NCBI RefSeq assembly: GCF_918698085.1
Contig: NZ_CAKKLP010000003.1
Span: forward strand, 62,001 to 126,000
From: Chryseobacterium sp. Bi04
GTDB lineage: Bacteria > Bacteroidota > Bacteroidia > Flavobacteriales > Weeksellaceae
Reading direction: 5' to 3'
Length of the DNA stretch: 64,000 nucleotides
Shown here in pieces: positions 1 to 64,000 of the stretch. The notes under the pieces are model-generated. The model made no database searches. It saw only the letters and a program-made list of their open reading frames with translations, and had not been told where the DNA came from. How positions within the stretch are numbered: the first letter of the stretch is position 1; every line of letters begins with the position of its first letter. The position numbers were made by a program, and so were the translations under genes.

Positions 1-1013
1 AGTGATGTCCAATAAACTGCATTAATTCCGTTTTTCTCTGATATATAAATTATACTATCATTTTCTACAATAAAGCCGTTAATTTTTTCTTCTTTAGGAA
101 ACAGTAGCTTCCATTGATTTTTTTCATTGATATGACTAACTGGTTTGAAGTATGTATCATTAAAATTTGTAGCTCCTGCTCTATAGCCAAAGAGGTATCG
201 ACTTTCTTTTGTAGGAAGTTTTACTATAGGATAATCCTCAGAGTTTATTTTTAAATTGGGATTGTTCTTTTTTGATAATATGACATTTATTTCTTTCGAA
301 TTTTGTCCTATTTTATAAACAACAGCCTGCATATTTTTCATAAACAGATTAGAATTTGGATCTGTAATAGGAAATTGAAGATAGACAAAGCTGTTATTGT
401 CTGGAAGCCAAGAAATACCACCACCGTTCGTTGGCCAGCAATTTGTAACAAGATCAGGAAGTATTTTATGGGATTTTAAATCATAGATAACCATTTCAGA
501 AATTTCTTTTCCGCTTTCCGTTAAGGCGATAACTACCTTAGAGCCATCATAATTAGGTTTAATATAATTAATTAAGTATTTTTTATGGGACTTCAAATTG
601 TAATTTTCAGGATTGAAAATTTCTGTTTCTATTCCTTTAAATCCCTTTCTGTAATATAATTTTGCTGTATTTTCATCAGGTTTCTTTTTTAAATAAAAAC
701 AAAAATTATTTTCCGTAATATTAATTTTATCTACTGAAAATGATTGTCGCTGATCAAATTCGATTCTTTTATTAATATAATATTCTCTATTGGGAATTTT
801 ATAAAGGACTGAATCTGAATAATTGGTTTGAGATTGCATCCAATTAATAACTGAAGGGTCTTTTAAATTTTCTAAATTTCTAAACTCATCTATAATCTTA
901 ATTCCAAAATAGTCTTCCGTTATAGATTTTGAAGGAGCTAAATTTGTTTTTTGAGCATTCATCATACCAAAAACAAAGTGAACAAAAAATATGAAAATAG
1001 GTCGATATGTCAT
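1..1013 (-). CDS. Prolyl oligopeptidase-like S9 peptidase, N-terminal part (runs off the window)
   Basis: The minus-strand frame is open from the ATG at 1013 to the window edge (337 codons), so only the N-terminal part is visible. A short hydrophobic start ending in NAQ looks like a signal peptide. It is followed by YFGIKIIDEFRNLEN and a segment with VINWMQSQTNY, the pattern with which family S9A prolyl oligopeptidases begin (Y-x-W-L-E-D ... W-x-x-x-Q-N). The rest is beta-propeller-like sequence with repeated strand patterns such as ISWLPDNNSFVYL. The catalytic Ser, Asp and His would lie beyond the window and cannot be checked. It lies 9 nt after the stop of a small precursor-like peptide gene on the same strand, so it could be a leader or product peptidase. 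That role is inference; the S9A assignment is fairly firm. Confidence 0.75.
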   Translation of the reverse strand, partial: MTYRPIFIFFVHFVFGMMNAQKTNLAPSKSITEDYFGIKIIDEFRNLENLKDPSVINWMQSQTNYSDSVLYKIPNREYYINKRIEFDQRQSFSVDKINITENNFCFYLKKKPDENTAKLYYRKGFKGIETEIFNPENYNLKSHKKYLINYIKPNYDGSKVVIALTESGKEISEMVIYDLKSHKILPDLVTNCWPTNGGGISWLPDNNSFVYLQFPITDPNSNLFMKNMQAVVYKIGQNSKEINVILSKKNNPNLKINSEDYPIVKLPTKESRYLFGYRAGATNFNDTYFKPVSHINEKNQWKLLFPKEEKINGFIVENDSIIYISEKNGINAVYWTS

Positions 1014-1022
1014 TATATAAAT

Positions 1023-1175
1023 TTATCTTGTTCTACCTGTACCTGTACCTGTTGTGTCATCTCCGTTATAATCATTCACACCGTTACCTCCTTTTATTGT
1101 TTGAGGATTATTAATCTTAACCATTTGTAGTTTTTTCAGTGATAGCTTTTTTTCAGTTTGTTTTTTCTGTTTCAT
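1023..1175 (-). CDS. Putative RiPP precursor peptide, 50 aa, KGG leader end
   Basis: This is a 50-residue ORF. The Lys-rich start contains KKLSLKKLQMVKINN and the leader ends in TIKGG at residues 26-30, the pattern of Bacteroidota peptide leaders, including those annotated as class I lanthipeptide leaders. The 20-residue tail is NGVNDYNGDDTTGTGTGRTR. It has Thr, Asp and a TGTGTG repeat but no Cys, so classical lanthionine rings cannot form within it. The gene sits just upstream of the S9 peptidase on the same strand. A palindrome 70 bp upstream matches two others near the neighbouring regulator. Precursor identity is inferred from leader form, size and neighbours; the maturation enzyme is not visible and may lie left of the window. 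Confidence 0.6.
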   Translation of the reverse strand: MKQKKQTEKKLSLKKLQMVKINNPQTIKGGNGVNDYNGDDTTGTGTGRTR

Positions 1176-1243
1176 CTTATTTGTTGTCTTTATTTATCTT
1201 GCGAATAACGAAATTAATATATAATTATTCAAGAATTATCTGC

Positions 1244-1261
1244 CGAAATTTATAAATTCCG
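1244..1261. promoter_or_regulatory. Operator-like 18-bp palindrome, copy 1
   Basis: CGAAATTTATAAATTCCG is an inverted repeat with one mismatched pair, about 70 bp upstream of the small precursor gene at 1023-1175. The core ATTTATAAAT recurs in two palindromes at 3145-3192 on the other side of the regulator gene. Shared form and placement suggest a binding site of that regulator. Confidence 0.45.
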
Positions 1262-1301
1262 TACAGATTTTAATTTATTGATTATATGATAAGTAAGAAA
1301 A

Positions 1302-3032
1302 TCATGACTTTTCTTTTTCTTTTAAGGCTTTTATAAAATAGGAAGGTAACGTATTTGTAATTTTTTTAAATGCATTAGTAAAAGACTCCACATTATTGTA
1401 TCCTGCTTCATCCGCAATAGCAGCTATCGTAAATTTTTGTAAATTTTTATTTTTCTTTAATTCTTCAATAATGTAATTAATTCTTAATTCATTAAGATAC
1501 TGAGGAAAATTTTGCCCTTTCAATTCGTTGACCAGTTTTGATAAATAAGCTCTGTTTGTATTAAGCTCTTTTGATAATAAATCTAGATTGATTGTTTTAT
1601 CTAAAAAGCGTTTATTGCTCTCAAATTCTTCTAGCTGTATTCTAAGCTGTTTGATTTTACTATCAGATAGATTCAACAATTTAGATTTTTCATTCTTTTG
1701 TTTTAGTGAAGGATAAGGTACTTTGTTATATGGCTCATCAACTTCTGAAATAGCTTCTTTTATATCTGGTTTTTCAGTTAGCAAATTGGCTTTAGATTGA
1801 TATAATTTTATTTTTTTCCTATTTCTTATTTGTAAAACAAACAAACTGGCTATAAGCAAACCACCTGCACCCAATAGCCAAAATAAGGTATAGTTCTTAG
1901 AATTTAAGTCTGCAATCAAAATCTCTTTTTCATTTAACAGAAGAGGTGTATCATATTTTTTATTGATTTCTGTTGATAAAAAGCTATAGTTTTTAGTTAA
2001 AATACTATCTACAAACAAGAGATGCTCTATATAAAATAATTGTTTTTCCTTATTTCCTGTTTTTTTGTAATAATCAATTAAAAATGGATAAGTATTTCGT
2101 AGCTCATAAGAAACATTTTTACTTGTAGTAATAATAGAGTCTACCTTTTCAAATCTATTTATAAACTTTTTATTGTTCATATTATATAAAATTTTTCCTA
2201 TATAATATTCACTTAGAGCTATATTTTGAATATTGTCTAGGTTTTTTGTAAAAAGATAGGAAGCTCTATCCAGAATTGGTAAAGCGAGTTTATAGTTTCC
2301 TTGCTTGAAAGTGTTAATACCTGAAACTAATGATAAGGAGGCATATAGATCCTGATCTTTGCTTTTCAAATTCTTTTCAAGTCCACGTTGGGCATAGTAA
2401 TTTGAAGAATCTAATTGATTACTTACATGATATGCATATGCCAAATTATATAAGCACTTCTCATAATTGATATGACTTGTGAGATTATTCTTTTCTAAAT
2501 AATTTTTATAACCTAATAATAAATTTAAAGCTTCGGGATAATCCTGCAATTCAAGCTTTAGTAGACCTATGCAGGAATTGATATTATTGTAAACTTCACC
2601 TTCTCTTTTAGCATAACCTCTGGCGATTAAGTAATTATCTAATGATTTAGCATAATCAGCAGCGTAATAATAATAAACACCTTTGTACCGATAAGCTTCT
2701 GATAAATATTTATGATTTTGCATTTTCTTGGATACAGTAATCATACTGTCTACAAATAAAAGAGTCTGCGCATCACTGCTTATTTTATATAAAGACTCAT
2801 ATCCATCAGCAATTTTCTCATTATTTTTATTTTTTTTAGCCTTTAGAATTATAGTATTAGCATAAACTTTAGCTTTAGTTTTATTGGAATGGAGTGTTGT
2901 ATTGAACGAATTTTCTAATTGTTCAAAACTTCTGTTTTTTAAAGAGTCTGGAATACGAAATCCTTTTATATTTTGGGAAAAATATAAATTCTGACAAAGG
3001 GCCAACAAACAAATAAGGATCTTTTTTTTCAT
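1302..3032 (-). CDS. TPR-containing AraC-family transcriptional regulator, membrane-anchored
   Basis: The protein has 576 residues from the chosen ATG, which starts a signal-like segment (MKKKILICLLALCQNLYFSQ); an in-frame upstream ATG would add 29 residues and spoil it. Residues of roughly 30-350 are helical TPR repeats, for example YLSEAYRYKGVYYYYAADYA. One transmembrane helix (FWLLGAGGLLIASLFVLQI) follows near residue 385, then a linker and a C-terminal AraC-type helix-turn-helix with IAAIADEAGYNNVESFTNAF and PSYFIKAL. The layout implies periplasmic sensing by the TPRs and cytoplasmic DNA binding. Such one-component regulators are common in Flavobacteriia. It is divergent from the grasp-with-spasm operon and convergent on nothing, with candidate operators on both sides, so it probably controls this locus. 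Confidence 0.85.
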   Translation of the reverse strand: MKKKILICLLALCQNLYFSQNIKGFRIPDSLKNRSFEQLENSFNTTLHSNKTKAKVYANTIILKAKKNKNNEKIADGYESLYKISSDAQTLLFVDSMITVSKKMQNHKYLSEAYRYKGVYYYYAADYAKSLDNYLIARGYAKREGEVYNNINSCIGLLKLELQDYPEALNLLLGYKNYLEKNNLTSHINYEKCLYNLAYAYHVSNQLDSSNYYAQRGLEKNLKSKDQDLYASLSLVSGINTFKQGNYKLALPILDRASYLFTKNLDNIQNIALSEYYIGKILYNMNNKKFINRFEKVDSIITTSKNVSYELRNTYPFLIDYYKKTGNKEKQLFYIEHLLFVDSILTKNYSFLSTEINKKYDTPLLLNEKEILIADLNSKNYTLFWLLGAGGLLIASLFVLQIRNRKKIKLYQSKANLLTEKPDIKEAISEVDEPYNKVPYPSLKQKNEKSKLLNLSDSKIKQLRIQLEEFESNKRFLDKTINLDLLSKELNTNRAYLSKLVNELKGQNFPQYLNELRINYIIEELKKNKNLQKFTIAAIADEAGYNNVESFTNAFKKITNTLPSYFIKALKEKEKS

Positions 3033-3144
3033 ATTGTGTTTCGATATACAAAAATACATCTTTTTCAAATTATTTTTCACTGTAAGATGAATATTTAGTA
3101 TTAAAAAATTGAAAATCAATATTTTGAATTATATGTATTTTAGC

Positions 3145-3160
3145 TGAATTTATAAATTCA
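3145..3160. promoter_or_regulatory. Operator-like 16-bp perfect palindrome, copy 2
   Basis: TGAATTTATAAATTCA is its own reverse complement. It lies between the TPR/AraC regulator gene and the divergent peptide precursor. Its centre is 31 bp, about three helical turns, from copy 3, so a regulator could bind both on one DNA face. Confidence 0.5.
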
Positions 3161-3174
3161 ATATATTATTGTCC

Positions 3175-3192
3175 CTGAATTTATAAATCCAG
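3175..3192. promoter_or_regulatory. Operator-like 18-bp palindrome, copy 3
   Basis: CTGAATTTATAAATCCAG is an inverted repeat with one mismatched pair, sharing the GAATTTATAAAT core with copy 2. It lies about 175 bp upstream of the 66-residue precursor and about 140 bp upstream of the regulator start. A weak promoter-like pair (TTG near 3204, CATCTTTG at 3227-3234, 20-bp spacing) follows it on the plus strand. Confidence 0.5.
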
Positions 3193-3366
3193 ATATGCTT
3201 TTCTTGTATTATCAAAAATGCAAATGCATCTTTGCTTCAGGTAAAAACACAAAATTTACTTTTATATGTGTACAGTATAGAGATAAATATTGAAGCACGC
3301 TGATCAGCACCTTCCCATGCCAGGGATATATGGCAGACAAAATATTAATTTAAAAAATTCAAAAAA

Positions 3367-3567
3367 ATGAAAAAGTTAACGGGTATGAAGAATTTCTCTT
3401 CGTTAGAAAACAAAAAATTGAAAAGAAATGAGCTAAAATCAGTAAATGGAGGCTATGCTGTTAAATCCAATCTTGTAAATTCTGATGGATGTGGTGAATC
3501 TGATTTTTATTCAGGGCCAAATGGAACGGGTGAATACATTTCAAGAGGCTGGTTATGTGCTGGTTGA
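3367..3567 (+). CDS. Grasp-with-spasm-type RiPP precursor peptide, 66 aa
   Basis: The leader contains MKNFSSLENKKLKRNELKSVNGG, typical of Bacteroidota double-glycine leaders, with GG at residues 28-29. The 37-residue tail is rich in Gly, Ser, Asp and Glu and has two Cys (42 and 64), with SDGCGESDFYSGPNGTGEY and a terminal GWLCAG. ATP-grasp maturases of graspetides join Asp or Glu side chains to Ser, Thr or Lys, and this tail offers such pairs. It is the first gene of an operon holding an ATP-grasp protein and a SPASM protein, the defining partners of grasp-with-spasm systems. The actual crosslinks cannot be read from the sequence. Confidence 0.8.
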   Translation: MKKLTGMKNFSSLENKKLKRNELKSVNGGYAVKSNLVNSDGCGESDFYSGPNGTGEYISRGWLCAG

Positions 3568-3576
3568 TGATTAAAA

Positions 3577-3600
3577 AAAGTGAGGGTTCTCCCTCACTTT
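3577..3600 (+). terminator. Hairpin terminator after the precursor gene
   Basis: AAAGTGAGGG, loop TTCT, then CCCTCACTTT form a 10-bp perfect stem beginning nine nt after the precursor stop codon and followed by a short T run. Its place between the precursor and the enzyme genes would make the precursor mRNA more abundant, with read-through supplying the enzymes. Confidence 0.75.
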
Positions 3601-3664
3601 TACTCTATAACACATTTTGAAAATTGATTTGATAAAAAAGATTTTCTTAACAAAATCAATAAGA

Positions 3665-4534
3665 ATGAAAATATTAATTAGTATCTTAATAATATCTTTT
3701 TTTGTTTTATTCTCGTGCAAAAAAAACTATATCCCTTATTATAATAAGGTCAATGAGATTGACAGTATATATAGGTTAGCCAAAAAACCAAAACTAGCCA
3801 TAAAAGAATATCGATCTCTTTTTAAAAAATATATCCCAAAAAATCAGGAACGTATTAAAGAGTATGAGACTTATATTACTCTTGCAGAACAATATCATGA
3901 AGATTTTGGAGGAAAGGAGAGCCTATATCAATTAATTTCTCTAATCGCTCCTTACGATAAGGAATATATAAAATATCTACCCCTTTTCAACAAATATGGC
4001 ATAGATAGTACAGAAGTTCAGCGGAAAATATCAACCTGGAAAAAGGACTTAAACAGGCAATTAATTGATTCGTTTAAAACTGCACTTATAAGAGATCAGC
4101 AGGGAAGACCTGACGATACTGCATTAGTCCGGAAAAACGTAGAAAAAAATGCAACCCTTTTTAAATGGACATTTAAAAAGTTCGGATTTCCTTCACAGGA
4201 TAAAATAGGAAGTTATCCCATGCTTACATTAATCAGTCATATGTCTGAATCAAAAGCTCTTTATCCATATTTAGAAACTAAAATATTAGAATATGTAAAA
4301 TCTGGAGACTGTCCTCCACTTGATTATTCAATAATGGTAGACGGATATCAGTTCTTACCTGGTAAAGGTACATATTATGGTATGGGAAGAAGCTTTCTAA
4401 AAGAAATAGATTCTGCTTCAATAAATCGCCATAGAAAAAGTATTGGTCTTCCGAGTTTAAAACATGCCGCTATAATTAAGAAAGATTTTTTAAAAAAGCT
4501 CAAGGAAAATGATACTAATTATATCAAGGAATAA
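3665..4534 (+). CDS. Hypothetical lipoprotein of the grasp-with-spasm operon
   Basis: This is a 289-residue protein from the ATG that begins a lipoprotein signal (MKILISILIISFFVLFSCKK, lipobox LFSC with Cys18). An in-frame ATG 16 codons earlier would only lengthen the basic start. The mature part is Lys-rich and helical, with no motif I recognise; segments such as KEYRSLFKKYIPKNQERIKEYETYITLAEQ hint at a TPR-like helical fold. Its last 26 nt overlap the ATP-grasp gene, so the two are likely translated together. Export to the periplasmic face suggests a role in product handling, immunity or surface attachment rather than modification; this is inference. Confidence 0.7.
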   Translation: MKILISILIISFFVLFSCKKNYIPYYNKVNEIDSIYRLAKKPKLAIKEYRSLFKKYIPKNQERIKEYETYITLAEQYHEDFGGKESLYQLISLIAPYDKEYIKYLPLFNKYGIDSTEVQRKISTWKKDLNRQLIDSFKTALIRDQQGRPDDTALVRKNVEKNATLFKWTFKKFGFPSQDKIGSYPMLTLISHMSESKALYPYLETKILEYVKSGDCPPLDYSIMVDGYQFLPGKGTYYGMGRSFLKEIDSASINRHRKSIGLPSLKHAAIIKKDFLKKLKENDTNYIKE

Positions 4535-5408
4535 AGAGACCACTACCGATGAAGTTATTAAATGGCTTTCGGCAATGGGTAAAAAGTTCATTCGAATACA
4601 TGAAGATGAATTTTTTGAAATTAAAGCAAAAGATAAATGTATTTATATTGAAAGCTCCCGAAACAGTTTTTTCATTGATGATATAACCAGTGTTTGGTTT
4701 AGAAGGGGAGATCTGAAATTTAAGCGGCTACAATATAAAAACCCTTCTATCAATTCCTATATGTATGAGCATCAGCATTGGCTGGAAGATTATGTGGTTA
4801 AAAAGTTAGAATCGAAAAAATGCATTAATAAAAAAAGCAATAGCAATGTCAATAAACTTCACGTTTTGGAATTGGCACAAGAGGTTGGTTTAGATATTCC
4901 TTCTTATTTTCTGGCAGAAAATACAGATCAGGTAGTAATAGGAAAAACCATTACAAAGTCTATCACTGGAATTGCGGGTGTGGAATCTTATAAAAATTCA
5001 GAGTTATTGATGTATACTTCTATTGTTGAAGAAAGAGAAGATAACCCTTTTTTCATTTCTTTTTTTCAGGAAAAAATAGAAAAAGATTTTGAAGTCCGGA
5101 GTTTTTATCTAAACAGAAAAATATGGTCTATTGCCATAATTTCACAGAATGATGAGCAAACTAAGACAGATTTCAGAAAATACAACATAGACAAACCTAA
5201 TAGGAATATTAGATACAAACTTCCAAAGAATATTGAGGAAAAAATAGATTTACTGATGCAATCTCTAGATCTAAACTGTGGCTCAATAGATTTTATCAAA
5301 AGCGGAAGCGAATATTATTTCTTAGAAGTTAATCCTATCGGACAGTTTTTAGGAATATCATTAATTTGTAATTATTCCTTAGAAAGAGAGATCGCAAATT
5401 ATTTGTAG
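4509..5408 (+). CDS. gwsG: Grasp-with-spasm ATP-grasp peptide maturase
   Basis: This is a 299-residue protein of the graspetide (microviridin-type) ATP-grasp family. The N-terminal part carries VWFRRGD, and the middle has NKLHVLELAQEVGLDIPSYF, the usual lead-in to the ATP-grasp fold. The C-terminal part has EVRSFYLNRKIWSIAI, a DFR motif comparable to the DxR signature of these ligases, and CGSIDFI ... YYFLEVNPIGQF, which supplies the metal-binding acidic and Asn residues. The family uses ATP to activate side-chain carboxylates for ester or amide crosslinks. It starts inside the preceding lipoprotein gene. Assignment is strong from motif order and neighbours. Confidence 0.9.
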   Translation: MILIISRNKETTTDEVIKWLSAMGKKFIRIHEDEFFEIKAKDKCIYIESSRNSFFIDDITSVWFRRGDLKFKRLQYKNPSINSYMYEHQHWLEDYVVKKLESKKCINKKSNSNVNKLHVLELAQEVGLDIPSYFLAENTDQVVIGKTITKSITGIAGVESYKNSELLMYTSIVEEREDNPFFISFFQEKIEKDFEVRSFYLNRKIWSIAIISQNDEQTKTDFRKYNIDKPNRNIRYKLPKNIEEKIDLLMQSLDLNCGSIDFIKSGSEYYFLEVNPIGQFLGISLICNYSLEREIANYL

Positions 5409-5470
5409 ATATTTTGGCTGTCACATTTAATTCATCCTGAACGTATTCTAACTATTATACTATAATCTAT

Positions 5471-5644
5471 ATGAAGAATAATTTTAGAGAAACTGACAAA
5501 TTACCTCTTACTTTTACCTATGCAGAAATCATTAAAAAAACAAAAAAGCGCCGTAAAAGTGTTTATTTTCTTACATCTAGCAAGTTTCAAACAGATTTTC
5601 TTACCAGAGAGCAACCTTACAAATCACTTATAAGGCTATTATGA
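5471..5644 (+). CDS. Small 57-aa protein overlapping the SPASM maturase gene
   Basis: An ATG at 5471 opens a 57-codon frame whose TGA overlaps the ATG of the next gene (ATGA), a classic translational coupling. The peptide is basic (KKTKKRRKSVYFLTSSKFQ) with no GG leader end, no signal peptide and no Cys. I do not recognise it. It could be a short accessory or chaperone of the maturation complex, or simply a leader cistron that couples translation of the SPASM gene. The precise overlap and operon position are the main reasons to call it real. Confidence 0.5.
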   Translation: MKNNFRETDKLPLTFTYAEIIKKTKKRRKSVYFLTSSKFQTDFLTREQPYKSLIRLL

Positions 5645-6726
5645 AATATTTTAATTTATTCAGTAATATTATTATTGCAAAAGGTGCCACCAGAATTCTC
5701 ATTTCCGATCTTCAGAGAAATCTTTCTGATCTATACCCTTTAGAGCTTTATGATATTATTGAGGAGCTCAAAAATGAGGCTATTGAAAATGTCTTAGAAA
5801 ATTACGATGCAGAATCTAAACAGCTTGTCCATGAGTATATAGACTTTCTACTTGAAAAGGAATATGGTTTTATAACTAATGAGGATTGGGATGGGAATTT
5901 TCTTCCATTGTCCTATGAGTTTCACGAAGCAAACAAGATTTCAAATATTTTCATAGAAATTGATAATGTCCTTGTTCTCGATAAAATAAAAAATTCTATA
6001 GACAACTTAGGAGTAAAACATGTAGTAATTTATTGTACTCAAGAACTTTCTATTAAAGAATATCAGAGTATTGACAATAAATTTAAAGGCACTGTTTTAG
6101 AAGGTATTGAAATATATTCTCCTTTTCACAATGCCTTAGATAAAGAGTTTTTTCAAATCCTCAACCAATCAACTTCAAGGATTTATAATTTAATTTTTTA
6201 TAACTGTAAGAAGATCCCTTTTAACACCAAAGAAATATTTAGATTTAATATAAACTTTAGCCATGAAAATTTCAAAATATCCGCTTGCGGAAAAGTAGAT
6301 CTAAAATATTTCAATACTAATCTTCCAAAAATCCTTGAAGCTATCAATCATAATTCATGTTTACACAAAAAAATTGGAATTGATATAGAGGGTAATATAA
6401 AAAACTGCCCTTTGATGCCGGAAAAGTTTGGAAATATCCATCATTCTAGTCTTGAAGAGATTTATATACAAAATGGTTTCAAAAAATACTGGGATCTCAC
6501 TAAGGATAAAATAGAAATTTGTAAAGATTGCGAGTTTCGTTATATCTGTACTGACTGCCGTGCATATACAGAAAGGACGCACACAAACAAAGAAGGTCTT
6601 GATATTTCAAAGCCTTTAAAATGTGGCTATGATCCCTATACTGGAAAATGGGATGACTGGAGCAAAAATCCAATTAAGCAAAAAGCAATAAAATTTTATG
6701 GGTTATCAGAATTGGTGGAAAAATAA
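5641..6726 (+). CDS. gwsS: Grasp-with-spasm SPASM-domain peptide maturase
   Basis: This is a 361-residue protein. The C-terminal third carries a SPASM-type Cys set: C240, C256, then C294-x2-C297-x5-C303-x2-C306 and C328, suited to auxiliary Fe-S clusters. The N-terminal two thirds look like a worn TIM-barrel (for example VKHVVIYCTQELSIKEYQSID) but contain no CxxxCxxC, so the radical-SAM cluster motif is absent. This fits the family name, SPASM-domain maturase rather than radical-SAM maturase. It may recognise the precursor, bind Fe-S clusters, or do non-SAM chemistry with the ATP-grasp partner. It is the last recognisable gene of the operon; what follows is a rearranged junction. Confidence 0.88.
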   Translation: MKYFNLFSNIIIAKGATRILISDLQRNLSDLYPLELYDIIEELKNEAIENVLENYDAESKQLVHEYIDFLLEKEYGFITNEDWDGNFLPLSYEFHEANKISNIFIEIDNVLVLDKIKNSIDNLGVKHVVIYCTQELSIKEYQSIDNKFKGTVLEGIEIYSPFHNALDKEFFQILNQSTSRIYNLIFYNCKKIPFNTKEIFRFNINFSHENFKISACGKVDLKYFNTNLPKILEAINHNSCLHKKIGIDIEGNIKNCPLMPEKFGNIHHSSLEEIYIQNGFKKYWDLTKDKIEICKDCEFRYICTDCRAYTERTHTNKEGLDISKPLKCGYDPYTGKWDDWSKNPIKQKAIKFYGLSELVEK

Positions 6727-6733
6727 AAATTAT

Positions 6734-6972
6734 ATTTATAAAAAAACATATGATATGAAAAAACAATTACTAAGCTTATGTATAGCTATAGGAACTATGG
6801 CATTCGCTCAATCTACAGAGGGACCAAAATTTGGTATTAAAGCCGGAGGTAACTTTTCAAGCATAACAGGAGATGACACCAAATCAAAGTTTGGATTTTA
6901 TGCCGGAGCATTGGTAAATGTTCCAATTTCTGAGGCATTCAGTATTCAACCGGAGGTTGTGTACAGCCAACA
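6734..6972. repeat. 239-bp direct repeat, copy 1 (5' end of a porin-like gene)
   Basis: This matches 10288-10526 in the same orientation, 3554 bp apart, with six differences counted by eye. It covers about 20 bp of upstream leader and the first 72 codons of an outer-membrane barrel gene. Homology stops sharply after CAGCCAACA, where Rhs sequence begins. Confidence 0.92.
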
Positions 6973-6988
6973 AGTGGCAAACCGCTAG
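6755..6988 (+). pseudogene. Truncated outer-membrane beta-barrel gene fragment
   Basis: The first 73 residues (signal peptide MKKQLLSLCIAIGTMAFAQ plus KFGIKAGGNFSSITGDD) are almost identical to the intact porin-family protein at 10309-10911. After YSQQ the frame enters foreign sequence and stops at TAG within four codons. A frame extending 19 codons further upstream overlaps gwsS and is not a likely start. The fragment keeps its own start and signal peptide, so a short exported peptide could still be made, but it cannot form a barrel. It marks a recombination joint. Confidence 0.9.
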
Positions 6989-8196
6989 AGCAAAGGCATT
7001 ATGATGCATGGGGCAGTCTGGTGGCCTTGTCATTTGGAAATCACGGAGCAGTGATCATGGATAAAAACACCATTGATAATTCTGCGTTATTAATAGACAG
7101 GGGCTATACCGGTCATGAACATTTTGCTGAGGTAGGAATTATTCACATGAATGGCAGGTTATATGACCCGCTACTTAGAAGGTTCTTAAATGCTGATGAA
7201 AACATACAGGACCCTATGAATACCCAAAACTATAATAAGTATGGGTATGTGATGAACAATCCACTCATGTATAATGACCCAAGTGGAGAGTTCTTAGGGT
7301 GGCTTATTGGGGCTATAGTAGGAAGCTATTTAAGTGGAGTTCAGGCCAATCATGGAAATTGGAATCCTGTAAAATGGGATTGGCAAAACACCTGGACCTC
7401 TGTAATTGGAGGAGCATTCGCTGGAGCAGCTCTTGGTCAAGGGATAAGCAATATTAGTGTATATGGAACAAAATTTATTCAAAATTCCGTAGTGGGAGCT
7501 GTTGGAAGTATATTTAATGGACTCGCCAATGGACAAAACATTTTTAAAAGTGCATTAACAGGATTCGCAGGAATAAATTATTCATTTAATTTATCGGGGA
7601 ATAGTATGATTTCTACCGGAGTTAATGCCGGATATAAATATATTGTTTCTCCTGATTACAATGACTTTTATGCTCCATATCAGGAAAATCCAGCAGCTCC
7701 TTGGTATTTTGATAAAAAAGGCGAAGAATTGCTTAATCACTGGCTTGAAGGATCAGGAAAAAAATTAAATTTTGCGTACGACAAAGGTTGGAGTGACTAT
7801 ATGAGTAAAAATGGATTTATACGGGATGAACTTGTCAAAAGAGCAGTGGCAAGAAGTTATATGATGTATTCCGAAAAAAAAGCCAAGTATTCTGAAACGT
7901 CAGGAAATTTTGGTTTCGAAATAGATAATACATATAATACTGGTTATGGTATGCTACATGGAACTCAGTATTTTAGTTATTTTATGAATGGAAACTATGT
8001 TAAGTCAACTGATTCGTATGTTTTTAATTTTAATTTGAAATGGACTGATCAGATAAACCATAATAATCATGTTTTAATGGATCGGGTTTTCAGTGGTATT
8101 ACAAGATCTGCTGCCCATCCTGCTGATTATTGGATAACAATTAAATGGACTCAAACAATTATAATAAAAAGTAAAGAATGGGAAAGATTACGATAA
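6973..8196 (+). pseudogene. Orphan Rhs C-terminal tip (RHS core end plus variable toxin-like domain), no proper start
   Basis: Immediately at the repeat boundary the frame reads SGKPLEQRHYDAWGSL, a standard Rhs/YD-repeat sequence. It continues into the Rhs core hallmark HMNGRLYDPLLRRFLNAD ... YNKYGYVMNNPLMYNDPSGE. After this conserved end, about 300 residues are variable: a Gly/Ala-rich hydrophobic region, then a tip with HGTQYFSYF, DSYVFNFNLKW and HPADYWITIKW. This is the layout of polymorphic toxins, whose last domain is the effector; I cannot name the effector. The large N-terminal Rhs shell is missing and the only starts are GTG or ATG codons from 7021, so it is an orphan module that would need recombination or a chance start to act. 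Its end overlaps the next gene by 19 nt. Confidence 0.8.
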
Positions 8197-8603
8197 TTAT
8201 AGCGTTATTTCTTCTTATTAATTGTAATAAAAATTCTAATGTTACTAGAAATGATAAGAATAGAGCAACATTTGTTAAGACAAATACATTTATAAATTCG
8301 CCAGGTATATATTACTTTAGGAACATAAGTATTATTGTAAAAGAATTTAAAGATAATACTATTGTCTATGGAATTTGTGATTATTATAATAATATATTAT
8401 ATCAGAGAAATATTAATACTTCAATTAGTAATAACATGAAATGGGCTATTTACATTGATAATAAAGATCAAATATGGTTTTATAATGTAGATTATCAAGA
8501 GACCAGTGTATTTATTATGGAAGGGAAAAAAGGAACTTTTATTAAAGATAAAAATAAATTTCCTCCAATACCTCCAGAGCTTATGAAATTTATAAAAGAA
8601 TAG
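8178..8603 (+). CDS. Small lipoprotein, candidate immunity protein of the Rhs tip
   Basis: This is a 141-residue protein with a short signal and lipobox (IIIALFLLINCNK, Cys16). The mature part is beta-rich (GIYYFRNISIIVKEFKDNTIVYGICDYY) and I recognise no family. Its start overlaps the end of the Rhs tip by 19 nt, the usual position of an immunity gene. If that is its job, a lipid anchor places it at the periplasmic membrane face, so the toxin would act in the cell envelope. Function is inferred only from position and localisation. Confidence 0.6.
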   Translation: MGKITIIIALFLLINCNKNSNVTRNDKNRATFVKTNTFINSPGIYYFRNISIIVKEFKDNTIVYGICDYYNNILYQRNINTSISNNMKWAIYIDNKDQIWFYNVDYQETSVFIMEGKKGTFIKDKNKFPPIPPELMKFIKE

Positions 8604-8705
8604 TTTTAATGTCAAAATTTGTTGATTAATAATGAAAAATTGAAGACCTCTTCTTTTAGTATAAATATATTGGGTAGAATAATTATATTAACCTTACAAT
8701 AGCGT

Positions 8706-9092
8706 ATGAATTATCGTACAGTTTTAATGATAATATTTTCCTTTTTCACTACTTTAAGTTGTAAGGATAAAAATGGTAAAGATCTTCTTGATTTTAATGA
8801 TTACCCATTTAACACAAATGTTGACGGAGAAGGAAGTTTTAATATAGGTTATGTTTTTAGTATTGATAAAAAAAGTTATATAGAAAAAGAGTATGATTTT
8901 ATCTATTACACAAAAGATTTGAATGAAAGAAAACTTTTAATACCAGGAAGCTTGGTTAATGATGAGTTTTCAATTTATTGGAGAGAAGTTAATCTTCCTT
9001 TTAAAATTATTAAGAGAGCAAATAGTGATACACTAGTAATAATTAAAACTAACAAAGAATTTATATTTAAAAGGGTGAGAAATAGTGACTAA
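8706..9092 (+). CDS. Small lipoprotein of unknown function
   Basis: This is a 128-residue protein whose N-terminus, MNYRTVLMIIFSFFTTLSC, is a lipoprotein signal with Cys19, followed by KDKNGKD. The mature part is beta-rich with DFIYYTKDLNERKLLIPGSLV. It lies 102 bp after the first lipoprotein, inside the segment bounded by the direct repeats. A second immunity or duplicated immunity gene is possible, since Rhs loci often collect them, but there is no sequence proof and the two lipoproteins are not obviously alike. Confidence 0.55.
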   Translation: MNYRTVLMIIFSFFTTLSCKDKNGKDLLDFNDYPFNTNVDGEGSFNIGYVFSIDKKSYIEKEYDFIYYTKDLNERKLLIPGSLVNDEFSIYWREVNLPFKIIKRANSDTLVIIKTNKEFIFKRVRNSD

Positions 9093-9278
9093 TTATAAAG
9101 TGCTGTAGAGAATCATGGATACAAGTACTCCTGTTTTCAACAACGATCTAAAAACAAATATGAAGAGAATACATTTTCAATATATTGGTTTCGTAATATT
9201 TGTAAATAATCATTATTTTAGGCAGTATAAAAACATGCCACCAGTTTTTCCAGAATAACGAAAACAAAATAAACACAA

Positions 9279-10205
9279 ATGATTTTTCCAAAAGCAAAAA
9301 AAATAGCTGAAGACCTTGGTTGGTATAAAACAGAGGATGGTGTATTCGGACTTTACAAAGGGTACTTTTTCAACGTTTCAGACGCAAGTTTAATAAGCAA
9401 CCCTCAATACAAATTTGTAACCGTGACAAGCGGTAACCTAACAGAAGAACAAAGGCTGCAGATCAATACAGAACTGGTCACTAACAAAAAGAGGTTAAAA
9501 TTTACAAGTTTTGAAATTGGAGATACCGATATTTTCTTTCGGTTTGCAGAAAGCTTTATTTATACTAAGCTTAAGACTGTTTATTCTTTGTTTGACTTTT
9601 TAGTTGATCTTTTCAAAAAACTCAATATACCTGAGCAATACAAATGTCATAGCTGTGGAACAAATCAAAAAGTCAACTATTACAACTTAAATGATAATGG
9701 AATATTACTTTGTGACACTTGTTTCCACGAAAAAAACAATAAATTCTACGAAATTGAAAAACTAAGAATTTCAAAGGAGAAAAATTATCTGACAGGATTT
9801 TTAGGTGCTGTAATATTTTCAATTCCAGGAATTATACTTTGGGTTTTATCTGCCGTATATTTAGGAAGAATTGCCTCCGCAATGGCCCTTATTATTGCTT
9901 TTTCTGCTTTTATAGGATATGGCTTTTTAAAAGGGCGTGAAGGTACATTCAAAAAGTATATCATTTTTCTGACAAACATTGCAAGCGTCATTATGGCAAA
10001 TGTTATGACAGTATTTGCTTTATTAATGAAAGAGGGTTCTACTTTAAAGCAGGCAATTCTGGAGTTTCAAACAAATGAAACCGTAAAAGAAGTATTTTAT
10101 GTGAATATTATTATTTCTTTTATATTGGGATTGGTTGCCTGGATCTGGATATTGTTTCTCAGGAAAGACGAAAAATTAATGATAAAACGTGCAGATACAT
10201 TTTAG
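9279..10205 (+). CDS. Zinc-ribbon integral membrane protein, unknown function
   Basis: This is a 308-residue protein. The first 110 residues are soluble with no motif I know. A treble-cysteine zinc ribbon follows, with C123-x2-C126 and C145-x2-C148 (YKCHSCGTNQ ... LLCDTCF). The C-terminal 140 residues hold about four transmembrane helices, for example FLGAVIFSIPGIILWVLSAVYLG and VNIIISFILGLVAWIWILFL. It is the last gene in the repeat-bounded segment. Neither the neighbours nor the fold give a role. Confidence 0.7.
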   Translation: MIFPKAKKIAEDLGWYKTEDGVFGLYKGYFFNVSDASLISNPQYKFVTVTSGNLTEEQRLQINTELVTNKKRLKFTSFEIGDTDIFFRFAESFIYTKLKTVYSLFDFLVDLFKKLNIPEQYKCHSCGTNQKVNYYNLNDNGILLCDTCFHEKNNKFYEIEKLRISKEKNYLTGFLGAVIFSIPGIILWVLSAVYLGRIASAMALIIAFSAFIGYGFLKGREGTFKKYIIFLTNIASVIMANVMTVFALLMKEGSTLKQAILEFQTNETVKEVFYVNIIISFILGLVAWIWILFLRKDEKLMIKRADTF

Positions 10206-10287
10206 AAGTAAAAGTATGGAGTATAATGATTCTCTAAAGAATATTATGTCACCGGGAATGTTTGATCTGATACTTTATTAAAATACA

Positions 10288-10526
10288 ATTTATAAAAAAA
10301 CATATGATATGAAAAAACAATTACTAAGCTTATGCATAGCTATAGGAACTATGGCATTCGCTCAATCTACAGAGGGACCAAAATTTGGTATTAAAGCCGG
10401 AGGTAACCTTTCAAGCATAACAGGAGATGACACCCAATCACAGGTTGGATTTTATGCCGGAGCATTGGTAAATGTTCCAATTTCTGAGGCATTCAGTATT
10501 CAGCCGGAGGTTGTGTACAGCCAACA
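10288..10526. repeat. 239-bp direct repeat, copy 2 (5' end of the intact porin-like gene)
   Basis: This is the partner of 6734-6972 in direct orientation. Recombination between the copies would delete 3554 bp and leave one intact barrel gene right after gwsS, a plausible ancestral arrangement. Confidence 0.92.
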
Positions 10527-10911
10527 GGGAGCAAAGGCAAAGGACGACTATGATTTTGCTGGGTATACCATAACGAATATGAAACAGACCCTTAGTTATA
10601 TCAATGTTCCTGTAATGGTTCAGTACAATGCCACTCCTGAGTTTTATCTGGAAGCGGGTCCTGAATTTGGATTTCTGGTCAATGCCCAGGCTAAAGGAGA
10701 TATTAATGGTAATTCTTATGAGGCGAGTAATAAAGATTCATTAAAAACTTTTAATTTTGGACTGGGGATCGGCTTAGGGTACAAATTTACTTCCAAATTA
10801 GGCATTAGTGCCCGTTATACTGCCGGTTTAACTGATATTGTTAAAAATGGGGGTGGAGAAACTTCAAAAAATACTAATTTCCAGTTAGGTATAAATTATT
10901 TTTTTAAGTAA
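10309..10911 (+). CDS. Porin-family outer-membrane beta-barrel protein
   Basis: This is a 200-residue protein with signal peptide MKKQLLSLCIAIGTMAFAQ. It has alternating barrel strands (FGIKAGGNLSSI, VGFYAGALVNVPI, FYLEAGPEFGFLV, FNFGLGIGLGYKF) and ends in NFQLGINYFFK, an aromatic C-terminal strand suited to outer-membrane assembly. This is the PorT-like small barrel family that is abundant in Flavobacteriia. Its 5' end is duplicated upstream. No specific substrate can be proposed. Confidence 0.88.
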   Translation: MKKQLLSLCIAIGTMAFAQSTEGPKFGIKAGGNLSSITGDDTQSQVGFYAGALVNVPISEAFSIQPEVVYSQQGAKAKDDYDFAGYTITNMKQTLSYINVPVMVQYNATPEFYLEAGPEFGFLVNAQAKGDINGNSYEASNKDSLKTFNFGLGIGLGYKFTSKLGISARYTAGLTDIVKNGGGETSKNTNFQLGINYFFK

Positions 10912-11013
10912 GAAGTGCGGAAATAGTAAATGCCCTTATGTTCATTAGGGAGAAAGGAATAGATGAACTTATGACCTAATTATTGATTAAGTTTTTAAAT
11001 TCTTTATAACAAA

Positions 11014-11040
11014 AAAAGCGAGGAAATATCCCTCGCTTTT
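11014..11040. terminator. Bidirectional terminator between porin and M61 genes
   Basis: AAAAGCGAGG, a 7-nt loop and CCTCGCTTTT form a 10-bp stem with A and T runs on either side. It lies between convergent genes and can end both transcripts. Confidence 0.85.
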
Positions 11041-11044
11041 CTAT

Positions 11045-12901
11045 TTATTTTTTACCTGTTAGCCATTGGCTTTGCAGTTTCAGTTCTGCCGGACTAGGGT
11101 TGGCTTTGAATTTAAGCATTTCCATTGTCAGTTTATCAAGAATCGCTTTTCCTTTCAATTCTACTTTCTCTTTCTTTTCTCCATTACCTCGTAAAACAGT
11201 CACGGTAACATTTTGTCCTTCCTTGATTGTTTTAGCATAATTAATGAAATCCTGCATATTCTGAACGTTAATTGTTTTTCCGTCTAATGCAAGAACCTGG
11301 TCAGTGATTTTGAATCCGATACTTTTAGCAAAAGGAGATAGGGCGGAGCTTTCATCAAATACAAAAGCATTGTTTTTCTCATCATATCCCGTCTGGTTAG
11401 GATCTTTCACGAACCAGAAAATCGGTGGGGTCTCTTGTTTCTGTAATTCTACACCTACCTGACTTAGATATTCAGCGTAAGGGGTCGGCTGGTTGCCTGC
11501 GATGTATTTATTGTAAAAATCTTTCACCTGAGGATATCCGGTTACCGTTACCAGTTCGTCAATTAATTTATCATCTTTGAAAGGCTTATTCTCTCCGAAT
11601 CTCTGAGATAATTTTCTGATCATATCACGGTAGCCCATCTCTCCATTGGAAAGCTTTCTCAGCTCAATATCCAGACACATGGCCAGGAGGGCTCCTTTCT
11701 CATAAACATTTCTATACTGATCCTTATAAGGCGCTTTCAGTACATTTTTACTCATAACCGTAAACGGCATGGTATCATCATAATTCTTTGAATTGGTGAT
11801 TTTTTCGTTAATTCTCTGTAAAAACTCATCTTTTGTAATCAGTCCTTCCTGGATCTGGAATAAATTGGCAAAATATTCCGTACCTCCTTCATACATCCAC
11901 AGATGCTGAGACATTTTAGGATCTGCATAATTGAAATAGTGAATTTCCTCAGAATGGGTTTTTAAAGGATTCACGGTATGGAAGAACTCATGAGAAACTA
12001 CATCGGTAATAGTTTTGTCGATGGCATCTTTCGGCATCATTTCAGGAAGTACCACACTTGTTGATTCATGGTGTTCCAGAGCTCCGAATCCTTTAATTTT
12101 CGGTCCGTCACCTCCTGAAAGATAAAGCATGATGGCGTACTTTTTATTCGTGTTCATATCTCCCAGGAATTTCTTCTGGGCAATGACCATTTTTTCCAGA
12201 TTTTCCTTAAAATCGGCAGCTTTATACTTTCCTGTTGGGGAATATACTCCCAATACAAGCTCCATTCCACCGGCATTGAAGGTAATATAATCCGGTTTGG
12301 TATACATAAGGGGAGAGTCCGTTACTTTAGCATAATTGGCCAGCGTAAAAGTATCGGTAGCTTCAGACTTATCCTGATCTACCAAAGCGGTAGTTCCATA
12401 AAAATCGGTGGGCTTTTGGATCACCAGCTGATAAGGAACATCCTGCATATTATCAATATATCCAATAAAACCATGCGTATTGACCATAAAGATTTTTCCC
12501 TGTTCGATATCAGTTCCTGACGGTGAAAATACAGCTTTATGCTTTGAGGTATCCATTTCATCATCAAAGCTGTCATTGACCAGATACGTGATTTTATTTA
12601 AATTTTGAGCGTTCTTTAATGAATAGGTATTATCATTCACTTTAGAATAGGTAAGTTCCCTTCCTTTATTATCGTAAAATTTGATACCCTCTATAAATCT
12701 TCCGTAATCATCTTCAGAATACGTACCGGGAACGGTCTTTGGAAAATGAAATTTTACATCACCGGATTTCATTTTTGGAAATTCCATGGTAACGGCTACT
12801 TTATCATCTTTTACATTGACGAGATCAATGGTAGTCTTTATAGACTGGGCATTCGCTAAAAAAGCGGCAAAAAGGCCTAAGCTAAGTGCTGTTTTTCTCA
12901 T
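11045..12901 (-). CDS. M61-family aminopeptidase with PDZ domain
   Basis: This is a 618-residue protein with signal peptide MRKTALSLGLFAAFLANAQS. An N-terminal beta domain precedes the zinc protease, with motif H304-E-x-x-H308 in VVSHEFFHTVNPLKTH and a third ligand Glu near 338 in WMYEGGTEYF. A PDZ-like segment (IGFKITDQVLALDGKTI) near 530-590 matches the usual M61 layout. Family members remove N-terminal residues, often Gly, from peptides in the periplasm or outside the cell. It neighbours an M1 peptidase on the same strand, but each has its own terminator, so they are likely separate transcripts for peptide scavenging. Confidence 0.92.
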   Translation of the reverse strand: MRKTALSLGLFAAFLANAQSIKTTIDLVNVKDDKVAVTMEFPKMKSGDVKFHFPKTVPGTYSEDDYGRFIEGIKFYDNKGRELTYSKVNDNTYSLKNAQNLNKITYLVNDSFDDEMDTSKHKAVFSPSGTDIEQGKIFMVNTHGFIGYIDNMQDVPYQLVIQKPTDFYGTTALVDQDKSEATDTFTLANYAKVTDSPLMYTKPDYITFNAGGMELVLGVYSPTGKYKAADFKENLEKMVIAQKKFLGDMNTNKKYAIMLYLSGGDGPKIKGFGALEHHESTSVVLPEMMPKDAIDKTITDVVSHEFFHTVNPLKTHSEEIHYFNYADPKMSQHLWMYEGGTEYFANLFQIQEGLITKDEFLQRINEKITNSKNYDDTMPFTVMSKNVLKAPYKDQYRNVYEKGALLAMCLDIELRKLSNGEMGYRDMIRKLSQRFGENKPFKDDKLIDELVTVTGYPQVKDFYNKYIAGNQPTPYAEYLSQVGVELQKQETPPIFWFVKDPNQTGYDEKNNAFVFDESSALSPFAKSIGFKITDQVLALDGKTINVQNMQDFINYAKTIKEGQNVTVTVLRGNGEKKEKVELKGKAILDKLTMEMLKFKANPSPAELKLQSQWLTGKK

Positions 12902-13001
12902 TACGTTAAATTTTATAGTTAAATAGTTGTTGTTTTTCTCATTTTGTTACGTGATAGGGTATTAAACTTTTCTTAAAATTAATCATCAAGAGTTAAAAAA
13001 T

Positions 13002-13039
13002 AAAAAGGCAAATTTGCTGATATGCGAATTTGCCTTTTT
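13002..13039 (-). terminator. Terminator of the M1 peptidase gene
   Basis: AAAAAGGCAAATT pairs with AATTTGCCTTTTT (13 bp), extended by three further pairs including one G-T, around a 6-nt loop. It lies just past the M1 stop on the minus strand, where the T run follows the stem. Confidence 0.85.
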
Positions 13040-13044
13040 ATTAC

Positions 13045-14676
13045 TTACTGAACATTTTTATAATTGATATAATAGTTCTTGTTAAACTCAACAGGAGTAT
13101 TTTTTTTAAGAGTTACCGTCTGCCAGTCTTCTGTTGGGGTAATCGTCTGATCTCCGTCAATTCTGATGGGGAGCTTCAGGTTTTTAACCACATCTGTATA
13201 CCGGAACTTCAGCGTTGTGCCGTTCTGGGAATACTCAAGAGTAGGGATTTTTACAGTTCTCAGATATTGATCAAAAACAGTGGAGAAATCGATTCCGGAT
13301 TTTGAGGACAGATAATCTTCAATCTGTTTGGTGGTAACGGTCTGATGGTAAAAATCTTTATTGAGCCCTCTTAAAATCTGTCTGAATTTTTCGTCATTAT
13401 TGATCACCTGTCTCATCGTATGAAGCATATTGGCGCCTTTGGGATACATATCACCACTGCCTTCATTTCTTACCCCATAGTGGCCGATAATGGGGATGTC
13501 ATTGTTAATAATACTTCTGATTCCCTGAACATATGTCTCCGCAGATTTTTTGTCCATAAATTTTTCAGTGAAAAGAGTTTCAGAATAGTTAGTGAAACTT
13601 TCGTGGATCCACATGTCAGCCTGATCTTTTGCTGTAATATTATTCGCGAACCACTCGTGGCCACTTTCATGAATAATAATGAAATCCCAGTTCAGACCCA
13701 CTCCTGTCCCTGATAAATCTCTTCCAAGGTATCCGTTCTGGTATCCGTTCCCGTATGCTACATTACTTTGATGTTCCATACCCAGGTGAGGAGATTCTAC
13801 CAATTTATAGGAGTCTTCATAAAATGGATAGGGGCCAAACCAGTATTCAAATGCTGAAAGCATAGGTTTTACCTGTTGAAACTGTTTTTTGGCTTTATCT
13901 AAATTATAGTCGAGTACCCAGTAATCCAGATCCAGTTTTCCTTTTTCACCATCAAAAGTATCTTTGAAGTTTACATACTTCCCGATACTGGGAATGATAG
14001 AATAGGCGTTGATAGGATTTTTCACCTCCCAGGTATAAGTTGTTGTATTGCCTTTGGTCTTTTTGTCTATCAGCCTTCCGTTCCCAACCCCTACAAGATC
14101 ATTAGGGGTGAGAATTTTCATGGTAATACCATTGTCGGGCTCATCACTCCATATATCTTTGGTAGGAAGCCAGATGGAGGCTCCAATCCCTTCGTCAGCA
14201 GCGGTCATCCAGGGGTTTCCTTTTTCATCTTTTGCAAATACCCATCCACCATCCCAGGGAGCTCTTTTAGCAATTACAGGATTTCCGGAATAGGTAACAT
14301 CAATACTGTATTTTTCTCCTTTTTTAAACTTTTTATTGGCGGTAATAAAAATAAAGTCGCCGTCTTGCTTATAACTTTTAATAGAGAAGTTTCCTTCCAC
14401 TTTATCAGCTTTCATAGGTTGCTGCAGATCAATTTGAAATACAGGATTGGTAACATCCTTAATGATTTCAAAACTAATCTTATTATTTCCTTTGATACTT
14501 TTCTGATCAAAATCAGGCTCTACGGAAAGGTCATATTTTTTGACATCCCAAAAATTTCGGAATTGAGTATCCGAACCCTTTAAAGTGTCCTGTTTGGTAT
14601 AAACCTGGCCTTTTTCAAAGAATTGTCCGAAAACCAATCCTGAAGCAAATAAAAGTGTATATGATAACTTCTTCAT
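13045..14676 (-). CDS. M1-family metallopeptidase (secreted)
   Basis: This is a 543-residue protein with signal peptide MKKLSYTLLFASGLVFGQ. The substrate motif appears as G299-M-E-H302, where classical aminopeptidases have GxMEN. Zinc ligands are H336-E337-x-x-H340 and E359, 18 residues after HExxH, in IIHESGHEWFANN ... WIHESFTNYSE. The length is short for M1 because the C-terminal helical domain is reduced, as in many Bacteroidota M1 enzymes. It is expected to trim N-terminal residues from peptides in the periplasm. The Asn-to-His change in GAMEN is common in secreted M1 homologues. Confidence 0.92.
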   Translation of the reverse strand: MKKLSYTLLFASGLVFGQFFEKGQVYTKQDTLKGSDTQFRNFWDVKKYDLSVEPDFDQKSIKGNNKISFEIIKDVTNPVFQIDLQQPMKADKVEGNFSIKSYKQDGDFIFITANKKFKKGEKYSIDVTYSGNPVIAKRAPWDGGWVFAKDEKGNPWMTAADEGIGASIWLPTKDIWSDEPDNGITMKILTPNDLVGVGNGRLIDKKTKGNTTTYTWEVKNPINAYSIIPSIGKYVNFKDTFDGEKGKLDLDYWVLDYNLDKAKKQFQQVKPMLSAFEYWFGPYPFYEDSYKLVESPHLGMEHQSNVAYGNGYQNGYLGRDLSGTGVGLNWDFIIIHESGHEWFANNITAKDQADMWIHESFTNYSETLFTEKFMDKKSAETYVQGIRSIINNDIPIIGHYGVRNEGSGDMYPKGANMLHTMRQVINNDEKFRQILRGLNKDFYHQTVTTKQIEDYLSSKSGIDFSTVFDQYLRTVKIPTLEYSQNGTTLKFRYTDVVKNLKLPIRIDGDQTITPTEDWQTVTLKKNTPVEFNKNYYINYKNVQ

Positions 14677-14788
14677 TTTTAAACTTTATTAATAATCTTT
14701 TCAAAAATAGAAAATTTAATTAACAGCAAAATTGTGAAAAGGTAAAAATGTGCAATATTACAGGAAGATCAATCCTTCAGACATAAAA

Positions 14789-14815
14789 AAGCCCGGCTTA
14801 TTGATTGCCGGGCTT
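14789..14815 (-). terminator. Terminator of the T9SS metalloprotease gene
   Basis: AAGCCCGGC, loop of nine nt, GCCGGGCTT: a 9-bp GC-rich stem followed on the minus strand by a T run. Confidence 0.82.
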
Positions 14816-14834
14816 GGTTTGAAGAATGCTTATT

Positions 14835-17780
14835 TTATTTTTTTATGAATTTCAGGTTTGAAGTGGCTCCCTGATCCTCAATTGAAATCACATAAGCTCC
14901 GGTGATCAGTTTTGATACCGAAATTTTGTGATCTGTAATCTGTCCGTTCATGACAGTTTGTCCGGCCATATTGGTGATGATATATTGGGCTTTAGCCGAA
15001 ACTTTAGTCACATTTAATACATCGCTGGCTGGATTAGGATAAATCTGTATTGAGCTGTTATCTTTTGTGATGTCTTTAGTAGCAAGATTTTCTGCTTGAA
15101 TTTGTACTGGATAATCCTCAATTTCACCATATTGTTGGCTGTTGCATCCGTTGGCAGGTTGTGTATTGTAGGCAAGCACAACCCTCATTATTATATTGCT
15201 TCCGACATGTGCATCTACAGGTACTGAGAAGTTTCCTGAAACCGGAGTGATTTTATTAGGAGCACTTGTGAAAATGATTTCAGAATCAGAAAAAATTCCA
15301 TCCCTGTTAAAATCGATCCATGCGCTTACTCCTTCGTTATACTGACTACCTGACCATTGTTTTTGTACACTGATCGTATTACCGGAAGATCCCTTAATAA
15401 GGGTGATCAGTTTTGTAGGATCCGTAGTATAGTTGGTATAAGGTGAAGCAGTGCTGGTATTGGAAATAGGGCTCATTCCTGTAGGTGTTACCGTAACGTT
15501 AGAAATAAATTCATCTGAAGAATCTGTTCCGGTCGCAGAACACATGATAAACGGAAGGGTAGTGAAATTAGTAGATGCGGAATAGCTTCCAGTGGTAGAT
15601 CCACAGACATTCGCCACTTGAATTTCATACTGAGTACCCTCGTTTAATCCGGAGAGATTATAAGAATTTGTTGGTACAGGAACGGTAGTCCATGTGGCAG
15701 TTCCTGTTTTTCTATACATTAAAGAATACGTTGCGCCCTGCAATGCAGCCCAGTTTATACTGGCGGAAGTTTTGGTAATTCCCGAGACCGCAATTCCTGT
15801 GGGGACCGCTGAAGAGCAGTTTTCTGCGGATGCAGAAACGGTAGCACTGCCAATAGCATAGAAAACATTGTCAATGGCGCTTACCCTGATTTTTACATTG
15901 GATCCGGCAGCCAGTGAAGAGAATGAAAAAGGTTCAGCCCCATCATTGGGAGTAGATGGGCTGATAACGGTCCATGTACTTCCATTGTCTGTTGTATAGT
16001 CTATTTTAACATTTTGTACACTGTATGGAGCATTGTTGGTATTGACCACGTCCCAGGTAATAGCACCCGGCAGATTATTATAAACTGTAGCGGAAGTTAC
16101 TTTAAATGGTCCCTCGTTTCCTACATTTAATTTCACCAGACTGCTTTGGGTCTGCTGTTGGGTAATATCAGGATTATTGTCTCTTACCGTAACCTTGAAT
16201 TTTAGCTGTCTGGGAACATTGGGTAGAAGTTCCCAGTCCTGTACAGTCGTAAGTGTTCCGTTAAGAACTGTTTCAAGCTTAGGAAAATAACGTGTTGGGG
16301 ATGCTGTAGGCGGCAGTGATCGGAAGTTAGCTCCACTGGTCCGGGTAGCATCCAGATTATTAAACTTAGTAGCTGAAATATCATATTGTTCCCATGTATA
16401 GGTCATAGGATCGTTTTGGGCATCTGCGGCACTTGCTGTCAACACAAAAGCAGTACCCTTAGGGATAGCTTTATCAGGAGATGGCTGTATTACCGGTGGT
16501 GTATTAGCCACTGGAATAGCGATATCACAATTTTTACTGTTTACATAAGCCTGTATCTGCTCAATATTGATGGTATGGAAATAGGCATCAGAATGCATTT
16601 GCACATTAGCCTGAGTAATTCCGGCATATCCCATGATGGTAGATCCTGATCCTGGTTCTATTGGAATATCTGTCTGGCCATGAACTACAGACATCGTATG
16701 ACGTCCCCCAAACTGGTGCCCTAGCTCATGAGCTACATAGTCGATATCGAAAGTGTCCCCAAATGGTTGATCATCTACTGCGGGAGAAGTAATTCCCGCC
16801 CCTTTTGAACTATCATCATTGTTATTACTGGGGTTTCTACATACATTTCCTATATCCCCTGCAGATCCACCACCACCTCTGTGTCCGAAAAAATGCCCCA
16901 CATCATATGCATTATTACCTACACCTGCGGTATTGGTAAATGTTCGCTGGGCTTCCAGATTCCAGTTATCCATACTTGCTACATCTGAATAAGGATCTGT
17001 ATCTGGATCTATAAAAATCAGTTGCGGAAGATCCTGTACAATCAAATGAATCCCCAGGTCTTTTTCATATACGCCATTTACCCTGTTGATGGTAGCGTTG
17101 ATGCGGGCTGCTGCACCAGGAACTCCTCCTGCCAGCTGGGTGTATTCACCATTCACGGAAACAGCAATTCTATAAGTGCGATATTTCTGATCGTTATTCT
17201 TATTAATTCCTGTTCCGTTTAATCCTTTTTTTGACTGTAACAGTTTTTTCATTTCCTTTTTTGAGCTTTCAGGCTCGGATACTTTACATTCAAAAATACT
17301 GCTTCCTTGTGCTTTGTCGGATTTGAAAAAGACTCCGTATATATCTTTTTCTTTAGTTACCGGCTCAATAAATTCATATTGCCCTGTCTTAGTGTCAAAA
17401 AGCATGGATTGAAAATCATTAGGAGCCGTACTGAATCTGATCTGCTTATTGGGATGGTCTATGCCCACCCCTGAATATGCTCCAAGCTGGTATCTTTCAG
17501 CCATCGATTTTTCAACCACCGGCGAACTGTATACAGAGAATCTTTCAATTTTCCCCTCGGTAGTTGGGAGAGAAATAATTACAGGGTTAGCTCCCTTTCC
17601 AGCCTCAGGGGCATTTTTCAAAAGTTCACGAAGTGATGCAAGATCAACTTTGTAAGCATGAATGATGTTAACCTCTTTCCTTATCGGAGTAATCTTCTCA
17701 GATACCGGCTCCCAGCGCTGTGCTTGCAGGCTGGTTAAACCAATAGCTAATGCAAAAACGAAAATAATTTTCTTTTTCAT
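14835..17780 (-). CDS. Secreted reprolysin-like zinc metalloprotease with FN3, GEVED and T9SS sorting domains
   Basis: The protein has 981 residues from the ATG at the signal peptide MKKKIIFVFALAIGLTSLQAQ; an upstream in-frame ATG adds 33 residues with no signal logic. After a propeptide region, the catalytic motif is H351-E-L-G-H355-x2-G-x2-H361 in DYVAHELGHQFGGRH, with a downstream Met-turn candidate (STIMGYAGI). A fibronectin type III domain (TGIAVSGITKTSASINW) and a GEVED domain (WIDFNRDGIFSDSE ... GEIEDYPV) follow. The end carries the T9SS type A sorting signal (IQIYPNPASDVLNV ... GAYVISIEDQG). It is an extracellular protease exported by Sec and then T9SS. Confidence 0.92.
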   Translation of the reverse strand: MKKKIIFVFALAIGLTSLQAQRWEPVSEKITPIRKEVNIIHAYKVDLASLRELLKNAPEAGKGANPVIISLPTTEGKIERFSVYSSPVVEKSMAERYQLGAYSGVGIDHPNKQIRFSTAPNDFQSMLFDTKTGQYEFIEPVTKEKDIYGVFFKSDKAQGSSIFECKVSEPESSKKEMKKLLQSKKGLNGTGINKNNDQKYRTYRIAVSVNGEYTQLAGGVPGAAARINATINRVNGVYEKDLGIHLIVQDLPQLIFIDPDTDPYSDVASMDNWNLEAQRTFTNTAGVGNNAYDVGHFFGHRGGGGSAGDIGNVCRNPSNNNDDSSKGAGITSPAVDDQPFGDTFDIDYVAHELGHQFGGRHTMSVVHGQTDIPIEPGSGSTIMGYAGITQANVQMHSDAYFHTINIEQIQAYVNSKNCDIAIPVANTPPVIQPSPDKAIPKGTAFVLTASAADAQNDPMTYTWEQYDISATKFNNLDATRTSGANFRSLPPTASPTRYFPKLETVLNGTLTTVQDWELLPNVPRQLKFKVTVRDNNPDITQQQTQSSLVKLNVGNEGPFKVTSATVYNNLPGAITWDVVNTNNAPYSVQNVKIDYTTDNGSTWTVISPSTPNDGAEPFSFSSLAAGSNVKIRVSAIDNVFYAIGSATVSASAENCSSAVPTGIAVSGITKTSASINWAALQGATYSLMYRKTGTATWTTVPVPTNSYNLSGLNEGTQYEIQVANVCGSTTGSYSASTNFTTLPFIMCSATGTDSSDEFISNVTVTPTGMSPISNTSTASPYTNYTTDPTKLITLIKGSSGNTISVQKQWSGSQYNEGVSAWIDFNRDGIFSDSEIIFTSAPNKITPVSGNFSVPVDAHVGSNIIMRVVLAYNTQPANGCNSQQYGEIEDYPVQIQAENLATKDITKDNSSIQIYPNPASDVLNVTKVSAKAQYIITNMAGQTVMNGQITDHKISVSKLITGAYVISIEDQGATSNLKFIKK

Positions 17781-17981
17781 AATATTTTTATAAATTGATT
17801 TTATGCTTTTCTGTAAAATTAAATATTTTATTGTGAATATTCGTGAATTATGTGTTTGTTTCGTGTTATTTCTTTTCATAAATGAATTAAAAATTATATA
17901 AATGATAATTAGATTGATTTTTTAATATAAATAACTTTATTTAAAGAAAAATAATAAGTCGTACTTAAGGGTATAATACAA

Positions 17982-18012
17982 AAGCACTGGTTTAATTACT
18001 AAACCAGTGCTT
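17982..18012 (-). terminator. Terminator of tatC
   Basis: AAGCACTGGTTT and AAACCAGTGCTT form a perfect 12-bp stem with a 7-nt loop, 24 nt beyond the tatC stop. Confidence 0.8.
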
Positions 18013-18036
18013 ATATTGTATATTATTATTTGATTA

Positions 18037-18864
18037 TTATTTCTGAACAGCCGGAAGATTTCCGTTGCTTTTCTGCACCTTTTTATAAGTAAAAGTACAC
18101 ATGATGATACTGAATTCATATAAAATAAGCAGTGGGAAAGCGGCCATAAGCATACTTAAAACATCTGCAGGTGTAATGATTGCAGCCACGACCATAATTA
18201 AAACAATAGCATGACGGCGATATGTTTTCATAAATTGTGGAGTCAGAATGCCAATACTGGTAAGGAAGTAAATAAGGATAGGGAAAAGAAAAATAATACC
18301 CATTCCCAAAATTACCTGTAAAAAGAGAGTAGTATAATCACTAAGGTCATACAGTGGAACAATAATATCCGAAATTTTAAAAATAACCCCAAAGTTGACA
18401 GCAAAAGGAAGAATTAAAAAATAACCGCATAGAATTCCTGTCATAAAGAGAATCCACACCGCATTAATGATATAAATGGAATTTTTTCTCTCTCTGGGAT
18501 GTAAAGCAGGACCTATAAAACGCCATAGCTCCCAAACAATATAAGGAAAAGCAGCCACCATGCCTCCAAAAACAGAAACAGCCATCATCACATTGAACTG
18601 TTGGTAAAGTCTCTGTACACGTACAGGGAAATCTTTTGGAAGATGAATACTGTCTTCACCTAAAAGCATTCTTGAAAAGTGGTTCACCACTCTGAAGGTA
18701 GGAAAGTCATTTCTTGTTGGCCCAAAAAAGATATGGTCCATAATCCAATTGATATTGAAACCAACTGCAAAAGCAGCAATTACGATAGCAATAATTGAAC
18801 GGATCAGGTGTCCTCTTAATTCTCCAATATGCCCCAGAAAGGACATGTCTTTATTATTGTCCAT
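18037..18864 (-). CDS. tatC: Sec-independent protein translocase TatC
   Basis: The protein has 275 residues from the ATG giving MDNNKDMSFLGHIGELRGHLIRS, the conserved TatC start (F-x-x-H-x-x-E-L-R); a start 27 nt earlier is less typical. There are six transmembrane segments, and the conserved GGMVAAFPYIVWELWRFIGPAL lies after the first long periplasmic loop, along with the FGVIF ... YDLSDYTTLFLQVILGMG region. TatC recognises twin-arginine signals and forms the membrane core of the Tat translocase. No tatA is visible nearby. The 5' flank has about 240 bp without other genes. Confidence 0.95.
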   Translation of the reverse strand: MDNNKDMSFLGHIGELRGHLIRSIIAIVIAAFAVGFNINWIMDHIFFGPTRNDFPTFRVVNHFSRMLLGEDSIHLPKDFPVRVQRLYQQFNVMMAVSVFGGMVAAFPYIVWELWRFIGPALHPRERKNSIYIINAVWILFMTGILCGYFLILPFAVNFGVIFKISDIIVPLYDLSDYTTLFLQVILGMGIIFLFPILIYFLTSIGILTPQFMKTYRRHAIVLIMVVAAIITPADVLSMLMAAFPLLILYEFSIIMCTFTYKKVQKSNGNLPAVQK

Positions 18865-19050
18865 ATAGTAAAATCTATCCAAACGGCTCACCTGTCCGGA
18901 TATGCCGTTTAAGTCTGCGAAATTATGAAATAATAATCAGTATTTAGAATTTATTGATCATGATTTTGTTCAATATTGTGCTTATAGACTTGATGTTGTT
19001 TTAGGCAGGGGAGTAAGACTAATGCTTGAATAAGCAGGTTTTATCACAAA

Positions 19051-19079
19051 AAAACAGACACAACCATATAGTCTGTTTT
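19051..19079 (-). terminator. Terminator of the DJ-1/PfpI gene
   Basis: AAAACAGAC and GTCTGTTTT form a 9-bp stem with an 11-nt loop, with a T run on the minus strand after the stem. Between here and the tatC start I see no other gene. Confidence 0.75.
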
Positions 19080-19104
19080 AAATGTTTTATTCTTAGTAAA
19101 TTGT

Positions 19105-19791
19105 TTATTTTTCAAGTATTTCCAATACCTTTTCTGCTACGGCACCCCCGGATTGAGGATTCTGACCTGTTACCAGTTTTCCGTCAGATACTGCAAAAGA
19201 AACAAAATCCTGGTCAGCTTTTACATAATGAGCCCCTTTGCTTTTTAAAACATCTTCTGTAAGGTAAGGCATATGGTCTGCCAGCTCAGAGGCTATTTCT
19301 TCCGAATTTGAAAAGCCTGTTAGTGTTTTTCCCTTAATTAAAAGCTCTCCGTTAGAGAGTTTAATGTTAAAGAGACCTACAGCCCCGTGGCATACCGATG
19401 AAATAACACCTCCCTTTTCATAAATTTTTTGAGCTATTTGCTGCAATATTTCATTATCAGGAAAATCCCAGACAACTCCATGTCCTCCGGTGTAGTAAAT
19501 GACACTGTACTCTTCCGCGTTGATCTCTTCGGGTTTTAAAGTATCGGCCAGTTTTTTTCTGAAAATTTCATCCGCATACAATTTCCATTCTGATGGCTGT
19601 ACAAACATTTGTAATTAAATAGGTTCCAGTGGAGTATATCCTCCTCTTGGGCTTACAAAATCAATGTCATATCCTTTTTCAAGTAATTTTTCATAAAAAT
19701 GGACCGCTTCACCCAGCCACAAACCGGTTGCTCTATCCATATCAGGATATTTTTCTACACTTGTCACTACGATTAATACTTTCTTTCTCAT
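19105..19791 (-). pseudogene. DJ-1/PfpI-family protein gene interrupted by an in-frame stop
   Basis: From ATG 19791 the frame reads MRKKVLIVVTSVEKYPDMDR ... GGYTPLEPI, then TAA at 19615-19617. It then continues in the same frame with LQMFVQPSEWKLYADEIF to the normal end. The second part holds the nucleophile elbow SSVCHGAVGLFNIKL and YYTGGHGVVWDFPD. Joined, the length (about 228 codons) and order match the Hsp31-like branch of DJ-1/PfpI proteins. The residue at the stop is normally Ser (from memory of homologues), so TCA to TAA is the likely change. Restart at ATG 19608 would give a 167-residue piece without the N-terminal strand. It is probably a pseudogene, unless the stop is a sequencing error. 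Confidence 0.85.
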
Positions 19792-19859
19792 TGTTTTTTT
19801 AGATTAAATTAAAAGATGAAGAATTTAGTATCATTATCTCCATGACATAGCTCAAAAAA

Positions 19860-19883
19860 AAGATGTGACCCAGATCACATCTT
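19860..19883 (-). terminator. Terminator of the Crp/Fnr gene, also a perfect TGTGA-N6-TCACA
   Basis: AAGATGTGA, loop CCCAGA, TCACATCTT gives a 9-bp stem. On the minus strand it is followed by eight T, so it should end the upstream Crp/Fnr transcript, whose stop codon overlaps the stem base. The same bases spell the enterobacterial CRP-site pattern. Confidence 0.75.
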
Positions 19884-20445
19884 AAGAATATAGTCTGCTT
19901 AATGTTTCCCTTGAAACTCCCAGATAGCTTGCAATAAGCTGTTTGGGAATATGGTCAATAAAGCCCGGATACTGCTGCAAAAAATCTTCATAACGCTCTT
20001 TGGCAGATTTACTCATTAATGAAAGAATTCTCTGCTGTAAAGCGATATATCCAAAATTGGACTTTACCCGGAAGAAATGCTCAGTTTTTGGAATTTTTGT
20101 ACAAAGAAGATCTAAGTCCTCATAGGATATACTGTAAACTTCAGCATTCTCAATGCAGTCAACAGCTACCGAGGACAGACCCTGCTTAAAAAAGGCTGCA
20201 AAATCTGAAATCCACCAATTGGGTGCTGCAAACTGAAGAATATGTTCTTTTCCTGTGCTGTCTATGAAGCTGCTCTTAAGAAATCCTTTTTCAATCAGGT
20301 ATATTTCCTTTACAAGCTGGTTTTCCTGTATTAAAAACTGCCTTTTTCTGAATTTCTGTTTTCTGAAAAGTGATGCTACCGTTTCAAACTCATCATCAGT
20401 CAGATTGATAATCTCCTGGATATGTTTTTTCAGAAAGTCCTCCAT
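19882..20445 (-). CDS. Crp/Fnr-family transcriptional regulator
   Basis: This is a 187-residue protein. The N-terminal cyclic-nucleotide-binding-like jelly roll spans about residues 20-120 (KRQFLIQENQLVKEIYLIEKGFLK; WWISDFAAFF), and the C-terminal helix-turn-helix is IPKQLIASYLGVSRETLSRL. The phosphate-binding cassette Arg expected of cAMP-binding members is not evident, so the ligand is unknown. It lies 91 bp upstream of the interrupted DJ-1 gene on the same strand and 9 nt downstream of the kdsD gene, so it may be co-transcribed with the latter. Confidence 0.9.
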   Translation of the reverse strand: MEDFLKKHIQEIINLTDDEFETVASLFRKQKFRKRQFLIQENQLVKEIYLIEKGFLKSSFIDSTGKEHILQFAAPNWWISDFAAFFKQGLSSVAVDCIENAEVYSISYEDLDLLCTKIPKTEHFFRVKSNFGYIALQQRILSLMSKSAKERYEDFLQQYPGFIDHIPKQLIASYLGVSRETLSRLYS

Positions 20446-20454
20446 ATAAATATC

Positions 20455-21414
20455 TTAATTGATGCCTTCATCCAGCAACTTATGAAGGTCAATGATTCCG
20501 AAATATTTCCCGTTTTCAGTGACAATAAGCTGGCCTATGTTGTTTTCTTTTAATACCTTCATTGCCTGTTTGGCAAGAGCTTCTTTTTCAATAGTTTTTG
20601 GATGGGCAGACATAATGTCTTTAGCCAGAACCTTACTGATATCTTCTCCTTTCAGCAACATTCTTCTCAAATCTCCATCGGTAACAACTCCTATAATCTG
20701 ATCTTCATGGGTTACTACTGTAATGCCATGACTGGATCCACTGATCGAAATAATAACATCTCTTATGGTGGCATCTTCTGTAACCTGAGGTTTCTGTGAA
20801 GAAAGAAACTGCTCCACTCTCGATGTAAGATTTTTTCCTAAGCTGCCTCCCGGATGGAATTTGGCAAAGTCATTGGCTTTGAAATCATTCAGTTCCATTA
20901 AGGCTACAGCCAGAGCATCTCCCAATGCCATCTGAATGGTTGTAGAGCTGGTAGGAGCCAGCTTATTCGGACAGGCTTCAACATCAACGTGGGTATCCAG
21001 AACAATTTCAGAAAACTCAGCAAGTTTACTTTTTTTGTTGCCGGTCATTCCGATCAAAGCCGAAGAATAGTCTTTTAAGTAAGGAACAAGATTGGCAATT
21101 TCAGGAGAGTTGCCGGAATTGGAAATACATAAAACAACATCCTGTTTCTGAATAACTCCCAAATCCCCATGAATAGCTTCTGATGCATGAAGAAACTGTG
21201 ACGGTGTACCTGTAGAATTTAAGGTAGCCACAATTTTATTCCCCACATGAGCAGATTTTCCTATTCCCACTACAATAAGTTTCCCTTTTGCAGCATGAAT
21301 AATTTCCACGGCCTCGGCAAATTGGTCATCAATTCTGTTTTTTAATTTTTCAAGTTCCGAAATCTCTATTTCTAAAGTACTTTTAGCGATTGATATAATG
21401 TTGGTTCTATCCAT
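20455..21414 (-). CDS. kdsD: Arabinose-5-phosphate isomerase (KpsF/GutQ family)
   Basis: This is a 319-residue protein. An N-terminal SIS domain has GKLIVVGIGKSAHVGNKIVATLNSTGTPS and the phosphosugar site CISNSGNSPEI, with SEAIHGDLGVI and the substrate-pocket FHPGGSLG. Two CBS domains follow (PQVTEDATIRDVIISISGSS and MSAHPKTIEKEALAKQAM). This architecture is that of KdsD, which interconverts ribulose 5-phosphate and arabinose 5-phosphate for Kdo synthesis in lipopolysaccharide. It is divergent from recQ. Confidence 0.93.
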   Translation of the reverse strand: MDRTNIISIAKSTLEIEISELEKLKNRIDDQFAEAVEIIHAAKGKLIVVGIGKSAHVGNKIVATLNSTGTPSQFLHASEAIHGDLGVIQKQDVVLCISNSGNSPEIANLVPYLKDYSSALIGMTGNKKSKLAEFSEIVLDTHVDVEACPNKLAPTSSTTIQMALGDALAVALMELNDFKANDFAKFHPGGSLGKNLTSRVEQFLSSQKPQVTEDATIRDVIISISGSSHGITVVTHEDQIIGVVTDGDLRRMLLKGEDISKVLAKDIMSAHPKTIEKEALAKQAMKVLKENNIGQLIVTENGKYFGIIDLHKLLDEGIN

Positions 21415-21531
21415 TTTACGATGATATGGTATACAAAAAAGTTCTTAAAAAATGTTATATTTTAAAAAGAATATTTAATATAAATTTTATTTTTATAAAT
21501 TCGTTCGCTTTTATTTTAAGCAAAAATTTTA

Positions 21532-21539
21532 TAACTTTG
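21532..21539 (+). promoter_or_regulatory. Bacteroidota -7 element TAACTTTG for recQ
   Basis: TAACTTTG is an exact match to TAnnTTTG, 32 bp before the recQ ATG. No clear TTTG is seen at the usual 19-bp spacing, so the -33 element is weak. Confidence 0.55.
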
Positions 21540-21571
21540 GGTTATATGCAAATTTAGCAATAGAAAATTAG

Positions 21572-23776
21572 ATGAGCGCAAAAAAAGCCAATTTATCAGG
21601 CGAATTGAAAAAGTATTTTGGGTTTTCTACATTTAAGGGTCAGCAGGAGCAAATCATAGAAAACCTATTGGAAGGGAAGGATATATTTGTTTTAATGCCT
21701 ACAGGTGGTGGAAAATCATTATGTTATCAGCTTCCGGCACTTATTTCCGAAGGCACGGCAATAGTCGTTTCGCCCCTGATCGCGTTAATGAAGAATCAGG
21801 TAGATGCAGTGAACGGCCTTTCCTCGGAAGATGGAGTAGCCCATGTATTGAATTCATCATTAAACAAAACACAGACAAAGCAGGTTTTCGACGATATTAA
21901 AAGCGGAAAAACCAAACTTTTGTATGTTGCTCCGGAATCATTGATCAAAGAAGATTACCTGGAGTTTCTGAAAGAAGTGAAAATTTCTTTCTTTGCTATT
22001 GACGAAGCGCACTGTATTTCAGAATGGGGACATGACTTCCGGCCTGAATACAGAAATCTTAAACAGATTATTGATAAGATCGCAGATGTATCTGTCATTG
22101 CACTGACAGCTACTGCCACTCCTAAAGTTCAGGATGATATCCAAAAAACATTAGGAATGACCAATGCATTGGTCTTTAAGGAAAGTTTCAACCGTCCTAA
22201 TTTATATTATGAGGTATGTCCAAAAGTGAATGTAGATAGGGAAATCGTAAAATTTATCAATCAACACAAAGGAAAATCCGGAATCGTATACTGTCTGAGC
22301 AGGAGAAAAGTGGAAGAATTTGCCCAGCTTTTACAAGTTAACGGGATCAATGCACTTCCTTACCATGCCGGTCTTGACCAGAAAATTAGGGTTGCCAATC
22401 AGGATAAATTTCTGATGGAAGATGTGGACGTTATTGTGGCCACCATTGCCTTTGGAATGGGAATAGATAAGCCGGATGTACGTTTCGTTATTCACTATGA
22501 TTTTCCAAAATCACTGGAAAGCTATTACCAGGAAACCGGAAGAGCGGGAAGAGACGGTGGTGAAGGACATTGCCTGGCATTCTACGATCCTAAAGATATT
22601 GAAAAATTAGAAAAATTTCTGGCACAAAAACCGGTTTCCGAGAGGGAAATTGGCTTACAGCTTTTAAATGAAGTGGTAGGCTATGCCGAAACTTCTATGA
22701 GCAGAAGACAATATATCCTTTATTATTTTGGAGAAAGTTTTGATCCTGTAAACGGAGACGGAGCGAAGATGTGTGACAATTCATCGAATCCTCCAAAATT
22801 AAAAGATGCCACAGATGATCTGGAAAGGGTACTGGCGCTGATCAGTGATACCGGTGAAAAATTTAAAGCTAAAGATCTTATTTCCGTAATCGTGGGAAAA
22901 GAAACTGCTGTTACAAAATCTTACAAGCTGGAACAAAGCTCACATTTTGGTTTTGGAAAAGAAGAAAAAGACAATTATTGGAAGACCATTCTGAGACAGG
23001 CTACTGTTCAGAATTTTTTACAGAAAGATATTGAAACCTATGGGTTTTTAAAATTGGGAGCTAAAGGAAGGGATGTTGTGGCTGGCAAAACCAAAGATGT
23101 ATTCTTAATTGCTGAAGACCGAGAATTTGACCTTAGCCAGACCAAAGCAGAAAGTGATCAGATCCAGCAGCAGGCTGGTGGCGGACTGGATCAAAACCTT
23201 TTTGGCCAATTAAAGGAGCTCAGAAAAAAAGTTGCTAAGAAATATGGGATTCCTCCTTATACCGTATTTATGGATCCCAGTTTGGAGGATATGACTGTTC
23301 AGTATCCGATCTCGTTAGAAGAAATAGCAAAGATCTATGGGGTAGGAGAAGGAAAAGCCAAAAAATATGGTAAAGAGTTCGCCGACTTTATAAAAACATA
23401 TGTAGAAGACCATAATATTGAGCGTACCCAGGATATGGTCCTGAAGCAGGTGGCCAATAAATCGAGTCATAAAGTTTTTATTATCCAGAGTACCGATAAG
23501 AAAATTGACCTTGAAGATATTGCAAGAGCAAAAAATCTTTCCATGAACGAATTATTAAAAGAAATGGAAAGTATCGTGTATCAGGGAACAAAATTGAATA
23601 TTGACTACTATATTGAAGATAATTTTGATGAAGATATCGTTGATGGCTTTATGGATTTCATGACTGATTCTGAAAGTGACAGCATGAAGGTGCTGTTGGA
23701 TGAATTTGGAGATGAACTTTCTGACGAAGAAGTGAGAATGCTGAGAATTAAGTTTATCAGTGATGTAGCAAATTAA
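21572..23776 (+). CDS. recQ: RecQ-family ATP-dependent DNA helicase
   Basis: This is a 734-residue protein. Motif 0/Q is FGFSTFKGQQEQII, Walker A is MPTGGGKSLCYQLP, Walker B is FFAIDEAHCISEWGHDFRPEY and motif VI is YYQETGRAGRDGG. The zinc-binding part is worn: where RecQ normally has Cys residues it reads SRRQYILYYFGE and MCDNSSNPP, leaving one Cys. A winged-helix RQC region and a C-terminal helical region with GVGEGKAKKYGKEFADFIKTY (HRDC-like) follow. Some Flavobacteriia carry more than one RecQ, and the lost zinc site suggests this is a diverged paralogue. It acts in DNA repair and fork processing. Confidence 0.92.
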   Translation: MSAKKANLSGELKKYFGFSTFKGQQEQIIENLLEGKDIFVLMPTGGGKSLCYQLPALISEGTAIVVSPLIALMKNQVDAVNGLSSEDGVAHVLNSSLNKTQTKQVFDDIKSGKTKLLYVAPESLIKEDYLEFLKEVKISFFAIDEAHCISEWGHDFRPEYRNLKQIIDKIADVSVIALTATATPKVQDDIQKTLGMTNALVFKESFNRPNLYYEVCPKVNVDREIVKFINQHKGKSGIVYCLSRRKVEEFAQLLQVNGINALPYHAGLDQKIRVANQDKFLMEDVDVIVATIAFGMGIDKPDVRFVIHYDFPKSLESYYQETGRAGRDGGEGHCLAFYDPKDIEKLEKFLAQKPVSEREIGLQLLNEVVGYAETSMSRRQYILYYFGESFDPVNGDGAKMCDNSSNPPKLKDATDDLERVLALISDTGEKFKAKDLISVIVGKETAVTKSYKLEQSSHFGFGKEEKDNYWKTILRQATVQNFLQKDIETYGFLKLGAKGRDVVAGKTKDVFLIAEDREFDLSQTKAESDQIQQQAGGGLDQNLFGQLKELRKKVAKKYGIPPYTVFMDPSLEDMTVQYPISLEEIAKIYGVGEGKAKKYGKEFADFIKTYVEDHNIERTQDMVLKQVANKSSHKVFIIQSTDKKIDLEDIARAKNLSMNELLKEMESIVYQGTKLNIDYYIEDNFDEDIVDGFMDFMTDSESDSMKVLLDEFGDELSDEEVRMLRIKFISDVAN

Positions 23777-23777
23777 A

Positions 23778-24323
23778 ATGATGATTTTGAACGCAAACGA
23801 AATAATTTTAAAAGAAATTCTTCCAACGAAGAGTTTCTTTTTTAATATGACGGAGAAAATTAGGATTGTTTTTTCATTTTTTTATTTAGCCATTTCCATT
23901 TTATTGCTTACAACTATGAGTTCATTTTTGTTCATTTTTGCGATAATAATGTTTGGAGCAGGATTATATTTCGCTTTTTTCAGATGGGTTTTAAGGTATT
24001 TTGATTTAAAAAATGATTATTATCTAATAACCAATCAAAGAATAATTATAGCTGAAAAATCCAGTAAAGATATCTGGAAATACAAAAAACTGGAAGAAAT
24101 AGATCAGGTAAATATTGAACTGAATAACCGATTTTTCGGAAATATTATCTTCGGAGAACCGGAAAATATATTTGGAAAAAATGACGAACCTTTTTCTTTG
24201 TTTAAAAGAAGAGGGATAAATTTTGATGAGGACAAGTATGTTTTTCTAAGTGTTGAACATATTGACGAAATTATTCCTTTATTTGAAGAGTTAGGTTTGA
24301 AGGTTAACAAAACTTTTTACTAA
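23778..24323 (+). CDS. Small membrane protein with PH-like domain, hypothetical
   Basis: This is a 181-residue protein. Two adjacent hydrophobic helices at residues 28-75 (VFSFFYLAISILLLTTMSS; FIFAIIMFGAGLYFAFF) precede a soluble part with DYYLITNQRIIIAEKSSKD and YKKLEEIDQVNIELN, the pattern of bacterial PH domains in which a YxLTNxRI strand follows the membrane hairpin. It starts one nt after the recQ stop, so it may be co-transcribed. Function is unknown. Confidence 0.72.
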   Translation: MMILNANEIILKEILPTKSFFFNMTEKIRIVFSFFYLAISILLLTTMSSFLFIFAIIMFGAGLYFAFFRWVLRYFDLKNDYYLITNQRIIIAEKSSKDIWKYKKLEEIDQVNIELNNRFFGNIIFGEPENIFGKNDEPFSLFKRRGINFDEDKYVFLSVEHIDEIIPLFEELGLKVNKTFY

Positions 24324-24333
24324 TTTTACAGTG

Positions 24334-25416
24334 ATGAAAAAGATTTCTGTTATATTTATTCTGCCGGACTTAGAAACCGGAGGCGCAGAAAGAATTGTTA
24401 CCACTATTGCGAATCATCTCTCCAGAGATCGGTTTGAACCTAAGATTTTGCTGTTGCGTAAGAAGGGCGGATATCTTAATTTTCTAAAAAAAGATGTTGA
24501 AATCATCGACATTAATACGGAAAGGATCAGACATTCTCTGAAACCTATTTTGGGAGAAATTTACAGGAGGAAGCCTGATATTGTCTTTTCGGGTTTTGGG
24601 GAAGTGAATGCTTATTTGGCATTATTTATCAAGCTTTTTCCAAGGACGAAATTCATTGCCAGGGAAACGAATGTGGTTACTCAGCATGTGACAAGAAAAG
24701 AAATAAAATTTTTCTATAATTTTTATAATAACTATCAGAAGATCATTGCACAAAGTGATGATATGATGAAAGACCTGATTGATAATTTTAATATCAAAAA
24801 GAAGAGAATTGTTAAAATAAACAATCCTGTTGATTTCGATTTTATTGATGATAAATTGGCTGTTTCCCTTAAACCTGAAAGCTTTAAATACAATTACAAA
24901 AATGTAGTGGCTATCGGTAATTTATCGGCAAGGAAAGGTTTTGACAACCTTCTGAAAGTGTTCTCCCGGCTTAAAAATGAACATATCCTGCTTCATATTT
25001 TAGGAGATGGAAAAGATAAAGAAGTCTTGCTTCAGATGAAAGAGTTTTTAGGATTAAAAAATGTAATTTTTCACGGCAGGCAGGAAAACCCTTACCAGTT
25101 TTTAAAATATGCCGATTTATTTATTCTTTCATCACGATATGAGGGATTTCCAAATGTTTTATTGGAAGCAGGAGCTTGCGGAACCTACTCTTTAGCCAAT
25201 AACTGCCCCGGAGGAATCAACGAAATCATTCAGCATAATGTAAATGGAGAAATCTCTAATATAGAAAACTATGAAAACTTTGCTCAGCAGATTATAAGGA
25301 TCATGCAAAGCAATTACAATCGGGATGCCATCAGAAACTCAATAAAATCAAGATTCTCAAAGAATATTATTCTGGATAAATATGAAAAGGTTTTACTGGA
25401 TTTGATGAAACCTTAA
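24334..25416 (+). CDS. GT4-family glycosyltransferase
   Basis: This is a 360-residue protein; the ATG is preferred over the GTG just before it. The N-terminal Rossmann half begins VIFILPDLETGGAERIV, the acceptor-side signature of GT-B enzymes. The C-terminal half has NVVAIGNLSARKGFDNLLKVF, LHILGDGKDKE and the donor-binding E-x7-E in SSRYEGFPNVLLEAGACG. Such enzymes transfer sugars from nucleotide donors to polysaccharide or lipid-linked acceptors. The gene stands alone, without other surface-polysaccharide genes, so the acceptor is unknown. Confidence 0.9.
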   Translation: MKKISVIFILPDLETGGAERIVTTIANHLSRDRFEPKILLLRKKGGYLNFLKKDVEIIDINTERIRHSLKPILGEIYRRKPDIVFSGFGEVNAYLALFIKLFPRTKFIARETNVVTQHVTRKEIKFFYNFYNNYQKIIAQSDDMMKDLIDNFNIKKKRIVKINNPVDFDFIDDKLAVSLKPESFKYNYKNVVAIGNLSARKGFDNLLKVFSRLKNEHILLHILGDGKDKEVLLQMKEFLGLKNVIFHGRQENPYQFLKYADLFILSSRYEGFPNVLLEAGACGTYSLANNCPGGINEIIQHNVNGEISNIENYENFAQQIIRIMQSNYNRDAIRNSIKSRFSKNIILDKYEKVLLDLMKP

Positions 25417-25494
25417 TGACATTATTTGCGTTATGGATTGTTAATTTCTTACTTTTGGAACTATAAATTTTATAAGAAAAAATATTTTTCATTC

Positions 25495-25845
25495 ATGAAT
25501 AAAATCCAAAAATTAGGATGTGCCTGTGAAAAACCTGGCTACAATTATACAGAATATAGAAGTTCGGAATTAGGTATAGATCATACCAACGGAAGATATG
25601 GCGAAGTAACTATTCAACAATGTAAGTTATGCCAAAGAATATGGATTCATTATTTTGTTGAATATGAAAGTTTTTCGAAATCCGGAAGATGGTATAAAGG
25701 AATTGTTTCAAAAAAAGACCGTCCTCAAATAACTCCGGAAAATGCAGTGGAATTTTTGGAAAGCCTTGACTGGTATGTATATGGCGGTTCTTTTTTTGAA
25801 AGTACCGGTACATTTGGACAAGGAAAATTGAATGTGAGTCTGTAA
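25495..25845 (+). CDS. Hypothetical protein with paired Cys motifs
   Basis: The protein has 116 residues from the ATG giving MNKIQKLGCACEKPGYNYTEY; the longer frame from a TTG is less likely. CxC near the start and CKLC near residue 43 (VTIQQCKLCQRIWIHYF) could bind zinc. The rest is aromatic-rich (LDWYVYGGSFFESTG). I do not recognise the family. It follows the glycosyltransferase by 78 bp. Confidence 0.6.
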   Translation: MNKIQKLGCACEKPGYNYTEYRSSELGIDHTNGRYGEVTIQQCKLCQRIWIHYFVEYESFSKSGRWYKGIVSKKDRPQITPENAVEFLESLDWYVYGGSFFESTGTFGQGKLNVSL

Positions 25846-25928
25846 CATTTTATGCTGAAGTAGTAAAATTAAATATCAAATTTATGAAGCCATTGATAAG
25901 TTTTATTTTGTAACTGACCTCTGTTGTC

Positions 25929-26270
25929 ATGATGGCCCAGCAGAAGACAATTTCCAGAAAAGAATTGCTGAAAACTGCTATTGATCAGAAAGTTAATTCC
26001 ACAGAGATTCAGAAAATAACAATGGCCGCAGGACAAGGAGCTCCTGAACATCTGCATCCCTGTCCCGTTTTAGGAATAATCAATTCAGGAGAGGCTGTTT
26101 TTCAGATAGAGGGGCAGCAAAAAGTGATACTTCATGAAGGAGATGCTTTTTATGAGCCTAAAAATGTAAAAATCCTTCATTTTGATAATGCATCAGCAGA
26201 AAAGCCACTTGTCTTTACCGCAATTTATTTGAAGGAAGGGAGTGAGGAAAATATAAAACTCATAAAATAA
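25929..26270 (+). CDS. Cupin-domain protein
   Basis: This is a 113-residue single-domain cupin. Motif 1 appears as APEHLHPCPVLGIINSGEAVFQIEGQ, with His residues suited to metal binding, and motif 2 as LHEGDAFYEPKNVKILHFDNAS. Small cupins of this kind bind ligands or metals and often sit near regulators or oxidoreductases, but here it stands alone. No substrate can be given. Confidence 0.82.
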   Translation: MMAQQKTISRKELLKTAIDQKVNSTEIQKITMAAGQGAPEHLHPCPVLGIINSGEAVFQIEGQQKVILHEGDAFYEPKNVKILHFDNASAEKPLVFTAIYLKEGSEENIKLIK

Positions 26271-26326
26271 CATTTTTCATAAAACTAAAGCCTATAATTA
26301 TCATTTTTAAAATTGATAAAACTCAC

Positions 26327-26357
26327 TTTGGTGCTTGGTAATTTATATGTAAATTTG
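26327..26357 (+). promoter_or_regulatory. Consensus Bacteroidota promoter for lpd
   Basis: TTTG at 26327-26330, 19 bp, then TAAATTTG at 26350-26357: an exact TTTG-N19-TAnnTTTG promoter 43 bp before the ATG. Confidence 0.82.
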
Positions 26358-26400
26358 TGAGAATTAAGATAGATAATAATAAACAAATTCATAATATAAC

Positions 26401-27804
26401 ATGAGTCAATTCGATGTTACCGTAATAGGTTCTGGTCCTGGAGGTTATGTAGCTGCGATCCGTGCAGCGCAGTTAGGTTTCAAAACAGCAATTATTGAAA
26501 AATATTCAACTTTAGGCGGAACTTGTCTTAACGTTGGATGTATTCCGTCAAAAGCACTTCTTGACAGTTCTGAACATTTCGAGAATGCAAAACACAATTT
26601 TGCAAGCCACGGAATTATCATCAATGAGCCGCAGGCGGATATTGCAAGAATCATTGAGCGTAAAAATGAAGTGGTAGATCAAACGACAAAAGGAATCAAC
26701 TTTTTGATGGACAAAAACAAAATCACTGTTTTTGAAGGATTGGGAAGTTTTGAGTCTGCTACTCAGATTAAAATAACTAAAAACGACGGTTCTTCTGAAA
26801 CGATAGAATCTAAATATACAATTATTGCAACGGGTTCTAAGCCGTCTTCACTTCCTTTTATCTCTCTTGATAAAGAAAGAGTGATCACATCTACTGAAGC
26901 ATTAAACCTTAAAGAAATTCCTAAACACCTTGTCGTAATTGGAGGAGGCGTTATTGGTCTTGAATTAGGTTCTGTATACTTAAGATTAGGAGCTCAGGTA
27001 ACGGTTGTTGAATTCATGGATAAAATTATCCCTGGAATGGACGGTGCTTTAAGCAAAGAATTGACGAAAGTTCTTAAAAAGCAAGGAATGAAGTTTATGC
27101 TTTCTACAGCAGTTTCTGCAGTGGAAAGAAACGGCGATACTGTAAAAGTTACAGCTAAAGATAAAAAAGGAGAAGAAGTAGTGGTAGAAGGAGATTATTG
27201 TTTAGTTTCTGTGGGAAGAAAACCTTATACAGATGGTCTTGGTCTTGAAAAAGCTGGAGTAGAACTTGATGAAAGAGGAAGGGTAAAAACAAATGATCAC
27301 TTACAGACAAACGTTGCCAACATCTATGCGATCGGTGACGTTATCAAAGGGGCAATGCTTGCTCATAAAGCGGAGGAAGAAGGAGTTCTTGTTGCGGAAA
27401 TATTAGCAGGTCAAAAACCTCACATCAACTATAATCTGATCCCTGGTGTTGTGTATACTTGGCCGGAAGTTGCCGGAGTGGGTAAAACTGAAGAGCAGCT
27501 GAAAGAAGAAGGAATTGCTTATAAAGTAGGTTCTTTCCCAATGAGAGCATTAGGAAGAAGCCGTGCAAGTGGTGATACCGATGGTCTTGTGAAGATTATT
27601 GCAGATGAGAAAACTGATGAGGTTTTAGGAATGCACATCATTGGAGCAAGAGCTGCTGATCTTATTGCTGAAGCAGTAATTGCTATGGAATTCCGTGCAA
27701 GTGCTGAAGATATTGCAAGAAGTTCTCACGCTCACCCAACTTATGCTGAAGCTATTAAAGAAGCAGCGTTGGATGCTACAGGGAAAAGATCAATCCATAT
27801 GTAA
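26401..27804 (+). CDS. lpdA: Dihydrolipoyl dehydrogenase
   Basis: This is a 467-residue protein. The FAD-binding start is VIGSGPGGYVAAIRAAQLG, the redox disulfide is in GGTCLNVGCIPSKAL, the NAD fold is VVIGGGVIGLELGSVY, the second FAD motif is NIYAIGDVIKGAMLAHKAEEEG and the active-site His-Glu pair is in HAHPTYAEAIKEAAL. All catalytic parts are present at full length. It reoxidises dihydrolipoamide in pyruvate, 2-oxoglutarate or branched-chain dehydrogenase complexes, or in glycine cleavage. It has its own promoter and terminator. Confidence 0.97.
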   Translation: MSQFDVTVIGSGPGGYVAAIRAAQLGFKTAIIEKYSTLGGTCLNVGCIPSKALLDSSEHFENAKHNFASHGIIINEPQADIARIIERKNEVVDQTTKGINFLMDKNKITVFEGLGSFESATQIKITKNDGSSETIESKYTIIATGSKPSSLPFISLDKERVITSTEALNLKEIPKHLVVIGGGVIGLELGSVYLRLGAQVTVVEFMDKIIPGMDGALSKELTKVLKKQGMKFMLSTAVSAVERNGDTVKVTAKDKKGEEVVVEGDYCLVSVGRKPYTDGLGLEKAGVELDERGRVKTNDHLQTNVANIYAIGDVIKGAMLAHKAEEEGVLVAEILAGQKPHINYNLIPGVVYTWPEVAGVGKTEEQLKEEGIAYKVGSFPMRALGRSRASGDTDGLVKIIADEKTDEVLGMHIIGARAADLIAEAVIAMEFRASAEDIARSSHAHPTYAEAIKEAALDATGKRSIHM

Positions 27805-27840
27805 TATTTGATTAAAAGATGTAATCATTTAAAATATTAA

Positions 27841-27874
27841 AAAAGAAAGAGAAGCATCCGCTTCTCTTTCTTTT
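27841..27874 (+). terminator. Terminator of lpd
   Basis: AAAAGAAAGAGAAGC, loop ATCC, GCTTCTCTTTCTTTT make a perfect 15-bp stem followed by a T run. Confidence 0.9.
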
Positions 27875-27989
27875 TTTGTGTGCCTCATGGACCGTAAGAT
27901 ATGTGCGCCACATTATAATGGATAAAAAAATGTTCTCCAACAGCTTTTTATTCAATATAAATGGGCTTTCGTCCAAACCTATTTACCAA

Positions 27990-28437
27990 TTACATCATTC
28001 TTATTTGATCATAAAACCGGGTATGTTTAGGAGCAATATTGAACTGTATCCCAAAGGTTATTCCTTTAAAATATTTTTCTTTATGAATTGGAAAGGCGTA
28101 ACCCGTATTGAGAAAGATTGCATTGAATAATGAAATGCCGATTCTTGGCTCCAATGAATATGGATTTCCTGATATTCCAAATAACTTTCCCTGGTCAGAA
28201 AGATAAATATGAGCTTCCGGTATAAATTTATCTGTATGATTGATAGAACTATAAAGAAAGGATGGCCCTAAAATAATAGATTTCCCGTGAGTATTCCCTG
28301 TTCTGAACTCCAAGCCGGCCTGTAAAACATTTCTCCCGGTATAGCGATAAGCTACATTAATGGCTGTTTTTTCCAGTAATTGGGCATGGGTAGTGATGAC
28401 GGAAATAAGAAAATGCCACAGCGAAATACTTTTTCAT
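27990..28437 (-). pseudogene. Small outer-membrane barrel-like protein, frameshifted in the signal peptide
   Basis: An ATG at 28435-28437 gives MKKYFAVAF, then the frame must shift by one nt near 28410 to continue as LISVITTHAQLLEKTAINV, completing a signal peptide. The rest reads VLQAGLEFRTG, IILGPSFLYSS and GITFGIQFNIAP, alternating strand patterns of a small barrel (about 148 residues if repaired). Unrepaired, only a 107-residue piece from a TTG is open. The lesion lies in a T run on the coding strand, so a sequencing error or slippage-based switching are both possible. Confidence 0.68.
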
Positions 28438-28537
28438 GTTTTCTGGGAGTTTTTATTCAAATGTACAGGTTTTAAAGGCTTCTGAAAGATAAAATAATTC
28501 TTAAAAGTATTAAATAGGGGAAATCTTCAAATTTCCG

Positions 28538-28545
28538 TACCTTTG
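28538..28545 (+). promoter_or_regulatory. -7 element TACCTTTG before the CvfB-like gene
   Basis: TACCTTTG matches TAnnTTTG and lies 19 bp before the ATG. No clear -33 TTTG is seen. Confidence 0.45.
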
Positions 28546-28564
28546 TCAGCTAATTTTATCTCAA

Positions 28565-29389
28565 ATGCAACTCGGAAAAACTCAAACTTTAAAAATTTCA
28601 GAAAAAAATAACTCAGGATGGATCTTGGCAGATGAATCCGGTGAAAAGGCTTTTTTGCCAAAAATTTTCACAAATGACGAAAAAGAAATAGACGACGAAG
28701 TAGAGGTTTTTGTTTATCAGGATGATGATAAATTGAAAGCTACTACTGAAATTCCATTAGCTGAAGTAGGTGAGTTTGCCGTAATGAGTTGCGTACAGAG
28801 CCTTCCAACCGGAGCGTTTATGGATTGGGGAATCATCAAAGATTTGTTTATCCCGTACAAACAGCAGAAAACCAAAATAATAGAAGGTAAAAGGTATCTG
28901 GTATATATCTACGTAGATGAAGATATGGAGCTGATTACAGGAACTACGAAATTTAAGAGAAATCCTCAATATCAGGATTTGCCATTCAAGAAAGGGGATA
29001 GTGTAGAGCTGCTTATAATGAATGAAAGTGAACTTGGCTGGAATGTGGTAATCAACAAAAAATATATAGGTTTGATCTATGCTGCCGATGTTTTTAAGAA
29101 GCTTTATCCTTTATCTGAAGAAACAGGTTATATTAAGGCGATTCGGGAAGATGGAAAGATTGATGTTTCTCTGCAACCTGAAGGTTTTGAAAATATTGAT
29201 GAATTCAGACAAAAGATTCTGAACAGACTGGAAGAGAACTACGGGCTTCTACATGTGTCAGACAAGTCTTCTCCTGAAGAGATCAAGGATGAACTTCAGA
29301 TGAGCAAGAAAAACTTTAAGAAAGCAATTGGAGGACTTTATAAGGATAAGATGATTGATATCTTAGACGATAAGATCAAATTATTATAA
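28565..29389 (+). CDS. CvfB-like S1-domain RNA-binding protein
   Basis: This is a 274-residue protein of three S1-type beta-barrel domains and a C-terminal winged helix, the CvfB/YitL architecture. It has GWILADESGEKAFLPKIF, then GAFMDWGIIKDLFIPYKQQ, and GWNVVINKKYIGLIYAADVF. The C-terminal part is SPEEIKDELQMSKKNFKKAIGGLYKDKMI. In Firmicutes the homologue binds RNA and affects virulence gene expression; the role in Flavobacteriia is unknown. Confidence 0.88.
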   Translation: MQLGKTQTLKISEKNNSGWILADESGEKAFLPKIFTNDEKEIDDEVEVFVYQDDDKLKATTEIPLAEVGEFAVMSCVQSLPTGAFMDWGIIKDLFIPYKQQKTKIIEGKRYLVYIYVDEDMELITGTTKFKRNPQYQDLPFKKGDSVELLIMNESELGWNVVINKKYIGLIYAADVFKKLYPLSEETGYIKAIREDGKIDVSLQPEGFENIDEFRQKILNRLEENYGLLHVSDKSSPEEIKDELQMSKKNFKKAIGGLYKDKMIDILDDKIKLL

Positions 29390-29395
29390 AAAAAT

Positions 29396-29421
29396 AAAAG
29401 AGCAGAATTTTCTGCTCTTTT
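29396..29421. terminator. Bidirectional terminator
   Basis: AAAAGAGCAGAA and TTCTGCTCTTTT form a 12-bp stem with a tiny loop between two convergent stop codons; runs of A and T on both sides suit both strands. Confidence 0.85.
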
Positions 29422-29424
29422 TTG

Positions 29425-32400
29425 TTATTCTCTGTTTTTAACCAGCAGCCATCCGCTGTAGGTTCTTCCATCGGAAACTTTTATGGTATACCAATAGGTT
29501 CCTGTGGATATGGGTTGGGAATTGTATTTTCCATCCCATTGAAAAGGCTTTTTACTGATGGTCTCCTTAAAGATCATCAATCCTTTTCTGTCGTATAAAT
29601 TGATTTCTGTACCCGGATAATTTTCTAGTCCGGCTATTTTCCATGTATCGTTGGTTCCGTCACCATTGGGCGTGATGGCATTAGGAATATTAAATATTGA
29701 GAAGTTTTTCTGACCAATAATACAACCTGATTTTGTTCTTACATACACGGTATATTCGCCTATATTTAAATTGGTGAAAATATTGGAATCCTGCCATATA
29801 GTATTGTTTAAAGAGTATTCATAATTTCCGGTTTGAGAAAGAATGACTGTTGCTGTATTGTTAACAATATTCACAGATACAATCTGAGCCAGCACAGAAT
29901 AGGTGATCTGTACAGAATCGGTATTCTCACAGCCAAAACTGTTTGTTACCTTTACAGAATAGGTTCCCGGAGTTGATACAGTAATGGTCTGTGTGGTAGC
30001 ACCGGTATTCCATAGATATTGCAATCCGGGTCCGGCATCTAAAGTTACAGATTTTCCTTCACAGAAATCCAGCTGATCGGGAAGGTTAATGAAAGGTTTT
30101 GGATTAATTGTAATATTGAGCCTTACCACTATAAAACATCCGTCAGCTGTGGCAACTTTTACATGAATTAATGTTGATCCGTTGTTTACAACATAAGCTG
30201 AAGGATTGGTAATAACATTTCCAGCCATATCTGTATAAGTAAATATATAGGTGGTTGGATTATTAATGATATTACCTTCAAAAGAATGAAGATCTACAGT
30301 CATGGTGTTTCCCGTTGTAGTATTACACAATAGTGGCGCGTAATCTTTGGCCGGAATGTTGTTGATAGAAAGTGTCACAGAAATAGCCAGTTTTTCAGAT
30401 TCACAGCTGTTTAATGTCTGTGTGACATAATAAGTTTGTCCATGTACAAGAGGAGTGGTAGTAGGTAATACCGTTCCTGAAGCATTGTAAAATACCAGAG
30501 ATGTTCCGGTTACTGTAAGGTTAGCTATCGTAGGATTGGCTGAAGCACAGAAATCCTGGTCAGTATTGGCCGCTGGTTTAGGAGTAGTATTGACTGTCAC
30601 CTGAATGGTAACTTTATTACTTTCACATCCGTTAATAGTTTGAGTGGCATAATAAGTCTGGCCATTAACAAGAGGAGTTGTAGCCGCTAATAGAGTTCCT
30701 GCAGTATCATACCATTTTATATTCTGACCCGTGATCTGGATATCTGAAATTTTTGGATTGTTTGTAGCACAGAAGGTGGGTGTTAAGTTGATTGCAGTGG
30801 GAAGAGCGGGAGACGTAATGAGCACATTTTGATTCTGAGTGGCTGTATTTCCGTTTCCGTCATTGTATATCCAATGAATAATATAGGTTCCTGGGATTGA
30901 ATAAGACAAAGGATCTGTGGTGGTTGCACTAATCACTCCGGCACAGTTGTCCGTAGCAGTTGGGATGTTGGTAATTGTTGTATGACAATCTCCGGTAACG
31001 TCTGCTAGATTGGCAATATCCAGAACCGGAGCGACATGATCACCTACCACAACGTTTACGGTAAAACTTCCATCACAGGCTCCAGATCCGGAAATCTGGC
31101 ATATATAAGTGCCGGAATTGGCTGCCGTTGCATTGCTGATGCTAGGGTTTTGCAAAGTAGAAGAAAAGCCATTTGGCCCTGTCCAGCTGTATGTGGTGCC
31201 TCCCGTTGCATTAAGTTGGAGAGTTGAATTAATACATACCGGAGAATTGGACGTGATTACTGCAGCTGAGGTACAGTCTTGAAATTTAGCTATAAACATG
31301 TCATTTCCACCACCAGGCGATTGCTGAAATGTTCCTGGGGTTGCAATGCCGGAGGTATTTCCACTAGACATTCCTGTTAGATAAATAGAACCTTCATTAT
31401 CTTTTGTAATTTCGCCAAGCTGGGTAGCCCCATTTCCTGTATAATACGTTCCCCATTCTTTTATATCATTTTGATTGTATTTAATTAAAAAGGTAGCAAT
31501 ATACATGGCAGGAATTCCCATATAAGCTCCGGGAGTTGAAATATCTGCTTGTCCAAAATTTTGTAAATGAAGTCCCATGAAGAAAACATTTCCTGAGACA
31601 TCAGTATAGGCAAATAACTGACCACCTGGATTGAAATCGAAATAACTTTTCGTTATAATATTACTTGTTAGATTTACTCTCCAGACTCCCGGTTTGTTTA
31701 TGATACCGCCTGATGGAGAAGGTATCGTGTATTCTCCGGCAAGTATGAGTGTATTATTAATAATTCTGGCCTGTCGTATCACATCTTGTCCTACTTCACC
31801 ATAATAACTGGACCTTATAAGTGTGTTTCCAGATTTTGAAAGTTTTAAATATATCCCATCAGTAACTCCCGCTTTTACGGCTTGAAAAGGATTAATCATT
31901 GGAATGTTTACAGATTGTGTAGCTCCCACAATTTCCAGATCATTTACTGAAGAAAATATTTGAAAAATAGAAGTTGAAGAATCTGATCCCCCAAAATAAG
32001 TTGCCCAATCTACATTTCCATTTGTTGAATTTAAAGATGCTAAAATCCCATCCGACATACCTGATGGAGTAGCTTTTGTTGGCTGTATGGCATTTACAGT
32101 AGGGAAGTCTGAACTAAAAGCATGTCCCCCAATATATACATGATTTTGATTATAAGCAACAGTATAAAGTTTATCTTCTCTACTTGACACAAATTCTTTT
32201 TGAAAAATCAAGTTTCCATTATTATTGAATTTTACTAAAACAATATTTTCATTATATAAACCTCTTTGAACACTTCCGCCTGCATAAATATTAAAATTTT
32301 CATCAAAGTCAACATCCATAAAATAATCAGTCATTCCGAAACCGTAGTAAGTTCCCCAAAGTTTTTGTCCGGTTTTAGTTAGCTTCATAAGATAGGCATC

Positions 32401-33348
32401 AGTACCACCTGCTAGATTCTGTTGATAAGTTCCGGAAGTTGCAAAATTAGTGTTGCTGCTGGTTGATCCATGAACATAAACATTGTTTTGGCTGTCAGTT
32501 TTAGCTCTTCCATAATCTTCACCTGCTCCACCTGCATAACTTCCCCAAACTCTCGTAGGGACAGGGTCAATTATAATAGTTCTGTTTGAAGAATCTACAG
32601 GCGAATTAAATCCAAAAGTCTGATCTCCTAAATCTTTAAATGAAACATTAATATTTTCTCTTCTGAGTCCTTCTATCCAGCTATTAGGAATATTTTCATG
32701 AACTTCTCCAAAACGCACATTCATGGCAAGTTTACCGTCTTTTATTGACGTGGGAGCACCGTGGAATTTCATTTTAATATCAGATACTTTACCACCCGGA
32801 TTGATAACGAAATTATATTCAATCGGTTTTAAACTGTCTTTAGGTTTGAAGAAAACCAAATCTATATGAGGATATATGTTTTTATAATGGATCTTTTGAT
32901 GACGATACACATTTGTGACCCCTTTATGATGATTTGGAAGATTATAATAGTTGTCGTAATCAGGAGATTTTCCTTCTGTGATAATAGTTGCTCCTTTATT
33001 AAAATTGACAAGTTCAATATCTACTCTGTGTATCAACTTCTCATAAATATATTCATCAATATTATAATGGCTGGGACTTGGAAGTTTATTCTCTGTCTTT
33101 TTTGAAAAGTTGGGATTTATTATTTTCTTGGTTTCATAAATATCATAAGAAAAACCACCGGAACGAAGCTGTACATTCAGTCCATCAGAATGGAACAGGT
33201 ATTTTACATCATTATTTTCTTTTCCATCCTGATCTATGATCTGGCCTTTGTTTTCGTAAAAATAGTAGGAATTGTTTTCTGATATCTTTTTTTGTGAAAA
33301 TAGAAGAACTCCACTCAGAACGGAGAACACCAATAAAATTTTTCGCAT
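29425..33348 (-). CDS. Giant SBBP/PKD-type surface protein with T9SS type B sorting domain
   Basis: The protein has 1307 residues from the ATG at the signal peptide MRKILLVFSVLSGVLLFSQ. The N-terminal region (YYFYENKGQIID ... HSDGLNVQLRSGGFSYDIY) is the domain that commonly precedes SBBP repeats. Repeats with GAGEDYGRAKTDSQNNVYV, GTYYGFGMTDYFMDVDFDE and ATYFGGSD follow. Ig/PKD-like modules come next (SPVCINSTLQLNATGGTTYSW; FCATNNPKISDIQITG; FCASANPTIANLTVTG, the last two near-repeats). The end, FNIPNAITPNGDGTNDTW ... GTYWYTIKVSDGRTYSGW, is the T9SS type B sorting domain. It is likely a secreted or surface adhesin-like protein. Confidence 0.92.
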   Translation of the reverse strand: MRKILLVFSVLSGVLLFSQKKISENNSYYFYENKGQIIDQDGKENNDVKYLFHSDGLNVQLRSGGFSYDIYETKKIINPNFSKKTENKLPSPSHYNIDEYIYEKLIHRVDIELVNFNKGATIITEGKSPDYDNYYNLPNHHKGVTNVYRHQKIHYKNIYPHIDLVFFKPKDSLKPIEYNFVINPGGKVSDIKMKFHGAPTSIKDGKLAMNVRFGEVHENIPNSWIEGLRRENINVSFKDLGDQTFGFNSPVDSSNRTIIIDPVPTRVWGSYAGGAGEDYGRAKTDSQNNVYVHGSTSSNTNFATSGTYQQNLAGGTDAYLMKLTKTGQKLWGTYYGFGMTDYFMDVDFDENFNIYAGGSVQRGLYNENIVLVKFNNNGNLIFQKEFVSSREDKLYTVAYNQNHVYIGGHAFSSDFPTVNAIQPTKATPSGMSDGILASLNSTNGNVDWATYFGGSDSSTSIFQIFSSVNDLEIVGATQSVNIPMINPFQAVKAGVTDGIYLKLSKSGNTLIRSSYYGEVGQDVIRQARIINNTLILAGEYTIPSPSGGIINKPGVWRVNLTSNIITKSYFDFNPGGQLFAYTDVSGNVFFMGLHLQNFGQADISTPGAYMGIPAMYIATFLIKYNQNDIKEWGTYYTGNGATQLGEITKDNEGSIYLTGMSSGNTSGIATPGTFQQSPGGGNDMFIAKFQDCTSAAVITSNSPVCINSTLQLNATGGTTYSWTGPNGFSSTLQNPSISNATAANSGTYICQISGSGACDGSFTVNVVVGDHVAPVLDIANLADVTGDCHTTITNIPTATDNCAGVISATTTDPLSYSIPGTYIIHWIYNDGNGNTATQNQNVLITSPALPTAINLTPTFCATNNPKISDIQITGQNIKWYDTAGTLLAATTPLVNGQTYYATQTINGCESNKVTIQVTVNTTPKPAANTDQDFCASANPTIANLTVTGTSLVFYNASGTVLPTTTPLVHGQTYYVTQTLNSCESEKLAISVTLSINNIPAKDYAPLLCNTTTGNTMTVDLHSFEGNIINNPTTYIFTYTDMAGNVITNPSAYVVNNGSTLIHVKVATADGCFIVVRLNITINPKPFINLPDQLDFCEGKSVTLDAGPGLQYLWNTGATTQTITVSTPGTYSVKVTNSFGCENTDSVQITYSVLAQIVSVNIVNNTATVILSQTGNYEYSLNNTIWQDSNIFTNLNIGEYTVYVRTKSGCIIGQKNFSIFNIPNAITPNGDGTNDTWKIAGLENYPGTEINLYDRKGLMIFKETISKKPFQWDGKYNSQPISTGTYWYTIKVSDGRTYSGWLLVKNRE

Positions 33349-33470
33349 CAGGGTATTAATTTTTTGCGGCAAAGATATAAAAATGCCCTTCTCATCAAAT
33401 ATTAAATAACACAAGTTGTTGAATTATATGAAAAATATGACACAAATCATAACAAATTTGTTTAATTAAT

Positions 33471-33532
33471 TTGTTTAACAATTTTGTCAAAAATAAAATT
33501 TGATTTACATTTGCACAAAATTGTTTAACAAT
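33471..33532. promoter_or_regulatory. Repeated operator-like motif TTGTTTAACAAT around the TetR promoter
   Basis: TTGTTTAACAAT occurs at 33471-33482 and 33521-33532, 50 bp apart, with a related TTGTTTAATT at 33458. Each is nearly palindromic. The first abuts the -33 element and the second ends two bases before the TetR ATG, so bound repressor would block the promoter. Autoregulation by the TetR protein is inferred. Confidence 0.65.
33483..33513 (+). promoter_or_regulatory. Consensus promoter of the TetR-efflux operon
   Basis: TTTG at 33483-33486, 19 bp, then TACATTTG at 33506-33513: an exact Bacteroidota promoter 20 bp before the TetR ATG. Confidence 0.82.
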
Positions 33533-33533
33533 A

Positions 33534-34127
33534 ATGTCAAATCAAGCAAAAAAAGACCAAACACAGGAATTGATCAAGGAGACGGCGAAGAATTTATTCT
33601 TTGTGAAAGGAAAATTTGATGCTACAACGCAGGAAATTGCTGATGCAGCCGGAGTGAACAGAACACTGATTAACTACTATTTCCGCTCAAGAGATAATCT
33701 GATTCAGATTATTTTCGATGAAGCGCAGAAAGTGGAACAGGAGAAATCAAAAATTATTCAGACCTCAGACCTTCCCTTTAAAGAGAAAATGAGCGAGTTT
33801 ATAGAAAGCAGCCTTGCTACAAGCCTACAGTATCCCTATCTGGAAACTTATATTGTTTCTCAGATCAATAAAGGAACCTGTCATCAAAGAGAAATTGAAG
33901 AAGATATCCTGGATGCGCTTTACAAGGATATTGAAAAAGAAATGGAACTGGGGAATATTGAAAAAATGGCTCCTGTTCAGTTTATTCTGAATATGGTTTC
34001 ACTACTTGTATTTCCAAGTGCCATAAGGCCTTTATTTATGGAGAATCTGATGATCAGTGATGAAGAATATGATGAAATTATTTCCGACAGAAAAGAGATC
34101 ATTATCAATATGCTTTTCAAAAATTAA
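33534..34127 (+). CDS. TetR-family transcriptional regulator
   Basis: This is a 197-residue protein. The N-terminal helix-turn-helix is FDATTQEIADAAGVNRTLINYYFRSRDNLIQIIF, the clear TetR signature, with a helical ligand-binding half after it. It is the first gene before tolC-, mfp- and rnd-type genes on the same strand, and operator-like repeats flank its promoter, so it probably represses the whole efflux operon and itself. Confidence 0.93.
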   Translation: MSNQAKKDQTQELIKETAKNLFFVKGKFDATTQEIADAAGVNRTLINYYFRSRDNLIQIIFDEAQKVEQEKSKIIQTSDLPFKEKMSEFIESSLATSLQYPYLETYIVSQINKGTCHQREIEEDILDALYKDIEKEMELGNIEKMAPVQFILNMVSLLVFPSAIRPLFMENLMISDEEYDEIISDRKEIIINMLFKN

Positions 34128-34223
34128 AAAAATGTTAAAGTATTTTAAGAAATGATTCGTCCTTTAGGAATAAAAACATTTGTGAGAAAAATTACATTAA
34201 AAAAATAAACGAAGTATAAAATT

Positions 34224-35576
34224 ATGAAAAGAAAACGTATAACTGCTAATAAGCTAAAAATTGGGATAGCTGCAGCATTTATGATTTTCGGCTTTTCATC
34301 CGTATCTGCCCAGCAACAGGTTTCTTTACAGGAAGCCATCAAGCAGGCACTGCAAAATAAGGCAGAAGCCAAAAAAGCAGCATTGCAGATCAAAAAGGCT
34401 GAATATAAAATTGATGAGGCCAGAGCTGGAGCTTTACCGCAGATCAGTGCCACAGCAGGCTTAACTTACAATCCTGTTATTCAGGAATCTTTGCTTGAAT
34501 TCGGAGGAGAAAGAATCAGAGCGCAGCTGGGACAGCCATGGAGCTCAACAGCTTCTGTACAGCTTCAGCAAGCCATATTTGACCAGAGAGTTTTTACCGG
34601 TCTTAAAGCGGCAAAATCTACAAGAGAATTCTATGTTCTGAATGCTCAGTTAACGAACGAACAGATTATTGAAAATGTAGCCACAGCCTATTATCAGGTT
34701 TTTGTTCAGGAAGAGAATCTTAAAACGGTTGAAGCCAGCTACGCCAATACGGAAAGAACAAGGAATGTCATCAAGAGTTTGGTTGATAACGGATTGGCAA
34801 AAGCCATCGACTTAGACCGTACCAATGTTCAGCTGACCAATATTGGTTCAAATAAGCAGACCTTAATCAACTCGGTAGAGCTTTCAAAAAATGCTTTGAA
34901 ATTTTATATGGGAGTTCCTATTTCTACAGATATCGAGCTTGAAGAAAAAACAATCGAACCCAAACCTGAATTGATAGCAAGCAATGTAAACCTTGATGAC
35001 CGTACAGAAATCAAAGTTTTAAATAAAAACAGAGAACTTCTGCAGTTTAATAAAAAAGCTACGGAAGCTTATTTATATCCGACAGTGAGTTTGGTTGCCA
35101 ATTACGGCTGGGGAGGACAAGGTAGAAAATTTCCTCTTACAAACGGGATTAATAATGGAGTCCTTTGGAGTGATTATTCAGCAATTGGTTTGAATATTAA
35201 TGTTCCGATTTTCACCGGAGGAGCTACCAAAGCCAAGATCAATCAGGCAGAAATTGATATTCAGGACCTGGATTTAGATATTCAAAATACCCAACTGAAC
35301 TTAAGTTTAGATTATAAAAATGCAATTACCAATATGGAAAATGCATTAATCAATATCGAAAGTATGAAAGATAATGTAGGGCTGGCAGAAAGAGTTCAGA
35401 AAAATACTCAGGCCAACTATCAGTATGGGCTGGCAACGCTTACAGAGGTTTTAGATGCTGAAAATGCTCTTACCCAGGCAAAACAGAACTATGCCAATGC
35501 TTTATTGGATTACAAACAGGCGGAAATAAAATTAATCAAGGCTAAAGGAGAATTAAACACACTACAAAACCCGTAA
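34224..35576 (+). CDS. TolC-family outer-membrane efflux channel
   Basis: This is a 450-residue protein with a long basic signal peptide whose cleavage is near VSAQ. It has the two-fold TolC repeat: VSLQEAIKQALQNKAEAKKAALQIKKAEYKIDEARAG at the start of one half and the Asn/Gln-rich helices YQYGLATLTEVLDAENALTQAKQNYANALLDYKQA at the end of the other. Length and order match OEP proteins. It supplies the outer-membrane channel for the adjacent RND pump; the next gene starts six nt after its stop. Confidence 0.93.
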   Translation: MKRKRITANKLKIGIAAAFMIFGFSSVSAQQQVSLQEAIKQALQNKAEAKKAALQIKKAEYKIDEARAGALPQISATAGLTYNPVIQESLLEFGGERIRAQLGQPWSSTASVQLQQAIFDQRVFTGLKAAKSTREFYVLNAQLTNEQIIENVATAYYQVFVQEENLKTVEASYANTERTRNVIKSLVDNGLAKAIDLDRTNVQLTNIGSNKQTLINSVELSKNALKFYMGVPISTDIELEEKTIEPKPELIASNVNLDDRTEIKVLNKNRELLQFNKKATEAYLYPTVSLVANYGWGGQGRKFPLTNGINNGVLWSDYSAIGLNINVPIFTGGATKAKINQAEIDIQDLDLDIQNTQLNLSLDYKNAITNMENALINIESMKDNVGLAERVQKNTQANYQYGLATLTEVLDAENALTQAKQNYANALLDYKQAEIKLIKAKGELNTLQNP

Positions 35577-35582
35577 TAAACT

Positions 35583-36644
35583 ATGAAAAAAACCTTAATA
35601 TATATCATCGTAGCAGCTGTCCTGATAGGTCTGGCAGCTTACAAGATTGCAGATAATAAAGAAAAACAGACACAGGAAGTAAAAGAAGTTGCCAAGCAGG
35701 TGGATAAAATCAACGTGAATGTGGTAACGGTTTCAAGAGAAAATATCGACACAGATTACTCAGCTAACGGAACTTTCATTCCAAAGCAGGAAATGAATCA
35801 GTCTTCTGAAATTGCTGGACGTATCGTAAGCGTTTTGGTAAAAGAAGGATCAAGAGTTTCTGCAGGACAGACTTTGGCAGTGATCAAAAAAGATGCAATT
35901 GAAGTAGATGTTTCTCAGGCTCAAAATAATTTGCAAAATGCAATTATTGATAACCAACGTTACGAAAATGCCTTTAAAACCGGAGGTGTTACCAAGCAGC
36001 AGGTTGATAATTCAAGATTACAGCTGAAAAATGCACAGGCAGCGGTAAGAGCGCAGGGAGTAAGGGTAAATGATACCAGTATCCGTGCAGGAATCAGCGG
36101 AACGATCAATAAAAAAATGGTTGAGCCCGGAACAGTGGTTTCTGTAGGGACTTCCATGTTTGAAATCGTTAATATCAACAGTCTTAAACTTTCTGTACTG
36201 GTAGACGAAAGCCAGGTGGGAAGAATTCAGTTAGGTCAGGAAGTTCCAATTACGGTCAACGTTTTACCGGATGATTCTTTCAGCGGAAGAATTACATTCA
36301 TTGCTCCTAAAAGTGATGCTTCTTTAAATTTCCCGGTTGAAATTGAAGTTCAGAACAGAGGGAACCTAAAAGCAGGGATGTACGCAACCGCTTTGTTCAA
36401 AACCAATCACGGTGCTGAAACTCAGAATATGTTGACGGTTCCTGCTCAAGCTTTCGCGAACGGGGTAAGCTCAGGACAGATTTTTATCGTTCAGAACGGA
36501 ACTGCTAAAATGATTACTGTAAAAACAGGAAAAGTATATGGTGATAAAGTTCAGATCATCAGCGGTCTTAATGGCGGTGAGCAGGTAATTACCAGCGGCC
36601 AGATCAACCTTGACAACGGTTCAAAAATCAATATCGTAAAGTAA
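35583..36644 (+). CDS. RND efflux periplasmic adaptor (membrane fusion protein)
   Basis: This is a 353-residue protein with an N-terminal membrane anchor (TLIYIIVAAVLIGLAAY). It has a barrel-sandwich lipoyl half (SSEIAGRIVSVLVKEGSRVSAGQTLAVI), a short helical hairpin, the matching half (VRVNDTSIRAGISGTINKKMVEPGTVVSVG) and a beta-barrel domain with FSGRITFIAPKSD. It links the TolC-like channel to the permease. The short hairpin resembles MexA-type adaptors in compact form. Six-nt spacing to both neighbours shows one operon. Confidence 0.93.
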   Translation: MKKTLIYIIVAAVLIGLAAYKIADNKEKQTQEVKEVAKQVDKINVNVVTVSRENIDTDYSANGTFIPKQEMNQSSEIAGRIVSVLVKEGSRVSAGQTLAVIKKDAIEVDVSQAQNNLQNAIIDNQRYENAFKTGGVTKQQVDNSRLQLKNAQAAVRAQGVRVNDTSIRAGISGTINKKMVEPGTVVSVGTSMFEIVNINSLKLSVLVDESQVGRIQLGQEVPITVNVLPDDSFSGRITFIAPKSDASLNFPVEIEVQNRGNLKAGMYATALFKTNHGAETQNMLTVPAQAFANGVSSGQIFIVQNGTAKMITVKTGKVYGDKVQIISGLNGGEQVITSGQINLDNGSKINIVK

Positions 36645-36650
36645 GAGCAG

Positions 36651-39600
36651 ATGAAGTTAGCAGAAATATCCATTAAAAGGCCGTCCCTTGTCATCGTATT
36701 GTTTACGATCCTTACATTGGGAGGTTTATTAAGCTACTCCATGATGGGGTATGAATTGATTCCGAAATTTGAAACCAATATGGTAACCATTTCTACGGTG
36801 TATCCGGGAGCTTCGCCTGCAGAGGTGGAAACTTCGGTGACACGTAAGATTGAAGATGCCGTAGGTTCTTTGGAAAACGTAAAAAAAGTAGAATCATCTT
36901 CTTACGAAAGTTTATCAGTAATTATGGTTCAGCTGAACACAGGAGCTGATGTAAATTATGCTTTGAATGATGCACAGAGAAAAGTAAATGCTATTCTGGC
37001 AGACCTTCCTGATGATGCAGATCCACCTTCACTACAGAAGTTCTCATTGGATGATCTCCCGATCATGACGTTGAGTATTTCCAGTAATAAGCTGAATAAT
37101 AAAGACCTTTATGATCTTTTAGATAAAAAAATAGAGCCTATTTTTTCCCGTGTAAACGGAGTTGCTCAGGTTGATCTTGTAGGTGGACAGGAAAGAGAAA
37201 TTCAGGTAAGTTTAGATGAAAAGAAATTGCAGGGTTACGGACTTTCCATTGGAGATGTACAGCAGGCAATCCTTTCTTCAAACTTAGATTTCCCTACAGG
37301 TGCGCTTAAAACAAGAACTTCAAGATCTACCATCAGACTTTCAGGAAAGTATAGAAGTGTACAGGAAATGAACAATCTGGTAGTTTCCAATAAAAACGGG
37401 GCACAGGTTCGTCTTTCCGATATTGCCACAGTTTTTGATACCCAGAAAGATGTAGAAAAAGTAGCAAGATACAACCAGAATGCGACTATTTTACTTCAGG
37501 TAAAAAAACAGTCTGATGCCAATGCAGTTTCGGTTTCTGAAGCCATTCAGAAAACAATTGCTCAGGTTCAGGACAATTATAAAGCTCAGGGAGTTAAAAT
37601 CAATATTGTAGATGATACCACAGACTTTACACTTGAAGCTGCAGACCACGTAATCTTCGATTTATTCTTAGCGATTATCCTGGTAGCAGTGGTAATGCTA
37701 TTGTTCCTTCACAACATCAGAAACGCATTTATCGTAATGGTTTCTATTCCGATGTCATTGATTGCAACGGTAATCGGGATGTATCTGATGGGGTATACCT
37801 TAAACCTGATGAGTTTATTAGGACTTTCATTGGTAGTAGGTATTCTTGTGGATGATGCCATTGTGGTTTTGGAGAACGTTTACCGTCACATGGAGATGGG
37901 GAAAAGCAGAATTCGTGCAGCCTACGACGGTGCTTCAGAGATTGGATTTACGGTAACGGCTATTACCCTGGTAATCGTGGTGGTATTCTTACCGATTGCA
38001 ATGAGTTCGGGGTTGGTAGCTGATATCCTGGCACAGTTCTGTGTTACGGTGGTTATTGCAACGATGTTCTCTTTATTGGCATCATTTACAATTATTCCTT
38101 GGTTATCATCAAGATTCGGAAAGTTAGTACATTTAACAGGAAAAAACCCTTTCGAGAAATTTATCCTTTGGTTTGAAAAACAATTGGAGAAATTCACACA
38201 CTGGATCACAGGAATTTTGGAATGGGCTTTAAAATCAACATTAAGAAGAGTAATGACTGTGATTGTAACATTCATTATCCTGATCTCTTCATTTATGTTG
38301 GTTGCTTTTGGATTTATCGGTGGTGAATTCTTCCCTAAAATGGACAGAGGGCAGTTCCTTGTTCAGATGGAATTACCAAAAGATGCTTCTGTTGAAAAAA
38401 CGAATCAGGTGACATTAGCGGTTGAAAAATACCTTAGAAATGATAAGGATGTAGTAGATATGATTACAACGGTTGGTCAGCAGTCATCAGGTTTTGGTGG
38501 AGCGCAGGCAACTTTGTATCAGTCAGAAATCCAGGTGATCCTGGTAGATAAATCTGAGCGTAATGAAAGTACAGATATCAAGTCTGCTAAAATAAAAAGA
38601 GCGTTAGAAGAAAAATTCACCGGAGTTGAGTTTAAAACCGCACCGATCGGATTAATGGGAGCAGATAATGCGCCAATTGAAATGGTGGTAACAGCGCAGG
38701 ATAACGAAACAGCCAATAAGGAAGCAAACAGAATCCTTGAATTGCTTAAAAAAGTTCCTGGTTCTGTAGATGCAGAATTATCAACCGATTCTGGAAGTCC
38801 GGAAGTTCAGGTAAATATCGACAGAGATAAAATGGCTTCTTTAGGCTTAAATCTTTCCAGTGTAGGTCAAACGATGCAAACTGCATTCAGTGGAAATACA
38901 GATGGAAAATTCAGAGCCGGAGAGTATGAATATGATATCAACATCCGTTTTGGTGATGCCAACAGACAGTCGATTGATGATGTAAGAAACCTGATGTTTA
39001 CCAATCCTCAGGGTGAGCAGATCAGACTTAGCCAGTTTGCAGATGTAAAAATGGGTTCAGGGCCAAGCTTATTGGAACGTAGAGATAAAGCACCTTCTGT
39101 AAAGGTAAAATCTAAAGTAGTAGGTCGTCCGGTAGGAGATGTTGCCAACGAATGGGCTGCTCAGTTCATGGATAACGAAAAGACCAAACCTGCAGGAGTA
39201 AGCTATATCTGGAGCGGGGATATGGAAAACCAGACCGAAGGTTTCGGTACCCTGGGAATTGCATTGATGGCTGCTATTGTATTGGTGTACCTGGTAATGG
39301 TTTCACTATATGATTCATTTGTTTATCCGTTTGTAGTATTGTTCTCCATCCCTCTGGCATTGATCGGGGTAATGGTAATTCTTGCCATCACCGGAAATTC
39401 ACTGAACATCTTTACGATGCTGGGAATGATCATGTTGATTGGTCTGGTAGCGAAGAACGCGATTATGATCGTCGACTTTGCGAATATGAGAAAAGAAGCA
39501 GGTGCCAATACGCATGACGCTTTGATTCAGGCCAACCATGCCCGTCTTCGTCCGATTTTGATGACAACGATTGCGATGATCTTCGGTATGATCCCAATTG

Positions 39601-39839
39601 CGATTGCAAAAGGGGCAGGAGCAGAGATGAACAACGGACTGGCCTGGGTTATTATTGGTGGTTTGACATCATCATTATTCCTGACGCTGATCATTGTACC
39701 GGTAGTGTATTCATTGTTTGATTCAATTCTAAGAAGAATGGGTAAACATGAAAAAGTAGACTACGAAGCTGAAATGAAAGCCGACTATGTACATAAAGAA
39801 CTAAGTGAAGACGGATTTACTCCTAAACACATAGACTAA
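36651..39839 (+). CDS. RND-family efflux permease (AcrB/HAE1-like)
   Basis: This is a 1062-residue protein with the twelve-helix RND layout. The N-terminus is MKLAEISIKRPSLVIVLFTILTLGG. The first porter region has TVYPGASPAEVETSVTRKIEDA, and TM4 carries the proton-relay LVVGILVDDAIVVLENVYRHME with adjacent Asp residues. The second half has GLVAKNAIMIVDFAN and RLRPILMTTIAMIFGMIPIA. All expected catalytic Asp residues are present. It exports drugs or lipophilic compounds using the proton gradient. The strong TetR-linked control suggests induction by a substrate. Confidence 0.95.
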   Translation: MKLAEISIKRPSLVIVLFTILTLGGLLSYSMMGYELIPKFETNMVTISTVYPGASPAEVETSVTRKIEDAVGSLENVKKVESSSYESLSVIMVQLNTGADVNYALNDAQRKVNAILADLPDDADPPSLQKFSLDDLPIMTLSISSNKLNNKDLYDLLDKKIEPIFSRVNGVAQVDLVGGQEREIQVSLDEKKLQGYGLSIGDVQQAILSSNLDFPTGALKTRTSRSTIRLSGKYRSVQEMNNLVVSNKNGAQVRLSDIATVFDTQKDVEKVARYNQNATILLQVKKQSDANAVSVSEAIQKTIAQVQDNYKAQGVKINIVDDTTDFTLEAADHVIFDLFLAIILVAVVMLLFLHNIRNAFIVMVSIPMSLIATVIGMYLMGYTLNLMSLLGLSLVVGILVDDAIVVLENVYRHMEMGKSRIRAAYDGASEIGFTVTAITLVIVVVFLPIAMSSGLVADILAQFCVTVVIATMFSLLASFTIIPWLSSRFGKLVHLTGKNPFEKFILWFEKQLEKFTHWITGILEWALKSTLRRVMTVIVTFIILISSFMLVAFGFIGGEFFPKMDRGQFLVQMELPKDASVEKTNQVTLAVEKYLRNDKDVVDMITTVGQQSSGFGGAQATLYQSEIQVILVDKSERNESTDIKSAKIKRALEEKFTGVEFKTAPIGLMGADNAPIEMVVTAQDNETANKEANRILELLKKVPGSVDAELSTDSGSPEVQVNIDRDKMASLGLNLSSVGQTMQTAFSGNTDGKFRAGEYEYDINIRFGDANRQSIDDVRNLMFTNPQGEQIRLSQFADVKMGSGPSLLERRDKAPSVKVKSKVVGRPVGDVANEWAAQFMDNEKTKPAGVSYIWSGDMENQTEGFGTLGIALMAAIVLVYLVMVSLYDSFVYPFVVLFSIPLALIGVMVILAITGNSLNIFTMLGMIMLIGLVAKNAIMIVDFANMRKEAGANTHDALIQANHARLRPILMTTIAMIFGMIPIAIAKGAGAEMNNGLAWVIIGGLTSSLFLTLIIVPVVYSLFDSILRRMGKHEKVDYEAEMKADYVHKELSEDGFTPKHID

Positions 39840-39863
39840 ATAACAAACCTTAATTAACCTAAG

Positions 39864-39887
39864 AGCGCCTCAGATTTCTGAGGCGCT
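39864..39887. terminator. Bidirectional terminator after the RND operon
   Basis: AGCGCCTCAG, loop ATTT, CTGAGGCGCT form a perfect 10-bp stem followed by T7 on the plus strand. It sits between convergent genes. Confidence 0.88.
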
Positions 39888-39900
39888 TTTTTAATCTTAT

Positions 39901-40248
39901 TTATACTGTTTGCTTTACTTTTTGTTTCTCCATTTGTTCATTTCCCCAAATCCGCAAATAATCGATGAAAGGAATGAGCTGCTGTCCTACTTCGGTTAAA
40001 GAATATTCTACCTTTGGGGGAACTTCATGGTATACTTTCCTGCTGATAAGGCTGTCATCTTCCAGCTCACGCAAAGTCTGGGTAAGCATTTTCGGGGTAA
40101 TATCGGAGATCGTTTTTCGTAATTCACCATAACGCATGATCGTCTTTACATGCAGATACCACAATATTCTGCCTTTATATTTTCCACCAATTCTCTTAAA
40201 TGAATAGTCTACAGGGCAGGAAGGTTCGTCTTTTAGATATTTTTTCAT
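39901..40248 (-). CDS. HxlR-family transcriptional regulator
   Basis: This is a 115-residue winged-helix protein. The conserved start carries a single Cys at position 11 (EPSCPVDYSFKRIGGKYKGRIL), the sensor Cys position of redox-sensing HxlR/YodB proteins. The DNA-binding helix is YGELRKTISDITPKMLTQTLRELEDDSLI and the wing is EVPPKVEYSLTEVGQQL. It is divergent from an NADPH:quinone-oxidoreductase-like gene, a pairing usual for quinone or aldehyde stress control. Confidence 0.93.
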   Translation of the reverse strand: MKKYLKDEPSCPVDYSFKRIGGKYKGRILWYLHVKTIMRYGELRKTISDITPKMLTQTLRELEDDSLISRKVYHEVPPKVEYSLTEVGQQLIPFIDYLRIWGNEQMEKQKVKQTV

Positions 40249-40284
40249 GATTTTATTAAAATTATTCCTTTGATAATCAGTAAT

Positions 40285-40354
40285 AGTATACTTTTAGTAT
40301 GTAGAGTACAAAAAAGTGCATACTTGTCTGTAATATAGCATTAATTTACTTTTG
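40285..40354. promoter_or_regulatory. HxlR operator candidates and oxidoreductase promoter
   Basis: An AGTATACT palindrome lies at 40285-40292, and AGTATG at 40296 is paired with CATACT at 40319 across 17 bp. A -7 element TACTTTTG lies at 40347-40354 with a TTG 20 bp upstream. The motifs lie on and before the promoter of the oxidoreductase gene, where an HxlR dimer could block it. Confidence 0.5.
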
Positions 40355-40378
40355 TTTTAAACTTAAAGTAAAAATATA

Positions 40379-41326
40379 ATGAAAACAATTATTTTAAATG
40401 AAGCCGGAGGTGTCGATAAGCTGCAGTTGACTGATACGGAAAAACCGCAAATAAAAACTAATGAAGTATTGGTGCAGATAAAAGCAATAAGTATCAATCC
40501 TGTTGATGTAAATGCAAGGGCATATGATCATGTTCTCAATTGGATATATGGCGATATGAGGCCGGTGGTCTTAGGCTGGGATATTGCCGGTGAAGTAAGT
40601 GAAATAGGGGAGGAAGTAATGGCTTTTAAAGTTGGGGACAGAGTTTTTGGAATGGTCAACTTTTTCGGAAACGGAAAAGCCTATGCAGAATATACAGCGG
40701 CTCCCGAAAGCCATCTGACTATGATTCCTGAACATCATACATTTGAAGAAGCTGCAGCGGCTGCTTTAGCGGCAGTAACAGCTTATCAGGCTTTAGTGGA
40801 TGTTGCTGAAATAAAAAAAAACGATAGGGTTCTTATTCATGCTGCGTCAGGAGGGGTTGGCCATTTTGCGGTACAGATTGCTAAATATTTTGGAGCTTAT
40901 GTGATAGGAACTTCCTCTGCAAATAATAGGGAATTTGTGCTGTCGATTGGGGCGGATGAGCATATTGATTATACTCAAAAAGATAACCTGGATATAGCCG
41001 GAGATATTGATATTGTTATCGATACTATTCAGGGAGATACTCTGCTCAGATCAATAGATATAGTGCGGCCCGGGGGTATCATTGTGACATTGCCTTCGCC
41101 TGAAATTCCTCAAAACATAAAGGATAAAGCGGAAAAACAGAATGTAAATCTTGAGTTTATGATGGTGGCTTCCAAAAAAGAAACAATCCAGGCCATTGCA
41201 GATTTACTTGAAAATAAGTCTTTGATTCCTCATATCCATAGAATCTTTTCTTTTGAGGAAATGGCTAAAGCCCATTTGGAAATGGAAACAAAGCGGGCAG
41301 TGGGTAAAATAGTGGTAACCTTATAA
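40379..41326 (+). CDS. Zinc-free MDR oxidoreductase, quinone reductase-like
   Basis: This is a 315-residue medium-chain dehydrogenase/reductase. The GroES-like half begins MKTIILNEAGGVDKLQL and has VVLGWDIAGEVSEIGEEV, and the NADPH-binding half has VLIHAASGGVGHFAVQIAKYFGAYVIGTSS. Catalytic zinc Cys and structural zinc Cys residues are absent, as in quinone oxidoreductases (Qor). It likely reduces quinones or enals with NADPH and is controlled by the divergent HxlR protein. Confidence 0.9.
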   Translation: MKTIILNEAGGVDKLQLTDTEKPQIKTNEVLVQIKAISINPVDVNARAYDHVLNWIYGDMRPVVLGWDIAGEVSEIGEEVMAFKVGDRVFGMVNFFGNGKAYAEYTAAPESHLTMIPEHHTFEEAAAAALAAVTAYQALVDVAEIKKNDRVLIHAASGGVGHFAVQIAKYFGAYVIGTSSANNREFVLSIGADEHIDYTQKDNLDIAGDIDIVIDTIQGDTLLRSIDIVRPGGIIVTLPSPEIPQNIKDKAEKQNVNLEFMMVASKKETIQAIADLLENKSLIPHIHRIFSFEEMAKAHLEMETKRAVGKIVVTL

Positions 41327-41362
41327 ACTAAAAATATCTTTTCCGGGCTCCGGATATAAATT

Positions 41363-41397
41363 AACTAAAGACTGTATTTCTGATGCAGTCTTTAGTT
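41363..41397. terminator. Bidirectional terminator
   Basis: AACTAAAGACTG and CAGTCTTTAGTT form a perfect 12-bp stem with an 11-nt loop, between convergent genes. Of the 178 bp between the two stops, the rest holds nothing else I can name. Confidence 0.8.
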
Positions 41398-41504
41398 TTA
41401 CATATGTCTTTATTTCTTTGATAATAAAAAAATGTTCAGCAAGAACTGAAAGCCTTTGCTTACTTTGTGTGTGGAAAATTACGGGTACCAATACCTGTAA
41501 CCTG

Positions 41505-42257
41505 TTAAAATTTCCCGTTGTTATTTTTCCAGTTTTCCTTTGCCGGAATTTCTTCGATAGTATCCCAATGCTCAACAATTTTTTCGTTTTCAATGCGGAA
41601 TAAATCATAAAAAGAGGTATGTTTTCCACCAAACTTACCTTCGCTGGTGGTGAGTACAAAATTGCCTTCACCCAATACTAAATGGATGGTGTCATATTGC
41701 ATCGTAATACCCTGGGAAGCCATATATTCCAAAGCTTTCCCCAGACCAGACAGGCCATCGCCTATTTGCGGGTTGTGCTGGGTATAATTTTTGTCGTCAA
41801 TATAATGGGTTAACTTGTCCATTTTTCCATTGACCAGAATATCCTCTACAAAGCTTCGTACCAATGTTTTGTTAGCTTCTGTTTTGTTTAAGTCTGTAAT
41901 GGTTGTTGTGCCATCCGTCATGGTGTGGCCGCTTGGGTTTGGACCTGATATTTCCTGAAGATTATCCCAGTGTTCAACAGCTTTTCCTTCTTCAAAACGG
42001 AAAATATCAAATCCAATTTTTGGCCCGAAAAAGTTGTAATCTACATGGCAGAAAGCATAATCACCATCTTCAAAAGCTCTTATGATATTTACTTTGGTAG
42101 AACCTATGGGAAGCTGGGAAAACAGGGCTTCTAAGCCTGCATGTCCTTCACCTATATTCAGGTTGTGCTGTATGTATTTCTCTTCATTGATGTGATCAAG
42201 AGGTACCCGTGTTTCAATACCATTTAAAAGTTCGATTGCTTTTTGTTTGTTTTTCAT
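41505..42257 (-). CDS. Tandem SnoaL/NTF2-like protein
   Basis: This is a 250-residue protein made of two homologous SnoaL-like halves. Both have the same sequence pattern: EKYIQHNLNIGEGHAGLEAL in the first and DKNYTQHNPQIGDGLSGLGKAL in the second. Strands with YAFCHVDYNFFGPKIGFDIFRFEEGKAVEHWD and its partner FYDLFRIENEKIVEHWDTIEEIP follow. Such cone-shaped folds bind small molecules or act as isomerases or cyclases. No partner gene is nearby, so the role is open. The pattern suggests tandem duplication. Confidence 0.87.
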   Translation of the reverse strand: MKNKQKAIELLNGIETRVPLDHINEEKYIQHNLNIGEGHAGLEALFSQLPIGSTKVNIIRAFEDGDYAFCHVDYNFFGPKIGFDIFRFEEGKAVEHWDNLQEISGPNPSGHTMTDGTTTITDLNKTEANKTLVRSFVEDILVNGKMDKLTHYIDDKNYTQHNPQIGDGLSGLGKALEYMASQGITMQYDTIHLVLGEGNFVLTTSEGKFGGKHTSFYDLFRIENEKIVEHWDTIEEIPAKENWKNNNGKF

Positions 42258-42382
42258 TTTTTATGTTTTTTAATTAAGAATGGAAGATACAAAAAGATGA
42301 AACTAAGTGAAGATAAAAAGTTATAAGTTTAAACTCCTGATTTTTACTGCTGATTGAAAAAACGACAGAATGACAAAAAAAA

Positions 42383-42402
42383 CAGCACCCAATCAGGTGC
42401 TG
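42383..42402 (-). terminator. Terminator of the 254-aa hypothetical gene
   Basis: CAGCACC, 6-nt loop, GGTGCTG, with a run of eight T following on the minus strand. The stem is short, but the position is right. Confidence 0.7.
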
Positions 42403-42445
42403 CACTATATTTTTAGATTCTTCAACTTTTCAATAAAAATACATC

Positions 42446-43210
42446 TTACAACTCTTCACAATTTTTTTTCAGCTTCATAAAAATTTTATCAAAATCTTTG
42501 TAAACTGTTCCTTCATCTTCACGTTTTTGTCTGAAGCTGCTGTTGGCACAGTTGTGAAAACTAAGGCCAATCAAATCAATCAAAGCGTAATCTTCTTTTT
42601 GAGGATCATTCATTTTAAGATCAAACCTCGCCATTACAGCTTTTGGATCTGCATTATTTTTGCTTTTTAGTTCCGTGAAATTTTTCCATGCCTCAAACAT
42701 TTTTTCCCGGTCGGGAGAAGATATCGCGTCTATAGGCTCTCTACAGGTGTTATAAAATTTGCTGTTTTTGAGGGTTGCAGGATCAGAGAAAGCCATAATC
42801 TCTTCCCTGTTTAATTCATACTCGTTTTCAAAAGTCTGAATAGCATTCTCATACAGATTTTTCCAAACAGGCAAATCGATCACCTTAAGACTATACAGCT
42901 CTTCTTTTTTTTCCTGATACTGTTTTTCCAGGTTTTCTAAATGAGCTTCTTTATTTTTGCGGATCTCTTCAAGGCTGGAAAGTTTAAAAATAGGATTCGT
43001 ATCAAAATGGACCCCATTGAATTTATATAGTAGTTTATTAACGCCGTCTATTTCTTCTTTCTCATATTTGGCAGCATCAAAATATCCTTTGTTGTCACAA
43101 TTGAATGTCTGATAGCTGTAAGGGGTAAGATTACTTACATTTGAGGGCTTTTTTTGTCCCAAAACAATAACAGACAGGGCCGAACAAAGCCCGATCATCA
43201 TTTTTTTCAT
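42446..43210 (-). CDS. Hypothetical secreted protein, 254 aa
   Basis: It is read from the ATG at the signal peptide MKKMMIGLCSALSVIVLGQ; in-frame codons further upstream give no signal. The mature part is Lys/Glu-rich with a predicted coiled coil (KLSSLEEIRKNKEAHLENLEKQYQEKKEELYSL) and several Cys (NCDNKGYFD; NTCREPID; FHNCANSSF). I recognise no family. It stands alone on its transcript. Confidence 0.7.
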   Translation of the reverse strand: MKKMMIGLCSALSVIVLGQKKPSNVSNLTPYSYQTFNCDNKGYFDAAKYEKEEIDGVNKLLYKFNGVHFDTNPIFKLSSLEEIRKNKEAHLENLEKQYQEKKEELYSLKVIDLPVWKNLYENAIQTFENEYELNREEIMAFSDPATLKNSKFYNTCREPIDAISSPDREKMFEAWKNFTELKSKNNADPKAVMARFDLKMNDPQKEDYALIDLIGLSFHNCANSSFRQKREDEGTVYKDFDKIFMKLKKNCEEL

Positions 43211-43484
43211 GTGCATAGTTGTTGAAGAATCTGAATTTTCTGAATTTCGCCTCAAAATTAAGGCTTTAAATTTGAAAATTAAAGAATTAGCTGCAATTTT
43301 ATGTAGATATTTTTCTGATTTAATAAGATTTTAATTTTTTCTTTATTAATCTGCTACTTAGAATGATGATGCTAAACTTTTCTCTATCAGATATATTGAG
43401 TTTATACAGACAAATCTATATATATTTAATGTTATATTATTGCTGATTTTATGGGTGTTTTACCCTATTTTTAATTTTGTTTTT

Positions 43485-43492
43485 TATTTTTG
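43485..43492 (+). promoter_or_regulatory. -7 element TATTTTTG before the large TPR gene
   Basis: TATTTTTG matches TAnnTTTG, 76 bp before the ATG, inside a 358-bp AT-rich gap otherwise empty of genes. A -33 TTTG is not clear. Confidence 0.45.
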
Positions 43493-43568
43493 CAAACCAA
43501 ATCAAAAATTCTGAAGCCTCTAAAGCAGACAGAATATAACTATCAAATTATAGAACAAAATATTAATA

Positions 43569-45875
43569 ATGTACAACAATTTTGAACAGCTGTTTTACCG
43601 TGGAGAACTGGAGCAGTGTATTGCTGAGGGCGAAAAATATTTATTATCCAATCCTGACAATGAAGAGGTATTATTTTTAATGGCAGTGGCTCATCATGAC
43701 AGCGTGTATGAAGAAGGACATGAAGAAGTATACAGTGCTATACATGATAAGGTAATTCCTTATCTCCGCAAAATCCTAAAGCTAAATCCCAACAACCTTA
43801 AAGCACTTTATAATATCCTGGATTATCCTTTAAGCAACGAATATACATTGATGCAGATAGGCAGGATGAAAAAACATATTATTGAAGCCAATAAGGCCGA
43901 ATTCATAGCATATGCGGAACGTTTACTGGATCATGCAGGATACGAAGCCTACGGCTATGACTTTTTAGTGAAAATATATGAATCCCTGGGTGAAAATGAA
44001 GCTCTTTTAAACAGTCTTGAAGCTGGAATATATTACTTTCAAAGAGCATTTGCAGACAACCGTGAGCTGAGGGATAAGAATACCTCATTGTTCTGGATCA
44101 AAAAAATCTATCTGCTGGACCGCGAAAAAATGATCTCAGGAGAGGAATTAATAAGTCTTATTGAGCAGGGACACCTCACTTTTGTAAGCAGAGATGATTA
44201 TGATTTTATCAACCTTGCGGATATAGCTTATGAAAATAATGCTCCGGATCTTTCATTGAAGATGATGCTGAAAGCTATTAAAGGGACTAACAGTGCTTTA
44301 CATATACAGGAAAAGCTCGTAGAATGGCATCATCGTTTTGCAGAATTGATTCAAAAGGGGTACAGCCCATCTGATATTTTCTATTATCAGCTGATCATTG
44401 AAAGAAACTATGCTGACCTGCTGAATGTTTCTGAATATTTTTATTATGAGCATGCTCTTGAAGTGATTACTACACATCCGGAACTTTTCTCAGGCTACCA
44501 TTTTGCCGGAACCTATCTCTATGAAAATAAACGCTATGCTGAAGCCATACCCTTCCTGCAAAAGGCTGTGATATTATCATCAAATGTAACGGCATGGAGA
44601 CGGAAAGCAGAATCGGAATATCATCTTTATAAAGTGATACCGGCTGAAATTCCTGCATTTTCCGATTTCCCCACAGACATTTACAACGAAGGGGTTTGTA
44701 TCGATGAGTTTATAGAAGAAATAGAGGATGAAAGTGATAAGCTGCAATGGATAGATGTGAGCCGTATGGTATATGAGCAGGCTGATAAAGCTTTCCGAAG
44801 ATATTATAAAGAAGGAAAATTTGAAAGCGATTATTACAATGACCTGCATACCAGAGCGATGTGCTGTAATAACTTAGCCATCAAATATGTATTGCAGGGA
44901 GATCATGATGCTTCTGCTGCCAAAGCTTCTGAAGGGCTTACATATTCAGAGTTCAGGGAACTTCATCTTGTAAGAATAGATGCTTTATTAGAAGGTGAAA
45001 ATGATGAAGAGACTGCGGAAGCACTGAACGCCTATTTTAGTCTCTATGATGATGAAGACGAAGACTATTTCTATAAAAATTTATACTATAAAGCACGCCA
45101 AATTGAGGTTCATTGCCTGCTGGGATGCGATAATGTTTACAAGAATGCTGAGGAAATGCTTACTTATTTTTATCAGCACACTATGGAACATCCTGAAATT
45201 AATGACTACGACTACAGGGATCTGGAGGCAGGAAAAAACGTTTTGGAGGAAATAATGTATCAGCGTCTGGATACCGAAGATCATATAACCAGACAATCTT
45301 ATTATGAAAAACTTGCCGAACGCTTTCCCCGGGAACCTCATCCACAATATATTCTGATGCAGATCTATAATGAGCACGAAGATTACAGAAAGGTTACCAT
45401 TACTGCCCATAAATATTTGGAAAGCAAAAAAGATTTTCTGCTGGATGATTTCGACAGGGCTAAAACACTCTATATGATGGTAAAGAGCAACTATTTTCAT
45501 GGAGCATATCAGGAAGCAGCGTCTGTCTTTAGTGACCATGATGCTTTCAATGCCGAAATCATGGATCCTGAAGATTATGTGCTTTGGCTTAGCTACGGAG
45601 TTAGAGTTTATAGTAAACTAAATCATAAAGACCATACTTTATCACTTGCTGAAAGGTTTTCTATTATCTATCATGATGAAGAATGGGGATATGACAAGCT
45701 AATGGAGGGAGTAGAGCTGGCAAAGGCCGCAGTTTTGTACCAATCCGGCAATCTTAAGGAAGCACACATTCTATTGGATTATGTGTGTTCATTTCCAGAT
45801 TATAATTCTATTGCTGATGAATACAGGGCATCATGGAAAAAACCGGGACTGTTTTCTAAATTCGGCTTTAACTGA
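43569..45875 (+). CDS. Large TPR-repeat cytoplasmic protein
   Basis: This is a 768-residue protein with no signal or membrane segment. Many helical hairpins of TPR type appear, for example YRGELEQCIAEGEKYLLSNPDNEEVLFLMA at the start, GTYLYENKRYAEAIPFLQKAV mid-protein and YQSGNLKEAHILLDYVCS at the end. The middle is very acidic (DDEDEDYF). This is a scaffold or adaptor type; no partner is indicated. It reaches a shared hairpin with the convergent peroxidase gene. Confidence 0.8.
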   Translation: MYNNFEQLFYRGELEQCIAEGEKYLLSNPDNEEVLFLMAVAHHDSVYEEGHEEVYSAIHDKVIPYLRKILKLNPNNLKALYNILDYPLSNEYTLMQIGRMKKHIIEANKAEFIAYAERLLDHAGYEAYGYDFLVKIYESLGENEALLNSLEAGIYYFQRAFADNRELRDKNTSLFWIKKIYLLDREKMISGEELISLIEQGHLTFVSRDDYDFINLADIAYENNAPDLSLKMMLKAIKGTNSALHIQEKLVEWHHRFAELIQKGYSPSDIFYYQLIIERNYADLLNVSEYFYYEHALEVITTHPELFSGYHFAGTYLYENKRYAEAIPFLQKAVILSSNVTAWRRKAESEYHLYKVIPAEIPAFSDFPTDIYNEGVCIDEFIEEIEDESDKLQWIDVSRMVYEQADKAFRRYYKEGKFESDYYNDLHTRAMCCNNLAIKYVLQGDHDASAAKASEGLTYSEFRELHLVRIDALLEGENDEETAEALNAYFSLYDDEDEDYFYKNLYYKARQIEVHCLLGCDNVYKNAEEMLTYFYQHTMEHPEINDYDYRDLEAGKNVLEEIMYQRLDTEDHITRQSYYEKLAERFPREPHPQYILMQIYNEHEDYRKVTITAHKYLESKKDFLLDDFDRAKTLYMMVKSNYFHGAYQEAASVFSDHDAFNAEIMDPEDYVLWLSYGVRVYSKLNHKDHTLSLAERFSIIYHDEEWGYDKLMEGVELAKAAVLYQSGNLKEAHILLDYVCSFPDYNSIADEYRASWKKPGLFSKFGFN

Positions 45876-45885
45876 TTAAAGTAAT

Positions 45886-45939
45886 ATTGAATATCATGCA
45901 GAAAGCCGGCTTTTGCCGGCTTTCTGCATGATATTCAAT
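45886..45939. terminator. Perfect 25-bp hairpin between convergent genes
   Basis: Two 25-nt arms (45886-45910 and 45915-45939) are exact reverse complements around TTTT, with centre GAAAGCCGGC/GCCGGCTTTC. This is about twice the usual stem length, and the arm reaches the stop codon of the peroxidase gene. It lacks a long T run on either strand, so it is a strong but atypical bidirectional terminator or mRNA 3' end. Confidence 0.82.
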
Positions 45940-47153
45940 TAATTAATAAATGGGTTTGACCATTTTTTATCTGTGTAAACATTTTTTCCGGTAAGGGTTT
46001 TCATAAAGGCAATAACCGCCTTTTTCTCTGCTGGTGTAGCATTTAAGCCTCTTAACCGAAGGTTGTTATCCAGTTTATTGTTTCTGGGATCTTGTGGAAT
46101 ATTATTATAATGATCTATTACCTGCTCCAATGTAGAAAACACGGCAGAATGCATCATAGGAGCATGAGGCTGCCCATTGGAATTGACAAGATCCCGCATT
46201 GAAGGAGAATTGGTAACCGTAAGATCTATATCAGTGCTCCCTATTTTATCAATGACGCCATTATTACCACTTAACGCACTCATTCCAAATTCCGGAGCCA
46301 GGTGACAGCTTGCACAGCCTAAACCACCTCCTGCGCGGGTTCCACGCACTGCAACAGGAAATTCCATGAACAGCTTTTTTCCAAGGTTTTCTTCTGCGGT
46401 GAAGTTAGGGAAATCAAGAAAATCTGATGCAATCATAGTTCTTCCTTCATCATATTTTGAATCAAAAGAGATGATACTGCTGACAAATTGGGCCAGCGCT
46501 TTCTGCATTTTTTCTTCAGTGATTTCCGGGCTGCCATATGCTCTTGTAAACAGTTCTTTATAATAATCCAACCCCTGAAGTTTTGTAATAAGATTATTAA
46601 ACGACGGGGCTCCGTTCGTACCACTATAACCCATTTCCAAATGATCTTTGATAGGAATGGTAGTCTGGGTATCCAGAGAGGTTGCTCTTTTGTCCCAGAA
46701 TAATCTGGCTTCCTCTGCAAATCTCACATTGATCAACCTCATGGAATGCCTGCCCGTTGTTCCGTTTACTCCCTGGCTGGCTATTTTATTATCTCCAAAT
46801 GCCAATTCCTGTTTATGACAGCTGGAACACGAGACGGTATTGTTGCTGGACAGCTTCTTATCATAAAATAAAACCCTTCCCAAGGTAGCCCCTTCATTTG
46901 TAATACGATTAATGAACGGAATATTGTTCCTGAATATATACATTGGAATATTTTGATTGGCATAATTGGGTAAACTGTTGAAGTCTATATTATCCCCAAA
47001 ATAAGCAGATAACGATGAGGCATTTCTGGACATTGATAAAGCTGATACTTGAGCATTAGGTTCAGAAATAGGTTCCATTGTCATACTATCGTTGGAACAA
47101 GAATACGTTAGGCTGAGCAAGGCGACTGCCGGTAAGAATAATAATTTTTTCAT
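45939..47153 (-). CDS. Dihaem cytochrome c peroxidase-like lipoprotein
   Basis: This is a 404-residue protein with a lipoprotein signal (MKKLLFLPAVALLSLTYSC, Cys19). Two haem-binding CxxCH motifs are present: CSSCH in NTVSCSSCHKQELAFGDNK and CASCH in GGLGCASCHLAPEFGM. The family is the dihaem CcpA/MauG group, usually reducing H2O2 with electrons from cytochrome c, though MauG oxidises a protein substrate. It starts 12 nt after the thioesterase stop on the same strand, with no terminator between, so it may be the last gene of the polyketide-like operon. That link is inference. Confidence 0.9.
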   Translation of the reverse strand: MKKLLFLPAVALLSLTYSCSNDSMTMEPISEPNAQVSALSMSRNASSLSAYFGDNIDFNSLPNYANQNIPMYIFRNNIPFINRITNEGATLGRVLFYDKKLSSNNTVSCSSCHKQELAFGDNKIASQGVNGTTGRHSMRLINVRFAEEARLFWDKRATSLDTQTTIPIKDHLEMGYSGTNGAPSFNNLITKLQGLDYYKELFTRAYGSPEITEEKMQKALAQFVSSIISFDSKYDEGRTMIASDFLDFPNFTAEENLGKKLFMEFPVAVRGTRAGGGLGCASCHLAPEFGMSALSGNNGVIDKIGSTDIDLTVTNSPSMRDLVNSNGQPHAPMMHSAVFSTLEQVIDHYNNIPQDPRNNKLDNNLRLRGLNATPAEKKAVIAFMKTLTGKNVYTDKKWSNPFIN

Positions 47154-47165
47154 TTTTTGTTTTTT

Positions 47166-47912
47166 TTAAGTTAATAGATGGTTTTGATTCAATAGTTGTG
47201 TTACTATCTGAGTAAGTAATCCTGCGGTTTCTTCCGGATGCTGCATCGGGAAAAAATGATTGCCCTTTATTGGAAAGAATTCAGTGTTGCCTGAGGTATG
47301 AAGTTTCCAGTTTTCATAATAAGACAGGGTAGGATATAGCTCATCATCTTCACCCATGATGACGGCTATAGTATTGGATAAAGACATATCTGCCCAATTA
47401 TCATTCTGGTACTTTTCCAATATTTCTACATCTTTTTCCATAATGTCCATTCTTTTTTTATAAATCTTTTGAAAAAGGGGAGCCTCTTTATTTTGTTCGT
47501 ACTTGATAGGTAAAAGGTCAGATAATAATTTATTCTTAGCCTTTTCTGACAAGGTGTGAGGAGGTGACTGGTGGGTAGGCGCTTTCATTCCTGAAACCAA
47601 TACCCCAACCATATTGAACTGATGTTTATTTAATTTGGACGAAACCAATAGGGCTAAAATAGCACCCATACTGTGGCCCCAGATGATAATTGGTCTTTGC
47701 AGAGGTCCCAGACTATCTTTTACATGGGCATAAAGATCATCCACGGCCTCATCCAGAGAGGAGAGTAGCGGTTCTTTATGTCGGAGACCTCTTCCCGGAA
47801 GTTCCAGGCACTTAATCTCCAGTCCTTCAATATTGATCAGGCTGGTTATATTTGAAAATGACATGGATGACCCACCTGCATAAGGAATACAGAATAAAAT
47901 AGGAGTATTCAT
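47166..47912 (-). CDS. Type II thioesterase (GrsT-like alpha/beta hydrolase)
   Basis: This is a 248-residue protein with the GrsT-type start LFCIPYAGGSS. The nucleophile elbow G79-H-S81-M-G is in IIWGHSMGAILALLVSS, the Asp in IAVIMGEDDELYP and the His in KGNHFFPMQHPEE. Length and motifs match type II thioesterases, which clear wrong acyl groups from carrier proteins or release products. It comes two nt after the dehydratase gene in the synthase operon, so it probably serves this pathway's acyl carrier protein. Confidence 0.92.
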   Translation of the reverse strand: MNTPILFCIPYAGGSSMSFSNITSLINIEGLEIKCLELPGRGLRHKEPLLSSLDEAVDDLYAHVKDSLGPLQRPIIIWGHSMGAILALLVSSKLNKHQFNMVGVLVSGMKAPTHQSPPHTLSEKAKNKLLSDLLPIKYEQNKEAPLFQKIYKKRMDIMEKDVEILEKYQNDNWADMSLSNTIAVIMGEDDELYPTLSYYENWKLHTSGNTEFFPIKGNHFFPMQHPEETAGLLTQIVTQLLNQNHLLT

Positions 47913-47914
47913 AC

Positions 47915-48397
47915 TTAAGAAGAGATTTTACTTTTATCAACAGACATCACCGTGATTTTACCTTTTGCACAGACAGAGCCTTCTACGGATGCTTTAACGT
48001 TCACAGAACTGGCTGATCCCTTTTTCCAATCTATGCTGACCTCCAGTTCCAATAAATTTCCTGGAAGTACGGATTGTAAAAAGCTGATCTGAACACTTCC
48101 CAATACTCCCATTGAAGCCGGTTCAGAAGCCGGAATTCTACTGCCGGCTTGCCAGTCCAGACTATCCAGGACCATCATTAATGAAGATGCCTGAGCAAGA
48201 GCTTCGGTAATGAGGACCCCTGGCATGATGGGAAAATCAGGAAAATGCCCTGCAAAATAAGGTTCTCCCATAGAAACAGCTTTAACGGCTTTTAGCCTTT
48301 CCTCTTTTACATATTCGGTGACTTTATCTATGAGTAAAAAAGGGTATCGGTATTTTACTATTTGGGTGATTTGATAGGATTCTAAAATGGCTTTCAT
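47915..48397 (-). CDS. FabZ-like 3-hydroxyacyl-ACP dehydratase
   Basis: This is a 160-residue hot-dog fold protein. It has KYRYPFLLIDKVTEY and the catalytic motif GHFPDFPIMPGVLITEALAQ with H51 and E65, both in the expected places, and a C-terminal strand with VSIDWKKGSASSVNVKA. It is slightly longer than E. coli FabZ. It would dehydrate the 3-hydroxyacyl chain made by the ketoreductase, giving double bonds. No enoyl reductase is present in the operon, so the bonds may remain, as in polyenes. Confidence 0.92.
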   Translation of the reverse strand: MKAILESYQITQIVKYRYPFLLIDKVTEYVKEERLKAVKAVSMGEPYFAGHFPDFPIMPGVLITEALAQASSLMMVLDSLDWQAGSRIPASEPASMGVLGSVQISFLQSVLPGNLLELEVSIDWKKGSASSVNVKASVEGSVCAKGKITVMSVDKSKISS

Positions 48398-48398
48398 A

Positions 48399-49439
48399 CT
48401 ATATGCTGTTTTTTTCTATAATGGTGTAGATTACGGTCCCCGATGGATCTGCCGACAAGACAAGGATGTTTTTTTTGTCTGTTCTGTGAGCGTTTTGCCC
48501 ATTAAATACTGAAATAGCATAGGCAATACCTAACATTCCACCGGCATTATCCAGATCTCCGAATTTATCCTCAGGATACAGTACTGTTACAGGAAGACTG
48601 TTTTCTTTAAATAAACTTTCGAATCTATTGATATGTATTGTAGAAGTTCCGCCGGAGATAATGATCGTATCAGTATCATTTAATTTTATAATGGGGAATA
48701 GCATTTCATATAAATAGGTTTCAAAAGGAATAGCATCTTGGGTATAGGTTTCAGAATGCAGCATTTTAATCCGGGCTAAAGGCTTTCTGTTATCTTTTTC
48801 TAAAGACTCCTGGCGCTCCAGAATCATAGAGATACCCAATTCCGGAGATTTCTCTCGCTGGTTTTTTTGTATTAGTTTCTGATAGGAATTCCGCACTTCC
48901 GTAGAAGCCGTTACTCCATAATCTATAATTCCCAGTTTCAGATGGAGGTAAGCAATATCTAATGCCTGGAGACTTCCTGCCATTCCTGCACATACACTGA
49001 AGTTGGGTCCTTTTATTCCGGTCTGTATAGCCATCTGGCTGGCTGCTGCATTAGCTATTGTACTGGGTGCCTTCATAGGGCTTACTCTGTCCGGTCCCTG
49101 ATTTTTAGCTGTTAAATCGAAAATAAAACAGTCTTCAAGGTTAGACAGTTCCGTCCCGTCATAGAGCCCAATCCTTTCCGGATTGCTTTGTATGTACTTC
49201 CCTAAATCCCGGTTATGAATAGACTGAAATGCTGCATTACAGTAAATCAATGTGGCTTTATTCAGAAAACGCTGGCCTTTGGGTCTTAAAAATTTCTGAG
49301 GATCATGATCTTCAATGATAGAAGAAGATAGGGGCTGATCTCCCAAATTGTTAAGGTATTCATTTATTTCTGTTCCATACGGGCTGTTAAAGCCAATAGC
49401 AGAAATTACAATATCGGTTTTTGGATTAATTTGCATCAT
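48399..49439 (-). CDS. Degenerate ketosynthase partner (chain-length-factor-like)
   Basis: This is a 346-residue thiolase-fold protein overlapping the ketosynthase gene by 14 nt. The nucleophile region is NFSVCAGMAGSLQAL with Cys150 retained, but the two histidines of a condensing enzyme are gone: the first His motif reads SGGTSTIHINRFE and the second reads GDLDNAGGMLGIAYA. It is about 70 residues shorter than the partner. Pairing and overlap suggest a heterodimer in which this subunit sets length or stability, but unlike classic chain-length factors it keeps Cys rather than Gln. The exact role is inference. Confidence 0.85.
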   Translation of the reverse strand: MMQINPKTDIVISAIGFNSPYGTEINEYLNNLGDQPLSSSIIEDHDPQKFLRPKGQRFLNKATLIYCNAAFQSIHNRDLGKYIQSNPERIGLYDGTELSNLEDCFIFDLTAKNQGPDRVSPMKAPSTIANAAASQMAIQTGIKGPNFSVCAGMAGSLQALDIAYLHLKLGIIDYGVTASTEVRNSYQKLIQKNQREKSPELGISMILERQESLEKDNRKPLARIKMLHSETYTQDAIPFETYLYEMLFPIIKLNDTDTIIISGGTSTIHINRFESLFKENSLPVTVLYPEDKFGDLDNAGGMLGIAYAISVFNGQNAHRTDKKNILVLSADPSGTVIYTIIEKNSI

Positions 49440-50670
49440 ATTTACTGAATATTACACTACAGATGTTACCGCCAAAAGCAAAAGAATTACTTAGAATATG
49501 TTCTACATGATGCTCTATTTCCGCAGGTGGCTGTATCTGAAAGTTGATATTAAAAGATTCATCGATTTTTTCTGTATTTCTATTTTTTGGAATTTGCTGG
49601 TGATATAATGATAGAACTGCACTTACCGCTTCAAGAGCACTTGCTGCTCCCATACAATGTCCCAGCATAGACTTTATTCCGTTCACATATAAAGTATTTA
49701 TTTCTTCCCCAAAAACATTACGCATTGCTTTTATCTCATGAGCATCATTGGCTTTTGTTCCGGTTCCATGAGCACTTATGTAGGTAATATTTTTTCTGTC
49801 AATATTACCTGAAACAAGAGCATTAGACATAGATAATGTAGCTCCTGAACCTTCAGGATCCGGTGCTGTAGGATCATAGGCGTCACAAGCCAGTCCATAT
49901 CCTTTTATTTCTCCATAAATCCTTGCTCCTCTGGCCAGAGCATGCTCCAATTCTTCAAGAATTAAAACGGCAGCACCTTCTCCTACAATCATTCCTGTTC
50001 TATCCTGATCGAAAGGTTTGCAATCATTTTTTGACATTGCCCCTAATCTGTAAAATACAGTATAACATGATCTTGTAAATGGATCTGCTCCTCCTGCAAT
50101 GATAAGGGGAGACCGGCCTTCCTGAATCATAGAATAAGCTGTTCCTATAGCATAATTCCCGGCTGCACAGGCCGTAGGGATAACCATATTGGTTCCACCC
50201 AGACGATAATATTTTGCAATACCGGCACTCAGTTCTACAGGTCTGAATCTATTCAGGGTTTCGGCTGCCTTAGGATCGAGTTCTTCATGCTCCATACCAA
50301 GATCCCATTCGTCTACGATACGTTCTACAATATCCTGATTGCCATTCGTTGTTCCCAGGATAATTCCATAGTTATTTTTCTGGCTCAACCTATTTTCCAG
50401 CCCTGCATCTTTTAATCCCATATCTACAGCAGCGGCAGCATAAGTAGCAGCCTTTCCATAAGGCCGGAAATGCTCAATGACGTCTACATTTTGATATTCT
50501 TTTTCAAGATGCACTTCTGCAGCTCTTGTTATTCCTTTATAATTTGAGGAATCCAGCTTGGTAAGATCACTGACTCCGGTATCTCCATTGAGTATTTTCT
50601 TCCAGAAATCATCTTTCTCACAAGCTAGCGGGCTTACAACTCCCATTCCTGTAATAACAACTCTTTTCAT
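49426..50670 (-). CDS. Beta-ketoacyl synthase, catalytic (FabF-like)
   Basis: This is a 414-residue protein with a complete Cys-His-His site: C168 in PTACAAGNYAIGTAYS, H301 in SAHGTGTKANDAHE and H338 in GIKSMLGHCMGAASALE. The N-terminus MKRVVITGMGVVSPLA and the C-terminal NSFAFGGNICSVIF are also standard. It extends an acyl-ACP by decarboxylative condensation with malonyl-ACP. It lies 18 nt from the ketoreductase and overlaps the degenerate partner, the layout of type II KS-CLF pairs. Confidence 0.95.
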   Translation of the reverse strand: MKRVVITGMGVVSPLACEKDDFWKKILNGDTGVSDLTKLDSSNYKGITRAAEVHLEKEYQNVDVIEHFRPYGKAATYAAAAVDMGLKDAGLENRLSQKNNYGIILGTTNGNQDIVERIVDEWDLGMEHEELDPKAAETLNRFRPVELSAGIAKYYRLGGTNMVIPTACAAGNYAIGTAYSMIQEGRSPLIIAGGADPFTRSCYTVFYRLGAMSKNDCKPFDQDRTGMIVGEGAAVLILEELEHALARGARIYGEIKGYGLACDAYDPTAPDPEGSGATLSMSNALVSGNIDRKNITYISAHGTGTKANDAHEIKAMRNVFGEEINTLYVNGIKSMLGHCMGAASALEAVSAVLSLYHQQIPKNRNTEKIDESFNINFQIQPPAEIEHHVEHILSNSFAFGGNICSVIFSKYDAN

Positions 50671-50688
50671 ATTGGTTTTGTGTTTATT

Positions 50689-51444
50689 TTATAAGGTTAA
50701 TCCACCATCAATGACGAATGTCTGGCCGGTCATATAATTGCTTTTTTCAGAACAGAGAAAAGTGACCAGGTCAGCAACTTCCTGAGGAATTCCCATTCTT
50801 TTCATGGGGATCATCTGGTCTATTTTTTTCTTATCCTGTTCATTCATTTGGGCAACCATTTCAGTATCTATAAATCCGGGAGCTACGGCATTCACCTGCA
50901 TATTAAACCTGGCAAATTCTAAGGCAAGTGTTTTGGTAAGGGAGATAATGGCTGCTTTGGAAGCTCCATAATTGGCCTGACCTACAGCACCACGCACACC
51001 GGAAACAGATGAAATATTGATTATTTTTGAATTCTTCTTCCGGATAAATGATTTTATAACCGCCTTGGAAAGAAAATAAGTTCCATTTAAGTTGGTATTG
51101 ATCACGTCTCTCCACATAGTATGGGTCATACTGAAAAATGGTGCATCTGCAGTAATTCCAGCATTATTGATGAGCCCATATAGAGGTCCTAATGAGGATT
51201 TTTCTATAGTTTCTATTAATGACTTTGACTGTTCCTCATCTTGGATATCCGCATGGTATAATGCTATCTTATCGGGAAATTCAACAGAAAGTTCCTGTAA
51301 GTATTTTTCTGCAGTTTCCCGGCCTTGGTTATAGGTGAACGATACAGAAGCTTCTGAAGAAAGTAATTGCCGGACAATAGCTTTCCCGATTCCCCGTCCA
51401 CCACCGGTCACCAGGAAATGCCTGCCGTCTAAGTTAATGTGCAT
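50689..51444 (-). CDS. FabG-like 3-ketoacyl-ACP reductase (SDR)
   Basis: This is a 251-residue short-chain dehydrogenase. The NADP motif is [14 protein letters not shown], the structural motif is INNAGIT, and the catalytic Ser-Tyr-Lys lies in [26 protein letters not shown]. The end has [27 protein letters not shown], normal for FabG. It would reduce the 3-keto group made by the neighbouring ketosynthase. A 57-bp gap separates it from the upstream oxygenase gene. Confidence 0.94.
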
Positions 51445-51501
51445 ATCAAAAATTTAATGTTAATTATAAGTGTTAAAATAGTTTTTATGAAAGGATGATA
51501 A

Positions 51502-52518
51502 TTAATCATAATTTTTATCCATTACATTGTCTATATCGCTTTCATCAGCGGATTTCTTTTTAAAAAACCCGATAGCATCTTCAACATCTTTTTCAAAACC
51601 ATTCGCTTTCCATACTTCTTTATTCTCGTGGTTGCAGACCCCGATTTCTATGAAATACCTCATCATGGGAGCCATGATTCTTGAATTGATTTTTTTTCTG
51701 TTTTCAGCATTCAGAACAGTTGGGATAAGCTCTTTATAATTTTTAAATGCTTTATCTTTAAAACCAACTCTGGCGTATACCATTATACTGGATATGGACA
51801 TGTCCAGCATACTTCTTAGCATGGGAGCTGTAATTTCCCGGGCTTCGTTTAAAAACTCAGGAACAACATCTATAAATTCCCGGATCATATTTTTTCCCCA
51901 TTCTATATGTCTTGCTTCCTCTTTATGGTGTTCTACAGCTACTGCCCGGGAAAGCTTGGAAATTTCCTTGCTGTTACAGTCTTCCATGGCATTGTTTTCT
52001 GCCAGCCATTCTATTAAAATAGTGAGATAGATGGCTTTCAGCGGAAATTCAGACATGGAGGCATTATGGCTGTATATTTCCCGTAAGTTTAAAGGAACAG
52101 GAAACGGAGCAATATTGAAATAATTCATTGCTTTTCGGAATACCATGGCATGTACAATTTCTTCTTTACAGAAATGATGTATATATTGTACTACCTCCGG
52201 AAATCTTTTCAGAGAACCATGATTTACAATTTTCATATAATATTCCGAAACCAGGTTTTCAAATACAATAAATGTATACCACCAGGCTCCCGTTTCATAG
52301 ACAGACAGAAGCCTTCTTTCTTCCTCTGATGCAAGATCATAATACGGAGTTCCATAGATAGAAATATTCTCTCTCTTTTTGAGCCATACCTGATCTGTGG
52401 GTTCATCCCAAGGATGGTCCAGAAGCAGGCTCATTTGCTTTTTCTCAGATGCTTTATTAAGCTTCTCCAGCAGATCTGAAAATTTTGGACTGAGTGTTTT
52501 TTTCTTTAGCGGATTCAT
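51502..52518 (-). CDS. AurF-like diiron oxygenase
   Basis: This is a 338-residue helical protein with two metal-binding pairs, E120-x2-H123 in CKEEIVHAMVF and E201-x2-H204 in HHKEEARHIEWG. Additional Glu residues lie on helices at 87 (FENLVSEYYM) and 170-174 (ILIEWLAENNAM). This set and spacing match the AurF / p-aminobenzoate N-oxygenase family. Known members turn amines into hydroxylamines or nitro groups, but relatives do C-oxygenation, so the reaction here is not certain. Its ATG overlaps the stop of the FAD oxidoreductase gene (4-nt ATGA), so the two are tightly coupled. Confidence 0.88.
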   Translation of the reverse strand: MNPLKKKTLSPKFSDLLEKLNKASEKKQMSLLLDHPWDEPTDQVWLKKRENISIYGTPYYDLASEEERRLLSVYETGAWWYTFIVFENLVSEYYMKIVNHGSLKRFPEVVQYIHHFCKEEIVHAMVFRKAMNYFNIAPFPVPLNLREIYSHNASMSEFPLKAIYLTILIEWLAENNAMEDCNSKEISKLSRAVAVEHHKEEARHIEWGKNMIREFIDVVPEFLNEAREITAPMLRSMLDMSISSIMVYARVGFKDKAFKNYKELIPTVLNAENRKKINSRIMAPMMRYFIEIGVCNHENKEVWKANGFEKDVEDAIGFFKKKSADESDIDNVMDKNYD

Positions 52519-54002
52519 AATTTTGTGTTTTTACTCAATAATTTACCTTGTGTAAAGCCAAAGCACATGGCGGTTTCATAACCCGGACCTCCTGCCCAGG
52601 TGCTGACTAATTTAATTTTGTCATTGGGGAAGTCACTAAGCAGGTTTAAATTGGTTCTGGGGAGCATTTTATAGGCAAAAGCAGAGCCTTTGGTAGCAAG
52701 AGTAAATTTGTAATTTGTTTTTGGTGTTGATGATTCTGTATAGATCAGTTTTCCTTCCAGTTTTGGAAATGTCTTAAGGGCTCTTTTTATAAACTTATCC
52801 TGAATTTTTTGTTTTCTGGCAGTATATTCTTCCTCTGAAAGATGAAACCATCGGTCTCCATGATCCAGCATGACAAGCTGGATGACATAGCCGCCGGCAG
52901 GATCAAACCTATGGTAATTACTTATGCTCAGGGTAAAAAGATCATAATATCTGTCATTTTCAAAGTCTTCTTTCGTAAAATCGTCTCCTGAATCTGAAAC
53001 CAAAAGGTATTCGGGTGAAAATATGTCAACTTCTTCCGGAGGAACCGAGATCACAATGTATACACAAAAATGTCCCCAGCCCACCTCAAAATTATTGATA
53101 ACACTTTGGAAGCGGTCTGTATATTCCTGTTTATTCAGCATTTTCAGCACATCTTCCGGAGGGCAGGTAGCAATTACATTTTTTGCCCGGATCATATTTT
53201 TCCGGGTTTTGACGAGCATATATTCATTATGGTCTTCCATTTCATAGACCGGGTTCTTTTTTAACAGAATCCCCCCGCGATTGACAAATTCTTTAAGCAA
53301 TACATCGGAGAGATGCTGTCCTGTCCCTTTTACATAGGCCTGGCCTCCATAAAACATAGCATACAGACAGTGAAGAAAATAAAAAGCATTCACTTCATTG
53401 GAAATAGACCCCGAATAGATGGCAATAGGACTGAGAACTTCAATGATATCATTTCCTTTAAATATCGTTTCAAAATATTGACGTGCTGTTATTTTAGAGA
53501 GACCCCTGCTTTCTCTTAAAATATCTTTGTTGATGGTATACTCGTTCATCAGTCTTCTGAAAAACATATAATGTTGGTATCCATGGGTTTCTATGTCTTT
53601 AAAAAGCCTTTCTATTCCGGTGATTTCGTCCGGAAAGTATGTTGTAAGAGTCTCTTTAATTTCATTCGGTTCTGAAGGAATTCTGATAAAATTGCCTCTA
53701 TACACTACGGTTCCGATTTCTTCATGCAGATGAAATTCTTCCAGCAGAGAATGAAGTTCCAGTCTTTTTAGAGTATTCCAAAGGTTGCCTACATGCTCTC
53801 TGAGCCCGCTTACTTTATGCTGGCTACAGTCAAAAATGAATTTTCTTTTGTTTCTGTAAAAATTGGTAGCATAGCCGCCTACTTTATGATGTGCCTCGCT
53901 AATGACGACAGAGCGTCCCTCTGTGGCAGCTGTTAAGCCGTATGTTAAACCACAGAGACCCGCTCCAATCACCAAATCATCGACATCAATATTGTCAATC
54001 AT
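52515..54002 (-). CDS. CrtI-like FAD-dependent oxidoreductase
   Basis: This is a 495-residue protein. The N-terminal FAD-binding motif is DDLVIGAGLCGLTYGLTAATEG followed by SEAHHKVGGYATNFYRNKRKF. The C-terminal FAD segment is LVSTWAGGPGYETAMCFGFTQGKLLSK. It fits the phytoene desaturase / amine-oxidase superfamily, but the nearest characterised enzyme cannot be told. It may desaturate or oxidise the acyl chain while it is on the carrier protein. It is the second gene of the operon, 98 bp after the carrier protein. Confidence 0.88.
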   Translation of the reverse strand: MIDNIDVDDLVIGAGLCGLTYGLTAATEGRSVVISEAHHKVGGYATNFYRNKRKFIFDCSQHKVSGLREHVGNLWNTLKRLELHSLLEEFHLHEEIGTVVYRGNFIRIPSEPNEIKETLTTYFPDEITGIERLFKDIETHGYQHYMFFRRLMNEYTINKDILRESRGLSKITARQYFETIFKGNDIIEVLSPIAIYSGSISNEVNAFYFLHCLYAMFYGGQAYVKGTGQHLSDVLLKEFVNRGGILLKKNPVYEMEDHNEYMLVKTRKNMIRAKNVIATCPPEDVLKMLNKQEYTDRFQSVINNFEVGWGHFCVYIVISVPPEEVDIFSPEYLLVSDSGDDFTKEDFENDRYYDLFTLSISNYHRFDPAGGYVIQLVMLDHGDRWFHLSEEEYTARKQKIQDKFIKRALKTFPKLEGKLIYTESSTPKTNYKFTLATKGSAFAYKMLPRTNLNLLSDFPNDKIKLVSTWAGGPGYETAMCFGFTQGKLLSKNTKL

Positions 54003-54100
54003 ATTTTGTGTTGGTTTGTTACAATAAGTTGATTTTGATATATTATTTTATTCCCTACCTGTTCATATTTTAAACAAAATAGAAATAAAAAGTCAAGATT

Positions 54101-54349
54101 TTAGCTTGCTAATTCTTCTTCCAAAACTTTAACAATATCCTTTGGGGTAGTCATATTAGCCAAAAGCTCTTCATCAAGGCTGACCTGAAAATTTCTTTCC
54201 AGTTCTACCAACACTTCAAGCCCCATGAGGGAAGTCATTCCCATATCGTGTAGCAGATTGGTATCCGGCTGAATTTCCTTCGGATTACATTCCGTAATAT
54301 CACCTAAAATCTCGTACACTTTTTCGAATAATTTTTCTTGATTTTCCAT
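54101..54349 (-). CDS. Acyl carrier protein
   Basis: This is an 82-residue four-helix protein with the phosphopantetheine site Ser40 in LHDMGMTSLMGLEVLVELE (the usual DSL motif appears as TSL). It has an acidic surface and the FQVSLDEELLANMTTPKDIV helix 3-4 region. It is the first gene of the operon and the only carrier protein seen. It should hold the growing chain for the ketosynthase, reductase, dehydratase and oxidising enzymes. A dedicated phosphopantetheinyl transferase and loading ligase are not present here. Confidence 0.93.
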   Translation of the reverse strand: MENQEKLFEKVYEILGDITECNPKEIQPDTNLLHDMGMTSLMGLEVLVELERNFQVSLDEELLANMTTPKDIVKVLEEELAS

Positions 54350-54405
54350 AATTTATATTTTAATTTATTATAATGAATGCTTTACTATAGCATAAAAGCA
54401 ATTGA

Positions 54406-54426
54406 TTAGTATAAGTTTTATACTAA
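54406..54426. promoter_or_regulatory. Perfect 9-bp inverted repeat in the operon leader
   Basis: TTAGTATAA, spacer GTT, TTATACTAA: a perfect inverted repeat 57 bp upstream of the carrier-protein ATG, inside the predicted transcript. It may be an operator or an RNA hairpin; no regulator gene lies next to it. Confidence 0.5.
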
Positions 54427-54712
54427 TGCCGATTGTACAATTATAAGTTGGCTGTATTTATCTTTCTATAATGATTCAAATACTTATAATATGATTATGG
54501 ATGGGGGCGAGGCTGATGTATTCGTTTTATGAAAACAAACTATCCTCACACCTTGTCATATATGATTTTCTAATAAAAATAAAGGATAATTACAGACTAA
54601 ACTTACTTTAAGTTGTTAGTGTCTGTTTATAAAAGAATATATTCCATCTGTTTGGGAACCAGATAGGGGGAACTGTTTTTTTTGTGTTTCATTATTTGTT
54701 GGTTTTGTTTGA

Positions 54713-54743
54713 CAAATATACTATACTCAAAACAATTGACAAA
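54713..54743 (-). promoter_or_regulatory. Consensus promoter of the polyketide-like operon
   Basis: On the minus strand, TTTG (54743-54740), 19 bp, then TATATTTG (54720-54713) match the Bacteroidota promoter exactly. Transcription would start near 54706, giving a 5' leader of about 355 nt before the carrier-protein gene. Of the 641 bp between that gene and 54991, this promoter and the inverted repeat are the only features I can support. Confidence 0.72.
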
Positions 54744-54990
54744 GAAAATAAGTAACTTTATAGTGAAATAATAACCAAATAAATAAATATTTTTTTGTAT
54801 CAATTTTTATTTAAGCTGTTTTTTTTAATTGTATTTATTTTTTTCCAAAATATTATAATTTTCAAGTATATTTTTCTTTATAATACAAAATGCCTAATGT
54901 TGAAAACAGCATGAATTATGCATGTTATGTTGAAAATTTTACTATAATAATATGCTTGTAGTTATTTGAAATCCGAATCTGTATAATTGC

Positions 54991-55107
54991 TTACCTCAAT
55001 GAAGTTCTGATAACCTGAGTGTAGAATTCAACCGTTTTATCAATATCTGCAACGGTTAATACGAGATGGTCTATGTTTTTTATTTCTATAATTTCCTTTT
55101 TTAACAT
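54991..55107 (-). pseudogene. Remnant of a VOC/glyoxalase-family gene
   Basis: A 38-codon frame reads NIDHLVLTVADIDKTVEFYTQVI, the first strand and helix of vicinal-oxygen-chelate proteins, then breaks off at RTSLR and a stop. Intact members run to about 120 residues. The following 270 bp show no continuation, so it is a truncated relic. The metal-binding first His is present (DHLV). Confidence 0.7.
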
Positions 55108-55180
55108 CCCTGATATTATTTACAGATAGATATTGTTTTTTAATTTTAAAATAATAGTTTTACATCAATTAATTAATCAA

Positions 55181-55390
55181 ATGAACTGGATCTTGCCCTA
55201 TCTTTTTTTTATCCTTACCCTTACCATATTTGCGGGAATTTCTTACCTGGTGATGCGTCTTTTTAAAAGATGGACTCAAAAAAGTAAATATGCCTTTTAT
55301 TTAAATGCTTTGGTATTTATCAGTTCATTTCTTTTGATTCTTTTCACTGCCTTCATTATTTTCTTTATGAATCTTAATCTTAGCCGATAA
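55181..55390 (+). CDS. Small two-helix membrane protein, hypothetical
   Basis: This is a 69-residue protein from the ATG giving MNWILPYLFFILTLTIFAGISYLVMRLF, with a second hydrophobic helix (FYLNALVFISSFLLILFTAFIIFF). Its last 66 nt overlap the 3' end of the convergent DUF2306 gene. The membrane pattern and the good start suggest a real protein, but the overlap lowers confidence. Confidence 0.5.
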   Translation: MNWILPYLFFILTLTIFAGISYLVMRLFKRWTQKSKYAFYLNALVFISSFLLILFTAFIIFFMNLNLSR

Positions 55391-56020
55391 AGGAGTTTTT
55401 TTTCTAAAAACTAAGCATGCGATGAATAAATTGATGAATAGGGCCAACCATACATTGATCCCATAAAAAAGCTCATAATCATGATATTCTTCATTATAAA
55501 AAAGGTTTTTAATGATTCTGAAAGTAAGGGCCGTTGTAGTAACGGCATAACTTAAAATCATATAGTTTTGATGGCTGATTATCTTTCCTTTTTTGATCGA
55601 AAGAATTGCTGCTATGGTAAAATAGGCCCAGAGAATATCCTGTATCAGAAATCCTGCAATTCCGATTAAACCTCCGTTAGAGAACAGTCCGAGGATAAAA
55701 CAGGCTGGGACATTGATGATAAGGATATTATAAACATACATCTTGCCTATGATTGTATGGAGTTTTCTGTTCTCAGCCAGGAAACGGCTGGAAAACTGCG
55801 TTAAGCCAGCTAAAAGACAAAGCGTAACAGAAAAGACATGGATGTAAAAAAAAGCCAGCCAGTATGGGTTTCCGACTACCTGCTGCTTAAACATAAGAAA
55901 GCCCACGTCTTTTTCAAAACTCGTATACTGGGAAATTGTTTTCAGCATGAGAATACTGAAAATAAGTACTGAAAACAGAGCCAGGATTTTAAAAATGGTT
56001 ATTCGTAAAGCCTTGTTCAT
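55325..56020 (-). CDS. DUF2306-like multi-pass membrane protein
   Basis: This is a 231-residue protein with about six to seven transmembrane helices, for example ALFSVLIFSILMLKTI and AFFYIHVFSVTLCLLAGLTQF. The family has the motif HxxxG and HxxIGKMYVYNILIINVPACFILG around a central helix, and SHQNYMILSYAVTTTALTFRI near the end. The His-bearing helices resemble haem-binding membrane proteins, but the function is unknown. The 3' end overlaps the convergent small ORF. Confidence 0.8.
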   Translation of the reverse strand: MNKALRITIFKILALFSVLIFSILMLKTISQYTSFEKDVGFLMFKQQVVGNPYWLAFFYIHVFSVTLCLLAGLTQFSSRFLAENRKLHTIIGKMYVYNILIINVPACFILGLFSNGGLIGIAGFLIQDILWAYFTIAAILSIKKGKIISHQNYMILSYAVTTTALTFRIIKNLFYNEEYHDYELFYGINVWLALFINLFIACLVFRKKTPLSAKIKIHKENNEGSEKNQKK

Positions 56021-56094
56021 TAATACTTAATCGTTGTGCAGGTTATCATTGAAAATAGGATGATTGGGAGTATCATTCTCAGTAATTATTTTTG

Positions 56095-56676
56095 TTATAA
56101 AATACTTTTAATCCGTAAGTGCTGGAGCAACATCATTGTTTTGGCATCATTGATTTCTCCTGAATCTACCATTTTGAGAGCTTTTTCAAAAGACAATTCC
56201 AATACTTCAATGTTTTCTCCCTCTTCTTCAAGACCGCCGCCATCAGCGATTTTCATTTCATCAGAATATTCAGCGATGAAGAAATAAAGAATTTCTGTTA
56301 CAGAACCTGGCGACATATAAGCCTGAAATACTTTTTCAACTTTAGAAATTTTATATCCTGTTTCCTCTTCCGTTTCCCTTTTGATACAGTCTTCGGGGTT
56401 GTCATTATCCAAAAGGCCGGCACAGGCCTCAATAAGCATTCCTGTTGAATTCCCGTTAATATAGGTAGGCAAACGGAACTGTCTTGTCAGAATAACAGTA
56501 TGGGAAGATGTATTGTAAAGCAGGATGACAGCCCCATTTCCTCTGTCGTAAGCTTCTCTGCTTTGGGTTTCTGTAGTTCCGTCCTTTTTTAGAATGGTAT
56601 AAGTAACTTTGTTTAAAGTATACCAGTTATCTGACAGGATCTCTGTTTTTAGAATAGTAATATTAGGATTTTGCAT
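56095..56676 (-). CDS. Nudix hydrolase (NudK-like)
   Basis: The protein has 193 residues from the ATG giving MQNPNITILKTEILSDNWYTL; an ATG 17 codons upstream lies inside the previous gene. The Nudix box is AGLLDNDNPEDCIKRETEEETGYKI, with the RE-x2-EE core. NSTGMLIEACAG precedes it, and the AYMSPGSVTEILYFFIAEY tail is that of NudK/ADP-sugar pyrophosphatases. It cleaves GDP-mannose or ADP-ribose-like compounds. Its start overlaps the previous gene by 14 nt. Confidence 0.9.
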   Translation of the reverse strand: MQNPNITILKTEILSDNWYTLNKVTYTILKKDGTTETQSREAYDRGNGAVILLYNTSSHTVILTRQFRLPTYINGNSTGMLIEACAGLLDNDNPEDCIKRETEEETGYKISKVEKVFQAYMSPGSVTEILYFFIAEYSDEMKIADGGGLEEEGENIEVLELSFEKALKMVDSGEINDAKTMMLLQHLRIKSIL

Positions 56677-57034
56677 TGGGTATTTCTTCTGTGTTATAAT
56701 AAATTTTAAGGCCTTTTTCTTTAGCAATTCTCACATCTTTATCAGCTCCTTTTGAAGCTCCTTGTATCCGAAAAATGGCATCACATTTTTCTAAAATACG
56801 GTGAGCCGCCGGATATTGTATCTCCTGCCATGCCTCATCCCCAATCTGGGTAGAGCCCGCAAGACTGATTAATGGCAATGCGAGCCATTCTCCAATGATA
56901 GGGATATGTCCTTTTCTGAAAATAGGAAGTGCTGCAGCTTCAAGGTTATGGAGGTTTTGCTGAATCAGTTCCGGATCATCATTTGTCCCACTGCGATAGG
57001 GACCTGCAATAAGTATAAGCATATTTTTTTGCAT
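56663..57034 (-). CDS. DUF4406-like nucleoside deoxyribosyltransferase-fold protein
   Basis: This is a 123-residue protein. LILIAGPYRSGTNDDPELIQQN and ALPIFRKGHIPIIGEWLALPL are the N-terminal signature, and CDAIFRIQGASKGADKDVRIAKEKGLKIYYN the C-terminal one, of the nucleoside 2-deoxyribosyltransferase-like DUF4406 family. Its end overlaps the Nudix gene start, and both act on nucleotide-type compounds, so a shared salvage or clean-up role is plausible. Confidence 0.82.
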   Translation of the reverse strand: MQKNMLILIAGPYRSGTNDDPELIQQNLHNLEAAALPIFRKGHIPIIGEWLALPLISLAGSTQIGDEAWQEIQYPAAHRILEKCDAIFRIQGASKGADKDVRIAKEKGLKIYYNTEEIPNAKS

Positions 57035-57073
57035 AAAATAACGGAACTTACAAGGTAAAAAAAATAATGTAGA

Positions 57074-57665
57074 TTAAGAGATGTTATTTTTCTGTTTATT
57101 TATTTTTATGGTACTTAAAAACTCTGGAGTAACGCCCAGATATGAAGCAATTTGTTTTTTGAGTAACCCGTTGGGCAGCCAGAGGATATTTTTGGAGAAA
57201 GCTGTCATATCGTTCTTCTGCTGAAAGAGAAAGGTTCTCAATAATGCGGAGCTGCTCTCTTATATAGGCATTTTGCATCATAATTCTAAAGAATCTTTCA
57301 AACTTCGGTATTTTAAGGTACAGCTCATCGAGGCTGTCTTTTTGTAACTGCAAAATAACACTGTCTTCCAGAGCTTCAATGTTCAGCATGGCGGGTTGTT
57401 GGTTGATGAAACAGAACATGTCGGTAATCCACCAATCAGAAACAGCAAACATAATGGTAGATTCTTTTCCTGCAGCATCCATATAGAATGCTCTAAGAAC
57501 ACCGGACTGAACAAAACTGATTTCTTTGCAGACTTGTTGCTGTTTTAAAATCAGTTCTTTTTTCTGAACCTTTTTCTCTTTTAATAAGGAAATAAAATAG
57601 GAAATTTCCTGTCCGCTAAGTGAAATATGTCTGGATATATTTTTTAGAATTAAAAGGTTTTCCAT
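57074..57665 (-). pseudogene. Crp/Fnr-family regulator with a frameshifted DNA-binding domain
   Basis: The frame from 57665 reads a normal jelly-roll domain (KELILKQQQVCKEISFVQSGVLRAFYMD; VSDWWITDMFCF) up to RYDSFLQKYP. It then diverges into TNCFISGRYSRVFKYHKNK and stops at 57096. Shifting by one nt at about 57177 gives WLPNGLLKKQIASYLGVTPEFLSTIKINK, the expected helix-turn-helix, ending at 57074. One extra C in the CCTCTGG stretch explains it. As written, the protein (189 residues) would lack a working DNA-binding helix. This is a true lesion or a one-base sequence error. Confidence 0.85.
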
Positions 57666-57696
57666 ATAGAACTACTAAAGATTGTTATCGCTTATT

Positions 57697-58599
57697 TCAC
57701 TTTAATAAGTCTTTCAGGGCTTCTTTAAGGTCCGGGAACTTAAACTGAAATCCTGCATCCTGAATTTTCTGTGAAGAAGCCCTTGATCCTTCCAATATAG
57801 CCGTAGCGAGTTCCCCAAAAAGAAGCTTTAAAACAAAAGCAGGAACATTAGGCATCAGTAAGGGTTTTTTGAGCACTTCAGCGATCTTTCCGGTCAGTTC
57901 ACTATTGGTGGTATGCTGTGGGGAAACGGCATTATAAGCACCGTGAACAGAGGAGTGGCTTAAAGCAAACTCATACATTGAACAGATATCTTCAATATGA
58001 ATCCACGGCATATATTGTTTTCCACTGCCCAAAGGAGATCCTATGCAATATTGAATAGGAGGAACCATTTTTTTTAATGCCCCATCTTTTTCAGAAAGTA
58101 CAACAGCCGTGCGGATTTTAACTACTCTTTCTGCAAGGTTATGCTCTTCGAAATGATCGGCAGCTCTTTCCCATAAAACAACCACCTCACTTAAAAAATC
58201 ATTTCCCGGCTGATCCTTTTCGGTATATATTTTTTCAGTCGTTTGAGTTCCATAGAAATTAATACCTGAAGCTGAAATAAAGGATTTAAGTTTGATCCCT
58301 TTCTTTTTTAAAGTATTCTGAAGCAATGCCGCAGAATCCACCCTACTGGAGATTAATTCCTTTTTTCTTTCATCAGTCCATCGCTTTTCTGAAATATTGG
58401 CACCCGCCAGATGAATGATATGGGAGACATTTTCCAAAGAAGACTCATCTATTGTCTTCTTTGTGACATCCCATTCATATTCATTACCGTGCTTCTTTTT
58501 TCGGGTAAGAAACCTTAGACTATATTCATTTTCTAATTTTTTTGCGAGTTCCCGGGCAATCATACCGCTGGCTCCTGTAATCAGAACAATTTCTTTCAT
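57697..58599 (-). CDS. TIGR01777-type epimerase (SulA-like SDR)
   Basis: This is a 300-residue extended short-chain dehydrogenase. The NAD motif is VLITGASGMIARELAKKL and the substrate region is HIIHLAGANISEKRWTDERKKELISSRVDSA. SGINFYGTQTTEKIYTE replaces the usual YxxxK by the family's GxYG-like segment, and the C-terminal domain ends FPDLKEALKDLL. These are family-typical and the substrate is unknown. It lies 28 nt after the zinc-ribbon gene, in one run of minus-strand genes. Confidence 0.9.
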   Translation of the reverse strand: MKEIVLITGASGMIARELAKKLENEYSLRFLTRKKKHGNEYEWDVTKKTIDESSLENVSHIIHLAGANISEKRWTDERKKELISSRVDSAALLQNTLKKKGIKLKSFISASGINFYGTQTTEKIYTEKDQPGNDFLSEVVVLWERAADHFEEHNLAERVVKIRTAVVLSEKDGALKKMVPPIQYCIGSPLGSGKQYMPWIHIEDICSMYEFALSHSSVHGAYNAVSPQHTTNSELTGKIAEVLKKPLLMPNVPAFVLKLLFGELATAILEGSRASSQKIQDAGFQFKFPDLKEALKDLLK

Positions 58600-58627
58600 A
58601 TTTATATCGTTTGTTGGTGTAGGAAGA

Positions 58628-58972
58628 TTATGCCTGATTTCTTACAATCAGTATAAAATCATCTTCCAAAAGCCTGTATCCGTAATCATAAATAAATTTG
58701 TATTCAGATCCGTTTTTATAGACTTTCATATTGGTGAAATAATCGAAGTCAAAACCTAAGCCATCCAGTTTAGATCTTGCTACTTTAGTTTTGCCATCAG
58801 TATTTATTTCTACAAGGATACGATAATTCTTGCGGAGCTTGTTGTTTACATTCCGCATCAGATTGGTAGAATCTTTATTCTGTTTATTATTATAGGCGTT
58901 CCGGCAGGCATCATTACAGAACTTTTTGTCAGACCTTCCGATGATCTTTTCGCCACATTCCAGGCAGTTCAT
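58628..58972 (-). CDS. Small zinc-ribbon protein, hypothetical
   Basis: This is a 114-residue protein. The N-terminal zinc ribbon is MNCLECGEKIIGRSDKKFCNDACRNAYNN, with Cys3, Cys6, Cys19 and Cys23. The C-terminal half has YFTNMKVYKNGSEYKFIYDYGYRLLEDDFILIV. It belongs to a Bacteroidota DUF2116-type group with unknown function. It is five nt downstream of the HPP gene. Confidence 0.8.
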   Translation of the reverse strand: MNCLECGEKIIGRSDKKFCNDACRNAYNNKQNKDSTNLMRNVNNKLRKNYRILVEINTDGKTKVARSKLDGLGFDFDYFTNMKVYKNGSEYKFIYDYGYRLLEDDFILIVRNQA

Positions 58973-58977
58973 ACTAT

Positions 58978-59571
58978 TTATTTTGTGTGTTTGGTATGTC
59001 TTTTCTTTAACAATCTTATAAATCTGCTGTGGGAAGGATAGCTTCTGTTGCGGGTTATATTATTGAAGAATAATGCCACAATCAGCAGGATAATACATCC
59101 TGTTAAAACAGGAGAGATAACGTACCAGTACCCTAATTCAGGTATTTTCCCGGTGGAACTTACAGCAATAAGGGCTGTCGCGCCGCCTGGTGGGTGCAGA
59201 GTTTTGGTATACTGCATAATGACAATGGAAAAAGCTACGGCCAATGGAGCAGAGAGCCAGATGATATCCGGAACAAGTTTATACACTGTAACACCTACAA
59301 GAGCTGATAAAACATGTCCGCCTATCAGATTTCTGGGTTGAGCCAAAGGACTCTGAATAGCTCCATAAATAAGAACACTGGAGGCTCCAAAAGAACCTAT
59401 AAGGAATATATTTTCTGTCTCAGCTAAAGAATGGGACTGGATGAATGCAATAAGCCCAATCCCAAAAAAGGCACCCAAAAATGACCAGAAATGCTCTTTG
59501 TAATCAACCAGCGTTTCTTTATAGATCACATACTTTGAGACTCTAAACGTTCTTTTTATGGTCTTCTTCAT
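58978..59571 (-). CDS. HPP-family membrane protein
   Basis: This is a 197-residue protein with four transmembrane helices. The family-defining HPPGGATALIAVSSTGKIPELGYWYVISPVL includes the H-P-P motif. GSFGASSVLIYGAIQSPLAQPRNLIGGHVLSALVG is the first conserved block. Relatives in cyanobacteria and plants have been linked to nitrite transport; the substrate here is unknown. It follows the arginase-family gene with no spacer. Confidence 0.88.
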   Translation of the reverse strand: MKKTIKRTFRVSKYVIYKETLVDYKEHFWSFLGAFFGIGLIAFIQSHSLAETENIFLIGSFGASSVLIYGAIQSPLAQPRNLIGGHVLSALVGVTVYKLVPDIIWLSAPLAVAFSIVIMQYTKTLHPPGGATALIAVSSTGKIPELGYWYVISPVLTGCIILLIVALFFNNITRNRSYPSHSRFIRLLKKRHTKHTK

Positions 59572-60477
59572 TTAGTCTTCTTTATTTTTTATAATTTGAA
59601 TTAATTTTTCTACAAAAACCTGGGTATAAAACCCATCTTTATCATAATCGGGATCTAAAATGGTGATCTCTATTCCAAAACAATCAGGATGATGAATCAG
59701 TGGAATCAGCATTTCCTGCAGATCATCATAGCTTATTCCATCTTCCATTCTGCTGTCTACTGCCGGCATGATTTCATCTTTTAAAACATCCACATCGAAA
59801 TGGATAAAGAAACCATCCAGCTTTTTTTCAGCTGTCATTTTCAAAAAGTCCTCAGCAGTTTTTCTGAATCCGTTTTTCCTGAGATTTTCAAGGTCATAAT
59901 AATGAATGTTGGAATTGATGATCTGGCTGACATATTCCTCGTCATCTGTTTCTGCATTACCGTTACAAAAGATGTTTTCTTCAAGGAAGTAGGGCTTAAG
60001 ACCATCAATATTGGTCAGTTTTTCATGCCCAATCCCAGAAACTATCGCAAGATCCATTCCTGCAACACCTCCGGTTTCTGATAATTGTGGCGTGATAAAA
60101 TCGGTATGACCATCAAGATAAAAAAGTCCGAAGTTTCCCAGTTTTTTTAATGCAACTGCGGTTCCGATCAGAATACTGCAATCTCCACCAAGAATGATAT
60201 TGAGTATGCTTTTATCATAATTTTTCAGCATAAGGTCAGCATGCTTTTTAGCATATTCAATAATAGCATCTGCATTTTTAACCCCTGAGTCTTCATCGAA
60301 ATCCATGGCATATTCTGGAGCTTCCAGTCTGAAAATATGTTGAGGGCCAATTCTTTTATGAAAATCAAATTTTCTGAGCCAATCCGGAAGTTTTCTGACT
60401 CCGGGCTCAGTCTCATGATCCTTTTTTGTAAGTCCTAAATTAAGAGGAAACTCAAAAATATTGATATCCCTTTTCAT
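59572..60477 (-). CDS. Arginase/agmatinase-family hydrolase
   Basis: The protein has 301 residues from the ATG giving MKRDINIFEFPLNLGLTKK; a TTG five codons earlier is less likely. Binuclear Mn motifs are LGGDCSILIG, YLDGHTDF and HFDVDVLKDEIMPAVDSRMEDG, with the second carboxylate segment IEITILDPDYDKDG. The usual GGDHS reads GGDCS, so the first His is Cys. The other ligands are present. The substrate may be arginine, agmatine, formiminoglutamate or another guanidino compound, and the change argues against assuming classical arginase activity. Confidence 0.85.
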   Translation of the reverse strand: MKRDINIFEFPLNLGLTKKDHETEPGVRKLPDWLRKFDFHKRIGPQHIFRLEAPEYAMDFDEDSGVKNADAIIEYAKKHADLMLKNYDKSILNIILGGDCSILIGTAVALKKLGNFGLFYLDGHTDFITPQLSETGGVAGMDLAIVSGIGHEKLTNIDGLKPYFLEENIFCNGNAETDDEEYVSQIINSNIHYYDLENLRKNGFRKTAEDFLKMTAEKKLDGFFIHFDVDVLKDEIMPAVDSRMEDGISYDDLQEMLIPLIHHPDCFGIEITILDPDYDKDGFYTQVFVEKLIQIIKNKED

Positions 60478-60698
60478 AATGAATTTTGACAAAGGTACGG
60501 AATTATCCGTTTGTAAATGGATAGTATTGAGAAAGCTAATTGTTTTCTTTAAGGAAGCTGATTTAAGCTTTTTCTGATTGTAACCCTGAACTGCCAGTAC
60601 TTCATATTAAATTTTAATGAAAATGACTAAATTCACGTATTATTGAATTATATATAATCATAAAGTAATATGTTAAATTAAATCAAAAGAAAATCACC

Positions 60699-61724
60699 AT
60701 GAAAAAACAATTTATTAAACCAGAATTTACTGAGAAGATGTTTGAAATGTTAGGAGGGATGTGGATTACCGGCTGTATAAAGACGGCCGCAGAACTGAAT
60801 ATTGCAGACCATCTGGAAGCTGGTCCTCAAACAATCTCTTCATTAGCAAAAGAAACAAATTCACAGGAAAAACAGCTGTACCGGATTATGAGAGCTTTGA
60901 GCAGTGTTGGGATTTTTGAAGAGCTGGAAAATAAAACCTTTCGATTAAATGATTTTGGAGCCACTCTGCTAACAGGAGTTCCCGGGACTGTAAAAGATTT
61001 TGTGCTGGCTAATTTAAGAGAACATTTTCCAGGTTTTATGGAACTTACTTATTGTGTCCAAACCGGAAAGATTCCTTTTGAACATGTTCATGGAATGAAT
61101 CTCTGGGAGTATTATAGAGAATATCCGGAATTAGGCGCCAATTTTGGCAGAGGAATGACAGGACTTTCCAATATGGAGCTTTCAGGAATTATCAAGACCT
61201 ATGATTTTAGTCCATACAAAAAGATTGTAGATATAGGAGGAGGAAACGGGATAATGATGTATGCAATCTTAAATGCCGCTCCCGGGAGTTCCTGGATTAT
61301 TTTTGATGAAGAACATGTAATCGAAAATACCACTCAGCTCATTCCCGAAAACCTAAAAACAAAGTGTTCTGTAGCTACAGGAAGCTTCTTTGATCAAGTT
61401 CCGGCAGGGGCTGACCTCTATACCATGAAATGGATTATCCACGATTGGAACGATGATGAATGTATACAGATTTTAAAAATATGTTACGAAGCTATGCCTA
61501 AAGGAGCAAAACTATTAATTATAGATGCGGTCATTCCCGATGATTCTCAAAATAAACCACATCCGGCTAAACTCCTTGATATTGTGATGATGGCTTGTAT
61601 TACCGGTCGGGAAAGAACATTGAGTGAATTTAAAGAACTGATTGAAAAAGCAGGATTGCAATGTAATCAGCTTATTTCAATCGGAACAGAAGCCAAAAGC
61701 ATTATCGAATGCGAAAAGATATAA
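60699..61724 (+). CDS. SAM-dependent O-methyltransferase (COMT-like)
   Basis: This is a 341-residue protein. The N-terminal dimerisation winged helix has AADHLEAGPQTISSLAKETNSQEKQLYRIMRALSSVGIF-like segments. The SAM motif I is KIVDIGGGNGIMMYAI, and the catalytic His is in MKWIIHDWNDDECIQILKICYEAMPKGAKLLI, as in plant-like caffeate O-methyltransferases. Bacterial members methylate hydroxyls of natural products or pigments. It stands on its own, 6.3 kb from the polyketide-like operon, so a link is only a guess. Confidence 0.9.
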   Translation: MKKQFIKPEFTEKMFEMLGGMWITGCIKTAAELNIADHLEAGPQTISSLAKETNSQEKQLYRIMRALSSVGIFEELENKTFRLNDFGATLLTGVPGTVKDFVLANLREHFPGFMELTYCVQTGKIPFEHVHGMNLWEYYREYPELGANFGRGMTGLSNMELSGIIKTYDFSPYKKIVDIGGGNGIMMYAILNAAPGSSWIIFDEEHVIENTTQLIPENLKTKCSVATGSFFDQVPAGADLYTMKWIIHDWNDDECIQILKICYEAMPKGAKLLIIDAVIPDDSQNKPHPAKLLDIVMMACITGRERTLSEFKELIEKAGLQCNQLISIGTEAKSIIECEKI

Positions 61725-61869
61725 CTTATCCGACAGCAAACGACTACAAGTGAATTTAAATAGTTTATAACCGACTGGCTTGTGGTGACATCGCAATCTT
61801 TGCAATAGAGATTTGAGAAAGCAGTGAACGTCTCTTATCTAATTTATTAATCTTTAAAATATAAAAGTT

Positions 61870-62202
61870 ATGTCACTAAGAAACAAAGTAACACTTATTG
61901 GTTACACAGGTAAAGAAGTTGAAATGGTAAACTTCGACAATGGAAACGTAAAAGCCAGCGTATCTTTAGCTACCAGCGATCATTACACCAATGCCAAAGG
62001 TGAGAAAGTAGAAGAAACACAATGGCACAATCTGATTGCATTTGGGAAAGTAGCCGAAATTATGGAAAAATATGTTCCCAAAGGAAAAGAAATAGCTATT
62101 GAAGGAAAATTGATGTACAGATCATATGACGATAAAGACGGCGTAAAAAGGTACATTACAGAGATTCGTGTAGATGAGATCCTTTTGTTAGGAGGTAAAT
62201 AA
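61870..62202 (+). CDS. ssb: Single-stranded DNA-binding protein
   Basis: This is a 110-residue OB-fold protein. LRNKVTLIGYTGKEVEM and VSLATSDHYTNAKGEKVEETQWHNLIAFGKVAEIMEKYVPKGKEIAIEGKL are the standard SSB core. It ends after IRVDEILLLGG and lacks the long acidic tail (DDDIPF) that recruits repair proteins, so it is a short paralogue rather than the main replication SSB. It has its own gap and is eight nt upstream of the HRDC gene. Confidence 0.9.
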   Translation: MSLRNKVTLIGYTGKEVEMVNFDNGNVKASVSLATSDHYTNAKGEKVEETQWHNLIAFGKVAEIMEKYVPKGKEIAIEGKLMYRSYDDKDGVKRYITEIRVDEILLLGGK

Positions 62203-62210
62203 TTCTAAAA

Positions 62211-62672
62211 ATGCAAATGATGAAAGTAAAAGTTTTTAAAATAAGACTTCCTGAAGAATTTCTCTACAAAGATCAGAAAATGCTTGATGATTTTCTGGAA
62301 GTGAATGAAATTATAAAAGTGGAAACGGCTTTTGTAAATGATGAATGTTATTGGTCTGTTATATTGTATTTTGAAGCCTTAAAATTGGTGAAAAATACGG
62401 TGAAAGAACCAAAAGTGGTGAAATACTCTGCCGAAAACGATTTTTTGAATACTGACGAAGAACAAATTCTGAATGCTCTGAAACTTTGGAGATCTGAGAA
62501 AGCCAGAGAACAGAATCTGCCTACTTACTTTATAGCGAGTAACAAAGAATTAATTTCTGTAGCCAAGTATAAACCGGCTAAAAAAGAGGAACTGCTCGAG
62601 ATTAAAGGATTCGGGAAACATAAGATCGAAAATTATGGCGAAGAAATACTGGAAATCCTTGAGAGTGTCTGA
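62211..62672 (+). CDS. HRDC-domain protein
   Basis: This is a 153-residue protein. The N-terminal half (VKVFKIRLPEEFLYKDQKMLDDFLEVNEIIKVETAF) is of unknown fold. The C-terminal half is an HRDC domain: LKLWRSEKAREQNLPTYFIASNKELISVAKYKPAKKEELLEIKGFGKHKIENYGEEIL. HRDC domains bind nucleic acid and usually occur in RecQ or RNase D. Close coupling to ssb suggests a DNA-linked role. Alternative ATGs at 62217 and 62220 cannot be excluded. Confidence 0.85.
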   Translation: MQMMKVKVFKIRLPEEFLYKDQKMLDDFLEVNEIIKVETAFVNDECYWSVILYFEALKLVKNTVKEPKVVKYSAENDFLNTDEEQILNALKLWRSEKAREQNLPTYFIASNKELISVAKYKPAKKEELLEIKGFGKHKIENYGEEILEILESV

Positions 62673-62701
62673 TTTTTCAGCATAAATGGTCAAATAACAA
62701 C

Positions 62702-62733
62702 AAAAGCCGGGGAAGGTTACTTCTTTGGCTTTT
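62702..62733 (+). terminator. Terminator after the HRDC gene
   Basis: AAAAGCC pairs with GGCTTTT, and the inner GAAG with CTTC, in a 14-pair stem that includes three G-T pairs. T7 follows, 30 nt past the stop codon. Confidence 0.65.
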
Positions 62734-62762
62734 TTATGCTGTGTAAAGTCCTGGTAATTCCT

Positions 62763-62770
62763 TATTTTTG
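62763..62770 (+). promoter_or_regulatory. -7 element TATTTTTG for hisS
   Basis: TATTTTTG matches TAnnTTTG and lies 25 bp before the hisS ATG; the -33 element is not clear. Confidence 0.45.
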
Positions 62771-62795
62771 CAACTATCAAAATGACATACTAGAA

Positions 62796-64000
62796 ATGAA
62801 GCCAAGTTTAGCAAAAGGAACAAGAGATTTTACAGCACAGGAAGTGTCCAGAAGAAAATATATCATCAGTATTTTACAGAATAATTTTGAATTATTCGGA
62901 TTTCAGCCATTGGAAACTCCAAGTTTTGAAAATCTTTCTACCTTAACGGGAAAGTACGGAGAAGAAGGTGATCGGTTGATCTTTAAAATTTTAAACTCAA
63001 GCATCAATGAAGCAAAAGAAGATAAAAAAGAGCTGATGCTTCATGATTTTCAAAAAGCATTGGATAAACCCTTTAATTCGGAATATCTTACTGATAAAGC
63101 CCTTCGTTATGACCTTACCGTACCTTTTGCAAGATTTGTAGCCATGAATCATGGGAAACTGACATTCCCGTTCAAACGTTCTCAAATCCAGCCGGTTTGG
63201 AGAGCAGACAGACCTCAGAAAGGAAGATTCAGAGAATTTTACCAGTGTGATGCCGATGTAGTAGGAAGTGAAAGTTTATTGCAGGAAGTGGAACTGGTTC
63301 AGCTGTATTTAAAATCATTCGCTGATCTTGGAGTTTCTGTAACTATTCACATGAACAATAGAAAGATTCTTTCGGGATTAGCTGAATATGCTGGGATTAC
63401 AGATAAACTGATTGATTTTACGGTAGCTTTAGATAAGCTTGATAAAATTGGAAAAGAAGGGGTGGTTACAGAATTGCTGGAAAGAGAAATTTCTCAGGCT
63501 TCTATTGATAAACTGGACTTCCTGTTTAGTCAGTCTGATGATGCGCTGGAAAACCTTCTTCAGCTTAAGGAGAAATTTGCAGGCAGTGAAATAGGACTGA
63601 AAGGGGTGGAAGAGTTGGAATATGTTCTTACCCAATCTCTGAACCTTGGTGTTAATATGCAGAACCTTGTGTTTAATATTACATTGGCAAGAGGATTAGA
63701 CTATTACACCGGAGCTATCTTCGAAGTGAAAGCGGATGAAGTGGCTATGGGATCTATCGGTGGAGGAGGTAGATATGACAACCTTACAGAAGTTTTCGGA
63801 GTTAAAAATATTCCGGGAATAGGGATTTCATTTGGGTTGGACAGAATCTATCTGGTCATGGAAGAACTGAACCTTTTCCCTGAAGAAGCTTCTTCTAAAA
63901 TAGAATATTTATTTGCCAATTTTGGTGGTGAAGAAGTAACAGAAGCTCTAAAACTAATTATACAGCTAAGAGCAAAAGGAATTTCAGCGGAGCTGTATCC
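62796..64000 (+). CDS. hisS: Histidyl-tRNA synthetase, N-terminal 401 residues (runs off the window)
   Basis: The frame from ATG 62796 is open to the window end. It begins [19 protein letters not shown], as HisRS does. Motif 2 is [19 protein letters not shown]. Signature His A is [14 protein letters not shown], and motif 3 has [14 protein letters not shown] then [16 protein letters not shown]. The anticodon-binding domain starts at [13 protein letters not shown] and is cut. It charges tRNA-His. Confidence 0.96.

What the first reader, a model, noticed from the sequence alone, without database searches (positions are those of the whole stretch)
45939..54743. Compact type II polyketide/fatty-acid-like operon with AurF-type oxygenase and CrtI-like oxidase
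The operon carries an ACP, KS, KS-like partner, KR, DH and type II TE with two oxidative enzymes, and no enoyl reductase, acyltransferase or loading ligase. This predicts a reduced, dehydrated, probably polyene acyl-ACP that the FAD enzyme and the diiron oxygenase then modify. It is not the flexirubin/aryl-polyene cluster I know, since it lacks the DarA/DarB enzymes, ammonia lyase and acyltransferases. An AurF-type enzyme without an amine-making gene means either an amine from elsewhere or C-oxygenation. This is the best candidate here for an undescribed pathway.
Basis: partly seen in the sequence, partly recalled or inferred. Interest (0 to 1): 0.85.

Follow-up and report, generated by a model that had tools for sequence, protein, structure and literature searches.

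The report
Quinolone-linked polyene synthase, quinolone genes lost
A nine-gene operon in a Chryseobacterium probably builds and oxidises an unusual unsaturated fatty-acid-like chain; sister clusters in other Chryseobacterium, a Flavobacterium and a Photobacterium couple the same machinery to Pseudomonas-type alkylquinolone genes, a combination I found in no paper I searched.

Summary
Window 45939-54349 (minus strand) is a compact operon: ACP, CrtI-like FAD enzyme, AurF-family diiron protein, KR, KS, KS-like partner (CLF), FabZ-type DH and thioesterase. A conserved Bacteroidetes-type promoter lies at 54743-54713. All nine genes are under purifying selection, the unit is absent from a conserved "empty" site in related genomes, and it is separate from the genome's flexirubin locus. 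The main result comes from relatives. Eight of 14 Chryseobacterium loci, plus Flavobacterium hercynium and Photobacterium sp. GJ3, carry the same core interleaved with PqsA-E homologues, that is, an alkylquinolone pathway. The window has the form without pqs genes, and its genome has no PqsC. Best explanation: the core makes a polyunsaturated acyl-ACP that the FAD and diiron enzymes oxidise. In the long form PqsBC would join it to 2-aminobenzoylacetate; in the window form the thioesterase would release it. Because AurF is kept under strong selection where the anthranilate genes are gone, its substrate is more likely the chain than an aryl amine. The chemistry is inferred, not shown. New variant of a known kind.

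The parts
54713..54743 (-). Promoter TTTG-N19-TATATTTG (Bacteroidetes -33/-7 type); transcript would carry a leader of about 360 nt before the ACP gene
   Evidence: Pattern found at the matching place in 5 of 6 loci of this form; no Rfam family in the leader
54101..54349 (-). Acyl carrier protein, 82 aa, Ser in MTSLMG motif
   Evidence: PF00550, 53.6 bits; Ser conserved in all 16 aligned loci including Photobacterium
52515..54002 (-). CrtI-superfamily FAD oxidoreductase, 495 aa; stop overlaps the AurF start (ATGA)
   Evidence: PF13450/PF01593; best NCBIfam CrtD 97.6 bits, far below cut-off 549.7; no PDB relative by sequence
51502..52518 (-). AurF-family diiron protein, 338 aa; candidate metal ligands E87, E120xxH123, E170, H197xxxE201xxH204
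   Evidence: PF11583 80.1 bits; ligand-type residues invariant in Chryseobacterium/Flavobacterium and kept in Photobacterium
50689..51444 (-). Ketoreductase (SDR, FabG-like)
   Evidence: PF13561 210.7 bits; FlxB cut-off not reached
49426..50670 (-). Ketosynthase with intact Cys-His-His (TACAAG, HGTGT, GHCMG)
   Evidence: PF00109/PF02801; motifs invariant; PDB best 9s5h_B, then 6kxd ketosynthase
48399..49439 (-). KS-like partner (chain-length-factor type), 346 aa, no catalytic His motifs, overlaps KS gene by 14 bp
   Evidence: Only PF00109 N-domain; best PDB 9s5h_C; its Cys is Ser in Photobacterium
47915..48397 (-). FabZ-type 3-hydroxyacyl-ACP dehydratase
   Evidence: PF07977; FabZ models 122-123 bits; His/Glu motif HFPxxPxMPGVLxxE kept
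47166..47912 (-). Type II thioesterase, GHSMG serine
   Evidence: PF00975 82.8 bits; aligned in 15 loci
45939..47153 (-). MauG/CCP-like di-heme lipoprotein (two CxxCH), last gene of the operon
   Evidence: PF03150 154.8 bits; follows TE in all six short-form loci and follows the long form in four loci read through, plus partial copies in L029-L032

Best explanation
The operon is the acyl-chain-making and chain-oxidising half of a larger polyene-alkylquinolone system that has lost its quinolone half. Inferred mechanism: malonyl units (from housekeeping FabD) are loaded on the dedicated ACP; KS-CLF, KR and DH run cycles of condensation, reduction and dehydration with no enoyl reduction, giving a conjugated polyenoyl-ACP; the CrtI-like FAD enzyme dehydrogenates or isomerises it and the AurF-family diiron enzyme oxygenates (or desaturates or halogenates) it while ACP-bound. 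In the long form PqsA, D and E make 2-aminobenzoylacetate from anthranilate and PqsBC condenses it with that chain to a 2-alkenyl-4-quinolone. In the window form PqsA-E are absent, so the thioesterase would release the modified acid, and the MauG-like lipoprotein acts on it, or on its damage, outside the cytoplasm. Shown here: gene content, intact catalytic motifs, purifying selection, promoter, discrete insertion, pqs linkage in relatives and its absence in this genome. Inferred: every chemical step and the direction of evolution.
For: Domains and motifs. Purifying selection on all nine genes. Same core interleaved with pqs genes in relatives; PDB best hits of those genes are PqsD 359 bits vs 228 for the next enzyme, PqsC 221 vs 120, PqsB 44 vs 20, PqsE 114 vs 39; the ligase is benzoate/anthranilate-CoA-ligase type. 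Photobacterium has the same order across phyla at 31-51% identity for the main enzymes. Window genome has no PqsC, only FabH-like matches at about 33%, and no pqs remnants at short-form loci. In the tree the short form is one clade sister to one long-form clade, with other long forms outside (support 94).
Against: No metabolite or expression data. The rooting rests on a very distant outgroup (branch 2.9 substitutions per site); gain of pqs genes by the long form is not excluded, though the shared order in Photobacterium makes it less likely. AurF and FAD proteins have no solved sequence relative and the predicted models are poor (pLDDT 40 and 54). TE is no more diverged in the short form than between long-form groups, so its proposed change of role has no sequence support. 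The partner KS keeps a Cys in Bacteroidota.
Confidence: 0.6

Rival explanations
1. The AurF-type enzyme is a true arylamine N-oxygenase: it oxidises an anthranilate-derived amine in the long form and an amine imported or made elsewhere in the window form, so the product is a nitro, nitroso, azoxy or N-hydroxy compound.
For: Pfam family is that of p-aminobenzoate N-oxygenase; long-form clusters make an aryl amine; quinolone N-oxides are known AQ products (PMC12012761).
Against: AurF is among the best conserved genes of the short form (dN/dS 0.03-0.09) although the linked amine genes are gone and the genome has no PqsC; long-form clusters also hold FAD monooxygenases of the kind used for N- or C3-hydroxylation.
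Confidence: 0.25
2. The FAD enzyme aromatises or isomerises the polyene so that the chain ends in a benzene ring, as isomerase plus desaturation does in cinnamoyl-containing peptides, and the diiron enzyme hydroxylates it; the product is an aryl-polyene-like acid or pigment.
For: A polyene type II PKS followed by isomerisation, 6-pi electrocyclisation and desaturation is proposed for skyllamycin-type cinnamoyl groups (PMC6510318); the FAD protein is nearest CrtD/CRTISO/CrtI.
Against: No homologue of the dedicated glutathione-dependent isomerase was seen in the operon; the ring step there is not assigned to a CrtI-like enzyme in the papers read.
Confidence: 0.2
3. The operon makes a modified fatty acid that is built into envelope lipid (not a released metabolite), with the MauG lipoprotein as part of envelope redox chemistry.
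For: The last gene encodes an exported di-heme lipoprotein, conserved with the operon.
Against: No acyltransferase or export gene is linked; the thioesterase argues for release as free acid.
Confidence: 0.15
4. The short form is the older state, and the long form arose by adding pqs blocks to it.
For: The short form is simpler; the root is poorly placed.
Against: Photobacterium and F. hercynium, outside the Chryseobacterium sister pair, both have the interleaved order.
Confidence: 0.15

Closest known systems
Polyene / highly reducing type II PKS (ishigamide, aryl polyene, cinnamoyl systems)
   Same: Discrete KS-CLF, KR, DH and ACP, no ER; KS relative in PDB includes 6kxd
   Different: Single KS-CLF pair, no known isomerase, ligase or NRPS; adds CrtI-like and AurF-family enzymes and a MauG lipoprotein
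Pseudomonas/Burkholderia pqsABCDE-hmq alkylquinolone clusters (architectures A-D of PMC12012761)
   Same: Long-form sister clusters hold PqsA-E homologues, mostly with anthranilate synthase
   Different: Window lacks them; long form adds a built-in type II PKS with FAD and diiron enzymes; hosts are Bacteroidota and Photobacterium, not among the four genera listed in that paper
Koreenceine kec cluster (PMC6498172)
   Same: Gram-negative type II PKS with ACP and KS-CLF
   Different: kec has two KS-CLF pairs, aminotransferase and reductases; the second pair and aminotransferase are not here
Cispentacin/coronafacic acid type II PKS-like cassettes (PMC10698177)
   Same: AmcF/AmcE/AmcB models match weakly
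   Different: All below curated cut-offs; DH here is FabZ-like, no cyclising decarboxylase
AurF N-oxygenase and CylC-type dimetal halogenases (PMC8406957)
   Same: Dimetal-carboxylate ligand pattern; CylC acts on fatty-acid-derived chains
   Different: No close sequence relation to solved members; reaction unknown

Membership tests
Highly reducing type II PKS | KS with Cys-His-His plus partner KS lacking the catalytic set | tested here: met
   KS motifs invariant; partner has no HGTGT or GHCMG-type motifs; its Cys is Ser in Photobacterium
Highly reducing type II PKS | Discrete KR, DH and ACP, no linked ER | tested here: met
Highly reducing type II PKS | Polyene product | not testable with these tools
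   Needs reconstitution or metabolite analysis
Flexirubin / dialkylresorcinol cluster | DarA/DarB and Flx enzymes in the locus | tested here: not met
   No such gene in the operon; KR 229.5 bits vs FlxB cut-off 340; DarB over cut-off is on another contig
pqs-type alkylquinolone cluster (window) | PqsA, B, C, D present | tested here: not met
   Not in the locus; no PqsC in the genome
pqs-type alkylquinolone cluster (long-form relatives) | PqsA-E homologues, each closer to Pqs proteins than to FabH or other enzymes | tested here: met
   PqsB, C, D, E best PDB hits are the Pqs proteins; for PqsA only the aryl-CoA ligase class is shown
AurF family | Pfam gathering score and ExxH ... HxxxExxH ligand pattern | tested here: met
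   80.1 bits vs 29.6; residues conserved
AurF family | Arylamine N-oxygenation | not testable with these tools
   Enzyme assay needed
CrtI/CrtD/CRTISO carotenoid enzymes | Curated model cut-off | tested here: not met
   97.6 bits vs 549.7 for CrtD, 59.8 vs 586.9 for CRTISO, 37.1 vs 238.1 for CrtI
Cispentacin AmcB/E/F | Curated model cut-offs | tested here: not met
   AmcF 233 vs 325, AmcE 65 vs 140, AmcB 22 vs 80

The most novel reading that the evidence does not exclude
A cross-phylum hybrid system in which a dedicated polyene type II PKS, with a CrtI-like and an AurF-family enzyme working on its ACP-bound chain, supplies PqsBC to make oxidised polyenyl-4-quinolones; the window shows a derived form that sheds the quinolone half and releases the chain itself. 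It would be a fifth alkylquinolone cluster architecture, the first in Bacteroidota, and a new role for an AurF-family enzyme on a polyketide chain.
Probability: 0.45. Interest if true: 0.78.

Novelty: new variant of a known kind. Interest (0 to 1): 0.62.

Why it matters
Alkylquinolones are signals and antimicrobials known from four proteobacterial genera (PMC12012761). Finding PqsA-E homologues interleaved with a polyene-type PKS in Chryseobacterium, Flavobacterium and Photobacterium extends that chemistry to a second phylum and predicts a new side-chain class. The window's quinolone-free form is a natural subtraction experiment: whatever AurF and the FAD enzyme do, they are still kept without the quinolone genes. 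That makes an AurF-family reaction on an acyl chain directly testable.

Tried and rejected
Flexirubin or aryl polyene: rejected. Koreenceine and cispentacin: gene sets differ or cut-offs missed. Hidden pqs genes elsewhere in the window's genome: the 43% match to PqsD (L035, 40% in BLAST) is a FabH-type protein, similar copies are in the other short-form genomes tested, and no PqsC was found. Decay of pqs genes at short-form loci: no remnants. Thioesterase shift of role in the short form: dropped, since TE identity is as low between long-form groups (47%) as between forms (45-50%). Leader riboswitch: no Rfam match; short leader ORFs are not conserved. Structure route: the AurF model (pLDDT 40) was not searched; the FAD model (54) was searched, and its top Foldseek hits include gamma-carotenoid desaturase and CrtI but with TM about 0.25, so it is not used. 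Wider sampling: AurF relative in 12 of 173 Chryseobacterium species, none of 394 other genomes drawn from the phylum, 1 of 299 Flavobacterium. Literature: no paper found on a Bacteroidota pqs cluster or an AurF plus polyene type II PKS; only the open-licence PMC library was searched.
Full report
WHAT IS THERE. The window lies in a Chryseobacterium genome (5.07 Mb, window = contig C3:62001-126000; named relatives). From 54349 down to 45939 on the minus strand run nine genes: ACP, CrtI-like FAD enzyme, AurF-family protein, KR, KS, KS-like partner, FabZ-type DH, type II TE and a MauG-like di-heme protein. Spacing is operon-like: FAD and AurF genes overlap by 4 bp, KS and its partner by 14 bp, and the other gaps are 1 to 98 bp. 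The downstream neighbour (TPR protein, 43569-45875) is on the plus strand, so the operon ends there. It has an N-terminal signal ending in Cys and two CxxCH haem motifs (sequence), so it is probably an exported lipoprotein.

BOUNDARIES AND REALITY. A perfect Bacteroidetes-type promoter (TTTG-N19-TATATTTG; consensus from my own knowledge) starts at 54743 and is found in five of six loci of this form, 341 to 405 bases before the ACP start codon. dN/dS against four relatives is 0.015 to 0.13 for all nine genes, with one ACP comparison undefined because dS is saturated. In three related genomes the same flanks (TPR gene, and DUF2306 with NUDIX genes) are present with no cluster between them, only a protein of about 820 aa. 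So 45939-54349 behaves as one presence/absence unit.

CATALYTIC MOTIFS. The KS keeps Cys-His-His in all 16 aligned loci; the partner lacks the His motifs, and its Cys is Ser in Photobacterium, so it is best read as a chain-length-factor type partner. ACP Ser and DH His/Glu motifs are kept. The AurF-family protein keeps E87, E120xxH123, E170 and H197xxxE201xxH204, the spacing expected for a three-His dimetal-carboxylate site (ligand spacing of AurF itself is from my own knowledge). The FAD protein has a Rossmann motif and is nearest carotenoid desaturase/isomerase models but far below their cut-offs.

RELATIVES CHANGE THE PICTURE. AurF relatives occur in 12 of 173 Chryseobacterium species, 14 loci. 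Six loci have the window's short form: ACP-FAD-AurF-KR-KS-CLF-DH-TE-MauG. Eight have a long form, and two genomes carry both. In the loci read in full the long form adds three blocks: an aryl-CoA ligase, a PqsB-like and a PqsC-like protein before the ACP; a PqsD-like, a PqsE-like and an FAD monooxygenase between AurF and KR; anthranilate synthase I and II after the TE. Flavobacterium hercynium has the first block, PqsD and PqsE, but no linked anthranilate synthase. PDB searches place these genes: PqsD 359 bits against 228 for the next enzyme, PqsC 221 against 120, PqsB E = 2.4e-10 with the next at 0.0035, PqsE 114 against 39; the ligase groups with benzoate and anthranilate ligases. The PqsD-type proteins keep the Cys-His-Asn motifs and the PqsC-type proteins a Cys-His pair without the Asn motif (read from the sequences).

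CROSS-PHYLUM CASE. Photobacterium sp. GJ3, a gammaproteobacterium, carries ligase-PqsB-PqsC-ACP-FAD-AurF-(108-aa protein)-PqsD-PqsE-KR-KS-CLF-DH, then a DUF3995-like protein and an FAD monooxygenase, at 31-51% identity for the main enzymes (about 21% for PqsB). The order is the same as in Bacteroidota. This argues that core and pqs genes have belonged together for a long time.

WHICH FORM CAME FIRST. A concatenated tree of seven core proteins puts the short form as one clade (support 100), sister to the main Chryseobacterium long-form clade, with F. hercynium and the second C. phosphatilyticum long form outside (support 94). With the Photobacterium gene order this favours loss of the pqs genes in the short form. 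The outgroup branch is very long, so this is likely, not proven. No pqs remnants were found at short-form loci, and short-form-only genomes have no PqsC.

MECHANISM. From the established enzymology of the families, KS-CLF, KR and DH without ER should give a conjugated polyenoyl-ACP; malonyl loading by housekeeping FabD is inferred, as reported for cispentacin. AurF and FAD genes sit directly behind the ACP gene in every cluster read, including Photobacterium. They are retained under strong selection where anthranilate synthesis and activation are not encoded nearby. I therefore infer that they act on the ACP-bound chain, with oxygenation, desaturation or halogenation all open; CylC-type enzymes show that dimetal-carboxylate enzymes can act on fatty-acid-derived chains (PMC8406957). 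In the long form PqsBC, which accepts acyl thioesters (PMC12012761, PMC4807248), would join the chain to 2-aminobenzoylacetate. In the short form the TE would release it. The role of MauG is unknown; it is found with all six short forms and with the long forms of the sister clade that were read far enough downstream, but was not seen in the two outer long forms.

COMPARISON AND NOVELTY. The 2025 survey of alkylquinolone clusters lists four architectures in four proteobacterial genera (PMC12012761). I found no paper describing a Bacteroidota pqs cluster, nor AurF with a polyene type II PKS. The library holds open-licence papers only. Each half is of a known kind; the combination, and its reduced form in the window, is a new variant. 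The chemistry is inference throughout.

Noticed in passing
L029 4570-20310; L033; L034; L045 10686-24580: Apparent alkylquinolone (pqs-type) clusters with built-in polyene PKS in Chryseobacterium, Flavobacterium hercynium and Photobacterium sp. GJ3.
   Followed up: yes
L067, L068, L069 (related Chryseobacterium): Empty site: the cluster's flanking genes are conserved without the cluster; a protein of about 820 aa lies between them.
   Followed up: partly
window 54991-55107 (minus strand): A 38-codon stretch resembling the start of a glyoxalase/VOC-fold protein, just upstream of the operon; possibly a gene remnant.
   Followed up: no
L028 7637-7711: In Chryseobacterium sp. PMSZPI the operon follows a tRNA-Asp gene, a common integration spot.
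   Followed up: partly
G000 contig C1:28672-29802: A true DarB (flexirubin) gene lies elsewhere in the window's genome, separate from this operon.
   Followed up: partly
L045 16939-17265: A 108-aa protein resembling SCP2-like lipid carriers (my reading, not tested) sits between AurF and PqsD in the Photobacterium cluster.
   Followed up: no
L033 18534-18950; L045 22973-23398; L054 (reversed) 3769-4185; L053 1624-2133: A small membrane protein resembling DUF3995 (named by eye, not tested) recurs at the end of long-form clusters.
   Followed up: no
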